DNA of 59,282 nucleotides from Victivallis vadensis (GTDB lineage: Bacteria; Verrucomicrobiota; Lentisphaeria; Victivallales; Victivallaceae). The notes beneath the pieces were generated by a model. That model made no database searches and was not told the origin of the DNA. It saw nothing but the letters and a program-made list of their open reading frames with translations. Below are positions 1 through 59,282 of the stretch, piece by piece (within the stretch, counting starts at the first letter, position 1; each line of letters begins with the position of its first letter). Made by a program: the position numbers and the translations under genes. The stretch is taken from contig NZ_QEKH01000033.1 of assembly GCF_003096415.1 (NCBI RefSeq), positions 1-59,282 on the forward strand, in the 5' to 3' direction.

Positions 1-50
1 GGCGATGGTACTGTATAATTGACTATGGGAGAGTAGCACGGTGCCGGAAA
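1..50 (+). rRNA. rrf: 5S rRNA, 3' end only
   Basis: The window opens inside a 5S ribosomal RNA. The stretch GGCGATGGTACTG, then GGGAGAGTAGCACGGTGCCGG, is the characteristic 3' half of bacterial 5S rRNA (helix IV/V and the closing 3' strand of helix I). The 5' part lies outside the window, so the end of an rRNA operon is probably cut by the left edge. The 3' end is placed just before the T-run at 51-57; exact processing cannot be seen. Confidence 0.85.
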
Positions 51-57
51 TTTTTTT

Positions 58-96
58 ACCTCAAGTTGCTTCGCACACAACTTGAGGTTTTTTTTT
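58..96 (+). terminator. Intrinsic terminator of the rRNA operon
   Basis: A perfect 11-bp stem, ACCTCAAGTTG (58-68) with CAACTTGAGGT (78-88), closes a 9-nt loop and is followed by an uninterrupted T-run to 96. It sits directly behind the 5S end, so it most likely terminates rRNA transcription. Confidence 0.9.
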
Positions 97-345
97 GCCC
101 GTGCGGCGGCAAGGTGCCGCTGCCGGGTGCGCACGCCAATGCCCCTACGGGGGGCGTGCGGGCGGCCGGTACAGGCAGGCATTGGTCGGTCGGCAAAGCC
201 ATTTACGCGGCCCCGTGCTCACTACCCTCCGGGCAGCTCCGCTTGTTCCTGTACTCAAAAGTTGTCACCCCCTCCGGGCTGCTGGCCTGGGCTTGAGGCA
301 TGGGCACTGACACACCGACTTCCACGGAAGGGCACGGAGCGGCAA
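97..345. repeat. Dispersed hairpin-rich repeat, copy R1
   Basis: G+C-rich non-coding stretch between the rRNA terminator and the hisC promoter. It holds the family core GGCAAGGTGCCG followed by GCGCACGCCAATGCCCCT-type sequence and a GGGGGGC-containing arm; almost the same order of motifs recurs at about 26170-26230 and, inverted, at about 4035-4095. Short open frames here (for example 82-516) are explained by the base composition and the repeat, not by a gene. Outer limits are approximate. Confidence 0.7.
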
Positions 346-350
346 AGGAA

Positions 351-379
351 TTGTATTTTCTGGAGTGCGGCGGTATATT
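351..379 (+). promoter_or_regulatory. Sigma-70-like promoter for hisC
   Basis: A -35 element TTGTAT (351-356), a 17-nt spacer and a -10 element TATATT (374-379) lie about 40 nt before the hisC start. Spacing is ideal and both hexamers are close to consensus. Inferred by eye only. Confidence 0.55.
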
Positions 380-418
380 ATAGTTCCGACAAGATCGATA
401 TCATACTGGAGCGTTGTA

Positions 419-1477
419 ATGAAGTCTTATTTCAGACCGGAAATCGATGCAATGGCGGGATACGTGCCCGGCGAACAGCCGAAGATGGCCAATCTCGTCA
501 AGCTGAACACCAATGAAAACCCCTATCCGGCTTCGCCGCGTGTGCGGGAGGTGATCGCCGGTTTCGACCATGCGAAGCTCCGGCGTTATCCTGAACCGAT
601 GGCCGATACGCTGCGCGATGAAATTGCCGGCGTACTCGGAGTGAAACGGGAGAATATTATTGCAGGCAACGGTTCGGATGATATTCTGACTATGACGTTC
701 CGGGCATTTACTGCGCCGGACCGGCCGTTGGCTTGCCTCGATCCGACCTATTCGCTTTATTTTGAATTGGCGAAGATGCAGGGGGCTCCGGTGATTCGGA
801 TCGGACTTGATCCCGAAGATTTTTCGATGCCGGAAAATCTGCTTGAACAGGCGGCTGACGCCAATCTGCTGATCATTACCCGGCCCAATGCGCCGACAGG
901 AAACTCTTTCGACCGTGAGCGGATGCGCGATATCTGCCGGAAATTCGACGGCATCGTGTTTTTCGATGAGGCTTATGCGGATTTTGCGGAAGACAACTGC
1001 ATGGAGTTCGCGACGGAATTCGACAATGTGATCGTATCCCGCACGTTCTCCAAAAGCTATTCGCTGGCCGGGCTGCGGCTCGGGTATGCGGTCGGCAATC
1101 CGAAGGTGATCGAGGGACTTTTCAAGCTCAAGGATTCCTATAATCTCGACATGCTGACGCAGGAGATCGGACGCGCCGCGTTTGCGGACCGCGATTATCT
1201 CCGGGAGTGCTGCGAACAGGTGAAGGCGACCCGCGCCTATCTCGACGCGGAGCTGAAGAAGATCGGTTTCCGGGTGGTGCCGTCGCAGACCAATTTCCTG
1301 TTCGCGGCTCCGCCGGACGAAGATGGCGGGAACTATTTCCGCAGATTGCGCGAGCAGGCGATCATTGTGCGTTATTTCCCGGGGGAAGTCACCGGCAGGT
1401 ATGTCCGGATCACCATTGGCACCCCGGAGGAGATGGATCATCTGCTTGATGTGACCCGGGCCATTTACGGGAAATGA
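419..1477 (+). CDS. hisC: Histidinol-phosphate aminotransferase
   Basis: A PLP-dependent class I/II aminotransferase of 352 residues that would convert imidazole-acetol phosphate plus glutamate to L-histidinol phosphate in histidine synthesis, in the cytoplasm. Seen in the sequence: the N-terminal LNTNENPYPASP segment typical of HisC, the cofactor-contacting RPNAPTG motif, the FFDEAYADF block, and the PLP-binding lysine at about residue 212 in FSKSYSLAGLRLGYA. The length fits the family. I chose ATG 419 rather than the upstream GTG at 365 because GGAG precedes it and homologues begin near MKSYFRPE. The stop overlaps the next gene by ATGA, so the two are probably co-transcribed. No other his gene is nearby. 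Close relatives act on tyrosine or phenylalanine, so substrate is likely but not certain. Confidence 0.9.
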   Translation: MKSYFRPEIDAMAGYVPGEQPKMANLVKLNTNENPYPASPRVREVIAGFDHAKLRRYPEPMADTLRDEIAGVLGVKRENIIAGNGSDDILTMTFRAFTAPDRPLACLDPTYSLYFELAKMQGAPVIRIGLDPEDFSMPENLLEQAADANLLIITRPNAPTGNSFDRERMRDICRKFDGIVFFDEAYADFAEDNCMEFATEFDNVIVSRTFSKSYSLAGLRLGYAVGNPKVIEGLFKLKDSYNLDMLTQEIGRAAFADRDYLRECCEQVKATRAYLDAELKKIGFRVVPSQTNFLFAAPPDEDGGNYFRRLREQAIIVRYFPGEVTGRYVRITIGTPEEMDHLLDVTRAIYGK

Positions 1478-2283
1478 GCGGAATGCGGAAAGCTGTCGGA
1501 TTTTTTCTCCTTTTCATGACCGTTTCGCTGCTGTTGAGCGCGGTGGAACCGGTGCGCATTGCCGATGCGACGCCGGCCGGAGATTCGGCGGTCAGCAGTC
1601 TTGCGCTGCAGCTCTCGCTGGAGAAGCCGGGAAAATACGATATTTCCATTGAGCGGCTCTCCGCGGAGAAGGCGTTGGCGAAATTCAATTCCGGCCGGGC
1701 CGATCTGGTCCTGATTCGGGAAGTCAAGCTGCCGGAGGGGCAGAGGAACGGCATCCTGCATCCTTATGCCGTGGGGGCGGCGGTATTCTATGTGAATCCG
1801 GCCAATCCGCTGGATGATGTGACTCCGGAGCACCTGATCCAGCTGTTGAGCGGTCCCGCTCCCGACTGGGCCAGGGTAACGGGCGAGAAAACCCGGCTCT
1901 ATCGGCTGGGGCTGCGCCGCAACGCTGCCGGCTACGGCCTGCCGGAACGGATGCTGAAGGTGAAGCCCGGGGAGTTTGACAAGGATATGTTCCGGGTCGG
2001 TTCCAATGCGGAATTGCAGCTGCTGACCGCCGGCAGTGCCGAGGCGCTCGGTGCGGGAATCTTTTCCGCGGTGATGCCGGATACGGTGAAAACATTGAAG
2101 ATCAATGGAGTCGCTCCGCTGCTCAAGACCGTCAAAGACGGCAGCTATCCGTTCTGTGAGCGGTATATCCTGTTGGTTCCGGCGGCGCCGTCCCCGGCTG
2201 TAGCCGCTTTCGTGGAATTGATGCACGGCGCGGATTTCCGCAGGTATCTTGAGGAATCCGGCCGGTTGTCTTTGCTGCCCTGA
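1474..2283 (+). CDS. Exported PstS-like substrate-binding protein
   Basis: A 269-residue protein with an N-terminal signal sequence (basic start, then FFLLFMTVSLLLSA). The body resembles the periplasmic phosphate-binding (PstS/PBP-like) fold: a VFYVNPANPLDDVTPEHL segment recalls the PstS block that introduces the ligand loop, and the C-terminus has a YPFCERYILLVP strand typical of that family. It is shorter than usual PstS and no permease or ATPase gene is adjacent, so a transport role is not established; it may be a stand-alone sensor or scavenging protein. The start overlaps the hisC stop (ATGA); ATG 1483 is an alternative start. A GAACCGG/CCGGTTC hairpin (2282-2304) overlaps the stop codon. 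Confidence 0.65.
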   Translation: MSGMRKAVGFFLLFMTVSLLLSAVEPVRIADATPAGDSAVSSLALQLSLEKPGKYDISIERLSAEKALAKFNSGRADLVLIREVKLPEGQRNGILHPYAVGAAVFYVNPANPLDDVTPEHLIQLLSGPAPDWARVTGEKTRLYRLGLRRNAAGYGLPERMLKVKPGEFDKDMFRVGSNAELQLLTAGSAEALGAGIFSAVMPDTVKTLKINGVAPLLKTVKDGSYPFCERYILLVPAAPSPAVAAFVELMHGADFRRYLEESGRLSLLP

Positions 2284-2400
2284 ACCGGTTTCCGTTTCCG
2301 GTTCTGTCCGGACCCGGATAAAAAATTATTCGGAACCCCTTGATTTTTTGGGAAAACATTTTATAATGAAAGTCACAGGTTGGAGTTCCGCTGAAACCAT

Positions 2401-2530
2401 TAACCATAACACAGGATTGAAATCAGATTTTTTCTCTATTCTTAACAACTATAACGTAAGGATTGAAACAAGGTTTTTTCTTTCCCCGAAACTATAAAAC
2501 GTAAGGATTGGAATTAGTTTTTTTCTTTCA
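2401..2530. repeat. Three imperfect tandem units of about 45 bp
   Basis: A GGATTG word occurs at 2414, 2460 and 2505, each time preceded by ATAAC/AAACGTAA-type sequence and followed 10-15 nt later by a T-run and TCT. Unit spacing is 46 and 45 nt. The block lies in the non-coding gap between the PstS-like gene and the LacI promoter. No function is evident; it is too short-period and too divergent for a CRISPR array. Confidence 0.5.
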
Positions 2531-2546
2531 CTGACGGCAGCCTGTG

Positions 2547-2582
2547 AGGCCGGGACGCAAGAACGCATCCCGGCCTTTTCCA
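2547..2582 (+). terminator. Candidate intrinsic terminator
   Basis: AGGCCGGGA (2547-2555) pairs with TCCCGGCCT (2568-2576), and the stem is followed by TTTTCC. It lies behind the tandem repeats and before the LacI promoter, so it could end the hisC transcript. The T-run is short. Confidence 0.5.
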
Positions 2583-2627
2583 TTTCCGGATTTTCGGAAA
2601 TTCTTCGTACTTTTTTTACTTCCCCTC

Positions 2628-2656
2628 TTGACATCGACAGTGAAATCGAGTATAAT
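2628..2656 (+). promoter_or_regulatory. Consensus sigma-70 promoter for the LacI gene
   Basis: A perfect TTGACA (2628-2633) and a perfect TATAAT (2651-2656) are separated by exactly 17 nt. The start codon at 2702 or 2705 follows at a normal distance. ACGAT occurs twice downstream (about 2670 and 2682) and might be part of an operator; this is weak. Confidence 0.8.
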
Positions 2657-2701
2657 TAAATATGAAAGAACGATTCAGCAAACGATCAGGCAAATAAACC
2701 G

Positions 2702-3739
2702 ATGATGAAGAAAAAGAGCGTCAAACTCAAGGATATCGCGATTCAGGCGGAGGTTTCGGTGGCGACGGTTTCCGCCGCGCTCAACGGGACCGGCCGGATC
2801 GGCGACGAGCTCCGTTCCCGGATCATGGAAGTGGCCCGGCAGATGAACTATGAACCCAATCTCGCCGCCAGGCTGCTCAAGCAGAAGCATTGTAACGACA
2901 TCGGCCTGGTGATCAGCGATCCGCCGCGCCGCATCGCCGGTTCCGGCTTCTTCCAGCCGATGATCTACCACTTTATCCAGCTCTGCGATGAACAGGGCAT
3001 CCGCTGCCAGATTGAGTATCACGATCCGGATGTGAAGGATGGACAGGTTCCCGCGCTGATGACCGGCGGCTTCACCGGCGGCGTGCTGTACGGAGGCGCG
3101 GTCGGCACCGCCACGCGCCGGTGGATCAAGGAGAATCCCTCGTTTCCGATCGTAACCTTCGAGGATCGCGACTTCGAGTACACGATTCACTCCCGTTACG
3201 ATCTGGCCGCCTACCGCATGGTGCAGCACCTCGCCGCCCTCGGCCATCGCCATGTCGCCCTGCTGGCCGGTCTGCCCCGCTATGAACTGCAGCAGGGGAT
3301 GCGCGAAGGATTTACCCGCGCGGTTGCGGATTTCCGGCTCGACGCCGCCTGCTGGGATCGGGAATACGCCTTCCGCCTCGAAAATGACGCCGACACCATG
3401 CGCGAAGGCGTGGAATATTGTGAAAAGCTGTTCGCGCGGACAGTTCGGCCGACCGCGCTGGTGATTTCGGATGCGCGCCTCGCCAAAGCCGCCCTCTATA
3501 CCGCCCTGAAGCACGGCATCGATGTCCCCCGCGACCTGAGCATCTTCACCTGCGGCAATGAATATGAAACGGAGCAGGTCTATCCGGCGCTGTCGTCGAT
3601 CCGCTGGAACGCTCACGAAGCGATTTACAAGGCGTACCACCTGCTCCGCAGCCTGATGGAAGGGCGCATTCCGGCGGAAAAGGTGATCGAAGTGGAACCC
3701 GTGCTGACGCTCCGCGACAGCACCGCCCGTTGTTCGTAA
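2702..3739 (+). CDS. LacI-family transcriptional regulator
   Basis: A 345-residue DNA-binding regulator. Residues 8-60 form the LacI helix-turn-helix (KLKDIAIQAEVSVATVSAALN) and hinge helix (PNLAARLLKQ); the rest is a periplasmic-binding-protein-like effector domain with the VTFEDRDFEY and ALVISDARLAKAAL blocks. Such proteins repress sugar-use genes until a sugar or sugar phosphate binds. It lies upstream of, and in the same direction as, a pseudopilin gene and a two-CBM glycosidase, so these are the likely targets. ATG 2705 is an equally possible start. The C-terminus is slightly short but complete. Confidence 0.88.
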   Translation: MMKKKSVKLKDIAIQAEVSVATVSAALNGTGRIGDELRSRIMEVARQMNYEPNLAARLLKQKHCNDIGLVISDPPRRIAGSGFFQPMIYHFIQLCDEQGIRCQIEYHDPDVKDGQVPALMTGGFTGGVLYGGAVGTATRRWIKENPSFPIVTFEDRDFEYTIHSRYDLAAYRMVQHLAALGHRHVALLAGLPRYELQQGMREGFTRAVADFRLDAACWDREYAFRLENDADTMREGVEYCEKLFARTVRPTALVISDARLAKAALYTALKHGIDVPRDLSIFTCGNEYETEQVYPALSSIRWNAHEAIYKAYHLLRSLMEGRIPAEKVIEVEPVLTLRDSTARCS

Positions 3740-3780
3740 GCGGTATGGACGCGACCTGCTTTGCTGACAGGAAAATATGG

Positions 3781-3793
3781 TTTAACGATTAAA
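3781..3793. promoter_or_regulatory. Possible LacI-type operator
   Basis: TTTAACGATTAAA is a 5-bp inverted repeat around a central CGA, about 50 nt before the pseudopilin start. Its place between the LacI gene and its presumed targets fits an operator, but the site is short and A+T-rich sequence makes such repeats easily by chance. Confidence 0.3.
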
Positions 3794-3841
3794 AATGGCC
3801 CAGATGAATAAAGCGACAATCAAACCAGCAGGAGAGTGGAG

Positions 3842-4819
3842 ATGAAAGTGCAAAAGATGTTTACATTGATCGAAGTGCTGATTGTGATAGCGATCATCGC
3901 CATACTTTCTTTTCCCGGTGAAAAGAAAGTAGGCAAAGAAAAGCCGTATAACGGCATGTGCGTCACTTCGTTCCTATTTATGCCGCTGGTGGGCTTCGCC
4001 CCCCCGGCACCCCGGAAAAAATCAGGAAATGACCCGCGCGCCCCCCGCAGGGGCATTGGCGCGCGTTACCTGGCGGCGGCACCTTGCCGCACGCTGGTGG
4101 ACTTCGCCCCCCGGAAAAAGCGCTGTTTTACCCTTATTGAGCTGCTCATCGTCATAGCGATGATCGCGATTCTGGCGGCGATGCTGCTGCCTGCGCTGAA
4201 TAAGGCGCGCGAGAGTGCGAAAAGTATCGGTTGCGTCAATAATTTAAAACAGATCAATCTCGCGCACGGCCTCTACTCCGACGACAGCCGCGACTATATC
4301 GCGGCGGGGTTTCAGGCAAAGACCAAGATCGCGTGGCCGGTCTTTCTGACTCCTTATATCGGCCGTTCGGGGGCGGAGAAGATTTTCCGCTGTCCCGGTT
4401 CGACTCCCGCGAGCAGCAAATCGATGAAGTGGTATGTCGGCATTTCCCCGAAGTTCCCGGAAGAGTGTCAGATCAGTTATGCGCAGAGCGTGGATATCTC
4501 CCAGCTTGCCAACAACGCGGGCGTTCAGCAGCTGAAATACCACAAGCGCGGCGAATTCAAAAAGCCGAGCATCACCGGAATCGGCTTCGACGCCTATATG
4601 AACAAGTGTCCGTTTGAAAGCTGCGCCGGTTACTACTCCTTGACCAATGCCTCCCACTTCTACGGACAGGATTACGGCCACGGCGGCGGCGTCAATCTGA
4701 TGCTGCTGGACGGACACGTCGGAAAAATCACCAGAAACCAGATCGATGTCGCGGTCCTGAGTTCCGACAACCGGATCAAGAACTTCGGCATCAACTGGAA
4801 AACCACCGATAACTTCTGA
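3842..4819 (+). CDS. H-X9-DG pseudopilin-like protein with duplicated leader
   Basis: A 325-residue type IV pilin/type II secretion pseudopilin-like protein. It carries two complete prepilin signals: [16 protein letters not shown] near the N-terminus and, about 90 residues later, [20 protein letters not shown] followed by [22 protein letters not shown]. The C-terminal [14 protein letters not shown] fits the H-X9-DG signature of prepilin-processing-associated proteins. The segment between the two leaders is a dispersed repeat (R2) read in frame. ATG 3842 is chosen over GTG 3836 because AGGAGAG lies at the right distance. The next gene begins 8 nt after the stop, so they are co-transcribed. Which leader is processed cannot be told; the first may be a relic, or the gene may be a fusion of two pilin 5' ends. 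Confidence 0.82.
3905..4125. repeat. Dispersed hairpin-rich repeat, copy R2, inside a pseudopilin gene
   Basis: This part of the pseudopilin gene matches the inverse of R1: GCGGCACCTTGCCGC preceded by GCATTGGCGCGCG and a CCCCCCGCAGGGG arm. A word of the form CTGGTGGRCTTCGCCCCCC occurs twice, at about 3983 and 4093, flanking the core as a direct repeat. Protein encoded here is low-complexity (Pro/Arg/Gly-rich) and unlike any pilin. Limits are approximate. Confidence 0.75.
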
Positions 4820-4827
4820 GGATCGCC

Positions 4828-7446
4828 ATGACACTTTCTGCGAAAACACTGCTGGCCGGCGCTCTGCTGGGATTGGCCGGATTGCTTCCCGGAGCCGAAC
4901 TCTGGCAGGAGGCGGAACACTATGCCCGCACCAACTGGGATGGCGTCGCACTGTTCCTGCAGCCGGACGGCAAAGGAGCTTCGAACCACCGCGTATTGAA
5001 GCTATACAACGGCAAGGCGCCGGCGGATTCCGACGGCTATTTCGCCGAATATGAGATCGAAGTGCCGGAGGATGGCGAATACCACGTGTGGGCTTCGCTC
5101 TCCGATCCGGCTTCCAACTGGGCTTCGCCGGTCAAAATCCAGTTCGACGGCCTGCCGCAGATCGATACGTCGGGATGCCGCTGGAAATCCGGCGCTTACG
5201 GGCTGCCGCATCCCAACCGGGTGCTGGGCTGGATCAATCCCGGTTCGGTCAAGCTGACCAAAGGCAGGCATAAAGTGGTTTTCCGGGTTTCCGAACCGCG
5301 CAGGTCGGACCGGAAATTCATCAGCTATTTCGACGGCTTCTACCTGACCACCGCCGACAACGTCCGTCCTCCCGCAAGTTACCGCATCGCTCCGAATCTT
5401 CAGCCCGCCTGGCGGGACGTGGTGAAACGGGCCGGTTCCTATAAACAGCTGGCCGACAGCCTCAAATACGGTTCCGAGGTCTGGCGGGAGGCGGAGGACT
5501 ATGTGCGCACCAACTGGGGCGGCAAGGTTCTGCTCGCCCGCGAGGACGGCAAGGGCGCTTCCGGTTCGCAGATCCTGCGCGTCTACACCGGTAAGGCGCC
5601 GGAGGGAACGGACGGCTATTTCGCGGAATACCGTATCACAGTACCGGAGGACGGCGAGTACCATGTGTGGCTCTCCATCTCCGATCCCGGCTCCGCGTGG
5701 GCTTCGCCGGTCAGAATCCGGTTCGACGGTCAGCCGGAGCTGGATACCGCCGGAATGCGCTGGAAGAGCCGTCCTTACGGCAACGGCCAGCTCGGCTGGG
5801 TCACGCCGGGCAAAGTGAAGCTGACCAAGGGGGAACATCAGGTGACGGTCCGCGTCACCGATATGCGCAGGATGAGCAAACAGTATATCTGCTTTTTCGA
5901 CGGATTCTATCTCTGTACCGGGGAGTTCCCGACCCTGCCGGACAACTGCCGGATCGCTCCGAACCTCCAGCCGGAGTGGAAGGAGGTGCTGGAACGGGTC
6001 GGTTCATTCCGGCTGCATCTCTACGAGCTTGAAAAACAGCAGTTCAAAGCGGTGGTCGATACGCTTGCGCCGACGGAACAGATCAGCGACGCCAACGCCG
6101 AACTGGCCGAAAAGCGGCTGATGGCCCGTCCGCTGCCCGATCCGGCCGGACGGAAGCGGACGCACCGCTTCGGGGTGCACGGCATGGAGAAGCCGTTCGT
6201 GCTGGCGGGCGTGATGCCGAAAGAGACCGAACGCGCTTTCGAGCTGCTCGCCCGCGCCGGAGTGGATACGCTGCGCACCGCCGAGCTCTGCTGGCACCGG
6301 CTCGGCAACGACGCGCCGCCGAAGTTCGACTTCACTGAAATCGACTATCAGGTCAGGTTCGCGCAGAAGTACGGCATGAACTTCATGTTCACCATCGGCT
6401 ATCCGCCGGGAAAATTCAACTTCGGCGGCCACCACCTCTCCACCTTCCGCCCCGAACATGAAAAGCTCTTCCGGGAGTATCTGCGGATCATTCTGCCGAA
6501 ATATGACCGCTATGCGCAGTACTGGGAGTACTGCAACGAAGTCGATGCGCCGCAGGTGTGGTGGCGCAAGGCGACGGCCCGGGAATACGCCCGTGACTGC
6601 CGGATCGTCCGGGACGAGATGAAAAAGCTCGGCATCAGAACTCCGCTGCTCGGCGTTTCCGCGACCTATTCGCGCACCGACAGGCACGACCCGAAAGGGG
6701 AGGGACGCGCCTTTACCCGCACCGCCGCGGCCGCGGGAATGGCCGACGTGCTCGACGGCTATTCGCTGCACTACACCTGGCCGCTGAAGCAGCAGCCTTT
6801 CGTCGAATTTTTCCGCGACCTGACGCCCGGTGGCGCAAGCCGCCTGCTGGTCAACAGCGAGGAGGCCGGTTACACCCACCCGTCGGATGTGATCAAGCTC
6901 TTCGCCCGCGACTTCTACCTCTACGGCATGGAAAGCGTCTACTATTATGTGTCGCGGGACTGGATCGAGGCGGGGAATCCGATCTATTCCGGTTTGTTCG
7001 ATATCGACTGGCGGCCCAAGCTGCGGCTGCTCAGCTTCGCCGCGGCAGTGGATGCGATGAAAACCCGCGAACTTGCCGCGATGGCCGAACCGGCTCCCGG
7101 CGTCGAAGCCTATCTGCTCCGCAACCCGGAAAATCCTGCCGACTGTGCGGTGGTCCTGTGGAAAAACGGCGGCGATGAAGCCCACGGCAGCCGCTTCACC
7201 CGCACCGCCGCCCCCGCGCCGGTTCAAGTCGCCTTCCCCGCCGGAACCATTGTCAAAGCGGTGGACTGGAAGCTGGATGAACCCGCTTTCACCCCGGCGG
7301 CTCCCGTTTTTGAAATCGGCGCACAGCCATTGATCGTCTACTGCGACAGGTTGCCGGAGTGGACTCCGGTTACTCCGGAAGAGTGGCAAAAGACCCGTCA
7401 CGCAGTCGGCGTCAACACCTCCGAGGCCAATCTTCCGGGGCAGTAA
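4828..7446 (+). CDS. Exported clan GH-A-type glycosidase with two N-terminal CBM-like modules
   Basis: An 872-residue exported enzyme. Residues 1-24 are a signal peptide (LLAGALLGLAGLLPGAE). Two homologous beta-sandwich modules of about 160 residues follow (about 25-185 and 215-375), opening with LWQEAEHYARTNW and VWREAEDYVRTNW and ending with an FFDGFYL-type strand; they look like CBM6/35-type carbohydrate binders. From about residue 435 a TIM barrel carries a probable acid/base Glu571 in EYCNEVD and a nucleophile Glu678 (or 679) in NSEEAG; this order and the roughly 100-residue spacing fit clan GH-A (GH39-like). Substrate is unknown. It follows the pseudopilin by 8 nt and the LacI gene, forming a cassette. 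Confidence 0.8.
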   Translation: MTLSAKTLLAGALLGLAGLLPGAELWQEAEHYARTNWDGVALFLQPDGKGASNHRVLKLYNGKAPADSDGYFAEYEIEVPEDGEYHVWASLSDPASNWASPVKIQFDGLPQIDTSGCRWKSGAYGLPHPNRVLGWINPGSVKLTKGRHKVVFRVSEPRRSDRKFISYFDGFYLTTADNVRPPASYRIAPNLQPAWRDVVKRAGSYKQLADSLKYGSEVWREAEDYVRTNWGGKVLLAREDGKGASGSQILRVYTGKAPEGTDGYFAEYRITVPEDGEYHVWLSISDPGSAWASPVRIRFDGQPELDTAGMRWKSRPYGNGQLGWVTPGKVKLTKGEHQVTVRVTDMRRMSKQYICFFDGFYLCTGEFPTLPDNCRIAPNLQPEWKEVLERVGSFRLHLYELEKQQFKAVVDTLAPTEQISDANAELAEKRLMARPLPDPAGRKRTHRFGVHGMEKPFVLAGVMPKETERAFELLARAGVDTLRTAELCWHRLGNDAPPKFDFTEIDYQVRFAQKYGMNFMFTIGYPPGKFNFGGHHLSTFRPEHEKLFREYLRIILPKYDRYAQYWEYCNEVDAPQVWWRKATAREYARDCRIVRDEMKKLGIRTPLLGVSATYSRTDRHDPKGEGRAFTRTAAAAGMADVLDGYSLHYTWPLKQQPFVEFFRDLTPGGASRLLVNSEEAGYTHPSDVIKLFARDFYLYGMESVYYYVSRDWIEAGNPIYSGLFDIDWRPKLRLLSFAAAVDAMKTRELAAMAEPAPGVEAYLLRNPENPADCAVVLWKNGGDEAHGSRFTRTAAPAPVQVAFPAGTIVKAVDWKLDEPAFTPAAPVFEIGAQPLIVYCDRLPEWTPVTPEEWQKTRHAVGVNTSEANLPGQ

Positions 7447-7476
7447 AACCCGCTGTCGGGGATGGTTCAGGAGGAA

Positions 7477-8535
7477 TCAGCGGCCGGAGTATTTCCGGTA
7501 CATCTGCTGATAGAAGAGTGCTTTTTCGACTGGAACGCTGGCGGGCAGATGGTTGCCGCTGGCCAGAATGAAGTTGTTGCGCTTTTTGCCCCAGGCGAGC
7601 AGGTCGGCCATGTACTGTTCGATTTCGACATGGCCGGCGGAAGTCAGGAAGCGGCAGTCGATGCCTCCGGCCATGCCGCAGCGGTCGCCGTAAAGCTCGC
7701 CGAAGCGGCGCAGATCCGAAGTCGGCTCCATGACCAGCATGTCGATACCGAGTTCCACGAAATCGCCGAAAAATTCGTCGATGGTGCCGTCGGAAGTGAA
7801 GATCACCTTTTTTCCGGCGGATTTGACCGGTTCGATCAGCCGCTTCAGGTAGGGGAAAATGGTTTCGCGATACCAGCGCGGATGGGTGACGGGGCCTTCG
7901 GTCCAGCAGAGGTCGTCATGCACCATCATCACCGGGACGGAGGTTTCGGCGAATGCGTCGAAGAACTGCTTCACCCAGTGGAAATAGCTCTCCACCACCT
8001 CCTTGAACTCCTGTTCGTACAGCCCCATCAGCAACAGCAGCTGTTCGATCCCGTAGATTTCGATCAGCCCGGAAAAGAGGGTGGTGTAGACTCCGGCGGT
8101 ACTCAGGACGCCGGGATAGCGCCGCTGAACCTCCGCATAGTCACGCTCGAAACGCTCCACCAGCTCCCGGCGCGGAAAGAACGTGTATTCTTCGCTGGGG
8201 CGGAGCCGGATCGCCTCCTCGATGTCGGGATAGGCGACGCTGGTTTCGGCGGTGAAATCGCTGCCGTCGGAGGCGAACACCGCATGTCCCATATCAGTGA
8301 CGCGTCCGCCGGCGGCGAGGATGGTCTCCCGGGAGACTGTGACATGCCAGTTCAGGCTGTAATCCCACTGTTGCACGAAGCGGCGGACCGCCTCCTCCCG
8401 GCTCTCCTCGCCGGTGATCTCGACGCCGGTGACGGCGGTGAGCAGTTCGAGGTTGCCTTCCACGCCGTATTCGGTGCGTGGAATCCGGTCCGATGCCTGA
8501 TTGCAGATGGCCGCCCAGCCGTGTTCGTATGACAT
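7477..8535 (-). CDS. Uroporphyrinogen decarboxylase-like protein (atypical metal site)
   Basis: A 352-residue protein of the URO-D/methyltransferase fold, with the family blocks VMMVHDDLCWTEGPVTHP and a C-terminal CGMAGGIDCRFL segment. In corrinoid-dependent methyltransferases of this family the strand after the active-site helix carries His-x-Cys-Gly that binds zinc; here the equivalent position reads FTSDGTIDEFF, so the zinc ligands are absent. It is therefore unlikely to be a classic MtaA-type enzyme and its reaction is unknown. It is the last gene of a minus-strand operon, 93 nt after a cytoplasmic glycosidase, which suggests a role in converting the released sugar. True haem-pathway HemE is unlikely given context and divergence. 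Confidence 0.72.
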   Translation of the reverse strand: MSYEHGWAAICNQASDRIPRTEYGVEGNLELLTAVTGVEITGEESREEAVRRFVQQWDYSLNWHVTVSRETILAAGGRVTDMGHAVFASDGSDFTAETSVAYPDIEEAIRLRPSEEYTFFPRRELVERFERDYAEVQRRYPGVLSTAGVYTTLFSGLIEIYGIEQLLLLMGLYEQEFKEVVESYFHWVKQFFDAFAETSVPVMMVHDDLCWTEGPVTHPRWYRETIFPYLKRLIEPVKSAGKKVIFTSDGTIDEFFGDFVELGIDMLVMEPTSDLRRFGELYGDRCGMAGGIDCRFLTSAGHVEIEQYMADLLAWGKKRNNFILASGNHLPASVPVEKALFYQQMYRKYSGR

Positions 8536-8628
8536 GATGCACCTTCTGATTATGGAGTTTCATTCGGGAATGCACACATTCAGTTTAGCCGGTGCAGCCG
8601 GAAAAAGCAAGCCGGCCCGGGAATTTTT

Positions 8629-10506
8629 TCAGGAAATCATAGCGGGACGCCCTTCCCGAAAATCAGCTTCGAGTCTTCCGCCGCCCGGTTTCCCGAGGCG
8701 GAAGGAGAATTCCCGCCACGCGGCCGGGACCGCCGGGGCAAACTTCGGTGTGCCGTCCGAATCGAACTGCAGCAGCAGCTCGTTGACCGCCTGAATGAAG
8801 ATCCCTTCGGCGGTGGTGAACCACGGCCGGATGCCGCATTCGTAGATTTCAAACATTTCACCGAAACAGCCGGACTGGGCCGCTACCTCCTCCAGCAGCC
8901 GGACGGCGGCTTCGCCGTCGCCGCGCCGCGCCTGGGCGACCGCCTCCCAGCACAGATACCACGAACAGACGCCGCTGCCGAGCTGATACATATTGCCGCA
9001 GGCGCTCTTGAAATCCACATAGTCCCGGAAGGCTTCATGCTGCAACGGGTCATCCGCGGCCAGCACGCCGTACGGATAGATTCCGGCGAGCTGGCCGATG
9101 CTGTGTTCGGTACAGCCCGGATAGGGCAGGTAGCGGCCGTCGCCGTGCGGCAGCGACGCGCGCAGTCCGGCGGCGAGGCGGCGCCATTCGGCGGCGGATT
9201 CCGGGTGGAGGCCGAGCAGACCGGCGGCCGTCGCCGCCGCTTCAAAGGCGGCGATCACCGAACAGGAGGTCATAAAGGGATTCGGCCGGAGCGGGCCGAG
9301 CCGTTCGAGGTCGGTGCAGCAGCCGATCACGGTCCGCCCTTCCCGGTCGTACTGTACATGGAAAAGCCGCAGCCACTCGCAGCTCGCGCCGATCAGCGGG
9401 AAAAGCTCGGACCGAAGCAGTTCGCGGTCCCCTGAATACCGGTAGCATTCCCATGCCGTCAACGCCACGTGGGAGGCGTGGAAGATATGGTCGTACCAGA
9501 AGCCGCGCGGGGAATTTTCCTCGCAAAGCTCGTTGGTCTCCCACGGGTAGACCGCGACGCCGACCGGATTGCGCGGCCGGTCCCCTTCGATCCGGCGGCG
9601 CGCCTGCGGCAGCAGCGAGTGCCGGAAATGCGGAATCTTCGCGGCGGCGGCGAAGTGCCCGCTGGTCACCAGTCCCATGAAGGTGAAATATTCGTCGAAT
9701 GCGTGATAACGCCCGTGCCAGTGCGAATCGTAGATACCGGTCGGAATCGACCAGCGGGTCGACGAAATGCGCAGATGGTACTGGCTGGTTTCATACATCC
9801 GCCGGATCGGAGCGGATGGAATCCGGATGTACGACTCCTGCCGATAGGATTCCCATGCCCGGCGATTTGAGCCGAGCAGTTCGTCGAACTCCGCCGTTGC
9901 CTCGTCGTCGAACTTCAGGCAGAAGGTAAATTCCCGGGCCGGAATTTCCAGCACGAAACCGCCGTCCTCGGCATAGAAGCGGGAGGGCGCGTCGGCGGTC
10001 AGCGAAACCGTGCCCCGGTAGCGGCGCAGTCCGTCGATCTCGTAGCGGATCAGGCCGGAGCCGTCCGCATCGAGGCGGGCGCGGGCAGGGGCAAACCGGT
10101 AACGCAGCCGGTACGGCCCCGGCAGCGCAGTGGCAATCCGGCGGCGGACAGCCAGAATGTTGCGTTCCAGATGGCAGAAGGCGGTACTTTCGATCACGGT
10201 GCCGTCGCTGTAACGGCAGTTCGAAGTGACCACGCCGTCGGAATTGTCGAGCGACTGCTCCCATTCGACCGGTTCCCCGAGTCCGGCCATCTCGTGCAGC
10301 AGGTAGCCGAAACTGATCAGTTCGCCGCGCTGGGTGTCGTAGCGGAAGCCGGCCCGGCGGATGCCGGCGAGCAGTTTGCCGTAGCCGCTTTCAGTCTGGC
10401 GCTGGATGCCTTCGTAATCCAGCAGGATCGAGAGGTCCCCGTTGCCGAGGGCGGCGGGCGCATAACGGCGCGAAGCCGCTTCCAGATGGTTGGTGGTGAT
10501 TTTCAT
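8629..10506 (-). CDS. Cytoplasmic (alpha/alpha)6-barrel glycosidase-like protein
   Basis: A 625-residue protein without a signal peptide. The N-terminal third is beta-rich and the rest is helix-rich with many aromatic and acidic residues, for example SHWHGRYHAFDEYFTF, PWETNELCEE and CFGEMFEIYECGIRPWF. This layout is that of (alpha/alpha)6 glycosidases and phosphorylases of the GH65/GH95/GH78 type. I cannot assign a family; the acid residues in FDEYF and the EMFEIYE segment are catalytic candidates. It lies 12 nt downstream of the pseudopilin and upstream of the URO-D-like gene, so it probably acts on oligosaccharides brought into the cell after cutting by the exported enzyme of the same operon. 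Confidence 0.68.
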   Translation of the reverse strand: MKITTNHLEAASRRYAPAALGNGDLSILLDYEGIQRQTESGYGKLLAGIRRAGFRYDTQRGELISFGYLLHEMAGLGEPVEWEQSLDNSDGVVTSNCRYSDGTVIESTAFCHLERNILAVRRRIATALPGPYRLRYRFAPARARLDADGSGLIRYEIDGLRRYRGTVSLTADAPSRFYAEDGGFVLEIPAREFTFCLKFDDEATAEFDELLGSNRRAWESYRQESYIRIPSAPIRRMYETSQYHLRISSTRWSIPTGIYDSHWHGRYHAFDEYFTFMGLVTSGHFAAAAKIPHFRHSLLPQARRRIEGDRPRNPVGVAVYPWETNELCEENSPRGFWYDHIFHASHVALTAWECYRYSGDRELLRSELFPLIGASCEWLRLFHVQYDREGRTVIGCCTDLERLGPLRPNPFMTSCSVIAAFEAAATAAGLLGLHPESAAEWRRLAAGLRASLPHGDGRYLPYPGCTEHSIGQLAGIYPYGVLAADDPLQHEAFRDYVDFKSACGNMYQLGSGVCSWYLCWEAVAQARRGDGEAAVRLLEEVAAQSGCFGEMFEIYECGIRPWFTTAEGIFIQAVNELLLQFDSDGTPKFAPAVPAAWREFSFRLGKPGGGRLEADFREGRPAMIS

Positions 10507-10518
10507 GATAAGATTCCA

Positions 10519-11325
10519 TTAATCCAGATAGACGCCGTTGCCGGAAGCCATGCCCAGCCCCGGAGTCCAGTTGCTGCGCAGCCGCCAGCCGCCGCGGTTC
10601 TCCGACCGGACGCTGCCGTCGAGCATCAGGCCGTTGGCCCGCTCCGCATGGCGCAGTTGCAGGATGCCTTCGCTGCTGAAGTAGTAATATTGAATCCACG
10701 GTTCCAGCGCCTTTTTGGAATCCTTGTCCATTTTCAGACTGTCGCCGAGGACCAGGTAATCCGACACGGCGCGGCTGGACGGAATTCCCTGATACGTGTT
10801 TTTCCAGACCCGCCCGCGTCTGGGGGCCAGCCGGGTGCTCCAGGTGCCGGTCAGATTCGGATTCATCGCGTAGACCTGGCTGAACTGGTAGATGCCGTGC
10901 TGCCGCCCGGTGTACGGCAGCGACGGACAGCGCAGCACGGCGTAAAAGCGCGTGTTCTCCTTTTCGTTCAGGGCTTCCTCCGGTGCTTCAAGCGCGTTCG
11001 CCCAGTTATTGTAAGCGACCGCCGGAGTTCCAGAACTGCTGCCGTCGACGGTCGCCCGCCCCGGGCTGGGCAGGTAATCGGTGTTTGAATCCGCATAGAG
11101 GTTCATCAGGAAACCGCACTGCTTCAGGTTGGAAACGCACCGGATCGCCTGCGCCTTTTCCCGCGCTTTGTTCAGCGCCGGCAGCAGCATCGCCGCCAGG
11201 ATCGCTATGATTGCAATCACAATGAGCAGCTCAATAAGGGTGAAACGGCTGCAATACCGGGATTTTGCGCTTGGGACAGAAAATGAAATCCCGGAATTTC
11301 GATGGTTCGCTGCGAAGAATTTCAT
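10519..11325 (-). CDS. H-X9-DG pseudopilin-like protein
   Basis: A 268-residue pseudopilin-like protein. After a 27-residue leader comes the prepilin signal [20 protein letters not shown] and the usual [22 protein letters not shown] continuation, then a globular part ending in [12 protein letters not shown] (H-X9-DG). ATG 11325 is chosen because GGGAGG lies just upstream and because it overlaps the stop of the preceding exported glycosidase as ATGA. The leader contains the short palindromic fragment at 11257-11294 that resembles the dispersed repeats. The next gene starts 12 nt later. Likely role: inner-membrane-anchored pseudopilin of a type II-like export machinery, or a surface fibre subunit dedicated to the neighbouring enzyme. 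Confidence 0.85.
11257..11294. repeat. Short palindromic fragment of the repeat family in a pilin leader
   Basis: CCGGGATTT (11257-11265) is repeated inverted as AAATCCCGG (11286-11294). The same CCGGGATTT/AAATCCCGG word borders the repeats near 26116, 45590 and 16520. It lies in frame between the start codon and the prepilin signal of the pseudopilin gene. Confidence 0.5.
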
Positions 11326-14300
11326 TTCCCGTCCTCCCTGAGGCTGATGTGATAGGCCATCACACCGGCGGCGGTGTTCACGGTGAACCGGAGTGTTCCG
11401 TCCGCAGCGGTCGCGGGAAGTTCCCCGGTCACGGCGCCGTCCCATGCGAGCATTTCGATTTTCAGGTCGCCGCTGTGTCGGTGGCGCAGCGTGATTCCGG
11501 CGCGGCCGGTTTCGACCAGCAGCGGCAGTTGGCCCCAGTCTTCGAGCATCCGGCGCGATTCATCGTGGAAACGCATGCCGGTCGCGGCGGTATTCGTGAC
11601 GTGCAGCAGCAGGATGCTGGAGCTTTCCGTCAATGGCCGGTCGTCCAGCGCGTGCAGTGAAATGGTCTGGAAACGGTCCGCACCGTTGACCGCCGCCGCG
11701 TTTCCGGCGATATCCCCCTGTTCGAGCGTGAAAGCCTCGGATTTCGGAGTCACGATCCGGATGCGCCGTTTTGCCGGTTCGACTTCGACCTCGCCGGTGG
11801 AGCTGACCAGCCTGCCGCCGGAACGGATGGCCGCCAACGCTTTCCGGAATCCGGCGGGCAATCCCCGTTCCCACTCCGTCCCGCCGGGAAGAACGGTCAC
11901 GCCCGGGACGGCTTTCCCGGTTTTGAGGTTGCCGATCCGGCCGTACAGGGCGAGCTTGTACAGATCGGCGGGAAAACCGGAGGAGAGATTGCGCAGGCCG
12001 GTGAGTACCGAATCGTCCCAGCCCAGCGCGACCGCCTCTCGCGCCGGAGCGACATCCCCCCGGCCGAACAGGAAGTAGAGCATCTTCTCGGTCAGTTGCG
12101 ACACCGGTTCGTTGTCCAGCGCGAAGTATTGCGGCGGCCGCCAGTCGAAGGAATCGGCGTAACTGAACCGGTAATAACCATCGTAATCCTGCAGGCCGGC
12201 GACGGCGGCGAACACGGTTCCGGCTTCGGCGCGGTAGATGTTCGGGTTGCAGAACTGCATCTCGGTGATCGTGTAGGGTTTCCCGAATTCACGGCTCGGC
12301 GCGAGAAAGCCGGGAGTGCGTCCCCACTCCTCCAGCGAAGATACCTGCCGGAATACGGCGGGCAGCCGCCACTGGTTCTGCGGATAGGTCGGGTGGTCCT
12401 GATAGGAGTGGTTGTCCACGAAATCCAGCTTGTCGCGCAGCGGCAGCAGATAGCTCCACTCGTTGAAATTGTAATTGGTGACCAGCCCGCGGTAACCGAT
12501 CTCTTTTTTCACGAACCGAAGCATTTCCTCCAGTGCCGCCGCCTCCTTTTCCACCAGGAACCGGAAGAACTCCGGCCCGCGCTCCGCCGCCCGCTCCGGC
12601 GTGTAAGCGCCGTTTTCCCGGAGATGTTCCGCATAGCACGACTCCACGACGGGGATCAGCGCCGGATAGCGGTTCCAGCTTGCCGGCAGTGCGGCCTCGT
12701 TCACCAGATTCAGCGAATAGAGCGCCGGGTCCTCGGTCATGGTCAGGCCGGTGTAGGGATTGCGCAGCGTCATCAGCTTTTGCGCGTAGCGTTTCCACGA
12801 ATCCATCGCTCCGGCGCTCAGCGGAATCAATGTCTTGATTTCGGAGCCGCCGTGGCTGGCCGGAAGTTCCGCGATGCCGTCGCCCGGCTTGACCGGCCGC
12901 ATCGAATAGAGGTCGATGCAGATGTAAAGGCCCGCCGCTCTGCATTTGGCGTAGAGGTAGAAAAACTGATCGAGTCTTTCCGGATCAAAGGTGAAGGTGT
13001 CGTTCGCCTTCGTGTCCAGAATGCGCCGGTCGATATGGTGGAAACGCACCGAATTATAGCCGAGCCGGGTGATCCGTTCCACGATCGCGTCCGCCGTCTC
13101 ATGCGGCACGAAACAGTGCTGGTGGCAGATGTTCACGCCGAGAAAGCGGACGCGCTCGCCGGGCTTGCGTTCAAAAGCGAACTTCCCGTTCCGGTTCACC
13201 ACCCGCCCGTATTTGCCCGCCGGAGCGTCGAGCCGGCCGGAGAGGTCCAGCGGCGATCCCTTGCGGATGGTGCTGCCGGTTTTCAGCTCCGTCCAGCGCT
13301 CTCCGGGCCGGATGATGCAGGGCGCCGGCTGGGTCTGCAGCACACGCCGGTCGGCGAACGATACTCCGGCGATCATCCAGACGGTATGGGGAGCGGGCGT
13401 GAAGGTGATCCGGCGCGGTTCGCGGCCGGCCAGCCGGAAACCGGACGAATACAGTCCCACCCGTTCGCCGTTGCTGTCGGCGCTGAATGCGACCGCTCCG
13501 TTCTCCAACGCGGCGGGACGCCACCAGTTGCCGCAGTCCCGCCCTGAAAGCACCGGAATCCTCTGGACCGTCCCGTCGGCGTACTCCACCGCAATCTCGC
13601 CGACCGGTTCGGAAAATTTCGGCGTCCACGCCGATGCGTGCAGCAAATAGAGCCACTCTCCCGGCGCCTTTCCCCTCAGTTGCACCGGCGCGGAGGCCGG
13701 ATAGCGGCGGAATTTCGGGTCGGCCAGCACAATGCAGCTGCGTCCCGAGTTCTCCGCCGGATCGATCACGTCATACCGGATGCCCGCCAGCGTCTGCATC
13801 CCGGTCGTCATGGCGGCGAGATCGTTCCGCGGTCCCTGGTCGGTCCAGCCGCCTTTGCCGTCGTCGGCCTGTCCGTCCCGGAATCCCATATTGGCCGCCG
13901 CCCGGAGATCGACCGGTTCGGATACCGGCTTGCGCACCTCGAAATCCAGCGTCAGTTCCGAATGGGTGATCGCCCCCTCGGAGACGGCCGGATAGAAGCG
14001 GATGGAATAGGAATTCTGCTTGTATTTGCGGTCATCCTGAATACGGATGCCGAACTCCCCGCTCACCGTGATCTGGCTGTCGCCATCCTGAAAACGGAAG
14101 GTGCGCGGTGTGACCGCACGGCTCTCAAATACCACCAGCGACTTGAATTCCGGCGGAAGCGCCACTTGTCTGCCGTCTACCTCCACTTCTCCGCCTCCGG
14201 CCGAGGCGGGCAGCGCCAGCGTCAGCGCCAGCATCGCGGCCTCCACCGGTTTCGCCGCCGTGAAAGAGCTGCTGAAACGGAATTTGCCCTCCCCCTCCGG

Positions 14301-14564
14301 CTTCAGGGTGAGCCGGCTGTCGAGCACTCCGCCGGCGACCCGCCATTCTCCGGCGACCTCCGTTGCGGAAGCGGTCCGGGCGATGAAATTTTTCACATTC
14401 ATCCGGAAAGTGCCGCTCCAGCCTTTGCGCACAAAGACCCATTCAAATTTTCCTAGCCCTTCCCGGCGCAGCAGGTTGCCGGTTCCGTTCATGGACAGGA
14501 CGCCGCCCGCCCCGAACAGTTCGGCCGCAGCCAGTACGGCCGCAACGATGCTCCATTGCTTCAC
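11322..14564 (-). CDS. Large exported clan GH-A-type glycosidase
   Basis: A 1080-residue exported enzyme. The GTG at 14564 is preferred because GGAAGG precedes it and it gives a normal signal peptide ([20 protein letters not shown]); the upstream open frame has no such start. A long N-terminal beta-rich region (about 25-480) precedes a TIM barrel that begins near [14 protein letters not shown]. The probable acid/base is Glu623 in [10 protein letters not shown] and the nucleophile Glu768 in YTITEMQFC, consistent with clan GH-A (GH5-like). A C-terminal beta domain ends the protein. It is the first enzyme of a minus-strand operon; the pseudopilin start overlaps its stop as ATGA. An AraC-type regulator lies upstream. 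Substrate unknown. Confidence 0.8.
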
Positions 14565-14661
14565 AATAACCTTCCTTTCTTCCCGTATATGGAAAACGCT
14601 TGTACCATGCGGCTGGCCGCGCTTCAGCATCAACGCCGCGGACCACTTCGCTTTCTCTTTT

Positions 14662-14690
14662 ATTATGATGGAAAAGCGACGAAAATACAA
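14662..14690 (-). promoter_or_regulatory. Promoter for the 14564-7477 operon
   Basis: On the minus strand TTGTAT (14690-14685) and CATAAT (14667-14662) are 17 nt apart, about 100 nt before the glycosidase start. The 210-nt gap behind the AraC gene also holds A+T-rich repeats of the type ATATGG/CCATAT that could be AraC sites. By-eye assignment. Confidence 0.5.
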
Positions 14691-14774
14691 CAGTTCCATG
14701 AAAAAAGATATATGGAAATCGACCATAAATCATACAGATAAACGCTCCGGCAAGCTCCTGCACGGATTAACTCG

Positions 14775-15680
14775 TTATTGGTGAATGGATTGCGGGACGG
14801 CGGCCCGGTATTCGCGCCGGAATTCGGTCGGAGTCTGGGCGGTGCAGCGCCGGAACTCCTGCGTGAAATAAAACTGGTTGCAGTAACCTGCTTTCGCGGC
14901 GATTTCCTTGATCGAGAGCGTGCTGTGCTGGAGCAGTTCGCGGGCCAGCTCGATGCGGCAGGTGTTGCGGTATTTCAGCGGGGAGGTGTGGAGTTCCTGC
15001 CGGAAAATCCGGTTGAGATTGGTCAGGCTCATCCCCAGCTCCGCCGCGACCTGTTCCATCGCCAGCGGCCGGTCCAGCGCGCTCTCCAGCTTCTGCTGCG
15101 CCTGGGCAAGCAGCGGGGAGTTTTTCCGGCTGCCGCGCAGTTCCCCGGCCAGTTGAAGCAGCAGTTTGTAGCCCGCCGCCAGCAGGTCCGGCATGGTCGC
15201 TCTGGCCTGCTGTCCGAGCAGTTCTTCCAATTGCCGGATCGTCGCAAGCAGCGGCGCGGTGTCCTCCGGGCAGAACATCATCATGCGGTCGAACCCCAGT
15301 GTGGTGCAGATCGAATCCAGGTGCGGTCCGGCCAGTTCCACCACCAGCTTCCGGTAACCGCCGGTGGTGAACGTATCGAATGAATAGCTGGTTCCGGCCG
15401 GAATCACCAGCACCATTCCCGGAGCCAGCAGGAAATTGCGGCCATCGTGCTTATAGAGCAATTTCCCGTCCAGCACCAGCGAAATGATCATATAGCGGCA
15501 GAACTCTTCCCGGAACAGAAACCGGTTGCTCCGCCTCGTCTCCTCCACCGTGAACGGATAGAAGGGGAGCGGCCCGGCTTCCAGCAGGTTCCGGCAGTCG
15601 GTGCGCCGGATCGAGGCTTCCGGATAATTTCCCTCGTAGTGATAGCTGTGCCGGACGGGCCGGTCTTTTCTGCGCGGCAT
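14775..15680 (-). CDS. AraC-family transcriptional regulator
   Basis: A 301-residue regulator. The N-terminal half is a cupin-like ligand-binding domain (FLLAPGMVLVIPAGTSYSFD) and the C-terminal 100 residues contain two helix-turn-helices (MEQVAAELGMSLTNLNRIFR and IKEIAAKAGYCNQFYFTQEFRR). Start ATG 15680 has GGAGG upstream; the longer frame from 15764 lacks support. Proteins of this kind usually activate a sugar-use operon on binding the sugar; the neighbouring downstream glycosidase operon on the same strand is the likely target. Confidence 0.85.
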   Translation of the reverse strand: MPRRKDRPVRHSYHYEGNYPEASIRRTDCRNLLEAGPLPFYPFTVEETRRSNRFLFREEFCRYMIISLVLDGKLLYKHDGRNFLLAPGMVLVIPAGTSYSFDTFTTGGYRKLVVELAGPHLDSICTTLGFDRMMMFCPEDTAPLLATIRQLEELLGQQARATMPDLLAAGYKLLLQLAGELRGSRKNSPLLAQAQQKLESALDRPLAMEQVAAELGMSLTNLNRIFRQELHTSPLKYRNTCRIELARELLQHSTLSIKEIAAKAGYCNQFYFTQEFRRCTAQTPTEFRREYRAAVPQSIHQ

Positions 15681-15702
15681 GTGAAAAATCCTCCCTGCGG
15701 AT

Positions 15703-15772
15703 ACTTTATCCCCGTTTCCCGCCGGTTTCAAGCGGCGTATTCCTTGATAACCGGGCCGATTCATGGTATATT
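15703..15772. promoter_or_regulatory. Divergent promoter pair between AraC and YczE-type genes
   Basis: For the minus-strand AraC gene: TTGAAA (15731-15726) and TAAAGT (15708-15703), spacer 17. For the plus-strand membrane-protein gene: TTGATA (15744-15749) and TATATT (15767-15772), spacer 17. The two -35 boxes are only 12 nt apart, so binding there could affect both genes. Confidence 0.55.
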
Positions 15773-15807
15773 AACAGGATTTGTCACGGTAACCAACGGT
15801 ATTTCTC

Positions 15808-16470
15808 ATGTTCAGCAATTCGATTGTACGGCGTTATGCGGTATTTCTGTGCGGGGTGGCCACGACCGGCTTCAGCATCAGCCTGATCACCAAGGCGGGA
15901 CTCGGCACGCCGCCGATTTCCAGTCTGCCCTATGTGTTGTGCGAAATCTTTTCGTTTTCCTTCGGCACTTTCACTTTCGTATTCAACCTGGCGCTGATCT
16001 TCGGCCAGCTGCTGCTGCTGAAAAAAGAGTTCACACCGGCGCAGTACCTCCAGATTCCGGTCACGCTGCTGTTCAGCTGCGTGATCGACCTGGTGATGTT
16101 CCTGCTCTCCGGGCTTACGGTCGAAGCGTATCCCGCCCGGATCGCGCTGCTGCTGGCCGGATGTGTCACGCTCGGCTTCGGCATCGCGCTGCAGGTGGTG
16201 GCGGAGGCGATCTACATCCCCGGCGAAGGCCTGGTGCGCGCCATCGCGGCGAAGCTCAAAAAGGAGTTCGGCATCATCAAAACCGTATTCGACTCCGGCA
16301 TGGTCACGATGGCGGTGATTTTGTCGCTGGCCTGTTGTCAGGCTGTAGTCGGCTTCCGGGAGGGGACGATCATCGCCGCATTGATCGTCGGCTCCATCGT
16401 TCGCTTCTTTATCCATCGGTTGCAGCCGGTGCGCGAGTGGTGCCGCGCTTCCCGTCTCGAACAGGCCTGA
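15808..16470 (+). CDS. YczE/YitT-type integral membrane protein
   Basis: A 220-residue inner-membrane protein with about five or six hydrophobic segments. The N-terminal RRYAVFLCGVATTGFSISL and the KAGLGTPPISSLPYV segment are the hallmark of the YczE/YyaS family, and IPGEGLVRAIA with the following FGIIKTVFDSGMV is its conserved second half. Members are proposed transporters or permease-like proteins of unknown substrate; none of this is shown by the sequence. It stands alone between two regulator genes with its own promoter, so it may be controlled by the divergent AraC protein. Confidence 0.75.
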   Translation: MFSNSIVRRYAVFLCGVATTGFSISLITKAGLGTPPISSLPYVLCEIFSFSFGTFTFVFNLALIFGQLLLLKKEFTPAQYLQIPVTLLFSCVIDLVMFLLSGLTVEAYPARIALLLAGCVTLGFGIALQVVAEAIYIPGEGLVRAIAAKLKKEFGIIKTVFDSGMVTMAVILSLACCQAVVGFREGTIIAALIVGSIVRFFIHRLQPVREWCRASRLEQA

Positions 16471-16494
16471 GCGGTCGCCATAGGCAGCTGGGAT

Positions 16495-16538
16495 TCCACC
16501 CCTTGCCCGCCGAAGGCGAAATCCCGGTTGCGCATGGA
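16495..16538. repeat. Short fragment of the dispersed repeat family
   Basis: CGCCGAAGGCGAAATCCCGG lies in the short gap between the stops of two convergent genes. The same words occur at about 45580-45600 (CGCCAAAGGCGAAATCCCGG) and, inverted, at 26116-26137. GCCGAAGGC can form a small hairpin. Confidence 0.5.
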
Positions 16539-17312
16539 TCAGTTTTCGGAGGGGGCGTGGCCGGTGATCTTTTTGAAGATGCGGGAGAAATAGAAGGGAT
16601 TCGCGAAGCCGAGACGGGCGGAGGTCTCCTTGACGCTGAGCTTCCCGGTGCGCAACAACTGGCGGGCGGAGCGGATCAATTGCCGCTGAACGTATTCGCC
16701 GGGCGAGATGCCGAGATTCCGGCGGAAGAGTAAATTCACCTGCTGGGGCGAGAGGTTGAATTCCCGGGCCAGCTGCTGCCGGGTCGGGTGTTCGAGCAGC
16801 CGTTCCTCCAGATAGCGGAGCATGCGGTCGAGCCGGGGATCGGCGCCGCCGGTTCCGGTGCGCTGCTCGTGCAGATAGAGCCAGAACTCCTGCGCCAGCA
16901 GCCGGGCGAGCGCGGCGGAACAGGGGCCCGGATTGGCCAGGGCCTCGTCGAGCCGGTCCGCGACGCCGAAAACGGGATGGGCGTACCGGAACACCGCCAG
17001 ACGCGGCGGAGGTTCCGTCCGGTCCGGCTGCTTCACGGTCAGTTCGAGCCGCAAATACGGCACGGGGCGGGGGGAGGATGAAGAATAGAGCGCCTCCTCT
17101 TCCGGGCGGAGCATCAGGATCATCCGGCGGGTGAGCGGCACCGGATCGCGGCTTTCCGGCAGGAAGAATTCGATTTCGCCGCCGGTCAGGAAGAAACGGA
17201 ATGTGCCCGGCTGGGCGACGATGCGCTGCGGAGTGCCGGGCTGCCGCAGCCGGCGCACCGCGATAGCCGTGAATTCCGGAATCGCGACGGTCTGGGCAAA
17301 GAGAACTTCCAT
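16539..17312 (-). CDS. AraC-family transcriptional regulator
   Basis: A 257-residue regulator with a poorly conserved N-terminal sensing domain and a C-terminal AraC DNA-binding domain (RQQLAREFNLSPQQVNLLFRR and VKETSARLGFANPFYFSRIF, followed by KKITGHAPSE). It lies 3 nt behind the stop of the GntR/LacI hybrid regulator on the same strand, so both are one transcript. The pair diverges from the glycosidase operon at 18764, which is the probable target. Confidence 0.85.
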   Translation of the reverse strand: MEVLFAQTVAIPEFTAIAVRRLRQPGTPQRIVAQPGTFRFFLTGGEIEFFLPESRDPVPLTRRMILMLRPEEEALYSSSSPRPVPYLRLELTVKQPDRTEPPPRLAVFRYAHPVFGVADRLDEALANPGPCSAALARLLAQEFWLYLHEQRTGTGGADPRLDRMLRYLEERLLEHPTRQQLAREFNLSPQQVNLLFRRNLGISPGEYVQRQLIRSARQLLRTGKLSVKETSARLGFANPFYFSRIFKKITGHAPSEN

Positions 17313-17315
17313 CGG

Positions 17316-18503
17316 CTAAACTTCCTGTTGAAGGGAGCGGGGAAAGACCAGTTCCTGGGGCAGCAGCAGCCGCTCCGCCCTGCCGTCGCCGCCGCGCTCG
17401 CGACGGCGCAGCAGCTGCTCGAAGAGGGCGAGGCCGAGCCGGCGGTTGTTTTTGTCCGCCGTCACAAGCGGCAGCGTTTCCTCGAACATGCGGTCGGGGC
17501 AGTTGTAATAGTTGTTGTCGTAGCCGGCGATCCAGAGGTCGCGGTTGGGCTTCAGCCCGAGCTTCCGGCAGGCGGCGGCGACGGAAAAGGTGACGCCGTC
17601 GGAAGCGCAGACGACCGCGTCGACCCTGCCGTGAAGCGCCTGATACTCATAAAGCCGCCCCGTCGCCTCGTAGACCCGGCAGTCGAAGTCCCGCCGGGTC
17701 GGCGTCCGGTCCTGATCGTAGTAGGTGTATTCCACTGCGGGCAGCGGCTCCAGCCCGGCCTCGCGCATCGCGTCCTCATATCCCAGGTCGCGCTGGACCA
17801 GCCAGTTGGGACGGGCCGGATCAAGGGAGTTCAGCCGCCAGTAACGCAGGATGCGCCTTTTGCCCTGCCCGATCAGCCAGCGGGTCAACTCCGCACATCC
17901 CTGCCGGTGGTCGGAGGCGATCACGTCCGCACCCGGGCACTCCGGCGTATCGGACTCATACCGGACCAGCGGAATCCCGGCGGAACGGCAGCCGTCGAGC
18001 AGCCGCCGGATCGCTTCGGAGGGAGTCCGGTTCTGGTGGAGCAGGATCAACCCGAGCGGATGCTCGCGCACCAGATGCTCCGCTTTGGCAGGGGTGAAGT
18101 CGCCGGTTTTGAAGCTGAAAGTGTGGCAGTTCCGGCGGACCGCCTCGCGGTTCAGGTGGTAGAACACCTCCCACTCGCCCCAGCAGCTCGCCTCGTCCTC
18201 CGGGTAGACCTCGTCGTCGAGGACCGCTACGGTTTCAGTGAAGAGCGTCGATTTCCGGGGAGAGCCGGCATGGGCGGCGCTGATGAAGCGCCGCCGACCC
18301 TCGCAGTTCAGGAAATGTTCCGCTTCGAGCGTCTGCAGCGCGGCCCGCACCGTGGTGCGCGAAACCCTCACCTGACGGCACAGCTCCTGCTCGGAGGGAA
18401 GCTGGTCGCCCGGCGCGAAAACGCCCGCCGCCAGCGCCTGCCGCAGATAGTGGATCACCCGGGCCCGGGGCGGGAGGGAAATGGTCTGTTCTCCGGTTTT
18501 CAT
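17316..18503 (-). CDS. GntR-type DNA-binding / LacI-type sensor hybrid regulator
   Basis: A 395-residue regulator. Residues 10-78 form a GntR winged helix (PSEQELCRQVRVSRTTVRAA then a short wing), and residues 88-395 form a LacI/periplasmic-binding effector domain (ADVIASDHRQGCAELTRWLI, VVCASDGVTFSVAAACRKLG, LWIAGYDNNYY). The architecture is that of AraR-like sugar repressors. It is divergent from the 18764 operon and co-transcribed with the AraC gene behind it, giving that locus two regulators. Repeated CGGATAT words in the divergent gap are candidate operators. Confidence 0.85.
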   Translation of the reverse strand: MKTGEQTISLPPRARVIHYLRQALAAGVFAPGDQLPSEQELCRQVRVSRTTVRAALQTLEAEHFLNCEGRRRFISAAHAGSPRKSTLFTETVAVLDDEVYPEDEASCWGEWEVFYHLNREAVRRNCHTFSFKTGDFTPAKAEHLVREHPLGLILLHQNRTPSEAIRRLLDGCRSAGIPLVRYESDTPECPGADVIASDHRQGCAELTRWLIGQGKRRILRYWRLNSLDPARPNWLVQRDLGYEDAMREAGLEPLPAVEYTYYDQDRTPTRRDFDCRVYEATGRLYEYQALHGRVDAVVCASDGVTFSVAAACRKLGLKPNRDLWIAGYDNNYYNCPDRMFEETLPLVTADKNNRRLGLALFEQLLRRRERGGDGRAERLLLPQELVFPRSLQQEV

Positions 18504-18539
18504 GATCTCTCCAGAATGATTGTCCTGTAACGGAAGATA

Positions 18540-18717
18540 CCGTCTTTTTTCGGAATTTCAATACCGCAATCATACAATCCATATAAAAAAGATACCGAAA
18601 ACGACAAATTTCGGATATTTCGGGAAAGGTCGGCTCCATATAGATACTGTCATATTACGATCGGATATGAAAAATATACATTCGGATATTGGTTCGGATT
18701 CCGGTATGGAGTATAAT
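18540..18717. promoter_or_regulatory. Divergent control region with promoter and CGGATAT repeats
   Basis: For the plus-strand operon, TTGGTT (18689-18694) and TATAAT (18712-18717) are 17 nt apart. CGGATAT occurs near 18612, 18662 and 18683, the last two within the promoter region, and an interrupted inverted repeat ATACCGAAA...TTTCGGATAT lies near 18590-18620. These are good candidates for binding of the GntR/LacI hybrid or the AraC protein encoded on the other side. Confidence 0.5.
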
Positions 18718-18763
18718 TATAGCAGGGAATCAAAATGCCGACTCCAAAAGGAAAGGGTGTTTC

Positions 18764-21700
18764 ATGAAGCGAAAAGGGAAGATTCCGGCGGCGGCGGGAG
18801 TTGTCGCGGCCTGTGCGATGCTTGGCGCCGGCGAGCTGCCCGGCGGCCCGCTGACGGTCGAAGCCTCCGCCGCCGGATACTATCAGGTGCTGGGGCTGGA
18901 CCGGGAGCGCCGCGACTTCGATTTCAGCGCGACCCTGCTGGCGACCAACCGGCCCGGCAATCTGTTTTTTCCGGGAGAACAGCCGGAGATTACGGTGCAG
19001 GTGCGCAATACCGGCGCGAAAGCGCTGAATCTCACCGGGGAGTGGGTGCTGGTTCCGTGGGGGAACCGGCAGTATCCGGGAAGTTGCTGGCACTCCACAG
19101 CGGAGCGGCTCGGGGAGGAACGGCGGATTCCGGTCAGGCTGGAACTGCCCGCCGGCGGCTTTGCGGACCTGAAGCCGGCGCTGCCGCTGCCGGAGAGGTT
19201 CGGCGGCTATGCGCTGCTGCTCGATCTCGGGAAGGAGCACGGGCGGCGTCTGGTGTGCTCCTTCGCCCGCTCGGTACGCAACGAAGCAAGGCCGGGACGG
19301 TTCCCGCGGCAGGCGGTGGAACTGTTCGACCCCGAGGTGATGGAGCGGCTCGGCTTGAGCGCGGTCCGCTTCGGCGTGCCGTACAACCCCGAAGGCACGC
19401 CGCAGCGCGAACAGCAGGAGCGGGAACTGCGCGAGCTGTGCGCGAAGATGAAAAAACACCATATCGTCGGTGTGCTGGAGATCGGCGCGGGCACGACCGG
19501 TTTTCCGATGGGAGTGGTCCGGCCCCACCTGCTGGAGAACGATGAGATGGTGCCGGAGGGCAAGGCGGATTATGCGTGGCATCCGAAATATGACGAAGAT
19601 TTCCGCCGGTTCGTCGGAGCGATCGTGCGGGAGTACGGCTGGCCGCGCGGTCCGGTGAACGGGATCAAGCTGTGGAACGAGCCGTGGGAAGGACTGTCGA
19701 TCGCCGGATGGGGCGCGGATATGGTGCGCTACCGGGAGCTGTACCGGATCATGGGCGAAGCGACCCGCGCCGCCGAACAGGCTTCCGGCAACCGGGTGCT
19801 GGTCGGCGGCTGCGACTCGTCGAGCAACACCTTCGACAAGCTGTTTCCGGATGGAAGCGGGGAATTCACCCCGTACTTCGATTTTTGCAGCATCCACTAC
19901 CAGGGGCTGACCGCTCCGTCGCTGTACCGGCAGTGGATCGACCGCCCCGGCCGCGACCGGGTGCTGATCTGGGATACCGAGAGCTGGACCGCCAATGCCG
20001 ACGACACCCTCGCGATGGTGATCGCCGCGAACCGGGCGGCGGGCTACGACCGGTCGATGGGGTTCTACTGCGGCTATGCGTTCGGCAACTACGAACACCA
20101 CGCGCCGAACCACAAGGCGCAGGCCGAAGTCATGACCGCCGCCGGTCCGCGGCAGGCCGAGCTGCCGCTCTACTCCTTCCCGATGGCGGCGGCGCTGGGC
20201 GCGGCGCAGAAGTTCATCGGTGAACGGGAGTTCGACCGGCTGGTGTACCCGGAGGGGCTGCCCTATGCGTTCCGGTTCCACGGCCTGGACGGCAACGCCG
20301 ACGACGCGACGGTGGTGATTGCGGGAGACCTCGGCTCCTCGTTTGCGGACTACAGTCGGTATGCGGCGGTCCGGCCCCTGAGTGAGGTCCGGGGCAAGGC
20401 GCGCCGTGCCGCAGAGCTTGACGCGCTCAAACCCGGCACGCCGCAGTGGGAGGAGGCGAAGCGGGAGGCCGCCCGGCGGCTGCCGTTCTTCCGGATCGGT
20501 GACGACAACCTGATCGCGGAGTGGAAAGGGCTGCTGAAACAGCCGTGGGGCTTTGAAGGCGTGACCTTCCGCTTTCCGGCTTCGCCCGGCGCTTACGCCG
20601 TGTACGACCGGTACGGCAACGAGATTGCGCCGCAGGGCGGCGGCTATGTGCTCGACCTCGGCAATGTCAGCCACTTCGTGCGGCCGCTGCGCGCCGGAGG
20701 AGCCGCCGAGATGGACAACGCGCTCCGGCAGGGACAGCTGGAGGGAATGACTCCGGTGGAACTCAAAGCGTATGACTTCCTCGACCCGGTGACGCCCGGC
20801 GCGGTGCTGCGGCTGCAGATACACAATCTGCTGAACCGCGAGCTGACGGGAACGCTGAAGGCTTCGGTCGGCCGGCTGAAGCTCGACTGCCCGGAGCAAC
20901 TGACGCTGAAGCCCTTTGAAACCCGCGAGGTGGCGGTGAAGGTCACGGCGGGAGCCGCCGACCCGGACAACCTGTATCCGGGCAGTTTCGTTTTCGACGC
21001 GGGCAAAGACGGCGCGGCGGAGCTTCGCGACACGATGCGGGTGAACCGGATCGCGCGTAAAACCATTGCGGTGGACGGGAACCTCTCCGACTGGACGGGC
21101 GTGCTGCCGCAGAAAGTGAGCGGCGCGGAAGGCCCGGAGCGTTCCGAAATGGAGGCGGCGTGGCTTCCGTTTGAAAAACTTTCCAGACAGAACGCCGACG
21201 GGCAGGCGGAGGCGAAGCTGGCGGCGGATGACCGGTACTTCTATTTCTGCTGCCGGGTGAACGATCCGCAGCCTGATGCCGGCACCTTCCGCTTCGAGAC
21301 CCTCGACCCCGATCAGTTTTTCTACCCGGAAGTCAGCTATTCGCTCGACCGCGACCGCACTTATACCGTGACCGTCGAACAGGAGAATGGCGCGGTGACG
21401 GCGGCGGCAGGCGTGGAGGCCCCGGAAGGGGGATGGCGGCTCTCCTCGGCGATCCGGCCGGAGTCGGACCGGATGCGCTTCGACTTCACGCTCCCGGCGG
21501 ACCGCGGCACGCTCGTGACCGCCTACTTCCCCTACGGCGACTTCCGGGCGGACCGGAATGCGGAGGTGCGCATGCTGGACAGCGCGACCGGCCGGGTGCT
21601 GGCGGCGCATCCGGTGCGGCGGCTCCGGGAGGGTGGTTTCTTCCGCTTCCTCGCCTCCGGCAAGGTGTCGCTGGAGGTGCAGAACTTCCACCGCTGGGAG

Positions 21701-22504
21701 CCGGGGTCGGGACGGCTGGCGGGCATCTTTTTCGACCCCGCGGCGGAGGCGGCCTCCGGCAACTCCGCGCGTTTTCTCGGCGTGGATGAGGAGCACCCCG
21801 GGTTGTGGCGCGGCCGCTACGGCAGTTCCGGCTGGATTCTGCCCGGCGAAAACCGGCGGCGGCTCTCCGACGGCATCGGGGCGGTGCAGCGGCACGACCG
21901 GGTGCGCCTGACTCACCGCTGGCCGGAGGGGGTGCGCCGTTTCAGTTACCGCAAATGGGCGGTGCTGCCGGACGGCAGCGACGGCGGCTTTTCCAATATC
22001 CAGATCGCTTTCAATTCGATTCCGGCGGACCGCGACCCGGTGATGCTGGACCGGCGTCCCGGCGTCCCCGCCGGATTCATCAACCGCCGCACCTCCGACC
22101 GGGAGTTCGCGTTGAACAAGGTGGCGGACCGCTTCGGCGGCGGCACCGAAATCTGGCGGCTAGAGGTGCCGGATGCGCCGCGCAAGCACTTCTATCCGCG
22201 CCAGCCGAAGGCGGCGTGGGAGGGGGCGGTCAAAGACGGCAGACTGGCGATCCGCAGTGAAAACGGTGTGCGCATCGTCGAGGCGGCGATCCCGTGGACG
22301 GAGATGCCGGAGGTCAAGGCGCTGATGGATGCGGGCAAGCCGGTGAAATTTTCATTCCGCGCCAACCGGGCCGGAGGCGCGCCGGTGGAGTTCGCCCGGG
22401 GCCGTTCGGCGTCGTACCGGGGCGGAATGAGCTTCCACCCCGACTGGAAACCCTGTTATGCCAATGAGATCGAATTTGCATTCGAGCCGAAGGAGGAACG
22501 ATGA
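18764..22504 (+). CDS. Very large exported clan GH-A-type glycosidase with C-terminal CBM9-like region
   Basis: A 1246-residue exported protein. ATG 18764 follows AGGAAAGG and gives a signal peptide (AAAGVVAACAMLGAGE). A beta-rich N-terminal domain (about 30-170) precedes a TIM barrel with acid/base Glu306 in LWNEPWEG and nucleophile Glu406 in WDTESW, 100 residues apart as in clan GH-A (GH39-like). From about residue 768 a CBM9/DOMON-type segment starts with IAVDGNLSDW, and a second beta-rich segment with similar end motifs closes the protein. The next gene starts by ATGA-type overlap. It heads the operon opposite two regulators. The multi-domain layout suggests binding and cutting of insoluble glycans outside the cell; the glycan is unknown. 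Confidence 0.8.
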   Translation: MKRKGKIPAAAGVVAACAMLGAGELPGGPLTVEASAAGYYQVLGLDRERRDFDFSATLLATNRPGNLFFPGEQPEITVQVRNTGAKALNLTGEWVLVPWGNRQYPGSCWHSTAERLGEERRIPVRLELPAGGFADLKPALPLPERFGGYALLLDLGKEHGRRLVCSFARSVRNEARPGRFPRQAVELFDPEVMERLGLSAVRFGVPYNPEGTPQREQQERELRELCAKMKKHHIVGVLEIGAGTTGFPMGVVRPHLLENDEMVPEGKADYAWHPKYDEDFRRFVGAIVREYGWPRGPVNGIKLWNEPWEGLSIAGWGADMVRYRELYRIMGEATRAAEQASGNRVLVGGCDSSSNTFDKLFPDGSGEFTPYFDFCSIHYQGLTAPSLYRQWIDRPGRDRVLIWDTESWTANADDTLAMVIAANRAAGYDRSMGFYCGYAFGNYEHHAPNHKAQAEVMTAAGPRQAELPLYSFPMAAALGAAQKFIGEREFDRLVYPEGLPYAFRFHGLDGNADDATVVIAGDLGSSFADYSRYAAVRPLSEVRGKARRAAELDALKPGTPQWEEAKREAARRLPFFRIGDDNLIAEWKGLLKQPWGFEGVTFRFPASPGAYAVYDRYGNEIAPQGGGYVLDLGNVSHFVRPLRAGGAAEMDNALRQGQLEGMTPVELKAYDFLDPVTPGAVLRLQIHNLLNRELTGTLKASVGRLKLDCPEQLTLKPFETREVAVKVTAGAADPDNLYPGSFVFDAGKDGAAELRDTMRVNRIARKTIAVDGNLSDWTGVLPQKVSGAEGPERSEMEAAWLPFEKLSRQNADGQAEAKLAADDRYFYFCCRVNDPQPDAGTFRFETLDPDQFFYPEVSYSLDRDRTYTVTVEQENGAVTAAAGVEAPEGGWRLSSAIRPESDRMRFDFTLPADRGTLVTAYFPYGDFRADRNAEVRMLDSATGRVLAAHPVRRLREGGFFRFLASGKVSLEVQNFHRWEPGSGRLAGIFFDPAAEAASGNSARFLGVDEEHPGLWRGRYGSSGWILPGENRRRLSDGIGAVQRHDRVRLTHRWPEGVRRFSYRKWAVLPDGSDGGFSNIQIAFNSIPADRDPVMLDRRPGVPAGFINRRTSDREFALNKVADRFGGGTEIWRLEVPDAPRKHFYPRQPKAAWEGAVKDGRLAIRSENGVRIVEAAIPWTEMPEVKALMDAGKPVKFSFRANRAGGAPVEFARGRSASYRGGMSFHPDWKPCYANEIEFAFEPKEER

Positions 22505-25500
22505 TGAAGTACAGACAAGTGCTCTCCGGGGCCGTCCTGGCGGGCGCGCTGGCGCTGCCGGCGGCTGAACTGGTCCGGGTGGATTTCAGCCGTGAGGATG
22601 CGGCGCAGCCGCCGCGCAGCACCGGTTATGTGCCGGGTGAAGTGATCGATCTGCCGACCGGATTGCCGGAGCAGGGGGCGCGGATCGTTTCGGGCGCTCT
22701 GGAGCTGGCGTTTCCGGCCAGTTCGTCGGATGCGGTGTCCGCGTGGTTCGGTGCGTGGAACCTGGAGAGTTCCGGCAGGGTCGGGATCTCTTTCGACCTG
22801 ACGGTGGCGGCTTACCGCGCGCCGTCCGACGGTCGCCCGGAAACGGTGCTTTCCGCCCAGTTGCTCGGCGATCAGGGGCGGAATATCGGCATGTTGACCT
22901 TCGTCAGCGAAGGGCCGGAAAAGGGGATCATCCAGTGGAATCCCGCCTCCGGCGCTCCGGAGCGCTTCGGCGCCTGCCGGGTCGGGGAAACCTATTCATT
23001 TCAAATCAATTACGATCCGGCTTCCGGCGCTGTCGAAGTCACGCGGCAGGGCGGAAAAACGGCGCGGAGCGCGGGAGCGGGGGCATTGCCGTTCCGGCAG
23101 TTCCGCATCGGCTCCGGCTGGGCGGTCGGCGGGCGCGACGGAGCGGCGACGGTCCGGGTGGGCAAGGTCGCGGTCCGCGACGCGGCGAAAGGCGGAAAAG
23201 CGGCGCTGCCGAAGGTGACCGCCGGCCCGAAAACGCCTTCCGGCATCGGGGAGTGGGACGGCAGGACGCTGCAGGCGGAGCTGAAAGGCCCCTATGAGGA
23301 CCGCCTCCAGCAGCAGATACCGTTCGGCTGCACCTCCTATTACCTGACGCCGTGGCGGGCCTACATGGACACGCACCCGGCGTCGCGTTTCGGCAGGATT
23401 CAGGCGGTGAACTGGAGTGATCTCTCCGCGCCGGAGAGCGAGGCGACGATGCGGCTGCTCGCCGAGACGGGATTCCGCAGCTTCCGGCTGGAGATCGGCT
23501 GGGGGCATTTCGGCTTCGACGACGAATCGCAGCTTTCGGCGCGCGAGGTCGAGCGGCTGAAGCTGGTGCTGCCGCTGGCGAAGAAGTACAAGTTGCGCCC
23601 GATGATCCTGCTGAATGCGCACTCCGGCGGGCCGTGTCCGCGCCGGACCGTGCCGGTCGAACTGGCCGCCGCCGCCCCGGCGGGAGCGCGCGAACTGCGG
23701 CTGAAGGGCGGTTTTGCACCGTTCCGCACCGGGCGCACCGGCCTGAACAATCAGGAGCAATGGGTGGCTTTCCCGCTGATCACCGGACTGGTTCCGCAGC
23801 CGGACGGCACGGTGCTCGCGCAGCTCTCCGCTCCGCTGAACAGGGCGGTTCCGGCGGGCAAGGCGGAGCTGACCGAGCTTAAATATGCGCCGTTTTCCGG
23901 CGACGTGCTGGAGGACGGCACGCCGAATCCCGAAGCGCGCGAAACGGTGGACGGCTGGTGCCGCTATGTGAAGCATGTGACTTGCGCGGTGCGGGATATC
24001 CTCGACTCCGGCGACCCGGAGGACGCGGGATTCGATGTGGAGGTGTGGAACGAATACTCCTTCGGCAGCCAGTTCGTGTGGGAACGCAACTACTACCGGC
24101 CCGCCCGGAAGTTCCGCAGCTACCCGGCTTACGCGATCGCCGGAAAGACCACCGCCGATGCCGAGGTGCAGGCGGAGATCGTGCTGCCGCTGACGATCGA
24201 ACTGGTGAACGATCCCGCCATGCGGCTGCCGGGTGTGCGGGTGGTCAGCGGCTTCTCGAACCAGCGGCCGTGGGACAACGGCTCGGAGATGTGGCCGGAG
24301 CAGGCCGGTTTCAGCCGCCATTACTACACCAATCTCGACTGCTCCGACACCTGGCACGACAGCACCGGTTATCTGAGCGCCGCCACCGAAAATCCCGACC
24401 GGCTGCGCCGGCCGCCGCTCGATGCGCAGGGCAAACCGGGCAAGGGGTTCGTGCCGGAGCTGCGTTTTTCCCTGCCCGAATCCCCGTGTTTCGGGATCAA
24501 GACCGAATTCATGATCCGCGATATGCAGCCCTTCCCCGGACCGTGGGCGCACCACCACCGCTTCAGTCACCCCGGCACCGGCAGACCGGCGCTGTTGTGG
24601 GAGACGGAGTTCAACACCTATCGGCGTCCCTTCGCTGAATTTCTGGAAAAAGCCTACGGCGTGAAGCGGGGCGATCCCCGGCTCCAGCCCGTCTTGCAGG
24701 CGGTGGCGGCCAAGGCGCTGGTTCGCAGCTTCGTGTTCTACTGCCACAAGGGGATCGACACCTTGTTCGTCTTTGCGGTGCGCAACGGCGAGGATGAGTT
24801 CAGCATTTTGCCGGAGGCCTATTTCCGTGCGCTGGCCCGCAACCGCTATCAGTTGAACGACGAGGTGCGCCGGGCCGCCGGGCCGCAGATCGCGGCCGCC
24901 TCCAACCTGAACCGTCTGCTGGGCGGCGCGGAACCGCTGGTGAGCACCCGCCGCCTGACCGTGCGGAAACTGGTCGAACACCGCCCCCGCCTGGTGTTCC
25001 GGGGAGACGGCACCGCCGCCGCGCCGGACCGCTTCCACCGCGACGATTTCGCCTGCCTGCCGTTCCAGCTCGACGCATCGAGTTATGCGGTAGGATATTA
25101 CGTAGTGACCCGCGACCTGCTGCACGGCTGGAATCCGCAGCTTGACCTGCTCGATCCGCGCCGCTACGAAATGCCGGAACAGCGGTTCGACCTGACGCTC
25201 GGCAACCTGAACGGCACTGGCGCGAAGCTGGAAATTTACGACCCGATCCTCGACCGCACTTTCCCGGTCCGACCGCTGGCCGCCTCCGGCGACACGCTGA
25301 CCGTGCCGCTGCCGACCGTGGACTATCCGCGCTTCCTGATCGTGCGCGAAAAGGAGGCCGGGCCGCTGGTGGGGGCGCCGGAACTGAAGCGCACCGGTCC
25401 CGACTCCGCGGAACTCGCCTTTACGCCGAACGTCTCCGGGCAGGCCGAGATCAGCTGGGGGGCATTCCCGGAACGCCGCGGCGGCGGTTCCGTGACGGTA

Positions 25501-26070
25501 TCGGCCGAGGCAGGGCGGCGGCGGACGGTGGGGCTGAACGGGTTCCGGCCGGAATACGGCGTGCGGATTGCGCTCCGTGCCGGGAAGCTGGCCGCCGTCT
25601 GGCCGCAGTGGGACCACGATGTGGCCGGAGTATTGGAATTCCGCCAGACCGGCGGCAATATCGCCAAACCGGAACGGACCGCGTTCCTGCCCGACTTCGC
25701 CCCGGAGGCCCGCCGGATCGCCGCGGTAAAGCCGGACGGCTCGTGGGAGCGGGACGGGGAGGGATTCCGGCGCGGCGGCGCCCGGCTGTACCGGGTGCCC
25801 GGGGGAGCGGAGGAGACCGCCGCGCTGCTGCCGGTGATCGCCCGTTCCGACCGCCGGAACGCCGCGATGGTCGAATTCGGCGGCATTCCGGCCTGGCTGG
25901 TGGTGTACGATCTGGATCCGACCATGCACCCCGACCGGAAAAATCACGCATTCAGTTACCTGATCCTGCCGGGCAGCAACGGCAGCTGGATCGTGGAAGT
26001 TCCTGAAAAGAGCGACCGCAAAATCATGGAAGCATTGTTGAAAACCGTCACGCTGAGTGAAAACAAATAG
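22501..26070 (+). CDS. Very large exported clan GH-A-type glycosidase
   Basis: A 1189-residue exported protein. The start overlaps the previous stop (ATGATGAAG; ATG 22501 or 22504). A signal peptide (VLSGAVLAGALALPAAE) is followed by a lectin-like beta-sandwich (about 30-240, FDLTVAAYRAPSDG, FRIGSGW), then a TIM barrel with probable acid/base Glu518 in VWNEYSFG and nucleophile Glu701 or 703 in LLWETEFNTY. The two acids are about 185 residues apart, more than in the other enzymes here, because of an inserted region. The C-terminal part is beta-rich. It is co-transcribed with the previous glycosidase and with the pseudopilin 12 nt downstream. Family and substrate not assigned. Confidence 0.75.
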   Translation: MMKYRQVLSGAVLAGALALPAAELVRVDFSREDAAQPPRSTGYVPGEVIDLPTGLPEQGARIVSGALELAFPASSSDAVSAWFGAWNLESSGRVGISFDLTVAAYRAPSDGRPETVLSAQLLGDQGRNIGMLTFVSEGPEKGIIQWNPASGAPERFGACRVGETYSFQINYDPASGAVEVTRQGGKTARSAGAGALPFRQFRIGSGWAVGGRDGAATVRVGKVAVRDAAKGGKAALPKVTAGPKTPSGIGEWDGRTLQAELKGPYEDRLQQQIPFGCTSYYLTPWRAYMDTHPASRFGRIQAVNWSDLSAPESEATMRLLAETGFRSFRLEIGWGHFGFDDESQLSAREVERLKLVLPLAKKYKLRPMILLNAHSGGPCPRRTVPVELAAAAPAGARELRLKGGFAPFRTGRTGLNNQEQWVAFPLITGLVPQPDGTVLAQLSAPLNRAVPAGKAELTELKYAPFSGDVLEDGTPNPEARETVDGWCRYVKHVTCAVRDILDSGDPEDAGFDVEVWNEYSFGSQFVWERNYYRPARKFRSYPAYAIAGKTTADAEVQAEIVLPLTIELVNDPAMRLPGVRVVSGFSNQRPWDNGSEMWPEQAGFSRHYYTNLDCSDTWHDSTGYLSAATENPDRLRRPPLDAQGKPGKGFVPELRFSLPESPCFGIKTEFMIRDMQPFPGPWAHHHRFSHPGTGRPALLWETEFNTYRRPFAEFLEKAYGVKRGDPRLQPVLQAVAAKALVRSFVFYCHKGIDTLFVFAVRNGEDEFSILPEAYFRALARNRYQLNDEVRRAAGPQIAAASNLNRLLGGAEPLVSTRRLTVRKLVEHRPRLVFRGDGTAAAPDRFHRDDFACLPFQLDASSYAVGYYVVTRDLLHGWNPQLDLLDPRRYEMPEQRFDLTLGNLNGTGAKLEIYDPILDRTFPVRPLAASGDTLTVPLPTVDYPRFLIVREKEAGPLVGAPELKRTGPDSAELAFTPNVSGQAEISWGAFPERRGGGSVTVSAEAGRRRTVGLNGFRPEYGVRIALRAGKLAAVWPQWDHDVAGVLEFRQTGGNIAKPERTAFLPDFAPEARRIAAVKPDGSWERDGEGFRRGGARLYRVPGGAEETAALLPVIARSDRRNAAMVEFGGIPAWLVVYDLDPTMHPDRKNHAFSYLILPGSNGSWIVEVPEKSDRKIMEALLKTVTLSENK

Positions 26071-26082
26071 GGGGATGGAAAG

Positions 26083-27324
26083 ATGAAAAAGTCACACGAT
26101 CGTTCTCTGTGGGATATCCGGGATTTCGCCTTTGGCGACCAAGGCGCTTCGCTCTTGCACCCCGACCGGGCGGCAAGGTGCCGCTGCCGGGGGCGCGCGC
26201 CAATGCCCCTTCGGGGGGCGCGCGGCTGGCGGAGACAAACAAGATTACAGTTGGCCCTTTATGCCGCTCTGCGTGAAAGAGAGGGGCTCGGGGGAGAGAA
26301 AGCGGCGACTTGCGCCGCGTCTCTTCCCGTACCGAATATCCCTAACCTTTCACATACTCCCGGCAAGTTCTCACGCCTCTGCCAATGCTCTGCAAGCGGC
26401 AAGTCGGAGCAAAAACGTGAAGTTGCCTTTCCGCAAAAAAGCGGGAAGACAACTTCACGTTATTGCGGATCTTCTTCCCGCTGCCGACCGACCGCCCTTC
26501 CGCACTGCACCGCCTCGTACCCGGCACCGGCACCTTGCCGGACGCAGGGGGCGCGGGGGGCGGCGGACACGCCCCCCGCATACCGTCGCGTAAGGCCGAC
26601 CACCGTAAGATTCACCCTTATTGAGCTGCTCGTAGTGATAGCGATCATCGCAATTCTGGCGAGTATGCTGCTGCCCGCTCTGAACCAGGCGCGGGCGCGG
26701 GCGCAGAAGATTTCCTGCACCAACAACCTGAAACAGCTCGGCACCGGACTGGGACTGTACATCACCGATTACGGTCCGTTCTTCCCGGTGTACAGCAGTC
26801 CGACCGACTACTGGATGCGGGGCTGGGGAGGGACGCTGCTGCCGTATGTGGTGCCGAAACGGGAGGACGGGGTGGTTTCGCCGAAGAGCGGCAAGCTGTA
26901 CCACTGCCCGCTGGACCCGATCCCGGAACTGGCGGTCGGCTTCGGCGGTTTCGGGGAAATTTCGGCGCGCCGGAGCTATGTTTTCAACCAGGGAAAAGGG
27001 CTTGCTTCATCCGACGGCAACCAGTGCATCTATGTGGATCTGACGAAGCTGGACCGCAAGGACTCCAACGGCTCCGGCGCTCCCGGCATCATCGTGGACG
27101 GGATGAAGCGTACGAATACCGAGGGCGCGGTCGGCACCTATGACGCGAGCGCCTGCGACTACTGGGGGCTGATGAACTCCGGTGCGTACATGGGCCATCC
27201 CGACAACTCCCGGAACGCGCTGCGGCCGGATTTCTCGGTGTTCAGTTCCAACGAGGCGGCCTTTATCAACGAAGAGACGATCAAGCCCGGTTTCTATTAT
27301 GAGACCAATGCGATCCTGAAATAA
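26083..27324 (+). CDS. Pseudopilin-like protein with 176-residue repeat-derived leader
   Basis: A 413-residue reading frame. AGGGGGATGG precedes ATG 26083, which encodes MKKS. The prepilin signal [20 protein letters not shown] does not begin until residue 177; from there on it is an ordinary pseudopilin ([22 protein letters not shown]). Everything between is the dispersed repeat R3 translated in frame, rich in Arg, Pro and Cys. No start codon lies close before the true signal, so translation must run through the repeat if the protein is made. The C-terminal H-X9-DG motif is degenerate (H, nine residues, then PD). It lies 12 nt behind a glycosidase and 13 nt before the next gene. It may be a functional protein with a long leader or a gene on its way to decay. 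Confidence 0.75.
26105..26605. repeat. Dispersed hairpin-rich repeat, copy R3, inside a pseudopilin gene
   Basis: The largest copy. It begins with ATCCGGGATTTCGCCTTTGG, contains a forward core GGCAAGGTGCCGCTGCCGG at about 26171 and an inverted core CCGGCACCTTGCCGG at about 26526, so cores flank the element as inverted repeats. Inside lies a long hairpin (about 26415-26460) with outer arms ACGTGAAGTTG and CAACTTCACGT around an A-rich loop. Its outer limits coincide with the leader part of the pseudopilin frame. Limits approximate. Confidence 0.75.
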
Positions 27325-27337
27325 GCGGTTGAACACT

Positions 27338-29563
27338 ATGGACGAAACAGTATTGGAAAAGCGCCGGGTGCTGACCCTTGCCAACGGCGTCACGCTCGAA
27401 CTGCGCGAAGCCGGCGGCGTTTTCGCCGGAATCGGACGGGTGTGCAGCTGCGGCGTCGAATTGCGGAACCCGGATGAACCGATGTATTTCGTGATCCGCA
27501 CTCCCTCCGGCGTGGAATTCACCAACTTCCGATTGGAGGAAGTACGGCCGGAGGACGGCGGCTTCCGGCTGGGGTTCGGAATGGAGCGGCGCGAAACCGA
27601 CCTGATGGAGTGGATGACCCACGCGGTGCGTCCCCGCCGCAACCTGAATCCGGACCGCGCCCGCCCCGCACCGGCGGCGGATACGCGCCTGATTCTGGAA
27701 CTGAAGCCGGTGGAGCGCGAATTCGGCGGCTGCCGCGCTGCCGGTTTCAGTTACCGCTACCGGTTCCGAAGCGATTCCGACGCGATCTACAAATTGACCG
27801 ACTGCTCCAGCTGGGAGCCGGGCGGCCGGGCTTCCGGGAACATGTTCCTGATGCGCAGCTGCTTTGTGCCGTCGATCACCCGCTTCCGGGAGCCGTCGGA
27901 TTTCTACTCCTCGGAGTGGTATCTGCCTGAATGCGAAAACACCCGCGCCTTCCAGTTCCTGCCTTTGCAGACGGAGTTGCAGGGCTTCACTTTCACGACC
28001 GGTCCGGCGGGAACGGTCGTGACCTGGGCGAACCGGGTGGGACATATCCGCTCGCTGTTTGAAAAGGAGCGGCATTCCGAAGCGATCCGCCACCGCCATG
28101 AACTGTGCGGCGACCTGTCGCGCCGCTTCGACACCCCGGAGCTTGAGGTTCTCCACTTCCCGGACGCGCTGGAGCCGTACGAGGTCTGCAATCGCTATGA
28201 GGCGGTGAAGGAGGTCGTCCACGAAACGCTGCATGCCGAACTGGATTTCCGGCGGGAGCGCGTTTCCGCCTACGGCATGATCGAGGAGTGGGGCAATCCC
28301 GATATGGAACGCTACGCCCGCGCCGGCGTGCCGAAGCTGGCGGCGGCGGGAGTGAAGAAGATCGGACTGGCCAACCATTTCCAGAACAATATGAACGTGT
28401 GGGGCGTCTCGAACATGTGCTGCACGGTCGACTACCGGATCGCCGAAAGCGTCGGGGAGGATAAATTCAAACTGCTCTGCTCCGAAGCGCGGCGCCGGGG
28501 CGTGAAAGTGGAGATGTGGGGCAATACCGCCCTCTCCACGCTGACCTGGCTTTTCCGTCAGCGCAGCGGCCGCGAGGGGGGCATCCGCTTCCTGCCGGAG
28601 GAGGATTCGATCATGGCGGCGCTGGAACAGGCGAAGGAGCCTTTCGTGCGGACTCCGTCGAACGCATTGGAGGCGGACCACTACGCTCCGGTGTTCGCGG
28701 TGCTGAACCTGCGCGACCCGGCGGTGCGCGCCTACTGGCTGAAGCGGTGGGGATACGCGGCGAAGGAGCTGGGGCTGCGCGGGATTTTCCTCGACAGCAG
28801 TTTCAATCTCTCCAGCGACAAATTCCACTGGTGCCAGAATCCGGAGGCGGGGCGCACCGGGGCGACCGCGGATGAAACCGGGCTGCTGGGACGGTTCCGG
28901 CCGGAGCGGGAGCCGGAAGGGCGGATTCAGTCGGAGTACTTCGCCCACCTGACGCTGATGCGCGAGATGCAGCGGCTCGGATATGACTACTGCACGGAGG
29001 ATCTCGGCGTATTCGGCATCCACCGCCACGGCCCGGCGGCGGCGGCCCGGATCGATTCATTGCCGCTGTGGTCGGAGTGTCTCTGTTCCTTCGACGCGGA
29101 CGGCATCGCCGCCGCCGGTTATGACCCGGACGAAATCTTCTTCCGGGGGCTGGCCTTCCGGATGATGTGGATTCTCTACTGGGATATGGAGTTCGACTGC
29201 CTGAGCTTCCGCATCTCCGGCAACCGGGGAACGCAGGCGCGTCCGCCGCAGGAATACCATTTAAAGCTGCTGCGGGCGTTCAATGAAGCGGAGACGGCTA
29301 TGCGGGGCAGCCGGGAGCTGTTGAGCGGCGACCGGGGCGTGCTGTACCGGCAGGGAAAGGAGTGCATCCTGTGGTGTTTCCGCGAGTTCCGGGCCGGGCT
29401 TCCCGGCGGGGTTCAGATTGCGGAGCTGGCGGGCGGGGCGCGCCGTGAAGGCGACCGGCTCGACTGCTCCGCGCGGAGCGTCCTGCGGCTCACGGCGGAG
29501 CAGCCCGGAGAGCTGGCGGCCGCGCTGCGGCATTCCGGCGCGGCGCAGCCGGTGTTATCCTGA
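27338..29563 (+). CDS. Cytoplasmic TIM-barrel glycosidase-like protein
   Basis: A 741-residue protein with no signal peptide. The first 250 residues are beta-rich with an ANGVTLELREAGG opening; the remainder has the alternating pattern of a TIM barrel, with YGMIEEWGNPDME, GVKVEMWGNTALS, LGLRGIFLDSSFN and YDYCTEDLGVFGIH as strand ends. The Asp in FLDSSFN and the Glu-Asp in CTEDLG are catalytic candidates, recalling alpha-galactosidase-type (clan GH-D/GH31/GH36) retaining enzymes, but I cannot assign a family. ATG 27338 is chosen; TTG 27329 is possible. It is the last gene of the 18764 operon, so it probably processes the imported product of the two exported enzymes. Confidence 0.65.
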   Translation: MDETVLEKRRVLTLANGVTLELREAGGVFAGIGRVCSCGVELRNPDEPMYFVIRTPSGVEFTNFRLEEVRPEDGGFRLGFGMERRETDLMEWMTHAVRPRRNLNPDRARPAPAADTRLILELKPVEREFGGCRAAGFSYRYRFRSDSDAIYKLTDCSSWEPGGRASGNMFLMRSCFVPSITRFREPSDFYSSEWYLPECENTRAFQFLPLQTELQGFTFTTGPAGTVVTWANRVGHIRSLFEKERHSEAIRHRHELCGDLSRRFDTPELEVLHFPDALEPYEVCNRYEAVKEVVHETLHAELDFRRERVSAYGMIEEWGNPDMERYARAGVPKLAAAGVKKIGLANHFQNNMNVWGVSNMCCTVDYRIAESVGEDKFKLLCSEARRRGVKVEMWGNTALSTLTWLFRQRSGREGGIRFLPEEDSIMAALEQAKEPFVRTPSNALEADHYAPVFAVLNLRDPAVRAYWLKRWGYAAKELGLRGIFLDSSFNLSSDKFHWCQNPEAGRTGATADETGLLGRFRPEREPEGRIQSEYFAHLTLMREMQRLGYDYCTEDLGVFGIHRHGPAAAARIDSLPLWSECLCSFDADGIAAAGYDPDEIFFRGLAFRMMWILYWDMEFDCLSFRISGNRGTQARPPQEYHLKLLRAFNEAETAMRGSRELLSGDRGVLYRQGKECILWCFREFRAGLPGGVQIAELAGGARREGDRLDCSARSVLRLTAEQPGELAAALRHSGAAQPVLS

Positions 29564-29569
29564 AAACCG

Positions 29570-30214
29570 TCAGGCCAGCAGCGGCCGGACCAGCGCCGAC
29601 ATCTTCCGGTAGGCTTCAAACGTCAGGTGGGTGCCGTCGGGCCGGGCGTATTCGGCGGCGAGCTGGCCCTCCGCATCCTTCAGCAGCGAGTGGTAGTCGA
29701 GATAGCCGTCGAGGTTGGCCCGGCTCCATTCGGCCTGTTCGGCGTTGATCTCGACGATCTTGGACTGGTATTGGAAACGGTCCCACGCATCCGGGTGGCG
29801 CAGCGGCAGGATGCTGCCGAGCCACACCTCGCTGCCGCGCTCTTTGATCAGCTGCGCCACCGCGCGGGTGCGGTCGATGATCAGCTGCTTCTCCTGTTCG
29901 ATGCCGTTGATGCCGATCAGGATGAAAACCCGTTTGGGCGTATAGGGATAGACGTCGTCGTGAAGCCGGTAGTAGAGGCCGTGGACATTGTCGCCGCCGA
30001 TGCCGCGGTTCAGCAAACTGTGGTTCGGGAAGAACTCGTGCAGCGGCCAGATGTCGGTGATCGAGTCGCCGTAGAAAAGGTTGTCGACGTGTCCGGTTTC
30101 AGCGGTCAGTTTGCGGTAGTTCAGAATTTCCTGCCAGCGGTCCCGCGTTTCGTAAAAGGCGATGGTATCCCGGATGATCGCGGGATCGAACAGCGAATCG
30201 AAGTTCTCTTTCAT
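29570..30214 (-). CDS. SGNH/GDSL-type esterase
   Basis: A 214-residue cytoplasmic esterase of the SGNH hydrolase family. Block I GDSIT gives the nucleophilic serine, NRGIGGDN the oxyanion glycine block, GINGIE stands for block III (Asn), and DGTHLTFEAY supplies the catalytic Asp and His. Proteins of this subgroup resemble platelet-activating-factor acetylhydrolase-like enzymes and usually remove acetyl groups from sugars. ATG 30214 has AAGGA upstream and a good promoter. It is convergent with the previous operon (6 nt between stops) and has its own transcript. Confidence 0.85.
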   Translation of the reverse strand: MKENFDSLFDPAIIRDTIAFYETRDRWQEILNYRKLTAETGHVDNLFYGDSITDIWPLHEFFPNHSLLNRGIGGDNVHGLYYRLHDDVYPYTPKRVFILIGINGIEQEKQLIIDRTRAVAQLIKERGSEVWLGSILPLRHPDAWDRFQYQSKIVEINAEQAEWSRANLDGYLDYHSLLKDAEGQLAAEYARPDGTHLTFEAYRKMSALVRPLLA

Positions 30215-30244
30215 GGAGTCAATTCCTTTTTGCGTTGATGGCAT

Positions 30245-30273
30245 AGTATACTGCGCATTGGAGCATTTGTCCA
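30245..30273 (-). promoter_or_regulatory. Promoter for the SGNH esterase gene
   Basis: On the minus strand TGGACA (30273-30268) and TATACT (30250-30245) are separated by 17 nt and lie about 30 nt before the start codon. Both boxes are near consensus. Confidence 0.65.
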
Positions 30274-30282
30274 GTGTTTTTT

Positions 30283-30657
30283 GACGCGAAGCGCCCCCGG
30301 CTACCGAAGGCCAGTCGCAGGGGAAGCCTGCCGTTTTGAAGGCAGGCGGGTCTGCTTGCCCTGCGGGCAGCAGACCTTGTGCGCTACGGTGCCTGATTTT
30401 CAATCAGGCACCGTAGCTGGGCGCTGTAGCGCACAAGTGTCTCCGACTGCCAACGGTTTCGCCGTTGGATCACGACCGGGCAGCACCCGGAGGCGAGTTC
30501 CGCCGATAGACCAAATAAACTGATAGATACTAACCCCGGTTTTGAATTTTTACTACGTAAAAATTCAAAACCGCACCCGGCGCCGGCACCTTGCCGGTCT
30601 GGGCCGACCGTCGGCTGCGGGGACGGGGGGCGAAGCGCCCCCGGCCGCCGGAGGCTA
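30283..30657. repeat. Dispersed hairpin-rich repeat, copy R4
   Basis: Non-coding, between the esterase promoter and the stop codon of the large glycosidase. It contains two long hairpins: a perfect 16-bp stem with loop TTC (30383-30417, arm GCTACGGTGCCTGATT) nested in an outer CTTGTGCGCTA/TAGCGCACAAG stem, and a 16- to 17-bp stem with loop TAC (30538-30572, arm GGTTTTGAATTTTTAC). Further parts are AATAAACTGATAGATA, the core GGCACCTTGCCGG (30585-30597), and GGGGGCGAAGCGCCCCC next to the gene end. R6 at 53055 has the same parts in inverse order. Confidence 0.85.
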
Positions 30658-33600
30658 TTATTTCCCCGACAATACGGCGGAGCCGTAGCGGGAGGGGTCC
30701 TTGCCGTCGGCGATGCCGCCGTACCATTCGACCCAGTGGCGGTCGCGGCCCGCGTCGCGGTCGTTGAAGAGAATGCTGATGCCGAGCGGCATTCCGGCGG
30801 AAGGCCGGATGTTCAGCGTTTCCCACGGAATCGCGAACCGGTAGAGGGTGCGGTCGCCGTCGCGGCGGTTTTTCGTGACGATGTTCGGAATGGGCTGGTT
30901 CAGCGGCATCAGGTTGAGATTCATGCTGGCCCATACCCACGAATCCGGCTTCGCACTGTCGGCCTTGACGCCGAATTCGGCGTAGGCGGTCTCCTGAATG
31001 CCGTCGTTGTTGGGACGGATCATGAACTTCTGCGGGACGCTGACGCCGATCTGCAGCGAGTCGCCGTCCCACAGCGACGCGGCGGGACGGGTCACGAAGG
31101 TCTTGTCCTGCTGGTCGATCGAAAAGTAGAGATTCCGGTCGTCATAGGCGAGGCGGATGGTGCCGGACGGGCGGTCGAAGTCGCCGCGTACCGCGTGGCG
31201 GCTGGCGGTGCCGTCGCCGATCGAATAGGTTCCGGCGGCGGGCCATTCGGCGGCGGGGCGGTCGATCGCGCCGGCGAGGAACGGCACCGTGACCGGCACG
31301 ATTCCGGCGGGAAGCGGCTGAAGCCAGTTCTGGCCGTCGGCGGCGGTGAAGCGGGCCTGATAATTGCTGTGGCGGCCGTGGCGGGTCAGGTAGAGCGGCA
31401 GCGTCTGCCGCTCGCCGGCGCGGGCTCTGGCGATGCCGAGCACGCGCTCCTTGTTTTCAAGGATTTCGACGACCGCTTCGGTGACGTCGCCGTGGCGGAG
31501 CACGTCGAAGCTGACCGCCGGGCCTTCCGGCGTGGATTCCGGCCGGATGTCGGCCAGTTCCAGCGGCTGCAGGATTTCAAGGCTCTTCTGCCAGATGTAG
31601 CGGCTCGAACCGTCGGATTCGAGGCGGAAGAAGAGGTCGTAATGGCCCGGCTTAAGCCCGGCTTTCGGGGTGATGACCACCTGCCGGGTATTGCCGGAGC
31701 CGGTGACCTGCGCGGAGCCGTATTCGCCGGAGGGGACCCGCAGTTCGGCGCCTTTGGCCAGCTCCTCGGGCAGCGTGACCGAGACGGTCAGCGGAGCGCC
31801 GGCGGAGGTTTTCAGCGCTTCCGGCCGGAAGTCCGCCGCGAATTTGCCTGCTTCAAACAGCGCTTTGGTACCGCCCTGAATGTAGACGGGAGCCTCGGTG
31901 ACTTCGAGCGACAGGATGCCGTTCTTGAGCGGCATGCGGTAGGATTTGCCGCACACCTCGGTCACGGTGACTTCAGGGACGTTCAGCGGGAGCTGGATGC
32001 GGGCCGGTTCCGGGGTCAGCGAATAGACGGCCAGCAGCGGTTCGCCTCGTTTCTCGAAAAGCAGCACCCGCACCTGGCGGCTCAACTCCAGCTCGTGTTT
32101 ATATTCGGCGTCGTAGGTCTGGCGCGAAACGGTCGCCCAGGCGGCAAAAGCGGGTTTTGGTTCGCGCAGTTTGGAGCCTTTCGGATGGCCGCGCAGCAGG
32201 CCGAAATCCAGCTCGCGGCGGCTGGTCGCCTCGTTCCAGAGGCCGTTGTGCCAGACACAGGCGGCGAGGCCGGGGATCTGGCGGTTCAGCAGCACGACCC
32301 GCGCGAGGTAGGCGGCCTGCTGCAGCTCGGTGACTTCGCCGCCGGGCTTGGTGGAGTAGCCGATTTCACTGATGTACATCGGAACCCGCTGCCCCGCAAG
32401 GGCGGTGATCTCCCGGTCAAGCCGGTTCAGGATGTCCACGTAGCCGGAACCGTCGGGGCTTTGCGCGCCCGGGATGTACGGATGCAGCATCAGCGCGTCG
32501 ATATGCGACGCGATGCCGTGGTTGCGGTAGTAGCCGACATACTGGTTGTACTGGTTGGCGTTCATCGGGTTGATGCAGATGCCCGCGATGGTGCGGCCGG
32601 GATCGTGCTTGCGGACGACTTCGCTCTCCATGCGGATGATGTCCATCACGTCGTTCATGGTGCCGTGGAAGTTTTCGCCGACCATCGGCTCGTTCTGGGT
32701 CTCCCACACGTCCACGAGGCCGCGTTTGGAGGCGACCTCCTTTGAGAGCTTTTCACGCTGGACCTCAAGCTCGGCGGCGGAGTAGGGAACCATCTTTTTG
32801 AAGGGGTGCAGGATATTCATGCAGCGGATGATTTTGATCGGCTCGCGCGCGGCGATTTTTTCAGCAGTCGGCGGCTCGGCGGAGGCGTCCGGCTTCTGAA
32901 AAAAGGTAAAAAAAAGTTGCCGGTCCCATTTGGCACCGGCAACCCGTCGGAGCTCCGGCGTCAGCCCGCCCCAGACTCCGAAGGCCGGCTGGGGCGTGGA
33001 GTAATAGTCCTGCGGCAGCGGCGTGGTGACCAGCAGCGAGGTTTCGGCGGATTTCACCGCCTTGCCGCCGTCGACCACCTCGGCCCGGATGCGGTAGTAG
33101 TCGGGGCCGGGGAGCGTGACCGCGAGTTTCGGAACCCCGGGCTTGCCCTCCGCCGTAAAAACCTGCCGGTCGAAGGCGTCGGTGCCGACGACCCGCAGGA
33201 GACCTTTGCCGACTTCGGCTTCCACCGAAAACTCCGGCACGGATTCAAAAACCCGCACCGGGTCGGGCAGATTGAACCGGAACGCTCCGGTGTTGGATTC
33301 GGAGATGTTCTCCGTGCCGGCCGGAGCGGCTTCGACGGTGACCTTGATGTTGTCGAGGTAGAGCTTGGCCGGAGTGGCGCCCTGCTTCACATTCCAGTAG
33401 AACAGGATGTTCCTGACCTCCTTTCCCATGAACTGGGCCGGAACCGGACCGATCTTGCGGGTGAAGGTCTGCCACTCGCCGGTGACCGCGACCGGAGTTT
33501 TCAGTTCGCTCTTCTGTTCGCCGACTCCCGGAAAGAAGCCGATCGGGCGGCTGCCCTGCAGCATCGCCTTCATCGTCAGCTGCGGGCCGCCCTCCGCGAC

Positions 33601-34413
33601 GGAGGCCTTGGCGTCAAAGGTGATCACATATACCTTGTCGGGCTGGAATCCGGTGCCCTGCGCGATATCGACCGAAGCTCCGGCGGGCGCGTCGACCGCA
33701 AGGCAGCGGCTGCCGTCGCTCGCTTCGCCGGAATCGACTTTGACGGCGGCGGTACGGTTGATCCAGAATCCGGCGGTGCCGCGCTCGAAAGAACCGTTGC
33801 TGAGCAGCCCGCTGTTGCCGGAGGTTGCCGCCGCTTTCGGGGCCGCCGCCTGCACCGGAGCGTCTTCGGTGGTGATTCTGATATTGTCGAGGTAGAGCTT
33901 CGCGCCTTCCGCGCCGGGCTTCACATTCCAGTACAGCATCGCTTTGGTGACCTCCTTGCCCAGCGCCTGCGCCGGAATCGGGCCGATCTTCTGGGTGAAG
34001 GTCTGCCACTTGTCGGTCACTGCCGCCGGAGTCTTGAGCGCCTTGCGCTGTTCGCCGACGCCGTCGAAGAACATGATCGGTCCCTTGGGGCCCTGCAGCA
34101 TCGCCCGCATGGTGAGCTTCGGTCCGTCGGACGGAACGCTGGCGCGGGCGTCGTAAGTGATCACGTACACCTGATCCGGGATCAGCTTGACTCCCTGCAC
34201 GACACTGACCGTGCCGCCCGCCGAAGTATCGACCGATATGCACTGCTTGCCGTCGGTCGAATCGGTGGTGTCGACCCGGACCGCGGCCTGGCGGTTGATC
34301 CAGTAGCCGCCGGTTCCCTGTTCAAATGAGCCGTTCTGGAAGCCGGTTTCGGCGGCTCCCACCGCGTATGCGCCCATGCCGAGCAGGGCGATGATGAGAT
34401 TTCTGTAGGTCAT
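30658..34413 (-). CDS. Very large exported clan GH-A-type glycosidase with two CBM modules and CBM9-like tail
   Basis: A 1251-residue exported protein. After a signal peptide (LIIALLGMGAYAVGAA) come two homologous CBM4/16-type modules (about 24-185 and 205-365), each with an NGSFEQGTGGYWINR-like start and a KLYLDNIRIT-like end. A linker domain leads to a TIM barrel with acid/base Glu575 in WETQNEPM and nucleophile Glu683 in YISEIGY, 108 apart as in clan GH-A (GH39/GH5-like). The last 200 residues form a CBM9-like domain starting near AIDRPAAEW. It is preceded by a pseudopilin gene on the same strand (43 nt) and by a LacI gene. R4 begins immediately after its stop. Substrate unknown. Confidence 0.8.
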   Translation of the reverse strand: MTYRNLIIALLGMGAYAVGAAETGFQNGSFEQGTGGYWINRQAAVRVDTTDSTDGKQCISVDTSAGGTVSVVQGVKLIPDQVYVITYDARASVPSDGPKLTMRAMLQGPKGPIMFFDGVGEQRKALKTPAAVTDKWQTFTQKIGPIPAQALGKEVTKAMLYWNVKPGAEGAKLYLDNIRITTEDAPVQAAAPKAAATSGNSGLLSNGSFERGTAGFWINRTAAVKVDSGEASDGSRCLAVDAPAGASVDIAQGTGFQPDKVYVITFDAKASVAEGGPQLTMKAMLQGSRPIGFFPGVGEQKSELKTPVAVTGEWQTFTRKIGPVPAQFMGKEVRNILFYWNVKQGATPAKLYLDNIKVTVEAAPAGTENISESNTGAFRFNLPDPVRVFESVPEFSVEAEVGKGLLRVVGTDAFDRQVFTAEGKPGVPKLAVTLPGPDYYRIRAEVVDGGKAVKSAETSLLVTTPLPQDYYSTPQPAFGVWGGLTPELRRVAGAKWDRQLFFTFFQKPDASAEPPTAEKIAAREPIKIIRCMNILHPFKKMVPYSAAELEVQREKLSKEVASKRGLVDVWETQNEPMVGENFHGTMNDVMDIIRMESEVVRKHDPGRTIAGICINPMNANQYNQYVGYYRNHGIASHIDALMLHPYIPGAQSPDGSGYVDILNRLDREITALAGQRVPMYISEIGYSTKPGGEVTELQQAAYLARVVLLNRQIPGLAACVWHNGLWNEATSRRELDFGLLRGHPKGSKLREPKPAFAAWATVSRQTYDAEYKHELELSRQVRVLLFEKRGEPLLAVYSLTPEPARIQLPLNVPEVTVTEVCGKSYRMPLKNGILSLEVTEAPVYIQGGTKALFEAGKFAADFRPEALKTSAGAPLTVSVTLPEELAKGAELRVPSGEYGSAQVTGSGNTRQVVITPKAGLKPGHYDLFFRLESDGSSRYIWQKSLEILQPLELADIRPESTPEGPAVSFDVLRHGDVTEAVVEILENKERVLGIARARAGERQTLPLYLTRHGRHSNYQARFTAADGQNWLQPLPAGIVPVTVPFLAGAIDRPAAEWPAAGTYSIGDGTASRHAVRGDFDRPSGTIRLAYDDRNLYFSIDQQDKTFVTRPAASLWDGDSLQIGVSVPQKFMIRPNNDGIQETAYAEFGVKADSAKPDSWVWASMNLNLMPLNQPIPNIVTKNRRDGDRTLYRFAIPWETLNIRPSAGMPLGISILFNDRDAGRDRHWVEWYGGIADGKDPSRYGSAVLSGK

Positions 34414-34456
34414 ATTTCTTCCCGATTTTTATACAGTCTGATTAAAGTGATGATGT

Positions 34457-35191
34457 TCAATTGAGACTTACAACCCGGACATTGCCGGGCAGAACCCACT
34501 CCTGAAACGCCGGGTAGACATCGTGCATCTGATTGCCTCCGAGCGCGCGGGCGCTGCCGTCGACAAAACCGAAGCCGCCGCGGTTGCCGGAGTGGCACAG
34601 CGAAGGTACGCCCTCCGCTCCGTTGTTCCAACTGAGGATCGCGCATCCCCTGACAGGCGTATAATTGACGATGATGTCCTTGAGGCGCACACTGTCGCCG
34701 ACCATCCAGGTCTGCGAGGGAGCATAACGGCGGATCTTGAATAAATTATTGTAGAAACCGCCGGCATCTTCAAGGGAGCCTTTTGAAGTGCCGCGTTCCA
34801 TATCCCGGTTCAGCCCGTAGGTGTTGTAACGGGTGCTGGAGTTGTTCACGAATTTGGGATTGTAGGTCTGGTTCGGGCAGACGAAGACATTGCTTGCCGG
34901 CAGGTAGGCGCCGTCCGCCAGCGCGTTGGACCAGTAGTAGTTGGCGCGCGGCTGGGGTTTGATCAGAATCCCTTTGTAATCGTTGGCATACATGATGCAG
35001 GCGGCGGAGATCTGCTTGAGGTTGCTGAGGCATTTGGTCATCTTGCTCTTTTCGCGCGCCTTGTTGAGAGCCGGAAGCAGCATCGCCGCCAGAATGGCGA
35101 TGATCGCAATCACGATCAACAGCTCAATCAGGGTGAAATAGGCTGTTCCGGGTAAGTGACTGACATGTGAATTGCTGCGCTTGCTTTCCAT
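34457..35191 (-). CDS. Pseudopilin-like protein with H-X10-DG motif
   Basis: A 244-residue pseudopilin-like protein. A 19-residue leader precedes [20 protein letters not shown] and the [22 protein letters not shown] block. The C-terminal motif reads [14 protein letters not shown], which has ten rather than nine residues between His and Asp-Gly. ATG 35191 follows GAAGGA; the longer frame upstream belongs to the shadow of the LacI gene. It lies between the LacI gene and the 1251-residue glycosidase, all on the minus strand. An inserted repeat is not seen in this leader. Confidence 0.85.
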
Positions 35192-35258
35192 TTTTCCGAT
35201 CCTTCCCTGGTTGAAATTCAATATTCCGTTGTGTGGTGATGATTTATATTGGAACCGT

Positions 35259-36329
35259 TCAACAGCTTGCCCTAAGTATGTTTTTACGTTCGCCCGCCGT
35301 CTCCGGCTTATGCAGCAAAGAAACGGTCCGGCTGCCGGTGGAGCCGCGCAGAACCGGCTGTGCGGGAAGCCGGATCTCCCGGCGGGGGCCGGTTTCGCCG
35401 CCGGTGATCCGTTCGAGCAGCAGCCGGGCAGCGGTCCGCCCGATGGTTTCGGCCTGCTGGTCGGCGGTGGTGAGCTGCGGCCGGAGCTTTTCGCAGAGCG
35501 GCAGATTGCCGAAACCGGTGATCGCCAGCTCCTCCGGCACCCGGATGCCGAGGTCGTAAGCCACATTCAACGCGTCATTCGCAAGATAATCGTTAAAACA
35601 GACCAGAGCTTCGGGCCGGTCAGGCATTTTCAGCAGATTGCGGATCTGCTCGTAGTTGCCATAACGGGAGTTGGTGACTTCGCACAGAAAACGGCCGTCC
35701 ACCGGCAAACTCCGGCTGAACATCGCATCGAGAAACCCGGCCCGCCGCTCTTCGCCGGAACTGACCCGCGAAAACAGCACGGCCCCGATCTTCCGGTAAC
35801 CGCGCTCAAAAAGCTCCCCGACCAGCGCTGCCATCGCCGCGCGATTGTCGGTGCCGACGTAATCGAAATCGCAGCTTCCCCACACCTGGTCGATCAGCAC
35901 CACCGGATTGTGGAAGCTGTGCAGCTGGGCGATATGCGACGGCGTCGGCGGTTCGCCCATCGGCAGCAGCAGCAGCCCGTCGACCCGGCGCCGGCTGAAA
36001 CGGCTCAGCAGGTCGACGCCGTCCTTCACCAGCCGGTCCCAACTGATCACGTAGGAATCGTAGCCGTACTCGTGCAGCGCCTGATGGATGCCGTCCATGA
36101 TCGCGCCGGAGAACTGGCACTGGAAATTGTTGCAGGCGATCCCGATGCTGCGGCTTTTGCCGGTCTGCATGCACTCGACCATCGCGTTGGGCTGGTAGCC
36201 GTACTGACGCGCGACTTCCTGAATCCGTTCGCGGGTGGCGAGTTTGATTCCGGCATGGCCGCGAAGCGCCTTGGAGACGGTGGATTCCGCCACTCCGCAG
36301 ATCCGGCCTATTTCTTTCATCGAAATCAT
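35259..36329 (-). CDS. LacI-family transcriptional regulator
   Basis: A 356-residue regulator with an N-terminal LacI helix-turn-helix ([20 protein letters not shown]), hinge ([12 protein letters not shown]) and a PBP-type effector domain ([48 protein letters not shown]). Its own promoter contains a perfect palindrome TCAAGTACTTGA overlapping the -35 box, and a second copy of the palindrome stands before the divergent permease, so it probably represses itself and the permease. The pseudopilin and glycosidase behind it may also belong to its regulon, though I found no further copy of the palindrome there. Confidence 0.9.
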
Positions 36330-36364
36330 TTTTCGGTTTCTCCTGTGATATCCTGTCGCTTTTA

Positions 36365-36401
36365 ATTATACCAAAAAAGAATGCGTTTGTCAAGTACTTG
36401 A
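36365..36401 (-). promoter_or_regulatory. LacI promoter with operator O1
   Basis: On the minus strand TTGACA (36393-36388) and TATAAT (36370-36365) are both perfect with a 17-nt spacer. The palindrome TCAAGTACTTGA (36390-36401) overlaps the -35 box, the classic place for autorepression. Confidence 0.75.
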
Positions 36402-36511
36402 AATTATTTTATTGAAAAATATTTTTATGCGTTGTATGGTTAACGGTAAGCACAAAAATATGATTTTATGCATTTTCAGAACTTTTTCAGCAGAAAATCG
36501 AGGACAGAATA

Positions 36512-36577
36512 TTTCAAGTAGTTGAAAGAAGGCCTTCGAATTCCGGTGTTTGAATTTTCCCGATTTTGCGTTACACT
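36512..36577 (+). promoter_or_regulatory. Operator O2 and promoter for the permease gene
   Basis: TTTCAAGTAGTTGAAA (36512-36527) is a second copy of the O1 palindrome with one central change. Downstream lie TTGAAT (36550-36555) and TACACT (36572-36577), spacer 16, about 45 nt before the start codon. O1 and O2 centres are about 124 bp apart, near twelve helical turns, so looping between them is possible. Confidence 0.6.
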
Positions 36578-36620
36578 ATTCCAACCAGAGGAGAGTCATT
36601 GTCACAACAGGAGGATTATT

Positions 36621-38042
36621 ATGCCCGCCGGATCTGGAAAAAAAGCGGCGATGGGGATTTTCACGCTGTCGATGCTGAATATCGCCGCCGTACTGTCGAT
36701 CGTGAATTTCCCGGAACAGGCCGAATACGGCTACCGTATCGTTTTTTACATCACCGCCTCCGCGCTGTGTTTCTTCATGCCGACCGCGCTGGTGTCGGCG
36801 GAACTGGCTTCGGCATGGCCGAAGGACGGCGGCGTCTATCTGTGGGTACGTGAGGCATTCGGCCCGCGGTGGGGATTCGTGACCGTGTTCATGCAGTGGC
36901 TGAACAGCCTGCCGTGGTTCGCAACCGTGCTGACCTTCGTGGCGACCGCGCTGGCGTATGTCTGGGAACCGGAGCTGGCGAAAAACCGCTGGTTCGTCTA
37001 TTGCGTGGTGGTCGGCACGATGTGGTTCTGCACGGTGCTGAACTTCCGGGGCATCCGGCTCTATGCGCTGCTGAGCAGTGTGGGCGCCCTGATCGGAACG
37101 GTGATTCCCGCCGCCGCGATCGTGGTATTCGCGGCGGTCTACCTGGGGATGGGAAACGCCCCGGCAATCCCGTTTTCGCTTCGCGCAATGGTGCCTGAAC
37201 TCGACAGCCTGAAGCAGTGGATGCTGCTGGCGGGTATGATGGTCGCAATCGCCGGAATCGATATGCCGGCGGTTCATGTGACGGATGTGGAGAATCCGCA
37301 GAAAAACTTTCCGCGCGCAATTCTCCTCTCCTCGATCCTGATCATTCTGCTGAGTATCTTCGGCTCGCTGTCCATTTCCATGATCGTACCGCCCGACCAG
37401 CTGAGCATGGCTTCCGGGGCTCCGGAGGCATTCGACAAAATGCTGACCGCGCTGGGGCTGCGCTGGCTGACTCCGGTGATGTGCATCCTGCTGATCTGCG
37501 GCGCGCTGACCACGGTGCTGACCTGGACGCTCGGCCCGTCGAAGGGACTGCTGGAAGTGGCGAAGGAGGGGTTTCTGCCCGCTTACTGGCAGCAGCGCAA
37601 CCGTTACGGGATTCCGGTGCGGATTCTGGTAGTGCAGGCGATCGTGCCGTCGCTTATTTCGCTGGTGATCTTTTTCATGCCGACGATCGGCGGGGCGTTC
37701 TGGGTGATGATGGCGCTGTCGGCACAGCTTTACATGATGATGTATCTGTTCATGTTCGCCGCCGCGATCCGGCTGCGCTTCTCGAAACCCGACGTGCCGC
37801 GTCCCTACCGGATTCCCGGCGGAAAGGCGGGTATGTGTGTGGCTGCGGGACTGGGATTCGCAACAGCACTGTTGGCATTGCTGGCCGGTTTCGTGCCGCC
37901 GGAGAGCATCCGGTCGCAGGGAATCCGGCATTCGGTCGGCTATATGGCGTTCCTGTCGCTGGGCACATTGCTGTTCATCGGGTTGGCAATTATTCTCTGC
38001 CGCCGTCAGGTCGGCAGACCAGCGGCGGAATCCGGCGAGTAA
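36621..38042 (+). CDS. APC-superfamily amino-acid/amine permease
   Basis: A 473-residue inner-membrane transporter with about twelve hydrophobic segments. The FTLSMLNIAAVLSIVNFPEQAEYG opening region, AELASAWPKDGGVYLWVREAFGPRWG, and DVENPQKNFPRAILLSS are typical of the amino acid-polyamine-organocation (APC) superfamily, GadC/YjeM-like branch. ATG 36621 has AGGAGG at the right distance. Direction of transport and substrate cannot be read; amino acids, amino-sugar-derived compounds or exchange with an amine are possible. It is divergent from the LacI gene and carries that regulator's presumed operator, which ties it to a glycan locus. Confidence 0.82.
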   Translation: MPAGSGKKAAMGIFTLSMLNIAAVLSIVNFPEQAEYGYRIVFYITASALCFFMPTALVSAELASAWPKDGGVYLWVREAFGPRWGFVTVFMQWLNSLPWFATVLTFVATALAYVWEPELAKNRWFVYCVVVGTMWFCTVLNFRGIRLYALLSSVGALIGTVIPAAAIVVFAAVYLGMGNAPAIPFSLRAMVPELDSLKQWMLLAGMMVAIAGIDMPAVHVTDVENPQKNFPRAILLSSILIILLSIFGSLSISMIVPPDQLSMASGAPEAFDKMLTALGLRWLTPVMCILLICGALTTVLTWTLGPSKGLLEVAKEGFLPAYWQQRNRYGIPVRILVVQAIVPSLISLVIFFMPTIGGAFWVMMALSAQLYMMMYLFMFAAAIRLRFSKPDVPRPYRIPGGKAGMCVAAGLGFATALLALLAGFVPPESIRSQGIRHSVGYMAFLSLGTLLFIGLAIILCRRQVGRPAAESGE

Positions 38043-38063
38043 AGTCCTTTCTCCCATTCAGCT

Positions 38064-38104
38064 TCGGAGGTTTCGCCTTCGGTCGCTGGAGGCGAAATTC
38101 CCGA
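38064..38104. repeat. Short hairpin related to the dispersed repeats
   Basis: TTTCGCCT (38071-38078) pairs with AGGCGAAA (38090-38097), just behind the permease stop. The TTTCGCCTTCGG word is shared with the fragment at 16495-16538 (inverted there). It could also act in ending the permease transcript, although no T-run follows. Confidence 0.4.
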
Positions 38105-38164
38105 AAACCATAGATGGTTGTACTGTGGAACGGGAATAAAAATGAAAATTTCTGAAATTCCCTC

Positions 38165-38193
38165 TTGCTTTTGAAATCGGTTTGTGGTATAAT
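38165..38193 (+). promoter_or_regulatory. Promoter for the GntR/LacI hybrid gene
   Basis: TTGCTT (38165-38170), a 17-nt spacer and a perfect TATAAT (38188-38193). The start codon is about 140 nt further on, leaving a leader that contains both operators. Confidence 0.6.
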
Positions 38194-38198
38194 TAAAA

Positions 38199-38314
38199 TG
38201 TGTCGACAATAGACACAATATTTTACCTGATCTTCGGCTTTTGTCGGATTTGTGCGTTGATATTTGGGAAAGCGTTCTTTTTTATTTGAATGTAATGTGT
38301 TTATGATAGACACA
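38199..38314. promoter_or_regulatory. Two 19-bp operators of the GntR/LacI hybrid regulator
   Basis: TGTGTCGACAATAGACACA (38199-38217) and TGTGTTTATGATAGACACA (38296-38314) share the frame TGTGT...ATAGACACA and are near-palindromic. The first covers the expected transcription start; the second ends 22 nt before the start codon. Their centres are 97 bp apart. The pattern fits autoregulation by the GntR-type winged helix of the next gene. Confidence 0.7.
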
Positions 38315-38336
38315 TAAATTCGGAACTGAAACAATT

Positions 38337-39395
38337 ATGGAAAACGGAAATAAAACTGACTGGCTTTACCGGGAATTGCGCCGCCGGATCGCGTTGATGC
38401 GTGACGGGGAGGCGTTTCCGACGGTCCGGGAGCTGATCGCGGAGTACGACCTGAGTCAGGCGACGGTGACGGCGGCAGTAAAGCGGCTGAAGGAAAAAGG
38501 GCTGATCGAGGCGTTTGTCGGGCGCGGCTCATTCGTGCGCAAGGAGAGCAAGGCGAAACCCCACCTCCTGCTGTTGCAGCAGAACTGGGAGAGCTGGAAC
38601 ATCACGCATGTGCGGTATGAGCTCGAACAGGCCGCCGTCCGGCACGGATTCGAACTTGAAACGGTCCGGTTCGACTATCACAGCGATATCTGCGAACGGC
38701 TGAACGACTATACCGCCGACCTGATCATTCTGGATTCTCTGACCAACGATCAGCTCACTTCGCGGCAGGTCACGGCGCTGACGCAGTCGGCGGTTCCGGT
38801 GATCCTGTGCAGCTATGCGGTGCAGATCGAGGGAATCCGGTATGTGTGCGGCGACAACGGTTCCGGCGGCGCGCTGGCCGCGCGCTATCTGGCACAGCAC
38901 GGACACAGCAAAATCGGCCTGCTGTACTGCGAACCGCATGTGCTGACTTCCGAAGCGGTGGCGAACAGCTTTGACTTCGTGGCGGCGACCTGCGGCTGCG
39001 AAGTGACGCTGCTGGACTGCGGAATGCAGCCGGGAGACCGGCCGGAACTCCCGATCCGGGAATTTGCGAAGCGGTATGCGGCGGGGGAATACGATTTCAG
39101 CGCGATGTTCGCGATTTCGGACAACGGCGCATTGCTGGCGATCCGGGAGTTCGAGGCGTCGGGGATCGCGGTTCCGGACACGTTGAGCATACTCGGGTAC
39201 GGCAATGTGGCGATGCCGGGCAACGAGCGGCTGACTACGGTGAACACCCCGCGCGACCGCATCGCGGAGGAGGTGATGGCGATGGCCGGAAACCTGCTGA
39301 ACCACCGCCGGAATTTCAAGACGCAGGTGAATGTGCTGCCGGTGATGGTCGAACGCCGCTCGGTGCGCACGCTGCCGGTTTTTCAGGTTGTGTAA
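38337..39395 (+). CDS. GntR-type DNA-binding / LacI-type sensor hybrid regulator
   Basis: A 352-residue regulator. Residues 5-70 form a GntR-like winged helix (FPTVRELIAEYDLSQATVTA, then FVGRGSFV as the wing). Residues 75-350 form a LacI/PBP-type sensor (VPVILCSYAVQIEGIRYVCG, FAISDNGALLAIREFEASG, LSILGYGN). It has two 19-bp palindromes in its own leader and stands upstream of a pseudopilin, an unknown membrane-anchored protein and two exported glycosidases on the same strand. These are the expected targets; a sugar or oligosaccharide is the expected ligand. Confidence 0.87.
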   Translation: MENGNKTDWLYRELRRRIALMRDGEAFPTVRELIAEYDLSQATVTAAVKRLKEKGLIEAFVGRGSFVRKESKAKPHLLLLQQNWESWNITHVRYELEQAAVRHGFELETVRFDYHSDICERLNDYTADLIILDSLTNDQLTSRQVTALTQSAVPVILCSYAVQIEGIRYVCGDNGSGGALAARYLAQHGHSKIGLLYCEPHVLTSEAVANSFDFVAATCGCEVTLLDCGMQPGDRPELPIREFAKRYAAGEYDFSAMFAISDNGALLAIREFEASGIAVPDTLSILGYGNVAMPGNERLTTVNTPRDRIAEEVMAMAGNLLNHRRNFKTQVNVLPVMVERRSVRTLPVFQVV

Positions 39396-39442
39396 TTTGC
39401 TTTTAACTCTCAACCCTTATCAATAGATCGGAGGAAGACGCC

Positions 39443-40234
39443 ATGCTGAACAAAACGGGGGATCAGATGAAAAGGAAATGGATAAAATTCACCCTTATCG
39501 AGCTTCTAGTCGTTATTGCCATCATCGCGATTCTGGCGGCGATGCTGATGCCGTCGCTGAACAAGGCGCGGGCCGCCGCTAAAACGAGCCAGTGCCTGAA
39601 CAACCTCAAACAATGTACGCTCGGCATCCAGCTGTATGCCGGAGATCATCGCGGATACGCCTTTATCCAGTGGAGTTCCTCGCAGGACAAATGGCCCCAG
39701 TGGTACGGCGGAGTGATCGCCAACCTCGGCGGCAAGTACATCAAGCAGCAGCAGATGACCTGTCCTTCGGCGCATTTCGGCAAGGGTTCTCCCTATACCA
39801 TCGAAAGCCTGGTGGCCGACAAGCATACCGGGTACGGGATTCACGGTTCGATGGGGCGCGCCGCCGACACCAGAGACGCCGCGGACAATCCGATGCCGGG
39901 AATTATACGCTATGCCAACGGCAAGTGGACGGTGCGGGAGAGCGGAGCGCCGACCTATGCTGGCGACAATGTTTTCGTACTGCTGGCGCGGCTGCCCGGC
40001 CCGTCGAATCTCGTGCTGCTGGCGGACACCTCCGGCGCCAGAGGGAAAAAGGACAACAACGCGGGGGCGATCTTCGCCCAGGGCGACAGCGATTACAATA
40101 TTTTCACGCGCCACAACGGCCGCGCCAACACCGCCCGTTTCGATGGTTCCGTGCGGGGTATGAGCGGCGGCGAACTGACAAGCGGCAAACTGTTCTACTA
40201 CGACCAGGCGTTTATCAAGCACGATTTCAAATAA
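39443..40234 (+). CDS. H-X9-DG pseudopilin-like protein
   Basis: A 263-residue pseudopilin-like protein. The leader of 15 residues ends in KRKWIK and is followed by [20 protein letters not shown], then [22 protein letters not shown]. The C-terminal [13 protein letters not shown] gives the H-X9-DG motif. GGAGG stands before ATG 39443. The leader is short and basic as expected, without an inserted repeat, so it serves as the intact reference for the other pseudopilins here. The next gene follows after 15 nt. Confidence 0.88.
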
Positions 40235-40249
40235 GCCGGGAGTTTCATA

Positions 40250-40981
40250 ATGAGAATTTTGTTCGGGCTGGCCATGCTGGCCGCGGTCCTCGGCCTCTGG
40301 CTGCTTTCCCGCAAGGGATTCGGGCCGTTGAAGCGCAAACTCGGCGCGGCGGCGCTGTCTCTGCTGCTGGCCGTCGGCGCAGCCGGTTATCTCCGGCTGG
40401 CGTTGAACAGCGAAATCTCGGCGCTGCAGGACAGTGAAACGTTCTATTATGCGTCCCAGGCGGATGCCGCCGGGAGATTCATCCGGGAAAAACTGGCGGG
40501 AACCGATATCGTACTGATCGCCGATCCCGGCTATCGGGACGACCTGCGGCTGCCCGGCTTCCGGGAGGCGTTCTGCCGCGCCGTCGGGCATGACAACGTG
40601 GAACTCGCTCCGCTGGAGACCTCGAATCCGGAGCTGCCGCTGTACGAAACCATGAAAAGCGACGACTTCGACCGGCTGCAGCAGAAGTTCCCGGAGGCCG
40701 ATGTGTTCGTGTCGCTGGTGGGTCTGCCGTCGGATGCGATGCGCATGAAGATGATCCGTCAAGGCGGTCCCGGCAAAAAGCCTGCGCTGCTGCTGATCGG
40801 ACTCGGCGAAGTGCCGCGCCGCCAGCTGGCGGAGGCGATCCGTTCCGGCAGGGTGGCAGGGGCCATTACGCTGCGGACGGAACAGATCGACTCCGACCGG
40901 CTCGCCCCGCGGAATCCTGAAGAGGCTTTCGCGCTCCGCTACCGGCTGATCACGCTGGAAAACGTCGCCGGCGCCCTGTAA
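40250..40981 (+). CDS. Membrane-anchored protein of unknown function
   Basis: A 243-residue protein I do not recognise. Two hydrophobic segments lie at about residues 3-19 and 30-48, so the rest (about 50-243) is probably periplasmic. That part alternates beta-strands and helices: TDIVLIADPGYRD, ADVFVSLVGLPSDAM, ALLLIGLGEVPRRQLAEAI and VAGAITLRT, which suggests a Rossmann- or PBP-like fold. Its place between the pseudopilin and two exported glycosidases, with short gaps, implies a role in the export or assembly process of this locus, but this is only context. Confidence 0.6.
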   Translation: MRILFGLAMLAAVLGLWLLSRKGFGPLKRKLGAAALSLLLAVGAAGYLRLALNSEISALQDSETFYYASQADAAGRFIREKLAGTDIVLIADPGYRDDLRLPGFREAFCRAVGHDNVELAPLETSNPELPLYETMKSDDFDRLQQKFPEADVFVSLVGLPSDAMRMKMIRQGGPGKKPALLLIGLGEVPRRQLAEAIRSGRVAGAITLRTEQIDSDRLAPRNPEEAFALRYRLITLENVAGAL

Positions 40982-41022
40982 TTCGATATTGTTTCGGAAG
41001 CAACCTGAAAAGGAGAATGAAT

Positions 41023-42663
41023 ATGCTCTGGAAATCCCTGTTTGCGGCACTCGGCTGTGCCGCTGCGCTGACCGTATCCGCGGAAGCGGTCAGAATCACG
41101 CCGGGCGGCGTGGACCGGCCGCTGATTTCCGCCCGTTCCGGCGAAAAGACGATCCGCGTCAAAGTCGAGGCGGCGAATCCGGACGGTCTGACGCTCGACC
41201 TGCTGGCTTGCGTCTACGGCGAACGCAATCCGGTCGCCAAAGTGCTGAAAGTGCCGGCAAAGGCCGAAACCGAACTCAGGTTCAGGCTGCCGAGCGTCGG
41301 CATCTACGATCTTTGCCTGATCGCGCGGCGCGACGGCCGGGAGGTGGCCCGCACGTACACCAACTACGCGGTCACGCCGGCGCCGGACTATCCGAGGCCG
41401 GATGATTTCGGCGCCTGCACCCACTTCGCGCAGGGCAAGGGGGATTACCGCAGGACCTTTGAATATATGAAGCTCGCCGGTTTCACCCGGCTGCGCGACG
41501 ATCTGCCGTGGAGCGGGCTGGAACGCAAGCCGAAGGTCTACACCATATCGGAACGGATCGAGAAAATGGTCGACATCGCTCCGAACTACGGCATCCGGCC
41601 GCTGCTGGTGACCGGATACAACACGCCCGCCTACAAGTTTGCCAGATCGTTTCCGACCACCGGGGAGCAGCGCGCGGCCTTCGCCGACGCGGTGGCGTTC
41701 GCGGTGAAGCACTTCGGCAACCGCGTGACCGAGTGGGAGATCTGGAACGAACCCAATGCGATGCACCCGGTGAACGACTATCTGCCATTGCTCAAAGAGG
41801 TCTATCCCAAAGCCAGGGCGGCCAATCCCGGCATCACCGTGATCTCCTGCGGCGGCGGCGGCGCGGGCGGCGGTCCGGGCGGCGGCATGATCGTGCCGAT
41901 CCTGAAGGCAGGAGGGCGCGAGTTCATGGACGGGTTCAGCATCCACCCCTATATGTCGCCCAGCGATCCGGACTTCGGGTATGCGGGGTACAAAAGCCCG
42001 ATCCCGCGGGTCGAGGTCCGCGGCGTCACCCGTTATCTGACGGGCGTCACCGCGAACAACCGCAAGGCGGACGGTTCGCAGATCTCCTGCTGGGTCACGG
42101 AAATCGGCTGGCCGCTGGAGCATCCCGCCGCCCGGCCCGATCCGGTCACCGAGATGAAACAGGCGGTCTATTTCGCCCGCACCATGCTGCTGTTCCGCTC
42201 GACCGGCAGCGGGACGAAGGTGTTCTGGTACGATTTTCAGGATGACGGCATCGACCCGAAGAACAAGGAACACAATTTCGGCCTGATCCGCACCGATTAT
42301 TCGCCGAAACCCTCCTATCAGGCGGCGGCTTTCTGCGCCTGGGCGCTGCGCAACCGCGCTTTTGCCGGCGATCTCCATAAGGGAGCGGTGATCACCGGGC
42401 CGTGGAACGCCGACCGGAAGGCCCTTGCCGACGGCAAGCTGAAAATCTATCAGTACGGGCGGGGCGGCGACGCCGTCGTCGCCCTGTGGGCCGGGGACAA
42501 CCGGCGTTATGAAGTGGAATTCCAATTGCCGTTCCCGTATGAGCAGGCGATCGCCTTCGACTGGCAGGGGCGGCGGGGCGTGCTGCCTGGAAAACTCGAC
42601 GGCAACCGGATCAAACTGCCGGTGGATTTCAAAGTACAGTATATCGTCAACAAAGGGAAATAA
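41023..42663 (+). CDS. Exported clan GH-A-type glycosidase
   Basis: A 546-residue exported enzyme. ATG 41023 is chosen because AGGAG lies 7 nt upstream; ATG 41017 is too close. A signal peptide (WKSLFAALGCAAALTVSAEA) is followed by a small beta domain (about 20-125) and a TIM barrel with acid/base Glu243 in IWNEPNA and nucleophile Glu360 in VTEIGWP. WxxWNEPN and TEIGW are hallmark motifs of clan GH-A families such as GH39 and GH5-like enzymes. A short C-terminal beta domain ends it. The next gene starts 1 nt after its stop. Substrate unknown. Confidence 0.83.
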   Translation: MLWKSLFAALGCAAALTVSAEAVRITPGGVDRPLISARSGEKTIRVKVEAANPDGLTLDLLACVYGERNPVAKVLKVPAKAETELRFRLPSVGIYDLCLIARRDGREVARTYTNYAVTPAPDYPRPDDFGACTHFAQGKGDYRRTFEYMKLAGFTRLRDDLPWSGLERKPKVYTISERIEKMVDIAPNYGIRPLLVTGYNTPAYKFARSFPTTGEQRAAFADAVAFAVKHFGNRVTEWEIWNEPNAMHPVNDYLPLLKEVYPKARAANPGITVISCGGGGAGGGPGGGMIVPILKAGGREFMDGFSIHPYMSPSDPDFGYAGYKSPIPRVEVRGVTRYLTGVTANNRKADGSQISCWVTEIGWPLEHPAARPDPVTEMKQAVYFARTMLLFRSTGSGTKVFWYDFQDDGIDPKNKEHNFGLIRTDYSPKPSYQAAAFCAWALRNRAFAGDLHKGAVITGPWNADRKALADGKLKIYQYGRGGDAVVALWAGDNRRYEVEFQLPFPYEQAIAFDWQGRRGVLPGKLDGNRIKLPVDFKVQYIVNKGK

Positions 42664-42664
42664 A

Positions 42665-45349
42665 ATGGTTTCACACCGTCAACTGCTCGGCGCGCTTTTC
42701 GCCGCCGCCGCATTATCCGCCGCCGCCGCGCCGATGCCGGAAAATTCCGGCATGGTCTGCGACAGCATGATCGTCAACGGCTGGGGCGTCAAGCCGGTTC
42801 TCGGCGATACGCAGTTCATCCTCGAACGGGATGCGGGCGACTTCACGATCCTGCCGAACCTGATCGCCGACAACTCCCGCGGCAAAAGCGCCGCCGAATA
42901 CACCATCGACGCGACCCTGACCGACATCAACGGCCGGGTTTTCGCGCGGCAGGAGAGCAAGCTCGCAGTCCCCGCCGGAGGCCGGAGCAAGGCCGATCCT
43001 TTTGAGGGCACCCGTCAGAGGCTGAACAATCAGGTCGCATTGTTCACGGCGGAAATCGCGGATGCGGCGGGCAGGACGACTCGGATTTCCGGGATTTTCG
43101 GGGAAGCCGCGCCGGTGGGGCCGGAGAAAGCGGATGTGTTCGGCATGAACGTCCACTTCGGGCGGTACGACGCCGACCAGCGCTGGAAACTCTATCCGCT
43201 GCTGAAGAAAGCCGGTGTTTCGACGGTGCGCACCGACAGCTCTTTCCGCAATTTCAAGACCCGCGAGGAGGCCAGAGAGACCCTGCTGCGGCTCAAGGAG
43301 GCGATCCTCGGACAGGAGGCGTTCGGCTTTGAATCGATGGTGCTGGTCGGCTATTTCCCACCGGGATTCCACCGGAGCGCCGAAAAGCTGGTCACCGCCC
43401 GCGAATGGATGGAACTGCTGGCGCGCGAACTCAAGGGGCGCGCTTCCTTCCACTACGGCAACGAAACCAACTCCGGCTGGGGGGCGTTCGGGGCGGCGGC
43501 GGATATGGCGCAGCTCAATAACGCGATGGCGATCGGCACGGAGGCGGGCGACCCGGGGGCGCGGCGCGGTTCATTCGGCATCGCCGAGGGCGATATCGCC
43601 TATCTCGACCGGTTTCTGGGAGCGGGGGCGGGCGACCGGCTCGACGCGATCTGCCTGCATCCTTACGGCGGCACGCCGGAGGCGTCGGTCGCCAAGCTGC
43701 TCGCCGCCCGCGGAGTGATCCGCAAACATGGCGGCAACCAGCAGATCTGGGCGACCGAAGTCGGCTTCCATACCGACGAAGCGGGCAAACGCAACGAGCT
43801 GACCGGCAATCTGACCGGCGTCTCCGGCTTTACGATGCTGCACCAGCGGCAACTGCTGGCGCGGCTGTTCGTTCTGGCGCTGAGCCACGGCATCGAGCGG
43901 ATCTACTGGTACGACTTTTACGGACTCAAGGACCCGGAGACCTTCTATCTGGTCAATCCGGACCTGACCCTCCGGGACTCCTATCATGCGCTGGCCGAGT
44001 GCGCCCGGCAGCTCAAAGGCGCCCGGCCGCTGGGCGGGACCGCTCCGCACGAACTGATCCAGCGCCACTACTTCAGGCGTGCCGACGGAACAACCGTGAT
44101 GGCGGCATGGGCGCTGGCCGGAGGAGTCCGGGCGGATTTCCGGCTTCCCGCGAATGCGGAGGCGACCGACGACCTCGGCAGGCCGGTCGCCCTGCCGCCG
44201 GACCGGGTGCCGGTTCTCGGCGACGGCGTGCTCTATGTCACCGGCCTGAAGCTGCCGGAGTTCACGGCCCGCAAGGTGATCGCCGGAACGCTGGACGAAC
44301 GCAATTTCAACCGCCCGATGAGCCGTTTCACGGTCAGGCCCGGCGGCACGGTGCAAATCCCGTGGAGCGTCTGGAACGGCTCGGCCGCGCCGGTTGAAGC
44401 CGCTCCGGCGGTACTGCGGCGGCTGCCCGGCTGGAAGATCGGGCTGCCGGGCAATATCGCGGTCGAACCGGGAAAGCAGCACAACGGAAAGATTCTCCTG
44501 ACCGCTCCGACCGACGCGGTTCCGGGCGTCGAATATGAGTTCACCTTTGCCGCCAATATCGATGGCCTGCAGCGGACTCTGCCCTATACCGTGCGGGTGG
44601 CGGCGGAGGGGGAGTTCCCTTACCGGGCGATTCAGCAGACGGCATCCGGCAGCTGCCCGATGTGGAATCCGATGGATGAGTCAAAAGCGGGCACCGGCAA
44701 TCCCGAACTGACCGCGCGCCGCGGTTCGGCGAAAATCGACGGCGACCTTGCGGAGTGGAAGCCGGAGGAGTTCTTCCCGATCGACCAGAAGTTCCAGTGG
44801 ATCCTGCGCGACTCGGGCATCCCGTCGGCGGAGGATTGGAGCGGCTGGATCGCGTTCCGCTGGGATGAAAAGAAGCTGTACGCCGCGGTGCTGGTGCGTG
44901 ACGACGAACTCTTTTTCGGGGATTTTCTGAGCCGCGACTGGCGCGACAGCGACAATATGCGCCTTTTCCTGAGTTCCGTGGCTGATCCGGCCAAACGGGC
45001 CAAAACGATCACCGGCGACGACCTGCTGCTGATCATGACTCCGACCGGCGTCGCCCGGACCGAGGGGCCGATGCTCAACATCGCCTCGCTCGGCGGGCTG
45101 GTCCGTTCCGGCATGGAGTCGCAGGTGGAGATGAAAAGCCGGGTCTGGAAGAACGGTTACGTGCTGGAGGCGGCGATCCCGTTCTCCCTTTTCAACGCGA
45201 AACCGGCGGAAGGGACCGTTCTCGGACTCAATGTGATGGCCGACGACTGCGACGGCAACTTCCGCCAACATGTCGGCATGACTTATTACAAGTCCCCGAA
45301 TTACTGGAACAGCCCGGCTGCCCTGGGCAATCTCAAACTCGGGAAATAA
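42665..45349 (+). CDS. Exported glycosidase-like protein with C-terminal CBM9-like domain
   Basis: An 894-residue exported protein with signal peptide LLGALFAAAALSAAAA. A beta domain (about 30-160) is followed by a TIM barrel (from GMNVHFGRYDADQRWKLYP) with candidate acid/base Glu267 in YGNETNSG and nucleophile Glu365 in ATEVGFH, 98 residues apart. After a linker beta domain, residues from about 685 form a CBM9-like binding domain beginning AKIDGDLAEW. ATG 42665 directly follows the stop of the previous glycosidase; the longer open frame from 42509 overlaps that gene and is rejected. A stem-loop stands downstream. The two enzymes together probably cut one glycan. Confidence 0.8.
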   Translation: MVSHRQLLGALFAAAALSAAAAPMPENSGMVCDSMIVNGWGVKPVLGDTQFILERDAGDFTILPNLIADNSRGKSAAEYTIDATLTDINGRVFARQESKLAVPAGGRSKADPFEGTRQRLNNQVALFTAEIADAAGRTTRISGIFGEAAPVGPEKADVFGMNVHFGRYDADQRWKLYPLLKKAGVSTVRTDSSFRNFKTREEARETLLRLKEAILGQEAFGFESMVLVGYFPPGFHRSAEKLVTAREWMELLARELKGRASFHYGNETNSGWGAFGAAADMAQLNNAMAIGTEAGDPGARRGSFGIAEGDIAYLDRFLGAGAGDRLDAICLHPYGGTPEASVAKLLAARGVIRKHGGNQQIWATEVGFHTDEAGKRNELTGNLTGVSGFTMLHQRQLLARLFVLALSHGIERIYWYDFYGLKDPETFYLVNPDLTLRDSYHALAECARQLKGARPLGGTAPHELIQRHYFRRADGTTVMAAWALAGGVRADFRLPANAEATDDLGRPVALPPDRVPVLGDGVLYVTGLKLPEFTARKVIAGTLDERNFNRPMSRFTVRPGGTVQIPWSVWNGSAAPVEAAPAVLRRLPGWKIGLPGNIAVEPGKQHNGKILLTAPTDAVPGVEYEFTFAANIDGLQRTLPYTVRVAAEGEFPYRAIQQTASGSCPMWNPMDESKAGTGNPELTARRGSAKIDGDLAEWKPEEFFPIDQKFQWILRDSGIPSAEDWSGWIAFRWDEKKLYAAVLVRDDELFFGDFLSRDWRDSDNMRLFLSSVADPAKRAKTITGDDLLLIMTPTGVARTEGPMLNIASLGGLVRSGMESQVEMKSRVWKNGYVLEAAIPFSLFNAKPAEGTVLGLNVMADDCDGNFRQHVGMTYYKSPNYWNSPAALGNLKLGK

Positions 45350-45374
45350 CTTTCCCGGCATCTATATCAAAACG

Positions 45375-45414
45375 CGGGCCTGCTCTCCCTGTCATGGAAA
45401 GCAGGCCCGAGTTT
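45375..45414 (+). terminator. Stem-loop behind the 38337-45349 operon
   Basis: CGGGCCTGCT (45375-45384) pairs perfectly with AGCAGGCCCG (45400-45409), followed by AGTTT. The T-run is short, so termination efficiency is uncertain. Confidence 0.6.
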
Positions 45415-45429
45415 ACCGGCCGGTGCTCC

Positions 45430-45627
45430 GGGGGGGACGATTTATTCCAATTGGGTTCAATGCCTCGCCTCTTGGGGCGACTTTTACAAGTCCCGAAATT
45501 GTTTTTCGCATCGCGAAAAACAATTTCGTAGACGGCACCGGCACCTTGCCGGTCGGGGACCAGGGACGAAATGCCCTGGTCGCCAAAGGCGAAATCCCGG
45601 ATCCCCCGCTGCTTGCGGCGGGGAGGT
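45430..45627. repeat. Dispersed hairpin-rich repeat, copy R5
   Basis: Non-coding gap between two convergent genes. It contains a perfect 16-bp stem with loop ATC (45494-45528, arm CGAAATTGTTTTTCGC), the core GGCACCTTGCCGG (about 45540-45552), a GACCAGGG/CCCTGGTC hairpin (about 45559-45581) and GGCGAAATCCCGG. Order core-hairpin-CCCGG is the same as in R3 and R4, but the arms of the 16-bp hairpin are different in sequence. Confidence 0.8.
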
Positions 45628-47058
45628 TTATTTATCGGTGCCGAAGCCGGTGTCGAAAGGAGCGACCGGGACGCCGGCGCGGTTGACCAGATTGGGATTG
45701 GCCAGCTTGTCCCAGCCGAAGCGGAGCCGCACGGGGGCGCTCACTTCGGGAGAGGTCACGAAGAGTTTGTTGTCGCGGACCACGCCGGTGGCGGGATGGA
45801 AAAGCCCGTCCTCTCCGGCCAGCATCAGGTGCGAAACCGGTTCATTGTCGCGGGTGCGCAGGTCGTTGGGCTGGTTGAATTCGACGACGAAGGTCGAACC
45901 CTCCGCTCTGGCGCTGCGGAAGGTCGGCGCCAGCGCGGCGTCACTGCCGATGCCGTAGGCCTTGTAGAGCACCAGATTTGCGAGACGGCGGGCGAGCGGC
46001 ATCTTGTCGCGCGGATGGATATCCTTGGGATCGCCGCAGTCGGTGGTGGTGATGAAGCCGGCGTTGGAATCGTGTTCGGCGAAGTGCTGCTGGGCGGCCC
46101 AGAAGTTCGGGATCAGGGTCGACTTTTCCCGCCCGTACTGCCACGGCGGCAGCTGCACGATGAAGATCGGCATATCCGGATTGGCGAAGTAGGTGCGCCA
46201 GGTATGGGCGAGAGCGCGGAGCTTTTCGGCGTAGCGCATCCCTTCGGAGTGGTTGTCCTCGCCCTGATACCAGAGCATGCCGCGCACCGCAAAGGGGGTC
46301 AGCGGATGAACCATCGCGTTGAACAGCACGTTGGGCAGCCGCTGCTTGTCCTTGCGCAAATCGGCGTCCTTTTTGCTTTTCAGGTCGGCGATCTGCTTTG
46401 CAACCTCATCGGCGACCCCCTGGGTCACGGAGACGGCGGCGAAGGATTCCGGCGCGGTCATCGATTCGATCCGGCAGCCGCCCCACGAGATATTGATCAG
46501 GCCGATCGGAACGTTCAGCTTGCTCTGGAGGTCCCGTCCGACCAGATAGCCGACAGCGGAGAAGCGCGGAAGCGTCTGCGGCGAACAGAGGTTCCACTGG
46601 GCTTTCACGTCGGCCTGCGGTGTCCGGCTCCACACGTTCGGCACCTGGAAGAGCCGGATGTCGGGATTCGGAAACGCCTCGATCAGCTTGCGGCTGCCGG
46701 TGATGCTCTGCAACCCGTACTGCATATTGGACTGCCCCGCGCAGAGCCAGACGTCGCCGACCAGCACGTTGCTGCGGGTCAGGGTGTTGTCGCCCTTGAC
46801 GGTCAGCGTCGCTCCGTCGGAGGAGGCCGCGAGCGGTGCGAGCTTCACCTGCCACCTGCCGTCCTTGCCGGCGGTGGTGGAAACGGTCTGCCCGGCGAAC
46901 TGCACCGAAACCGCTTCTCCGGCGCGTCCGGTTCCCCAGACCGGCACCGCGCGGTCACGCTGCAGAACCATGTTGTCGGTGAAGATCGACGGCAGTTCCA
47001 CCGCCGCCAGCGGCAGCATCGTTCCGGCTGCCAGAAGGGAGAGCCAATTGTATTTCAT
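45628..47058 (-). CDS. Exported sialate O-acetylesterase-type SGNH hydrolase
   Basis: A 476-residue exported esterase. Signal peptide SLLAAGTMLPLAAVE; then the beta-rich LPSIFTDNMVLQRDRAVPVWG opening typical of the family, block I VWLCAGQSNMQYGL with the catalytic Ser, LINISWGGCRIESM, MLWYQGEDNHSE, and DPKDIHPRDKMPLARRLA with the catalytic Asp/His. Enzymes of this family remove acetyl esters from sialic acids or from plant xylan, so the substrate here may be any acetylated glycan. It is transcribed alone from a good promoter and is convergent with the glycosidase operon. Confidence 0.88.
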   Translation of the reverse strand: MKYNWLSLLAAGTMLPLAAVELPSIFTDNMVLQRDRAVPVWGTGRAGEAVSVQFAGQTVSTTAGKDGRWQVKLAPLAASSDGATLTVKGDNTLTRSNVLVGDVWLCAGQSNMQYGLQSITGSRKLIEAFPNPDIRLFQVPNVWSRTPQADVKAQWNLCSPQTLPRFSAVGYLVGRDLQSKLNVPIGLINISWGGCRIESMTAPESFAAVSVTQGVADEVAKQIADLKSKKDADLRKDKQRLPNVLFNAMVHPLTPFAVRGMLWYQGEDNHSEGMRYAEKLRALAHTWRTYFANPDMPIFIVQLPPWQYGREKSTLIPNFWAAQQHFAEHDSNAGFITTTDCGDPKDIHPRDKMPLARRLANLVLYKAYGIGSDAALAPTFRSARAEGSTFVVEFNQPNDLRTRDNEPVSHLMLAGEDGLFHPATGVVRDNKLFVTSPEVSAPVRLRFGWDKLANPNLVNRAGVPVAPFDTGFGTDK

Positions 47059-47095
47059 CCGTAAATGCTCCTTTCAGGGTTGTTGAATCCTTTTT

Positions 47096-47124
47096 AGAAT
47101 AACTCCGGGTACGCCAATATGCAA
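47096..47124 (-). promoter_or_regulatory. Promoter for the O-acetylesterase gene
   Basis: On the minus strand TTGCAT (47124-47119) and TATTCT (47101-47096) are 17 nt apart, and GAAAGGAGC precedes the start codon at 47058. Confidence 0.55.
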
Positions 47125-47140
47125 ATGCTTTGCGGTAAAA

Positions 47141-48070
47141 TCAGAGCAGACGGCGGGCGGCGAGGGCGCGTTTGCGGTATTCCGCCGGGGTGCAGCTGTA
47201 TTGTTTCCGGAACAGGTGGTAAAAGCGGCTCAGGCTCTGGAAGTTCAGCCGGTAGGCCAGTTCGGCGATCGATTCGCCGGAGTCGGCCAGCAGCCGGGCG
47301 GCGTGGTTGATCCGCAGTTCGTTGATGAATTCGGTCGGGGAGCGGTCGAGGTGCTTGCGGAACACTTTGCACAAATATTCCGGGGTGTAGCCGGAGAGCT
47401 GCTGCATCCGTTTGAGGCCGGGAATGAAATTCTCCGGGGTTTTCATCTTTTCGCACAAACTTTCCAGCCACTCCGGCGCGTCGGAGGAGCCCGGCGCGGC
47501 CTCCTGCGGCAGGAAGAACCGGGTGAAAAGCTCCGCCAGCAGTACCTTGAAACGGATTTTGCGGATCGCCGGAGTGATTCCCTGCGCATTCAGGCTCAGC
47601 AGCTCCAGGGAAAGCTCGTTCATCCGGCTTTCCGGCACCCGGAATACGGCGGGGAGCACGCTTTCGGTATAGCGGTGCAGGAAGGCGTCGTCCTCAAGGT
47701 AGCGGCTGATCGTCACGAAGAGTTCCAGGTGAAAGGAGAGCAACAGCAGTTCGCAGTCGGGCGCTCCGGGTGCGGGCAGGAAACCGTGGCGGTCGTCGGG
47801 GCGCACGAAGACCACGCTGTTCGGCTCCAGCAGCTGTTTTTCCCCGTTGACGCGGTGGATGATCGAGCCGGAGAGCAGGAAGATCAGCTCCCCGAACTCG
47901 TGGGAGTGTTCAACGGTCCCGCCGGAGGGCAGCGAATGGTAGTGCAGATTGCCGCCGCTGGGGATGAAGGACTGCTTACGCCCTGCGTTCCAGCTGATTG
48001 CGTGAAACGACACCTCCGCGCCGACCGCGGGATTGATGAAATTGTCCAATTCCAGTGTGATTGTTCCCAT
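47141..48070 (-). CDS. AraC-family transcriptional regulator with cupin sensor
   Basis: A 309-residue regulator. The N-terminal cupin has the metal/ligand motif VEHSHEFGELIFLLSG and a second block VVFVRPDDRHGF; the C-terminal AraC domain has MQQLSGYTPEYLCKVFRKHL and IAELAYRLNFQSLSRFYHLF. Start ATG 48070 is chosen to match the family; ATG 48094 is possible and neither has a good ribosome-binding site. It diverges from the corrinoid operon and precedes the esterase on the same strand, so either could be its target. Confidence 0.82.
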   Translation of the reverse strand: MGTITLELDNFINPAVGAEVSFHAISWNAGRKQSFIPSGGNLHYHSLPSGGTVEHSHEFGELIFLLSGSIIHRVNGEKQLLEPNSVVFVRPDDRHGFLPAPGAPDCELLLLSFHLELFVTISRYLEDDAFLHRYTESVLPAVFRVPESRMNELSLELLSLNAQGITPAIRKIRFKVLLAELFTRFFLPQEAAPGSSDAPEWLESLCEKMKTPENFIPGLKRMQQLSGYTPEYLCKVFRKHLDRSPTEFINELRINHAARLLADSGESIAELAYRLNFQSLSRFYHLFRKQYSCTPAEYRKRALAARRLL

Positions 48071-48173
48071 GTAGATTAATATAGAGCAAAACATTGCAAA
48101 AGAAAAGAAGATATTCCGGAAAAAATCGGGTAAAATATAAGAAAAGTACTACAAACGAGTAGGAGATTTGCCG

Positions 48174-49187
48174 ATGCACCACGATATGAAGCGTTTTGTC
48201 CGGGAGATTCTGAAGTCTCCGCGCCGCCGTGCGATCCCGATCATGACCAGTCCGGGGATCGACCTGATCGGCGCGAAGCCGGTCGAGGTGTTCCGCGACG
48301 GCGCGCTGCAGTTCCGCTGCATTCAGGCGTTGGCCGGGGCGGTGCATGCGGATGCGCTGGTCACGTTCATGGATTTGTCGGTGGAGGCGGAGGCGTTCGG
48401 TTCGCCGGTGCGGTATTCGGAACACGAGAATCCGACCGTCTCCGGCAGCATCGCTTCGACGCCGGAGGCGATCGACGCGCTGGCCGTCCCCGAAGTCGGA
48501 GCGAAACGGACCGCCGAAGTGCTGCGCTGCGCCGAGCTGTGCGCGGCCAACTTCGACCGTCCCGTGCTGGGCGGCATGATCGGGCCGTTTTCGCTGGCCG
48601 GGCGGCTGGCCGACATGACCGAGATCATGATCCTCGCCGCGATGGAGCCGGAGGCGGCGGCGCGGCTGCTCGGCAAGACCACCGCGTTTCTGACCGGATA
48701 CGCGAAGGCGATCCGTTCGACCGGCGTGAACGGGCTGGTGATCGCCGAACCCGCCGCCGGGCTGCTTTCGCCCGATATGTGTCGGGAGTTCGCCGCCGAC
48801 TATCTGAAAAAGATCATCGCGGCGGTACAGGACGATGATTTCATGGTGGTGCTGCACAACTGCGGCAACGCCGCAAACCGGCAGATCTCGGCGCTGGTTT
48901 CGACCGGGGCCGCCGCGCTCCACCTCGGCAATGCGGTTTCGCTGCCGGAACTGCTGCCGCAGATACCGCCGGAGGTGCTGCTGATGGGCAACATCGACCC
49001 GGTCGGCGTGCTGAAGAACGGCACGCCGGAGGAGGTTTACGCGAAAACCGCCGGATTGCTGCGCGAAACCGCGGCGTGGCCGAACTATGTGCTTTCCTCC
49101 GGCTGCGACGTGCCGCCGGGCGTGAGTCTGGAGAATATCCGCGCGTTTTTCCGCGCGTTGGACGATTACAACCAAACCGTAAAATAA
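48174..49187 (+). CDS. URO-D-family corrinoid methyltransferase (MtaA/MtbA-like)
   Basis: A 337-residue cytoplasmic methyltransferase of the URO-D fold. The zinc-binding His-x-Cys is present in VVLHNCGNA and the third ligand in LSSGCDVPPG, matching methylcobamide:acceptor methyltransferases of the MtaA/MtbA type. AGGAG precedes ATG 48174; TTG 48168 is less likely. It is the first gene of a tight operon with a corrinoid protein, a second URO-D enzyme, a reductive activator and DUF1638. Known MtaA homologues methylate coenzyme M in methanogens; the acceptor in this bacterium is unknown. Confidence 0.85.
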   Translation: MHHDMKRFVREILKSPRRRAIPIMTSPGIDLIGAKPVEVFRDGALQFRCIQALAGAVHADALVTFMDLSVEAEAFGSPVRYSEHENPTVSGSIASTPEAIDALAVPEVGAKRTAEVLRCAELCAANFDRPVLGGMIGPFSLAGRLADMTEIMILAAMEPEAAARLLGKTTAFLTGYAKAIRSTGVNGLVIAEPAAGLLSPDMCREFAADYLKKIIAAVQDDDFMVVLHNCGNAANRQISALVSTGAAALHLGNAVSLPELLPQIPPEVLLMGNIDPVGVLKNGTPEEVYAKTAGLLRETAAWPNYVLSSGCDVPPGVSLENIRAFFRALDDYNQTVK

Positions 49188-49203
49188 CAGGGAGTATCGG
49201 ACT

Positions 49204-49827
49204 ATGACTGACTTCGAAGCCTTGCGCGCCGCCGTGATCAAGGGCAAACGCAACGACGTCGCCGCGATCGTGCAGGCCGCGATCGACGGGGGCGAGGACA
49301 TCAACCTGATTCTGGACCGGGGAATGATTCCGGCGATGCGGGAGATCGGCGACAAGTTCTCCCGCAACGAGGCTTATGTGCCGGAACTGCTGATCGCCGC
49401 GCGCGCGATGCAGGCCGGGCTGGCGCTGCTGGAGCCGCTGATCGCCGCTTCCGGCCGCAAGTCGATGGGCAAGGTCGCGATCGGCACCGTGAAGGGCGAC
49501 CTGCACGACATCGGCAAGAATCTGGTCGCGATCATGCTCAAGGGGGCCGGATACGATGTGATCGACCTCGGCGTGAACTGCGACATCACCAAATACGAGG
49601 AAGGCGTGAAGCAGGGGGCGACCATCATCGGGTGCAGTTCGCTGCTGACCACCACGATGCCGTATATGAAGGAGGTGGTCGCCTACTTCAAGGACAAGGG
49701 GGTCAAGGTGGTGATCGGCGGCGCGCCGGTCACGCAGGCCTATGCGGATGAGATCGGCGCGGACGGCTACAGCGAAGACGCCAACGGTGCGGTGAAGCTG
49801 ATCGATTCGCTGCTGAAAACGGCGTGA
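49204..49827 (+). CDS. Corrinoid (B12-binding) methyl-carrier protein
   Basis: A 207-residue cytoplasmic protein of the MtaC/MtbC/MtgC type. Residues 1-85 form the helical cap domain and residues 90-207 the cobalamin-binding Rossmann domain with the ligand histidine in GDLHDIGKN (D-x-H-x-x-G), then IGCSSLLTTTM and VKVVIGGAPV. It carries a methyl group on cobalt between the two URO-D methyltransferases encoded on each side. Spacing is 16 nt from the gene before and 10 nt to the gene after. Confidence 0.93.
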   Translation: MTDFEALRAAVIKGKRNDVAAIVQAAIDGGEDINLILDRGMIPAMREIGDKFSRNEAYVPELLIAARAMQAGLALLEPLIAASGRKSMGKVAIGTVKGDLHDIGKNLVAIMLKGAGYDVIDLGVNCDITKYEEGVKQGATIIGCSSLLTTTMPYMKEVVAYFKDKGVKVVIGGAPVTQAYADEIGADGYSEDANGAVKLIDSLLKTA

Positions 49828-49837
49828 GGCTTTTCTG

Positions 49838-50920
49838 ATGGAACCCCTGTGCGGGAGAGAACGGGTCGGTCGGCAGCTGAAACACCTGCCGGTCGACCGC
49901 ATCGCGGTCAGCGAGGAGTTCTGGAGCTACACGATCCGCCACTGGGAGGAGCAGGGCAAGCTGCCGCCCGGCACGGATGCGGTGGAGCATTTCAAGCTGG
50001 ACCTCGACAAATGCTGGGCGTTCAACCTCCGGATCGACCCGGAGATGGCGGACCGGCTGGTCGCCGAGGATGAGGAGACTCAGACTTTCGTCGACGGCAA
50101 CGGGGCGACGTTGCGCCGCTACCGGTCGCACGCCTCCACCCCGGAACATATCAACTTTTCGGTTGTGGACCGGAACGACTGGGAGGAGAAGGCGAAGCCG
50201 TTCCTGACTCCGACCGCAAACCGGATCGACTTTGAAGGCTACCGCGCCGTGCGGCGCGCCTGTGCCGACGCGGGCCGTTTTTTCCTGTGGAGCGGGGTGA
50301 ATGTATTTGAGTCGATGCACCCGATCTGCGGCCATGAAAATCTGCTGATGGGCATGGCGCTCGACCCGGAGTGGGTTTCCGAAATGGCGGAGGTCTATTC
50401 CGACCTGATCATCCATCTGTGGGAGACGCTGTTCGCCGCCGAGGGCAAGCCGGACGGAATCTGGTTCTACGAGGACATGGGATTCAAAGGACGGCCTTTC
50501 ATGTCCCCGGAGATGTATCGGGAACTGATCATGCCCGCGCACAGAAAGACCATCGATTTCGCGCATTCGCTCGGATTGCCGGTGGTGATGCATTCGTGCG
50601 GCTTCGTCGAGCCGCTGCTTCCCTACATGGTCGAAGCGGGGATCGACTGTCTGCAGGCGATGGAGGTGAAGGCCGGGATGGACCTGCTGCGCATCTACCG
50701 GGATTTCGGGGAGAAGATCGCGCTGATGGGCGGGCTGGACGTGCGTCCGGTTGCGAACAACGACCTGCCCGGCATCCGGCGCGAGCTGGAGACCAGGATT
50801 CCGGTCGTGAAAGGGCGCAACGGCTTCATCCTGCACTCAGACCACTCGATCCCGGAATCCGCCGAGTACGAAAGCTACCGGTATTTCCTCGAAACCGGGC
50901 TGGAACTGGGGAGGTATTGA
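49838..50920 (+). CDS. URO-D-family substrate:corrinoid methyltransferase
   Basis: A 360-residue cytoplasmic protein of the URO-D family. The zinc motif MHSCGFVEPLLPYM is intact, preceded by GIWFYEDMGFKGRPFMSPEMY and followed by IALMGGLDVRPVANND and LHSDHSIP. Its sequence is more like the URO-D-type O-demethylases than the MtaA-like protein at 48174. I infer that it transfers a methyl group from a methoxylated substrate to the adjacent corrinoid protein; the substrate is unknown. Its stop overlaps the activator start by one base. Confidence 0.82.
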   Translation: MEPLCGRERVGRQLKHLPVDRIAVSEEFWSYTIRHWEEQGKLPPGTDAVEHFKLDLDKCWAFNLRIDPEMADRLVAEDEETQTFVDGNGATLRRYRSHASTPEHINFSVVDRNDWEEKAKPFLTPTANRIDFEGYRAVRRACADAGRFFLWSGVNVFESMHPICGHENLLMGMALDPEWVSEMAEVYSDLIIHLWETLFAAEGKPDGIWFYEDMGFKGRPFMSPEMYRELIMPAHRKTIDFAHSLGLPVVMHSCGFVEPLLPYMVEAGIDCLQAMEVKAGMDLLRIYRDFGEKIALMGGLDVRPVANNDLPGIRRELETRIPVVKGRNGFILHSDHSIPESAEYESYRYFLETGLELGRY

Positions 50921-52341
50921 TGCAGCTGACCCTCAAGGCGGACGGCAGGAAGAATCTGGCGGAGCAGCTCGCCGCGGCGGGTTATCCGCTGGATCTGCGC
51001 TGCGGCGGCAACGGCACCTGCGGCCGCTGCCGGGTGCGCCTCCGTTCGGGAGAGTGGGAGACGGACGGCAAACCCGTGTCCGTCCCCGCCGAAGTCAACG
51101 CCTGCCGGACCCGCCTGACCGGGCCGGAGGGGGAAGTGGAAATCCCGGAGCGTTCGCTGGCGGTCCGGCAGGGCAAGGTGGCCGCCGCATGGCGCAGCCG
51201 CCCGCTGCCGGAGAGCCGGGAGAGCGTGATCGCGGTTGACCTCGGCACCACCACCGTGGCCGCCGTGAAGCTCTGCAACGGCGAAATCGTGCGGGAAGCG
51301 ACCTGTTTCAACCGGCAGAGCCGGTTCGGCGACAATGTGATTACCCGGATCAACCATGTCGGAACTTCTTCTGGTGCGCTTGAGGAGTTGCGCATGGCGG
51401 CGGTGGAATCCGTGAACGAGCTGCTTGACCGGCTGGAACCGGATGGGGCGGCCCGGATCGCGCTGGCCGGAAACACCGTGATGAGCTGCCTGTTCCACGG
51501 GATCGATCCGTCGCCGATCGGCGTGATGCCGTTCACGCCTCCCTGTCGGATTTTTCCGGTGCGCGGCGCGGCGGAGCTGGGATTGCGGGCCGGGGATATC
51601 CCGGTGCTGACGGTTCCGGCGATCGCCGGATATGTCGGCGGCGACCTGACGGCGGGGCTGCTGGAGACGCCGCTGCGTCCCGGCGAACTGCTGGTGGATA
51701 TCGGGACCAACTGCGAAATCATCCTGCAGACGGAGCAGGGGATGTTCTGTACCGCCGCTGCCGCCGGTCCCGCGTTCGAGGGGGCCGGAATCCACTGCGG
51801 CAGCCGGGCGGTTCCCGGCGCGATCGACCACTATTTCGGGCGGAACTCCTGTTCGGTGATCGGCGGCGCGGCTCCGGCCGGGTTGTGCGGTTCGGCGATG
51901 ATCGATTTTCTGGCGGTCGAACGCCGGTTGGGGCACCTGAATGAATTCGGGCGCATCCAGCCGCCCGCCGATTGTTTTGAAGCCGCGCCCGGCGTTACGA
52001 TTTACGAGTGGGAGATCGAGCAGCTGCTGAAGGCCAAGGCCGCCGTCCGGGCCGGGATCGCGACGCTGGCCGCTTACTGCAGAACTCCGGTGAAGAAGCT
52101 CTTCCTCGCCGGCGGTTTCGCCCGGTATCTTGACTTCGGCAACGCGGTCGCGTGCGGGATGCTCCCCGATTGCGAACTGGAGGCGGTCGGCAACACCAGC
52201 CTCGGCGGCGCCGCGCGGCTGGCGGTTCAGCCCGGACTGGCGGCGGAGCTGGAGCGGCTGATCGACCTGCCGAAAGATATTCCGCTGAATCTTCTGGACG
52301 AATTTGAGGACAACTACATCGACGGATTGCTGCTGCCATGA
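50920..52341 (+). CDS. Reductive activator of corrinoid protein (RamA/RACE-like)
   Basis: A 473-residue protein. The N-terminus is a 2Fe-2S ferredoxin domain (CGGNGTCGRCRVRLRSG with a fourth Cys in VNACRTRL), and residues from about 105 form the ASKHA/DUF4445 domain (VIAVDLGTTTVAAVKL, ALAGNTVMSCLFHGI, LLVDIGTNCEIIL, LFLAGGFARYLD). Such proteins use ATP to return inactive Co(II) corrinoid to Co(I). The frame is open far upstream, but ATG 50920 overlaps the previous stop (TGATG) and starts exactly at the ferredoxin domain. The next gene overlaps by ATGA. Confidence 0.9.
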   Translation: MQLTLKADGRKNLAEQLAAAGYPLDLRCGGNGTCGRCRVRLRSGEWETDGKPVSVPAEVNACRTRLTGPEGEVEIPERSLAVRQGKVAAAWRSRPLPESRESVIAVDLGTTTVAAVKLCNGEIVREATCFNRQSRFGDNVITRINHVGTSSGALEELRMAAVESVNELLDRLEPDGAARIALAGNTVMSCLFHGIDPSPIGVMPFTPPCRIFPVRGAAELGLRAGDIPVLTVPAIAGYVGGDLTAGLLETPLRPGELLVDIGTNCEIILQTEQGMFCTAAAAGPAFEGAGIHCGSRAVPGAIDHYFGRNSCSVIGGAAPAGLCGSAMIDFLAVERRLGHLNEFGRIQPPADCFEAAPGVTIYEWEIEQLLKAKAAVRAGIATLAAYCRTPVKKLFLAGGFARYLDFGNAVACGMLPDCELEAVGNTSLGGAARLAVQPGLAAELERLIDLPKDIPLNLLDEFEDNYIDGLLLP

Positions 52342-53054
52342 AGTACAAGGTCATCTCCTGCAACGTGTTCAAGCGTGAAATCGAATATGCGGCCGCCCGT
52401 TCGCCGTATTCGCTCGAAATCGAGTTCCTGGAACTCGGCGAACACGCCCGGCCCCGTGAACTGCGCCGCAAACTTCAGGAGCGGATCGATGCGATCGACG
52501 GCTTCGACGCGGTGCTGCTCGGCTACGGCCTCTGCGGGACCGCCACCGACGGGCTGGCCGCCGGAAAAGTGCCGCTGGTCCTGCCGCGCAGCCATGACTG
52601 CTGCGGAATCCTGCTGGGCAGCCGGAAGCGGTTCGAAGAGCTGTTCGCCGACATGCCCAGTTCGCCGTTCGGTTCGGTCGGCTTCGTGGAGCATGGCGAC
52701 TACTATTTTTCCGACGGTGAGATGCTGTTCGGCGACGGCTATGCCGCGCTGGTCGAACAGTACGGCGAGGACGACGCCCGCTATATCTGGGACGCGATGC
52801 ACCCGAAGCTCGACGGGCGGCTTCAACCGATCACCTTCATCGCGATTCCGGAAATTCCCTGTGAGGAAGCGATGGCGCGCTGCCGGGCCAGAGCCGACGA
52901 AGAGGGCCGCGCGTTTCAGGTGGAAACGGGAAGCCTGCGCCTGATTCGCGGGCTGCTGGCGGGCAACTGGGACGAAAGCGAATTCCTGATCGTGCCGCCG
53001 GGCCGCTCGGTCCGTCAGGTCGGCGACTGGAATGAAATCATCCGCCTCGCGTGA
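52338..53054 (+). CDS. DUF1638 protein of the corrinoid operon
   Basis: A 238-residue cytoplasmic protein recognised as DUF1638: KYKVISCNVFKREIEYAA, DAVLLGYGLCGTATDGL, LVLPRSHDCCGILLGSR, and the C-terminal LIVPPGRSVRQVGDWNE. The conserved Cys pair in SHDCCG suggests a metal site. DUF1638 genes are commonly found next to corrinoid methyltransferase genes; their function is not known. It overlaps the activator gene by ATGA and is the last gene of the operon; repeat R6 starts directly after its stop codon. Confidence 0.85.
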   Translation: MKYKVISCNVFKREIEYAAARSPYSLEIEFLELGEHARPRELRRKLQERIDAIDGFDAVLLGYGLCGTATDGLAAGKVPLVLPRSHDCCGILLGSRKRFEELFADMPSSPFGSVGFVEHGDYYFSDGEMLFGDGYAALVEQYGEDDARYIWDAMHPKLDGRLQPITFIAIPEIPCEEAMARCRARADEEGRAFQVETGSLRLIRGLLAGNWDESEFLIVPPGRSVRQVGDWNEIIRLA

Positions 53055-53445
53055 TGCCTCCGGCGGCCGGGGGCGCTTCGCCCCCCGGTCCCCCCGACCG
53101 GCAAGGTGCCGGCGCCGGGTACGGTTTTGTAATTTTTACTGCGTAAAAATTACAAAACCAGGGGGTATTATCTATCAGTTTATTGGCTCTAGCGGCAGTA
53201 CCTGCCTCCGGGTGCTACCCGGTCTGGGTCAAGGAGCGAAGCGCCCTTGTCGTCGAAGACATCTGTGCGCTAAAGCGCTCAGCAGCGCACAAGGTCTGCT
53301 GCCCGTCAGGGCGGGCAGACCCGCCTGCCGCGAATGCGGCATGGCTTCTTCCCGTCCCTCGCTGGCAAGGTGGCGTTGCCGACCGGGGAGTAATCATGGG
53401 GGCGCGAATGCGGCACGGCTGTGACCGGGCGAAAATAATTGATTG
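53055..53445. repeat. Dispersed hairpin-rich repeat, copy R6
   Basis: Inverse copy of R4: GGGGGCGCTTCGCCCCC beside the gene end, the core CCGGCAAGGTGCCGG (about 53098-53113), a 17-bp stem with loop TGC (53123-53159, arm GGTTTTGTAATTTTTAC), TATCTATCAGTTTATT, a GTGCGCT/AGCGCAC stem, and AGGTCTGCTGCCC. A second, divergent core GGCAAGGTGGCG lies near 53352. The central hairpin has one extra T/A pair relative to R4 in both arms. Confidence 0.85.
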
Positions 53446-53476
53446 ACCGTTGCAGGTCATGGAGTTGAATTTACGG

Positions 53477-53620
53477 ATGGCAAAGCTGTTTTCATTTTTG
53501 GGAACGCTGATGGCGGGATTGGCCCCGCAGGCGGAACAGATGCTGGTTGAAGTGGATTTCAGGCTGTCGGAGCCGCGGGGAACGGCTCTTCGGGATTCCG
53601 GCAGACGGCACGTTCGGTGA
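53477..53620 (+). pseudogene. Remnant: 5' end of an exported glycosidase-like gene
   Basis: A 47-codon open frame starting at ATG 53477. It reads as a signal peptide (LFSFLGTLMAGLAPQAE) followed by QMLVEVDFRLSEPRG, which resembles the start of the 22501 glycosidase (PAAELVRVDFSREDA), then loses sense and stops at 53620. It lies just behind repeat R6 and before a URO-D gene. I read it as the truncated beginning of a deleted exported-enzyme gene; a genuine small exported protein is possible but less likely. Confidence 0.5.
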
Positions 53621-53675
53621 TGCGCTGTTCGGATTTTTCGGTTTGCGAGTTGATGTAAAAAGGGGAGGAGAATTT

Positions 53676-54728
53676 ATGCTGGAGCAATATCTGGAAGACC
53701 TGGAGAATCGTCTCGATGCGGCAGTGGAGGAGGAGCTCGAAGCGGAATGGCGTCTCTTTCTGGACGGATGCTGTCCGGGGCCTTATTTTCGTCCGCGGCG
53801 GCGGCAACCGGCTCCGGCCCGGATCGAATGGCCGAAAATCCGAATCAATCCGGCCCTGAAGGATTTGGAGTTGATGCTGCTGCGCGAGCTTGCGGCGGTT
53901 TCCGCCAACGTTGCGGAGGGGAACGGGCAGATTCTGAACATCCGTTGCAACTACGGCACTACGATCCTGCCGTCGCTGTTCGGCGTCGGGATTTTCTACA
54001 TGGATGACGAACACGATACGCTTCCCGCTTCGCACGCATTGCCGGGCGGCGCCGACGGCATCCGGGCTCTGGTGGAGGCGGGCGTGCCGGATTTCAATCG
54101 CGGCTGGGGGCCGCGGGTGTTCGAAACGGCGGCTTATTACCGGGAGAAGCTGAAGCCCTACCCGAAACTGAGCGAATACATCCGGCTCTACCATCCCGAC
54201 CTGCAGGGGCCGCTGGACCTCGCCGAAATGATCTGGGGCAGCGGTATTTTCATGGAGTTCTACGACAACCCGGAATTGGTCAAATCGTTCCTGGCGCTGC
54301 TGACGGAAACCTACCGGCGGTTCATGCGCCGCTGGAATGAGCTGGCGCCGCCGCTGAACGACCGCTTCCCCGCCCACTGGGGATGGGGACACCGGGGAAA
54401 GATTGTGCTGCGGGACGATTCCGCGATGAACCTCTCTCCGGAGATGTACCGGGAGTTCGCGCTGCCGTTCGACCGGCAGCTGCTGGAGGAGTTCGGCGGC
54501 GGCGTGGTCCATTTCTGCGGTCGCGGCGACCACTACATCGATCTGCTGGCCGAGGTGCCGCAACTGACCGGAATCCAGCTCTCCCAGCCGGAATACAACG
54601 ATATGGAAAAGGTCTTTCAACACACCGTCGACCGGGGGATTCCGCTGCTGGCGCTGTCGGTGGAGCGGGGCGTGGAGCCTGCGCTCGCCGCCGGCCGTGA
54701 GCTTCACGGCCGGGTACACTGCTATTGA
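53676..54728 (+). CDS. URO-D-family protein (probable methyltransferase)
   Basis: A 350-residue URO-D-fold protein. The strand after the active-site region carries VHFCGRGDHYID, i.e. an intact His-x-Cys-Gly metal motif, followed by LTGIQLSQPEYND. AGGGGAGGAG precedes ATG 53676; the longer frame from 53547 overlaps the remnant gene. It has no corrinoid protein of its own but could use the carrier of the operon 4 kb upstream. It is convergent with an AraC gene. Confidence 0.75.
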   Translation: MLEQYLEDLENRLDAAVEEELEAEWRLFLDGCCPGPYFRPRRRQPAPARIEWPKIRINPALKDLELMLLRELAAVSANVAEGNGQILNIRCNYGTTILPSLFGVGIFYMDDEHDTLPASHALPGGADGIRALVEAGVPDFNRGWGPRVFETAAYYREKLKPYPKLSEYIRLYHPDLQGPLDLAEMIWGSGIFMEFYDNPELVKSFLALLTETYRRFMRRWNELAPPLNDRFPAHWGWGHRGKIVLRDDSAMNLSPEMYREFALPFDRQLLEEFGGGVVHFCGRGDHYIDLLAEVPQLTGIQLSQPEYNDMEKVFQHTVDRGIPLLALSVERGVEPALAAGRELHGRVHCY

Positions 54729-54737
54729 ATTCAGAAA

Positions 54738-55535
54738 TCAACGTCGGGAGCCGTCGTGGCGGCGGATCGCCAGTTTCCGGTAGGTCGCCGGCCCGCAGTT
54801 GAACTCCTTGCGGAAGGCGCGGGAGAAGTGATACCGGTCGCAGAAACCGGCCTGCTGTGCAATTTCTTCGATGGAGCTTTCACTGAAATGAAGCTGCCGG
54901 GCGGCCTGCAGCAGCCGTTCCCGCCGGGCGAACTGTTGCGGCGGCGCACCGACTTCGGTGCGGAAGAGGCGCAGGAAACTGTTGCGGCTCAGCCCGGCGT
55001 CGCGGGCAAGGCGGGAATTGTCGGCATCCGGATCGGTCCGGAGCCGTTCCATGGCCCGCACGATGCGCGGGTCGTACTGCCGCAGCGGCGGGAGCGCCTG
55101 ATCCGGCACCTCCAGCAGGGCCGACCAGATCAGCAGGTTCAGCCGGGTTGCGTACCGGCGCAGGTTGTCCGTTCCGGGAAACGAGTGGGCCAGCCGGGCG
55201 GCGGCGGCGACGGTTTCCGGGTCAGTGGCCGGAAAGGGGCGCTGTTCCGCTTCGCGGTACGGTTCCGGCATGGTGAAGTGCAGGAAAAAATGATGCACTT
55301 CTGCGGTGCACCGCGAGGCGTAAACCAGGCCGGGGGGAAGCAGGATCAGCCGGTCCGGGAGCAATTCCGTCTCCGCGCCTCCTTCCGGGCGGATGAAGGC
55401 GCCGGGGGCGTCATTCCAGTAGAGCCGCCAGTATTCGCCGCGTACCCGGTGCTGGTTCCAGTCCCAGTATGCCGGGCCGCCGAGCGGGACGAAGTTGTAT
55501 TCATGCAGAATGGTATCCAATGGAAAAGTTTTCAT
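54738..55535 (-). CDS. AraC-family transcriptional regulator
   Basis: A 265-residue regulator. The N-terminal cupin-like half includes DRLILLPPGLVYASRCTAEVHHF; the C-terminal domain has NSRLARDAGLSRNSFLRLFR and IEEIAQQAGFCDRYHFSRAFRK. ATG 55535 follows AGGAAAG; the open frame continues upstream to 55778 without support. Convergent with the URO-D gene (9 nt between stops). Its target cannot be told. Confidence 0.83.
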   Translation of the reverse strand: MKTFPLDTILHEYNFVPLGGPAYWDWNQHRVRGEYWRLYWNDAPGAFIRPEGGAETELLPDRLILLPPGLVYASRCTAEVHHFFLHFTMPEPYREAEQRPFPATDPETVAAAARLAHSFPGTDNLRRYATRLNLLIWSALLEVPDQALPPLRQYDPRIVRAMERLRTDPDADNSRLARDAGLSRNSFLRLFRTEVGAPPQQFARRERLLQAARQLHFSESSIEEIAQQAGFCDRYHFSRAFRKEFNCGPATYRKLAIRRHDGSRR

Positions 55536-56107
55536 GGCCGCACTTTCCTGTTCCGCTTTTAAGCTACACCCGGATTGCGCCGGAGGCAAGCAAATGTGCA
55601 AAAATCGCCGCCGGTTTGCGCTTTTGGGGCGGCTTCTTCTATTCCTTATAATATAAGGCGCGGGAGCCGGAGGGGAAAGGCGGAATTCCGCGCAGGAAAG
55701 CGACCGTTTCGGGAGGAAAAGAGGGGATTTTGCCATGGAAATCATGAAGTTCCGTTTTTTCTTGTTGGTTTTTTCCAATAAAAAGCATTTTTTTACTTGA
55801 ATAACGTAATTATCGAAATATAGTAATGTAGAAAAATACGTTTATTTTGCTTGTTTTTGAGGTCAAAAAGCTCGAAAAAAGCCCCAACTGAATGGTGGAT
55901 GGCGCAGGTTTTGCATGTGCTCTCCGGGCTGAAGGCAAATTGTTTGAATGCCGGCGTTTTTTCCCGGATTCCGGGTGGAAATGATGGTGTACAGGCGGTT
56001 TCCCGTGTCGGCGGCGGTGAGGTTTTGAGCGGATTTTCGCGGGAATGCGCGATGAAGTGTCTGTGGATTTCTGGCAGTTTTCTAGATAACAATAAAAGGG
56101 TGACGCG
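55536..56107. other. Non-coding gap of about 570 bp
   Basis: Between the AraC start and the Sel1-repeat gene. A TTATAATATAAGG stretch (about 55646) and an A+T-rich segment at 55770-55850 may hold promoters in both directions. Two short overlapping frames (55851-56120 plus, 55793-56092 minus) have no recognisable protein features and are not called. No terminator or repeat core is seen. Confidence 0.4.
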
Positions 56108-58510
56108 ATGCGCAATGTGAATGCGAAGTTATTGTTGCAGATAGTGGCTTCGGGAATTTTGGTGAACAGCTTGAGCGGCGGAGAGACCGCGGCCGAGCAG
56201 GTGAAAAATGCGTTGCGTTACTATAACGGAGAAAACGGCAAGGTTGATTACGCGTCCGCTTTCGAGAATTTCCGGAAAGCGGCCGAACAGGGAAACGCCG
56301 AGGCTCAGTATTATCTCGGCAGCTGCTTTCTGAACGGAACCGGCACGGCGCGCAATCCGCAGGAGGCTGCCCGCTGGTTCGCCAAAGCTGCAGAGCAGAA
56401 GCTTCCCGCGGCCCAGATGTGGCTCGGCATCTGTTACCAGAAGGGACTCGGCGTCAAGCAGAACGATGCCGAAGCCCTGAAATATCTCACGTTTGCGGCG
56501 GACAACAATCTGGCCGAAGCCCAATATTACCTCGGCCGGATGTACTGCGACGGCGCCGGAGTTTCCAAAGACCCGGAAGGGGGCCTGATTTTCCTGCGCC
56601 GCGCCGCGGCGAACGGCAGCTCCGACGCACAGTACTATATCGGCAAGGTTTACTCGGAAGGTCTGGGCGTGAGCCGTAATTTCGATGAAGCGGCCCGCTG
56701 GTTCCGGCGCAGCGCCGATGCGGGAAACTCCTACGGCGACGTCGCGATGGGCGACTGCCTGCAGCGCGGGCATGGGGTGATGCAGAGCAATGAGGACGCG
56801 GTCAACTATTACCGCCGCGCCGCAGACAAAGGCAATGTGCTTGGCATGATCAAGCTGGGAACCTGTTACCTCGACGGGGTCGGCGTGGCGCAGAATCGGC
56901 AGCTGGCGCTGGAATGGTTCGGCAAGGCCGCCGCGAAGGAGAACCCGGAGGCACTGATGGCGCTCGGCCGTTATTATTCGCAGTCGCCGGCAGGCAGCGC
57001 GGATCGCGCCAAGGCGATCGAATACTTCACCAAGGCGGCATCTCAGGGGAACGCGGAGGCGGAGTACTGGCTGGGGGTGGAAGAGCTGAACGCCGCCGGT
57101 TCCAGGGGAAAAGCCATCACTCATCTGCGCCGCTCTGCGGATGCCGGATTCCCATTGGCTCAGGTGCGCCTCGGCCGTCTTTATCTGACTGGCGGCAACG
57201 GTGTGCAGAAGGATGAGAAACGAGCTGTTGAGCTGTTCCGCAAGGCTGCGGATGCGGGTAATTCCGAAGCCCTGTATTTCATGGCGGTCTGCCTGAGCAA
57301 GGGGGCCGGAGTTGCCGCCAATCCGGCGATGGCGGCCGAATATGCGCTCAAGTCGGCGGAGAGCGGCAACAGCTTCGGCCAGTACCTCTACGGCATCTTC
57401 TGTCAGGAGGGAATCGGCACGGAAAAGAATCCGGAAGCGGCGTTTTCGTGGATGATGAACGCCGCCAAGCAGGGGAATCTGGCGGCGATGGCGCAGCTCG
57501 GTGATTATTATCTGAATGGCGTCGGAGTAAAAGCCGATGCGGATCAGGGAATCTCGTGGCTGAAAAAAGCCGCGCAGGAAAATGATTCCAACGCCCAGTT
57601 CCTGTTGGGGAAGATCTATTCCGAAGGGTTGCTGGTGCCGCAGAATTATCAGGATGCCCTGGGCTGGCTGAATAAGGCTGCGGAAGCGAACAATCCGCGT
57701 GCGCTCCATCTGCTCGGCGTCTTCTATAAGGATGGTCTGGCCGGAATGCCGAAAGACCCGGAGAAGATGTTTCAGTTCTTCAAGCGTGCGGAAGGTCTGA
57801 ACAATCCGGATGCGATCTGCTGGGTCGGTCTTTGCTATTTGAATGGAATCGCGGTGGCGCGTGACGTGAATACCGCCGTCAAATATCTGCAGCGTGCCGC
57901 CGATCTCGGCAATGCGGAGGCGGAATTCTGGCTCGGAGTCTGTTACCAGAAAGGACTCGGGGTCGCCCAGAATGATACAAAGGCGTTCGAACTCTTCAAA
58001 AAGGCGGCGGCGCAGGACAACAGCAGTGCGTTGTTCTATCTCGGCTTGTACTATAAGAACGGCCGGGTAGGCAAGGAGGATCCGGTCGCCGCTGCCCGCT
58101 GTCTGAAGCGTGCCGCTGATCTCGGCAGCGCCGAGGCGATGTACAATCTCGGCCTTTTCTATGACAATGGGATCGGCGTGAAAGTGGATCATGCCGAAGC
58201 CGCCCGCCTCTACCAGAAGGCCGCCGCGCAGGATAATGCGTACGGCCAGTATGCGCTGGCCTGTGCCTATGAAGCCGGCCGGGGAGTTGAGGAAGAGCCG
58301 GTGAAGGCGCTGTACTATTACAAAAAGTCCGCGCAGCAGGGATACAAGTATGCGATGTTCATGCTGGCCCGCTGCTACGAAAGAGGAATCGGTACGGATC
58401 GTGATTTGCGTGCTGCTCTACGTTGGTATGAGAAGGCCGCGGAGCAGAATATGTTATTGGCTGGTGATAAGGTGAAAGCTGTGGAACTGGCGATTAGCTT
58501 GGAAGAGTAA
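56108..58510 (+). CDS. Exported Sel1-repeat (TPR-like) protein
   Basis: An 800-residue protein. The N-terminus looks like a signal peptide (LLLQIVASGILVNSLSGGE). The rest is a continuous array of about twenty 36-residue Sel1-like repeats of the type AAEQGNAEAQYYLGSCFLNG...NPQEAARWFRKA, varying mainly in the loop. Sel1 solenoids act as protein-protein adaptors in signalling, secretion and envelope stress. The first repeats are preceded by AEQVKNALRYYNGENGKVDY. The C-terminus ends with repeats only, with no catalytic domain. ATG 56108 lacks a strong ribosome-binding site, but GGGTGACGCG precedes it. The neighbouring small lipoprotein gene may form a unit with it. Confidence 0.85.
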   Translation: MRNVNAKLLLQIVASGILVNSLSGGETAAEQVKNALRYYNGENGKVDYASAFENFRKAAEQGNAEAQYYLGSCFLNGTGTARNPQEAARWFAKAAEQKLPAAQMWLGICYQKGLGVKQNDAEALKYLTFAADNNLAEAQYYLGRMYCDGAGVSKDPEGGLIFLRRAAANGSSDAQYYIGKVYSEGLGVSRNFDEAARWFRRSADAGNSYGDVAMGDCLQRGHGVMQSNEDAVNYYRRAADKGNVLGMIKLGTCYLDGVGVAQNRQLALEWFGKAAAKENPEALMALGRYYSQSPAGSADRAKAIEYFTKAASQGNAEAEYWLGVEELNAAGSRGKAITHLRRSADAGFPLAQVRLGRLYLTGGNGVQKDEKRAVELFRKAADAGNSEALYFMAVCLSKGAGVAANPAMAAEYALKSAESGNSFGQYLYGIFCQEGIGTEKNPEAAFSWMMNAAKQGNLAAMAQLGDYYLNGVGVKADADQGISWLKKAAQENDSNAQFLLGKIYSEGLLVPQNYQDALGWLNKAAEANNPRALHLLGVFYKDGLAGMPKDPEKMFQFFKRAEGLNNPDAICWVGLCYLNGIAVARDVNTAVKYLQRAADLGNAEAEFWLGVCYQKGLGVAQNDTKAFELFKKAAAQDNSSALFYLGLYYKNGRVGKEDPVAAARCLKRAADLGSAEAMYNLGLFYDNGIGVKVDHAEAARLYQKAAAQDNAYGQYALACAYEAGRGVEEEPVKALYYYKKSAQQGYKYAMFMLARCYERGIGTDRDLRAALRWYEKAAEQNMLLAGDKVKAVELAISLEE

Positions 58511-58590
58511 GTTTCCGAAGTTGAGGTGTTATAGCTGGATGAAAAGTAAATAAAATTTAAATAGGATATACAAGTTCAAGGAAAATGCAA

Positions 58591-58824
58591 ATGAAAAAGA
58601 TAAATCGGATGCTGTGGGGCCTAGGAAGTGCGGGAGTCATTGCTAGTATAATGATGAGTGGTTGCAAAAGCAAAGAAGAACATACCGGAGACGTGGTCAA
58701 GTATACTGAACTGGAAACAACGATTGTAAATCAACCGTTGACTAAATTTAATGATATCGATTTTATTGAACTTTATGAGGCTACCTCTGAAAAAGCAAAT
58801 TTAATGCTGAATGAGAAGCGTTGA
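58591..58824 (+). CDS. Small putative lipoprotein
   Basis: A 77-residue protein: basic start MKKINR, a hydrophobic stretch, and the lipobox IMMSGC, after which a hydrophilic chain of about 50 residues follows. It should be lipidated on Cys and held in the envelope. ATG 58591 is preferred over 58585 because of the spacing to AAGGAAAA. Base composition is clearly more A+T-rich than the genes to the left. No family is recognised. Confidence 0.65.
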   Translation: MKKINRMLWGLGSAGVIASIMMSGCKSKEEHTGDVVKYTELETTIVNQPLTKFNDIDFIELYEATSEKANLMLNEKR

Positions 58825-59022
58825 ATATCGGATCGAAGGAAGGTTTTAAGTGAAAAGTTGGTAATCGAGATAATTTCAAAAGTATTTAATTTGAGAAGAT
58901 GAAAAAAACAAAAAGTTCATCTTAATTCTATTATGACTTACTTATTTAAATAATTGCACATTGGGCTGAGCATCTTTTGATGAAAATTTTTGTTTGATGT
59001 GCCATTTATTGTTTTATGTTTT

Positions 59023-59069
59023 ATAGTCTGTTCTCGCGTGATTTTTCAAGAAGAACGGACTATTTTTTT
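59023..59069. terminator. Intrinsic terminator
   Basis: ATAGTCTGTTCT (59023-59034) pairs with AGAACGGACTAT (59052-59063, one G-T pair), followed by a T-run. It ends transcription from the left (lipoprotein side); the A-run on the other strand is weaker, so the reverse direction is less certain. Confidence 0.75.
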
Positions 59070-59188
59070 ATAATTTTTCGAATGATTTCTTGATGGACAG
59101 AGAAGAAAATGAGTTGCAATAACTTTTCTACACAGAATTCATACTGCATTAATAAATAAAAGTCTGTCTAGATTGATCTTATTTTCTG

Positions 59189-59281
59189 TTATTGTCCCAA
59201 ATTTTGTGAAACACACTTGTAGTTTCCAACGCCGATAACGACGTTGCCGATAATTTGCATACGTTTTTGCCAGTAGTCCTC
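59189..59281 (-). CDS. C-terminal end of a gene cut by the window edge
   Basis: On the minus strand an open frame enters from the right edge and ends with TAA at 59191-59189. It encodes 30 residues, EDYWQKRMQIIGNVVIGVGN followed by YKCVSQNLGQ. The mixture of residues looks like a real protein rather than chance, and the surrounding A+T-rich sequence differs from the rest of the window. Family unknown; an insertion-sequence transposase is one possibility but the fragment is too short to say. Confidence 0.4.
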   Translation of the reverse strand, partial: EDYWQKRMQIIGNVVIGVGNYKCVSQNLGQ

Positions 59282-59282
59282 C

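Follow-up and report, generated by a model that had tools for sequence, protein, structure and literature searches.

Introduction

The closest known relatives of the system described here are the mlp gene clusters (MGCs) of Kountz and Balskus (2023; PMC10418091), which combine several URO-D proteins, a corrinoid protein and a corrinoid reductive activase (RACE), contain no H4F methylase, and have been tied to methyl-sulfur and methyl-selenium compounds. The operon that we analysed, located in a 59,282-nucleotide stretch of the genome of the gut bacterium Victivallis vadensis (hereafter the window, referring to the whole stretch), is a variant of these clusters. Like a type 1 MGC (PMC10418091), it specifies several URO-D methyltransferase-like proteins, among them an SCMT-like protein with a His-Cys-Cys site, together with one corrinoid protein, one bacterial RACE and no H4F methylase. 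Unlike in the MGCs, a DUF1638 protein is present, a single corrinoid carrier (CorP) appears to serve URO-Ds dispersed across the genome, and the associations found involve glycosidases, AraC/LacI regulators and transporters for sugars rather than sulfur or selenium genes.

Other systems share parts of this inventory. The split methionine synthase of Phaeobacter and Ruegeria (PMC5764234, PMC12478193) likewise comprises a small corrinoid protein, a RACE and a DUF1638 protein, but our operon lacks proteins with Hcy or pterin domains and contains URO-Ds instead. A URO-D serving as donor:corrinoid methyltransferase is also found in MtvB, OdmB, VdmB, MtoB, CdmB and CmuA, and Bacteroides relatives have a URO-D/corrinoid domain fusion resembling CmuA; unlike in those cases, a second URO-D here would replace the pterin-type second methyltransferase, and there is no acetyl-CoA synthase. 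We put forward, with the chances evenly balanced, that the operon is a corrinoid methyl-transfer hub, in which donor-specific URO-Ds would load CorP with methyl groups from O-methyl sugars and a dedicated URO-D, UROD1, would deliver them to a thiol.

Results and discussion

A five-gene corrinoid operon

The original prediction described one tight operon for an MtaA-like URO-D protein, a corrinoid protein, a second URO-D protein, a RamA-like activator and a DUF1638 protein, with two further URO-D proteins in the window. Pfam matches and the gaps and overlaps between genes bore out all five genes, their order and their coordinates, and both additional URO-Ds are real. The features are as follows:

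47141..48070, minus strand: AraC-family regulator, transcribed divergently from the operon (the ORF extends to 48094; the ATG at 48070 is the likely start)
48076..48111, plus strand: conserved, predicted operator/promoter element TTAATATAgAGCAAAAcattGCAAAAgAAAAGAAGA, with two GCAAAA half-sites, from an alignment
48174..49187, plus strand: UROD1, MtaA-like URO-D protein with His-Cys-Cys zinc motif HNCG...SSGCD (Pfam URO-D, 6.6e-57)
49204..49827, plus strand: CorP, corrinoid methyl carrier (Pfam B12-binding and B12-binding_2)
49838..50920, plus strand: UROD2, URO-D superfamily protein with HSCG...HSDHSIP site (Pfam URO-D, 1.5e-15)
50920..52341, plus strand: RACE/RamA-type corrinoid reductive activase (Pfam Fer2, Raco_middle and RACo_C_ter)
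52338..53054, plus strand: DUF1638 protein (Pfam DUF1638, 5.8e-23)
53676..54728, plus strand: UROD3, distant URO-D member with HFCG motif (Pfam, 26.8 bits)
7477..8535, minus strand: UROD4, URO-D protein encoded downstream of the GH95-type gene listed next
8629-10506, minus strand: GH95-type glycosidase gene, ahead of UROD4

The first three operon genes are separated by 16 bp and 10 bp and the remaining junctions overlap by 1 bp and 4 bp, and an AGGAG lies 8 nt upstream of the UROD1 ATG at 48174. Matching gene sets reappear in related genomes; the operon is therefore not a chance grouping. The encoded proteins almost certainly constitute one functional module. UROD3, encoded at 53676, belongs to the same system, and its orthologues (48-82%) lie beside CorP or UROD1 in other genomes.

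CorP exhibited the B12-binding cap and B12-binding domain of a corrinoid carrier and, apart from MetH, was the sole corrinoid-cap (PF02607) protein of the genome. Its top-scoring models were MtgC, MtbC and pyl_corrinoid, and relatives in Bacteroides thetaiotaomicron are listed as methylamine/trimethylamine corrinoid proteins (PMC8941943); if this annotation of the relatives were taken literally, the system would demethylate quaternary amines or methylamines. However, all CorP scores fell far below the model cut-offs, none of MttB, MtmB and MtbB was recognised beside the operon, and the surroundings are of the carbohydrate type. To our knowledge, these three amine methyltransferases are not URO-D proteins. 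We consider amine demethylation very improbable, and methylamines, which had been named among the candidate donors, found no support.

RACE combined the RACo_C_ter and Raco_middle ASKHA domains with an Fe-S domain (Fer2), as expected for an activase, and matched the RACo structure 3zyy at 1.1e-62. In Phaeobacter, B12-dependent methionine synthesis requires a DUF1638 gene along with a RamA-like gene (PMC5764234). By analogy, the DUF1638 protein is probably a helper in corrinoid reactivation, such that RACE and DUF1638 together would bring CorP that has lost its activity back to Co(I).

Invariant zinc ligands in UROD1 and variable ligands in companion URO-Ds

UROD1 displayed the features of an MtaA/MtbA-type protein, i.e. 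a URO-D fold with a His-x-Cys...Cys zinc site, the ligands of which align with those in the MtaA structure 4ay7. It thus shares fold family, aligned ligands and the proposed acceptor-side role with the soluble coenzyme M methyltransferases MtaA, MtbA and MtsA; unlike these, it remained below the cut-offs of the NCBIfam MtaA/MtbA/MtsA-type subfamily models, with 127.5 and 145.2 bits compared to required scores of 235.4 and 244. Production of coenzyme M is not expected in this host. The zinc ligands were H-C-C in 77/77 relatives of UROD1 but in just 8 of 68 companion URO-Ds. Moreover, UROD1, distributed over Victivallales, Clostridia and Bacteroidota, was single-copy in every genome in which it was detected at the threshold used. 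Among 20 genomes with a close CorP (>70% identity), no UROD1 orthologue was found in three, two giving none and one only a 35% match. UROD1 is probably the acceptor-side enzyme, a methyl-Co:thiol methyltransferase, although it might instead demethylate a thioether.

UROD2 carries an H-C-H site in which the third Cys is absent, and other companions show D-D-H, H-D-C and further combinations. An AlphaFold model of UROD2 (pLDDT 95.4) matched HemE and MtaA in Foldseek, and the best structural match of the predicted UROD3 model was MtaA (4ay8). We propose that UROD2 acts as a donor:CorP methyltransferase and UROD3 as a second donor methyltransferase. As UROD3 contains a candidate for the third Cys (C349), a clean split into thiol and non-thiol URO-Ds is uncertain. 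In Bacteroides relatives, a URO-D domain homologous to UROD3 by profile (91.5%) is fused to CorP; in Bacteroides thetaiotaomicron, the genes for this fusion and for UROD1 are probably BT_0340 and BT_0342 or BT_0343. In the proposed mechanism, the donor-specific URO-Ds, UROD2 and UROD3, would move methyl groups from a methylated compound onto the cob(I)alamin of CorP, scattered URO-Ds such as UROD4 would probably load the same common carrier, and UROD1, via its thiol-activating-type His-Cys-Cys site, would pass the methyl group from CorP to a thiol, e.g. homocysteine or sulfide.

The ligand pattern also bears on whether the operon is an MGC in the published sense, in which methionine or selenium would be salvaged by URO-Ds that all act on S- or Se-bound methyl groups. 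The gene layout conforms to the published MGC definition: at least two URO-Ds, RACE and a corrinoid protein are encoded co-directionally within 2 kb, and the genes scanned within 20 kb include no H4F methylase. In addition, UROD1 bears the His-Cys-Cys site described as the mark of S/Se-methyltransferases (PMC10418091). However, type 1 MGC proteins are described as always having this site, with some Mlps1 as the exception, while here it is found in UROD1 but not in UROD2 (H-C-H) or most companions. Moreover, neither the operon's flanks nor the conserved neighbourhoods scanned contained a recognisable sulfur or selenium gene, and we regard exclusive S/Se-methyl transfer as unlikely.

Co-occurrence of URO-Ds with CorP and a common operator

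In 65 related genomes, URO-D genes were present in 44/44 genomes with a stand-alone CorP but only 2/21 genomes without one (raw counts, kinship ignored); within one family, the corresponding numbers, again irrespective of kinship, were 15/15 and 0/19. In the two exceptions, URO-Ds were present and a stand-alone CorP was not found. Most CorP-containing genomes harboured several to at least 26 URO-D copies, and the entire V. vadensis genome 7-9. As URO-D presence tracks CorP, with multiple copies in one group and none in 19 CorP-lacking genomes, a role of these URO-Ds in heme synthesis was rejected.

Orthologues of the AraC regulator (41-94%) adjoin UROD1, CorP or UROD2 in most related genomes. 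A search for the operator in 2.5 Mb of DNA yielded 22 matches, all of them upstream of UROD1, UROD2 or CorP, compared to 0 in a reversed-sequence control. The element stands ahead of whichever of these three genes comes first, and it also precedes UROD1 at three loci where UROD1 is located apart from CorP (L130, L135, L136); plain promoter and terminator scans gave results not above chance. The divergent AraC regulator would turn on the operon via the predicted operator at 48076-48111. Together, the constant H-C-C UROD1 with its variable companions, the co-occurrence with CorP, the common operator and the URO-D-CorP fusions of Bacteroidota lend indirect support to the original prediction that URO-D enzymes act on both sides of the carrier.

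The methyl acceptor

The operon had been noted to lack a pterin-type methyl acceptor enzyme, unlike typical O-demethylase clusters of acetogens. This absence holds genome-wide in the 99.5% complete V. vadensis genome, where a Pterin_bind search returned two genes only, a DHPS-like gene (folP; 279 aa, 226 bits; contig C43) and MetH with its own pterin domain (contig C7), and no stand-alone pterin methyltransferase. The contrast to acetogens is also right in that CdhC (acetyl-CoA synthase) was not found in the genome; with both enzymes absent, acetogenic O-demethylation was rejected.

The same results weigh against a methoxyaromatic O-demethylase of the MtvB/OdmB/VdmB/MtoB type, acting for example on ferulate released by feruloyl esterases. 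MtvB, OdmB, VdmB and MtoB are URO-D proteins partnered by a corrinoid protein and a RACE activase (PMC13222342), and a BD-FAE feruloyl/acetyl esterase-like gene adjoins a UROD2 orthologue at one locus (L056). However, the known systems continue via a pterin methyltransferase to H4F and then the acetogenic pathway, and associations with GH31, GH141, GH92 and GH38 indicate sugars, rendering methoxyaromatic substrates quite unlikely.

Alternatively, UROD1 might also be a donor-side enzyme, and methyl-CorP might yield methionine elsewhere, for instance with an Hcy methyltransferase or MetH domains doing the unloading. The genome's MetH contains pterin and Hcy domains and lacks an activation domain, and the genome also encodes a MetF-Hcy domain fusion. 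In relatives, Hcy-methyltransferase genes adjoin CorP at L163, L090 and L169, and pterin methyltransferases lie inside loci L144, L162, L201 and L101; in Ruegeria, one corrinoid protein serves both betaine demethylation and methionine synthesis (PMC12478193). However, such acceptor genes are rare, each kind occurring at three or four loci in a set made up of 80 UROD1 loci plus those examined around CorP and UROD2, and UROD1, with its invariant thiol-type site, is the common partner of CorP. A donor-side UROD1 thus appears rather unlikely, and we lean towards a thiol as the acceptor rather than H4F through MetH.

Glycan context and the methyl donor

The operon's own neighbourhood points to no substrate, and UROD2 orthologues adjoin varied genes, some without a glycan connection. 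Elsewhere in V. vadensis, one URO-D begins 12 bp downstream of the gene for a GH38 alpha-mannosidase and another comes behind a GH95-type gene. Sugar transporters and glycosidases, along with regulators of the LacI, AraC and GntR types, were seen in the conserved neighbourhoods scanned. The core recurs, its gene order varying, in Alistipes, Paludibacter and Bacteroides, where it is joined by an SSF symporter, a GH31 protein and a GH141 protein. The GH31 gave a full-length match to PDB 5f7c and the GH141 matched BT1002 at 7e-135, the enzyme that frees 2-O-methyl-xylose-alpha-1,3-fucose from RG-II (PMC10154630).

Genes of recurring GH families made up 17 of 87 genes near the Bacteroidota loci compared to 2 of 94 in randomly chosen regions of those genomes, a count that omits single-hit families and is inflated by homologous clusters. 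This random-region control was added after a comparison of near and far genes, in which genes 4.5-8 kb off equalled the near genes in carbohydrate richness; because both zones are carbohydrate-rich, that comparison does not discriminate. GH141 was not found in the V. vadensis genome or in most relatives. By the GH141 route, the disaccharide that the Bacteroidota clusters would obtain from pectin is therefore not the donor here, and GH141 was dropped as a donor marker for V. vadensis.

O-methyl sugars are the leading donor candidates, given the symporter/GH31/GH141 loci of Bacteroidota and the position of sister URO-Ds after GH38 and GH95 genes; from this genomic context, and from a comparison covering hundreds of relatives, we judge it an even call that the methyl groups derive from O-methylated sugars released from glycans. 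O-methyl sugars, raised in the original prediction, thus emerged as the best-supported donor class, but UROD2 itself is not directly tied to a sugar; the original interpretation as a whole is partly supported. More tentatively, and falling somewhat short of even chances, URO-Ds of this type may be corrinoid-dependent O-methyl-sugar demethylases, many of them scattered in glycan loci and sharing one common carrier and one thiol methyltransferase, and the Bacteroides cluster GH141-GH31-symporter-URO-D/CorP-UROD1 may free, import and demethylate 2-O-methyl-xylose of RG-II.

Diets and plant litter commonly contain methylated sugars, which occur in pectin RG-II as well as in further glycans. A non-exhaustive search of the open-access literature found no description of an anaerobic enzyme cleaving a sugar ether methyl, and nothing relevant on corrinoid-dependent methyl-sugar demethylation, Kiritimatiellota corrinoid systems or Lentisphaerae URO-D methyltransferases. 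If correct, the proposal would supply a missing step in methylated-sugar use by gut bacteria, let anaerobes recover the methyl group as well as the sugar, and tie vitamin B12 supply to gut glycan use. It would also explain the large "uroporphyrinogen decarboxylase" families (reaching 26 or more copies in a genome) in Victivallales and relatives. The Bacteroides version of the system resides in genetically tractable species.

Organization of the operon

The five-gene corrinoid operon of the original prediction was borne out in both gene order and position, and is accompanied by a divergent regulator gene and a further URO-D superfamily gene:

48174-49187, plus strand: UROD1, URO-D superfamily protein
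49204-49827, plus strand: CorP, corrinoid protein and proposed methyl carrier
49838-50920, plus strand: UROD2, URO-D superfamily protein
50920-52341, plus strand: RACE, RamA-type corrinoid reductive activase
52338-53054, plus strand: DUF1638 protein
47141 to ~48070, minus strand: AraC-family regulator, divergent from the operon
53676-54728, plus strand: UROD3, URO-D superfamily protein, downstream of a repeat-bearing stretch

The first three operon genes are spaced 16 and 10 bp apart, and the later junctions overlap by 1 and 4 bp. The host genome (5.2 Mb, 99.5% complete) belongs to the Victivallis group; the close relatives bearing names in our scan for UROD1 relatives are 'uncultured Victivallis sp.'. 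A dispersed, GC-rich non-coding repeat occurs at 53055-53350 (between DUF1638 and UROD3; matching the copy near 30.5 kb at 73% across 340 nt; inverted repeat at ~53123-53159), 30323-30655, 26516-26562 and 45527-45590. A SASA gene (sialate O-acetylesterase-like; 45628-47058, minus strand) adjoins the AraC gene, and in a close relative a pyruvate-formate-lyase-like glycyl radical enzyme is encoded 3' of the operon (L105, 8661-10898).

UROD1 and its companions

Upon alignment of UROD1 to MtaA (4ay7), the His-x-Cys motif and a distant Cys correspond. At least 584 UROD1 relatives emerged from a search limited to one genome per species. The 80 that were kept share 44-86% identity and belong to Victivallales, Clostridia, Bacteroidota, Smithella and others. 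A CorP homologue lies within 8 kb in about 60 of these 80 loci, RACE is present in 28 and an AraC gene in many; 21 loci, these from Bacteroidota, encode the MetH activation domain (PF02965) as a stand-alone protein, a possible substitute for RACE there. This domain adjoins UROD1 in L165, L167, L168 and other Bacteroidota loci, and DUF2284 is a frequent neighbor in Clostridia.

The zinc-ligand columns of our alignment read H-C-C in all 77 UROD1 rows, while the 68 rows of companions (other URO-D proteins) comprise H-C-H (12), D-D-H (12), H-C-C (8) and other sets. According to Kountz and Balskus (PMC10418091), His-Cys-Cys sites go with S/Se-methyl transfer, and O-methyl transfer is associated with substituted sites. 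Based on this ligand split, read with their site rule, we infer that UROD1 would act on the thiol side, unloading CorP, which its companions would load from the donor side.

Of 289 genomes of the phylum, 42 encode a UROD2 orthologue (44-87%). Depending on the genome, UROD2 may lie within the operon or far from CorP, yet 40 of the 42 also encode stand-alone CorP. The invariant motifs HSCG, EVKAGMD and SDHS and a predicted model (pLDDT 95) matching HemE and MtaA support UROD2 as a URO-D-fold enzyme with an H-C-H site. UROD3 has MtaA as its best structural match, and in Victivallales, other Lentisphaeria and Oscillospiraceae its orthologues adjoin CorP or UROD1.

Linkage of dispersed URO-D genes to CorP

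Among 65 related genomes, URO-D genes were present in all 44 with stand-alone CorP (1 to at least 26 per genome) and missing from 19 of the 21 without it. In the window's own family the split was 15/15 versus 0/19 (Fisher p ~5e-10, not corrected for shared ancestry). As URO-D genes thus track stand-alone CorP, a role of these proteins as heme enzymes is unlikely; judged by gene distribution, the scattered URO-Ds behave as clients of one carrier, CorP. UROD1 itself is found once or not at all per related genome at the threshold used, mostly adjoining CorP and sometimes elsewhere.

The intergenic regions of the AraC-operon pairs share a 36-nt element with 22 matches in 2.5 Mb of fetched DNA (a few of the loci being the same record counted twice), always 5' of UROD1, UROD2 or CorP, and none in a reversed-sequence control. 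It also precedes UROD1 genes located apart from CorP, and thus ties UROD1, UROD2 and CorP together independently of gene adjacency.

Glycan setting

Three lines of glycan context point to sugars as the methyl donors, in keeping with the O-methyl sugars raised in the original prediction. Alistipes, Paludibacter and Bacteroides retain the core, in altered order, next to an SSF symporter, GH31 and GH141. The GH31 protein matches PDB 5f7c, which we take to be BT_0339, over its full length. BT_0339 is entered as an alpha-xylosidase (PMC10434189), and the GH141 protein matches (7e-135) BT1002, which frees 2-O-methyl-xylose-alpha-1,3-fucose from RG-II (PMC10154630). The URO-D protein of these clusters is a distant homologue of UROD3; BT_0340, BT_0342 and BT_0343 have been called corrinoid proteins by annotation only (PMC8941943). 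Three Bacteroides loci (L207-L209, of which two are near-identical) encode a URO-D-CorP fusion beside GH31 and GH141, an architecture resembling CmuA. Further Bacteroidota loci contain GH92, GxGYxYP proteins and MFS transporters. Glycosidases were fewer in random regions of the same Bacteroidota genomes than near the loci, with homologous clusters counted repeatedly and single-hit families unlisted. In the host genome, one URO-D gene begins 12 bp 3' of a GH38 alpha-mannosidase gene, and UROD4 (7477-8535, minus strand) follows a GH95-type gene.

Two observations count against sugar donors: GH141 is missing from the host genome, and nothing found connects UROD2 as such with any particular sugar. 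Open-access literature searches returned no paper on corrinoid-dependent demethylation of sugars; the interest of the system lies in this idea being open to direct test.

Methyl acceptors and relation to known systems

Genome-wide, the host encodes only two corrinoid-cap proteins, CorP and MetH, and its only Pterin_bind genes are MetH and one DHPS-like (folP) gene. The predicted lack of a pterin-type acceptor therefore extends, MetH itself excepted, to the whole genome, and CdhC was likewise not found there. As both are missing, the acetogenic route is closed, and we reject an acetogenic O-demethylase as the identity of the operon. By composition, the operon falls within the definition of an mlp gene cluster (MGC; PMC10418091). 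What sets it apart from type 1 MGCs is its glycan setting, together with the zinc sites seen in UROD2 and in most companions. Its proposed mode of action, in which URO-D proteins both load and unload the carrier, resembles the MtaABC scheme of methanogens. The system is thus a variant of already known mlp-type clusters, with deviating zinc sites and a glycan setting.

MetH (803 residues) comprises Hcy, pterin and two B12 domains and lacks the activation domain; a second RACE gene lies elsewhere in the genome, and MetF carries a fused Hcy domain. Next to MetH lies a URO-D gene whose product has a DxDG...CDHRCPP site (L083, 9902-11098). In other genomes, CorP operons include a gene of this type, which may form a bridge from MetH to CorP. 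Stand-alone homocysteine S-methyltransferase genes lie near CorP in L163, L090 and L169, a hint that some genomes pass the methyl group on to methionine.
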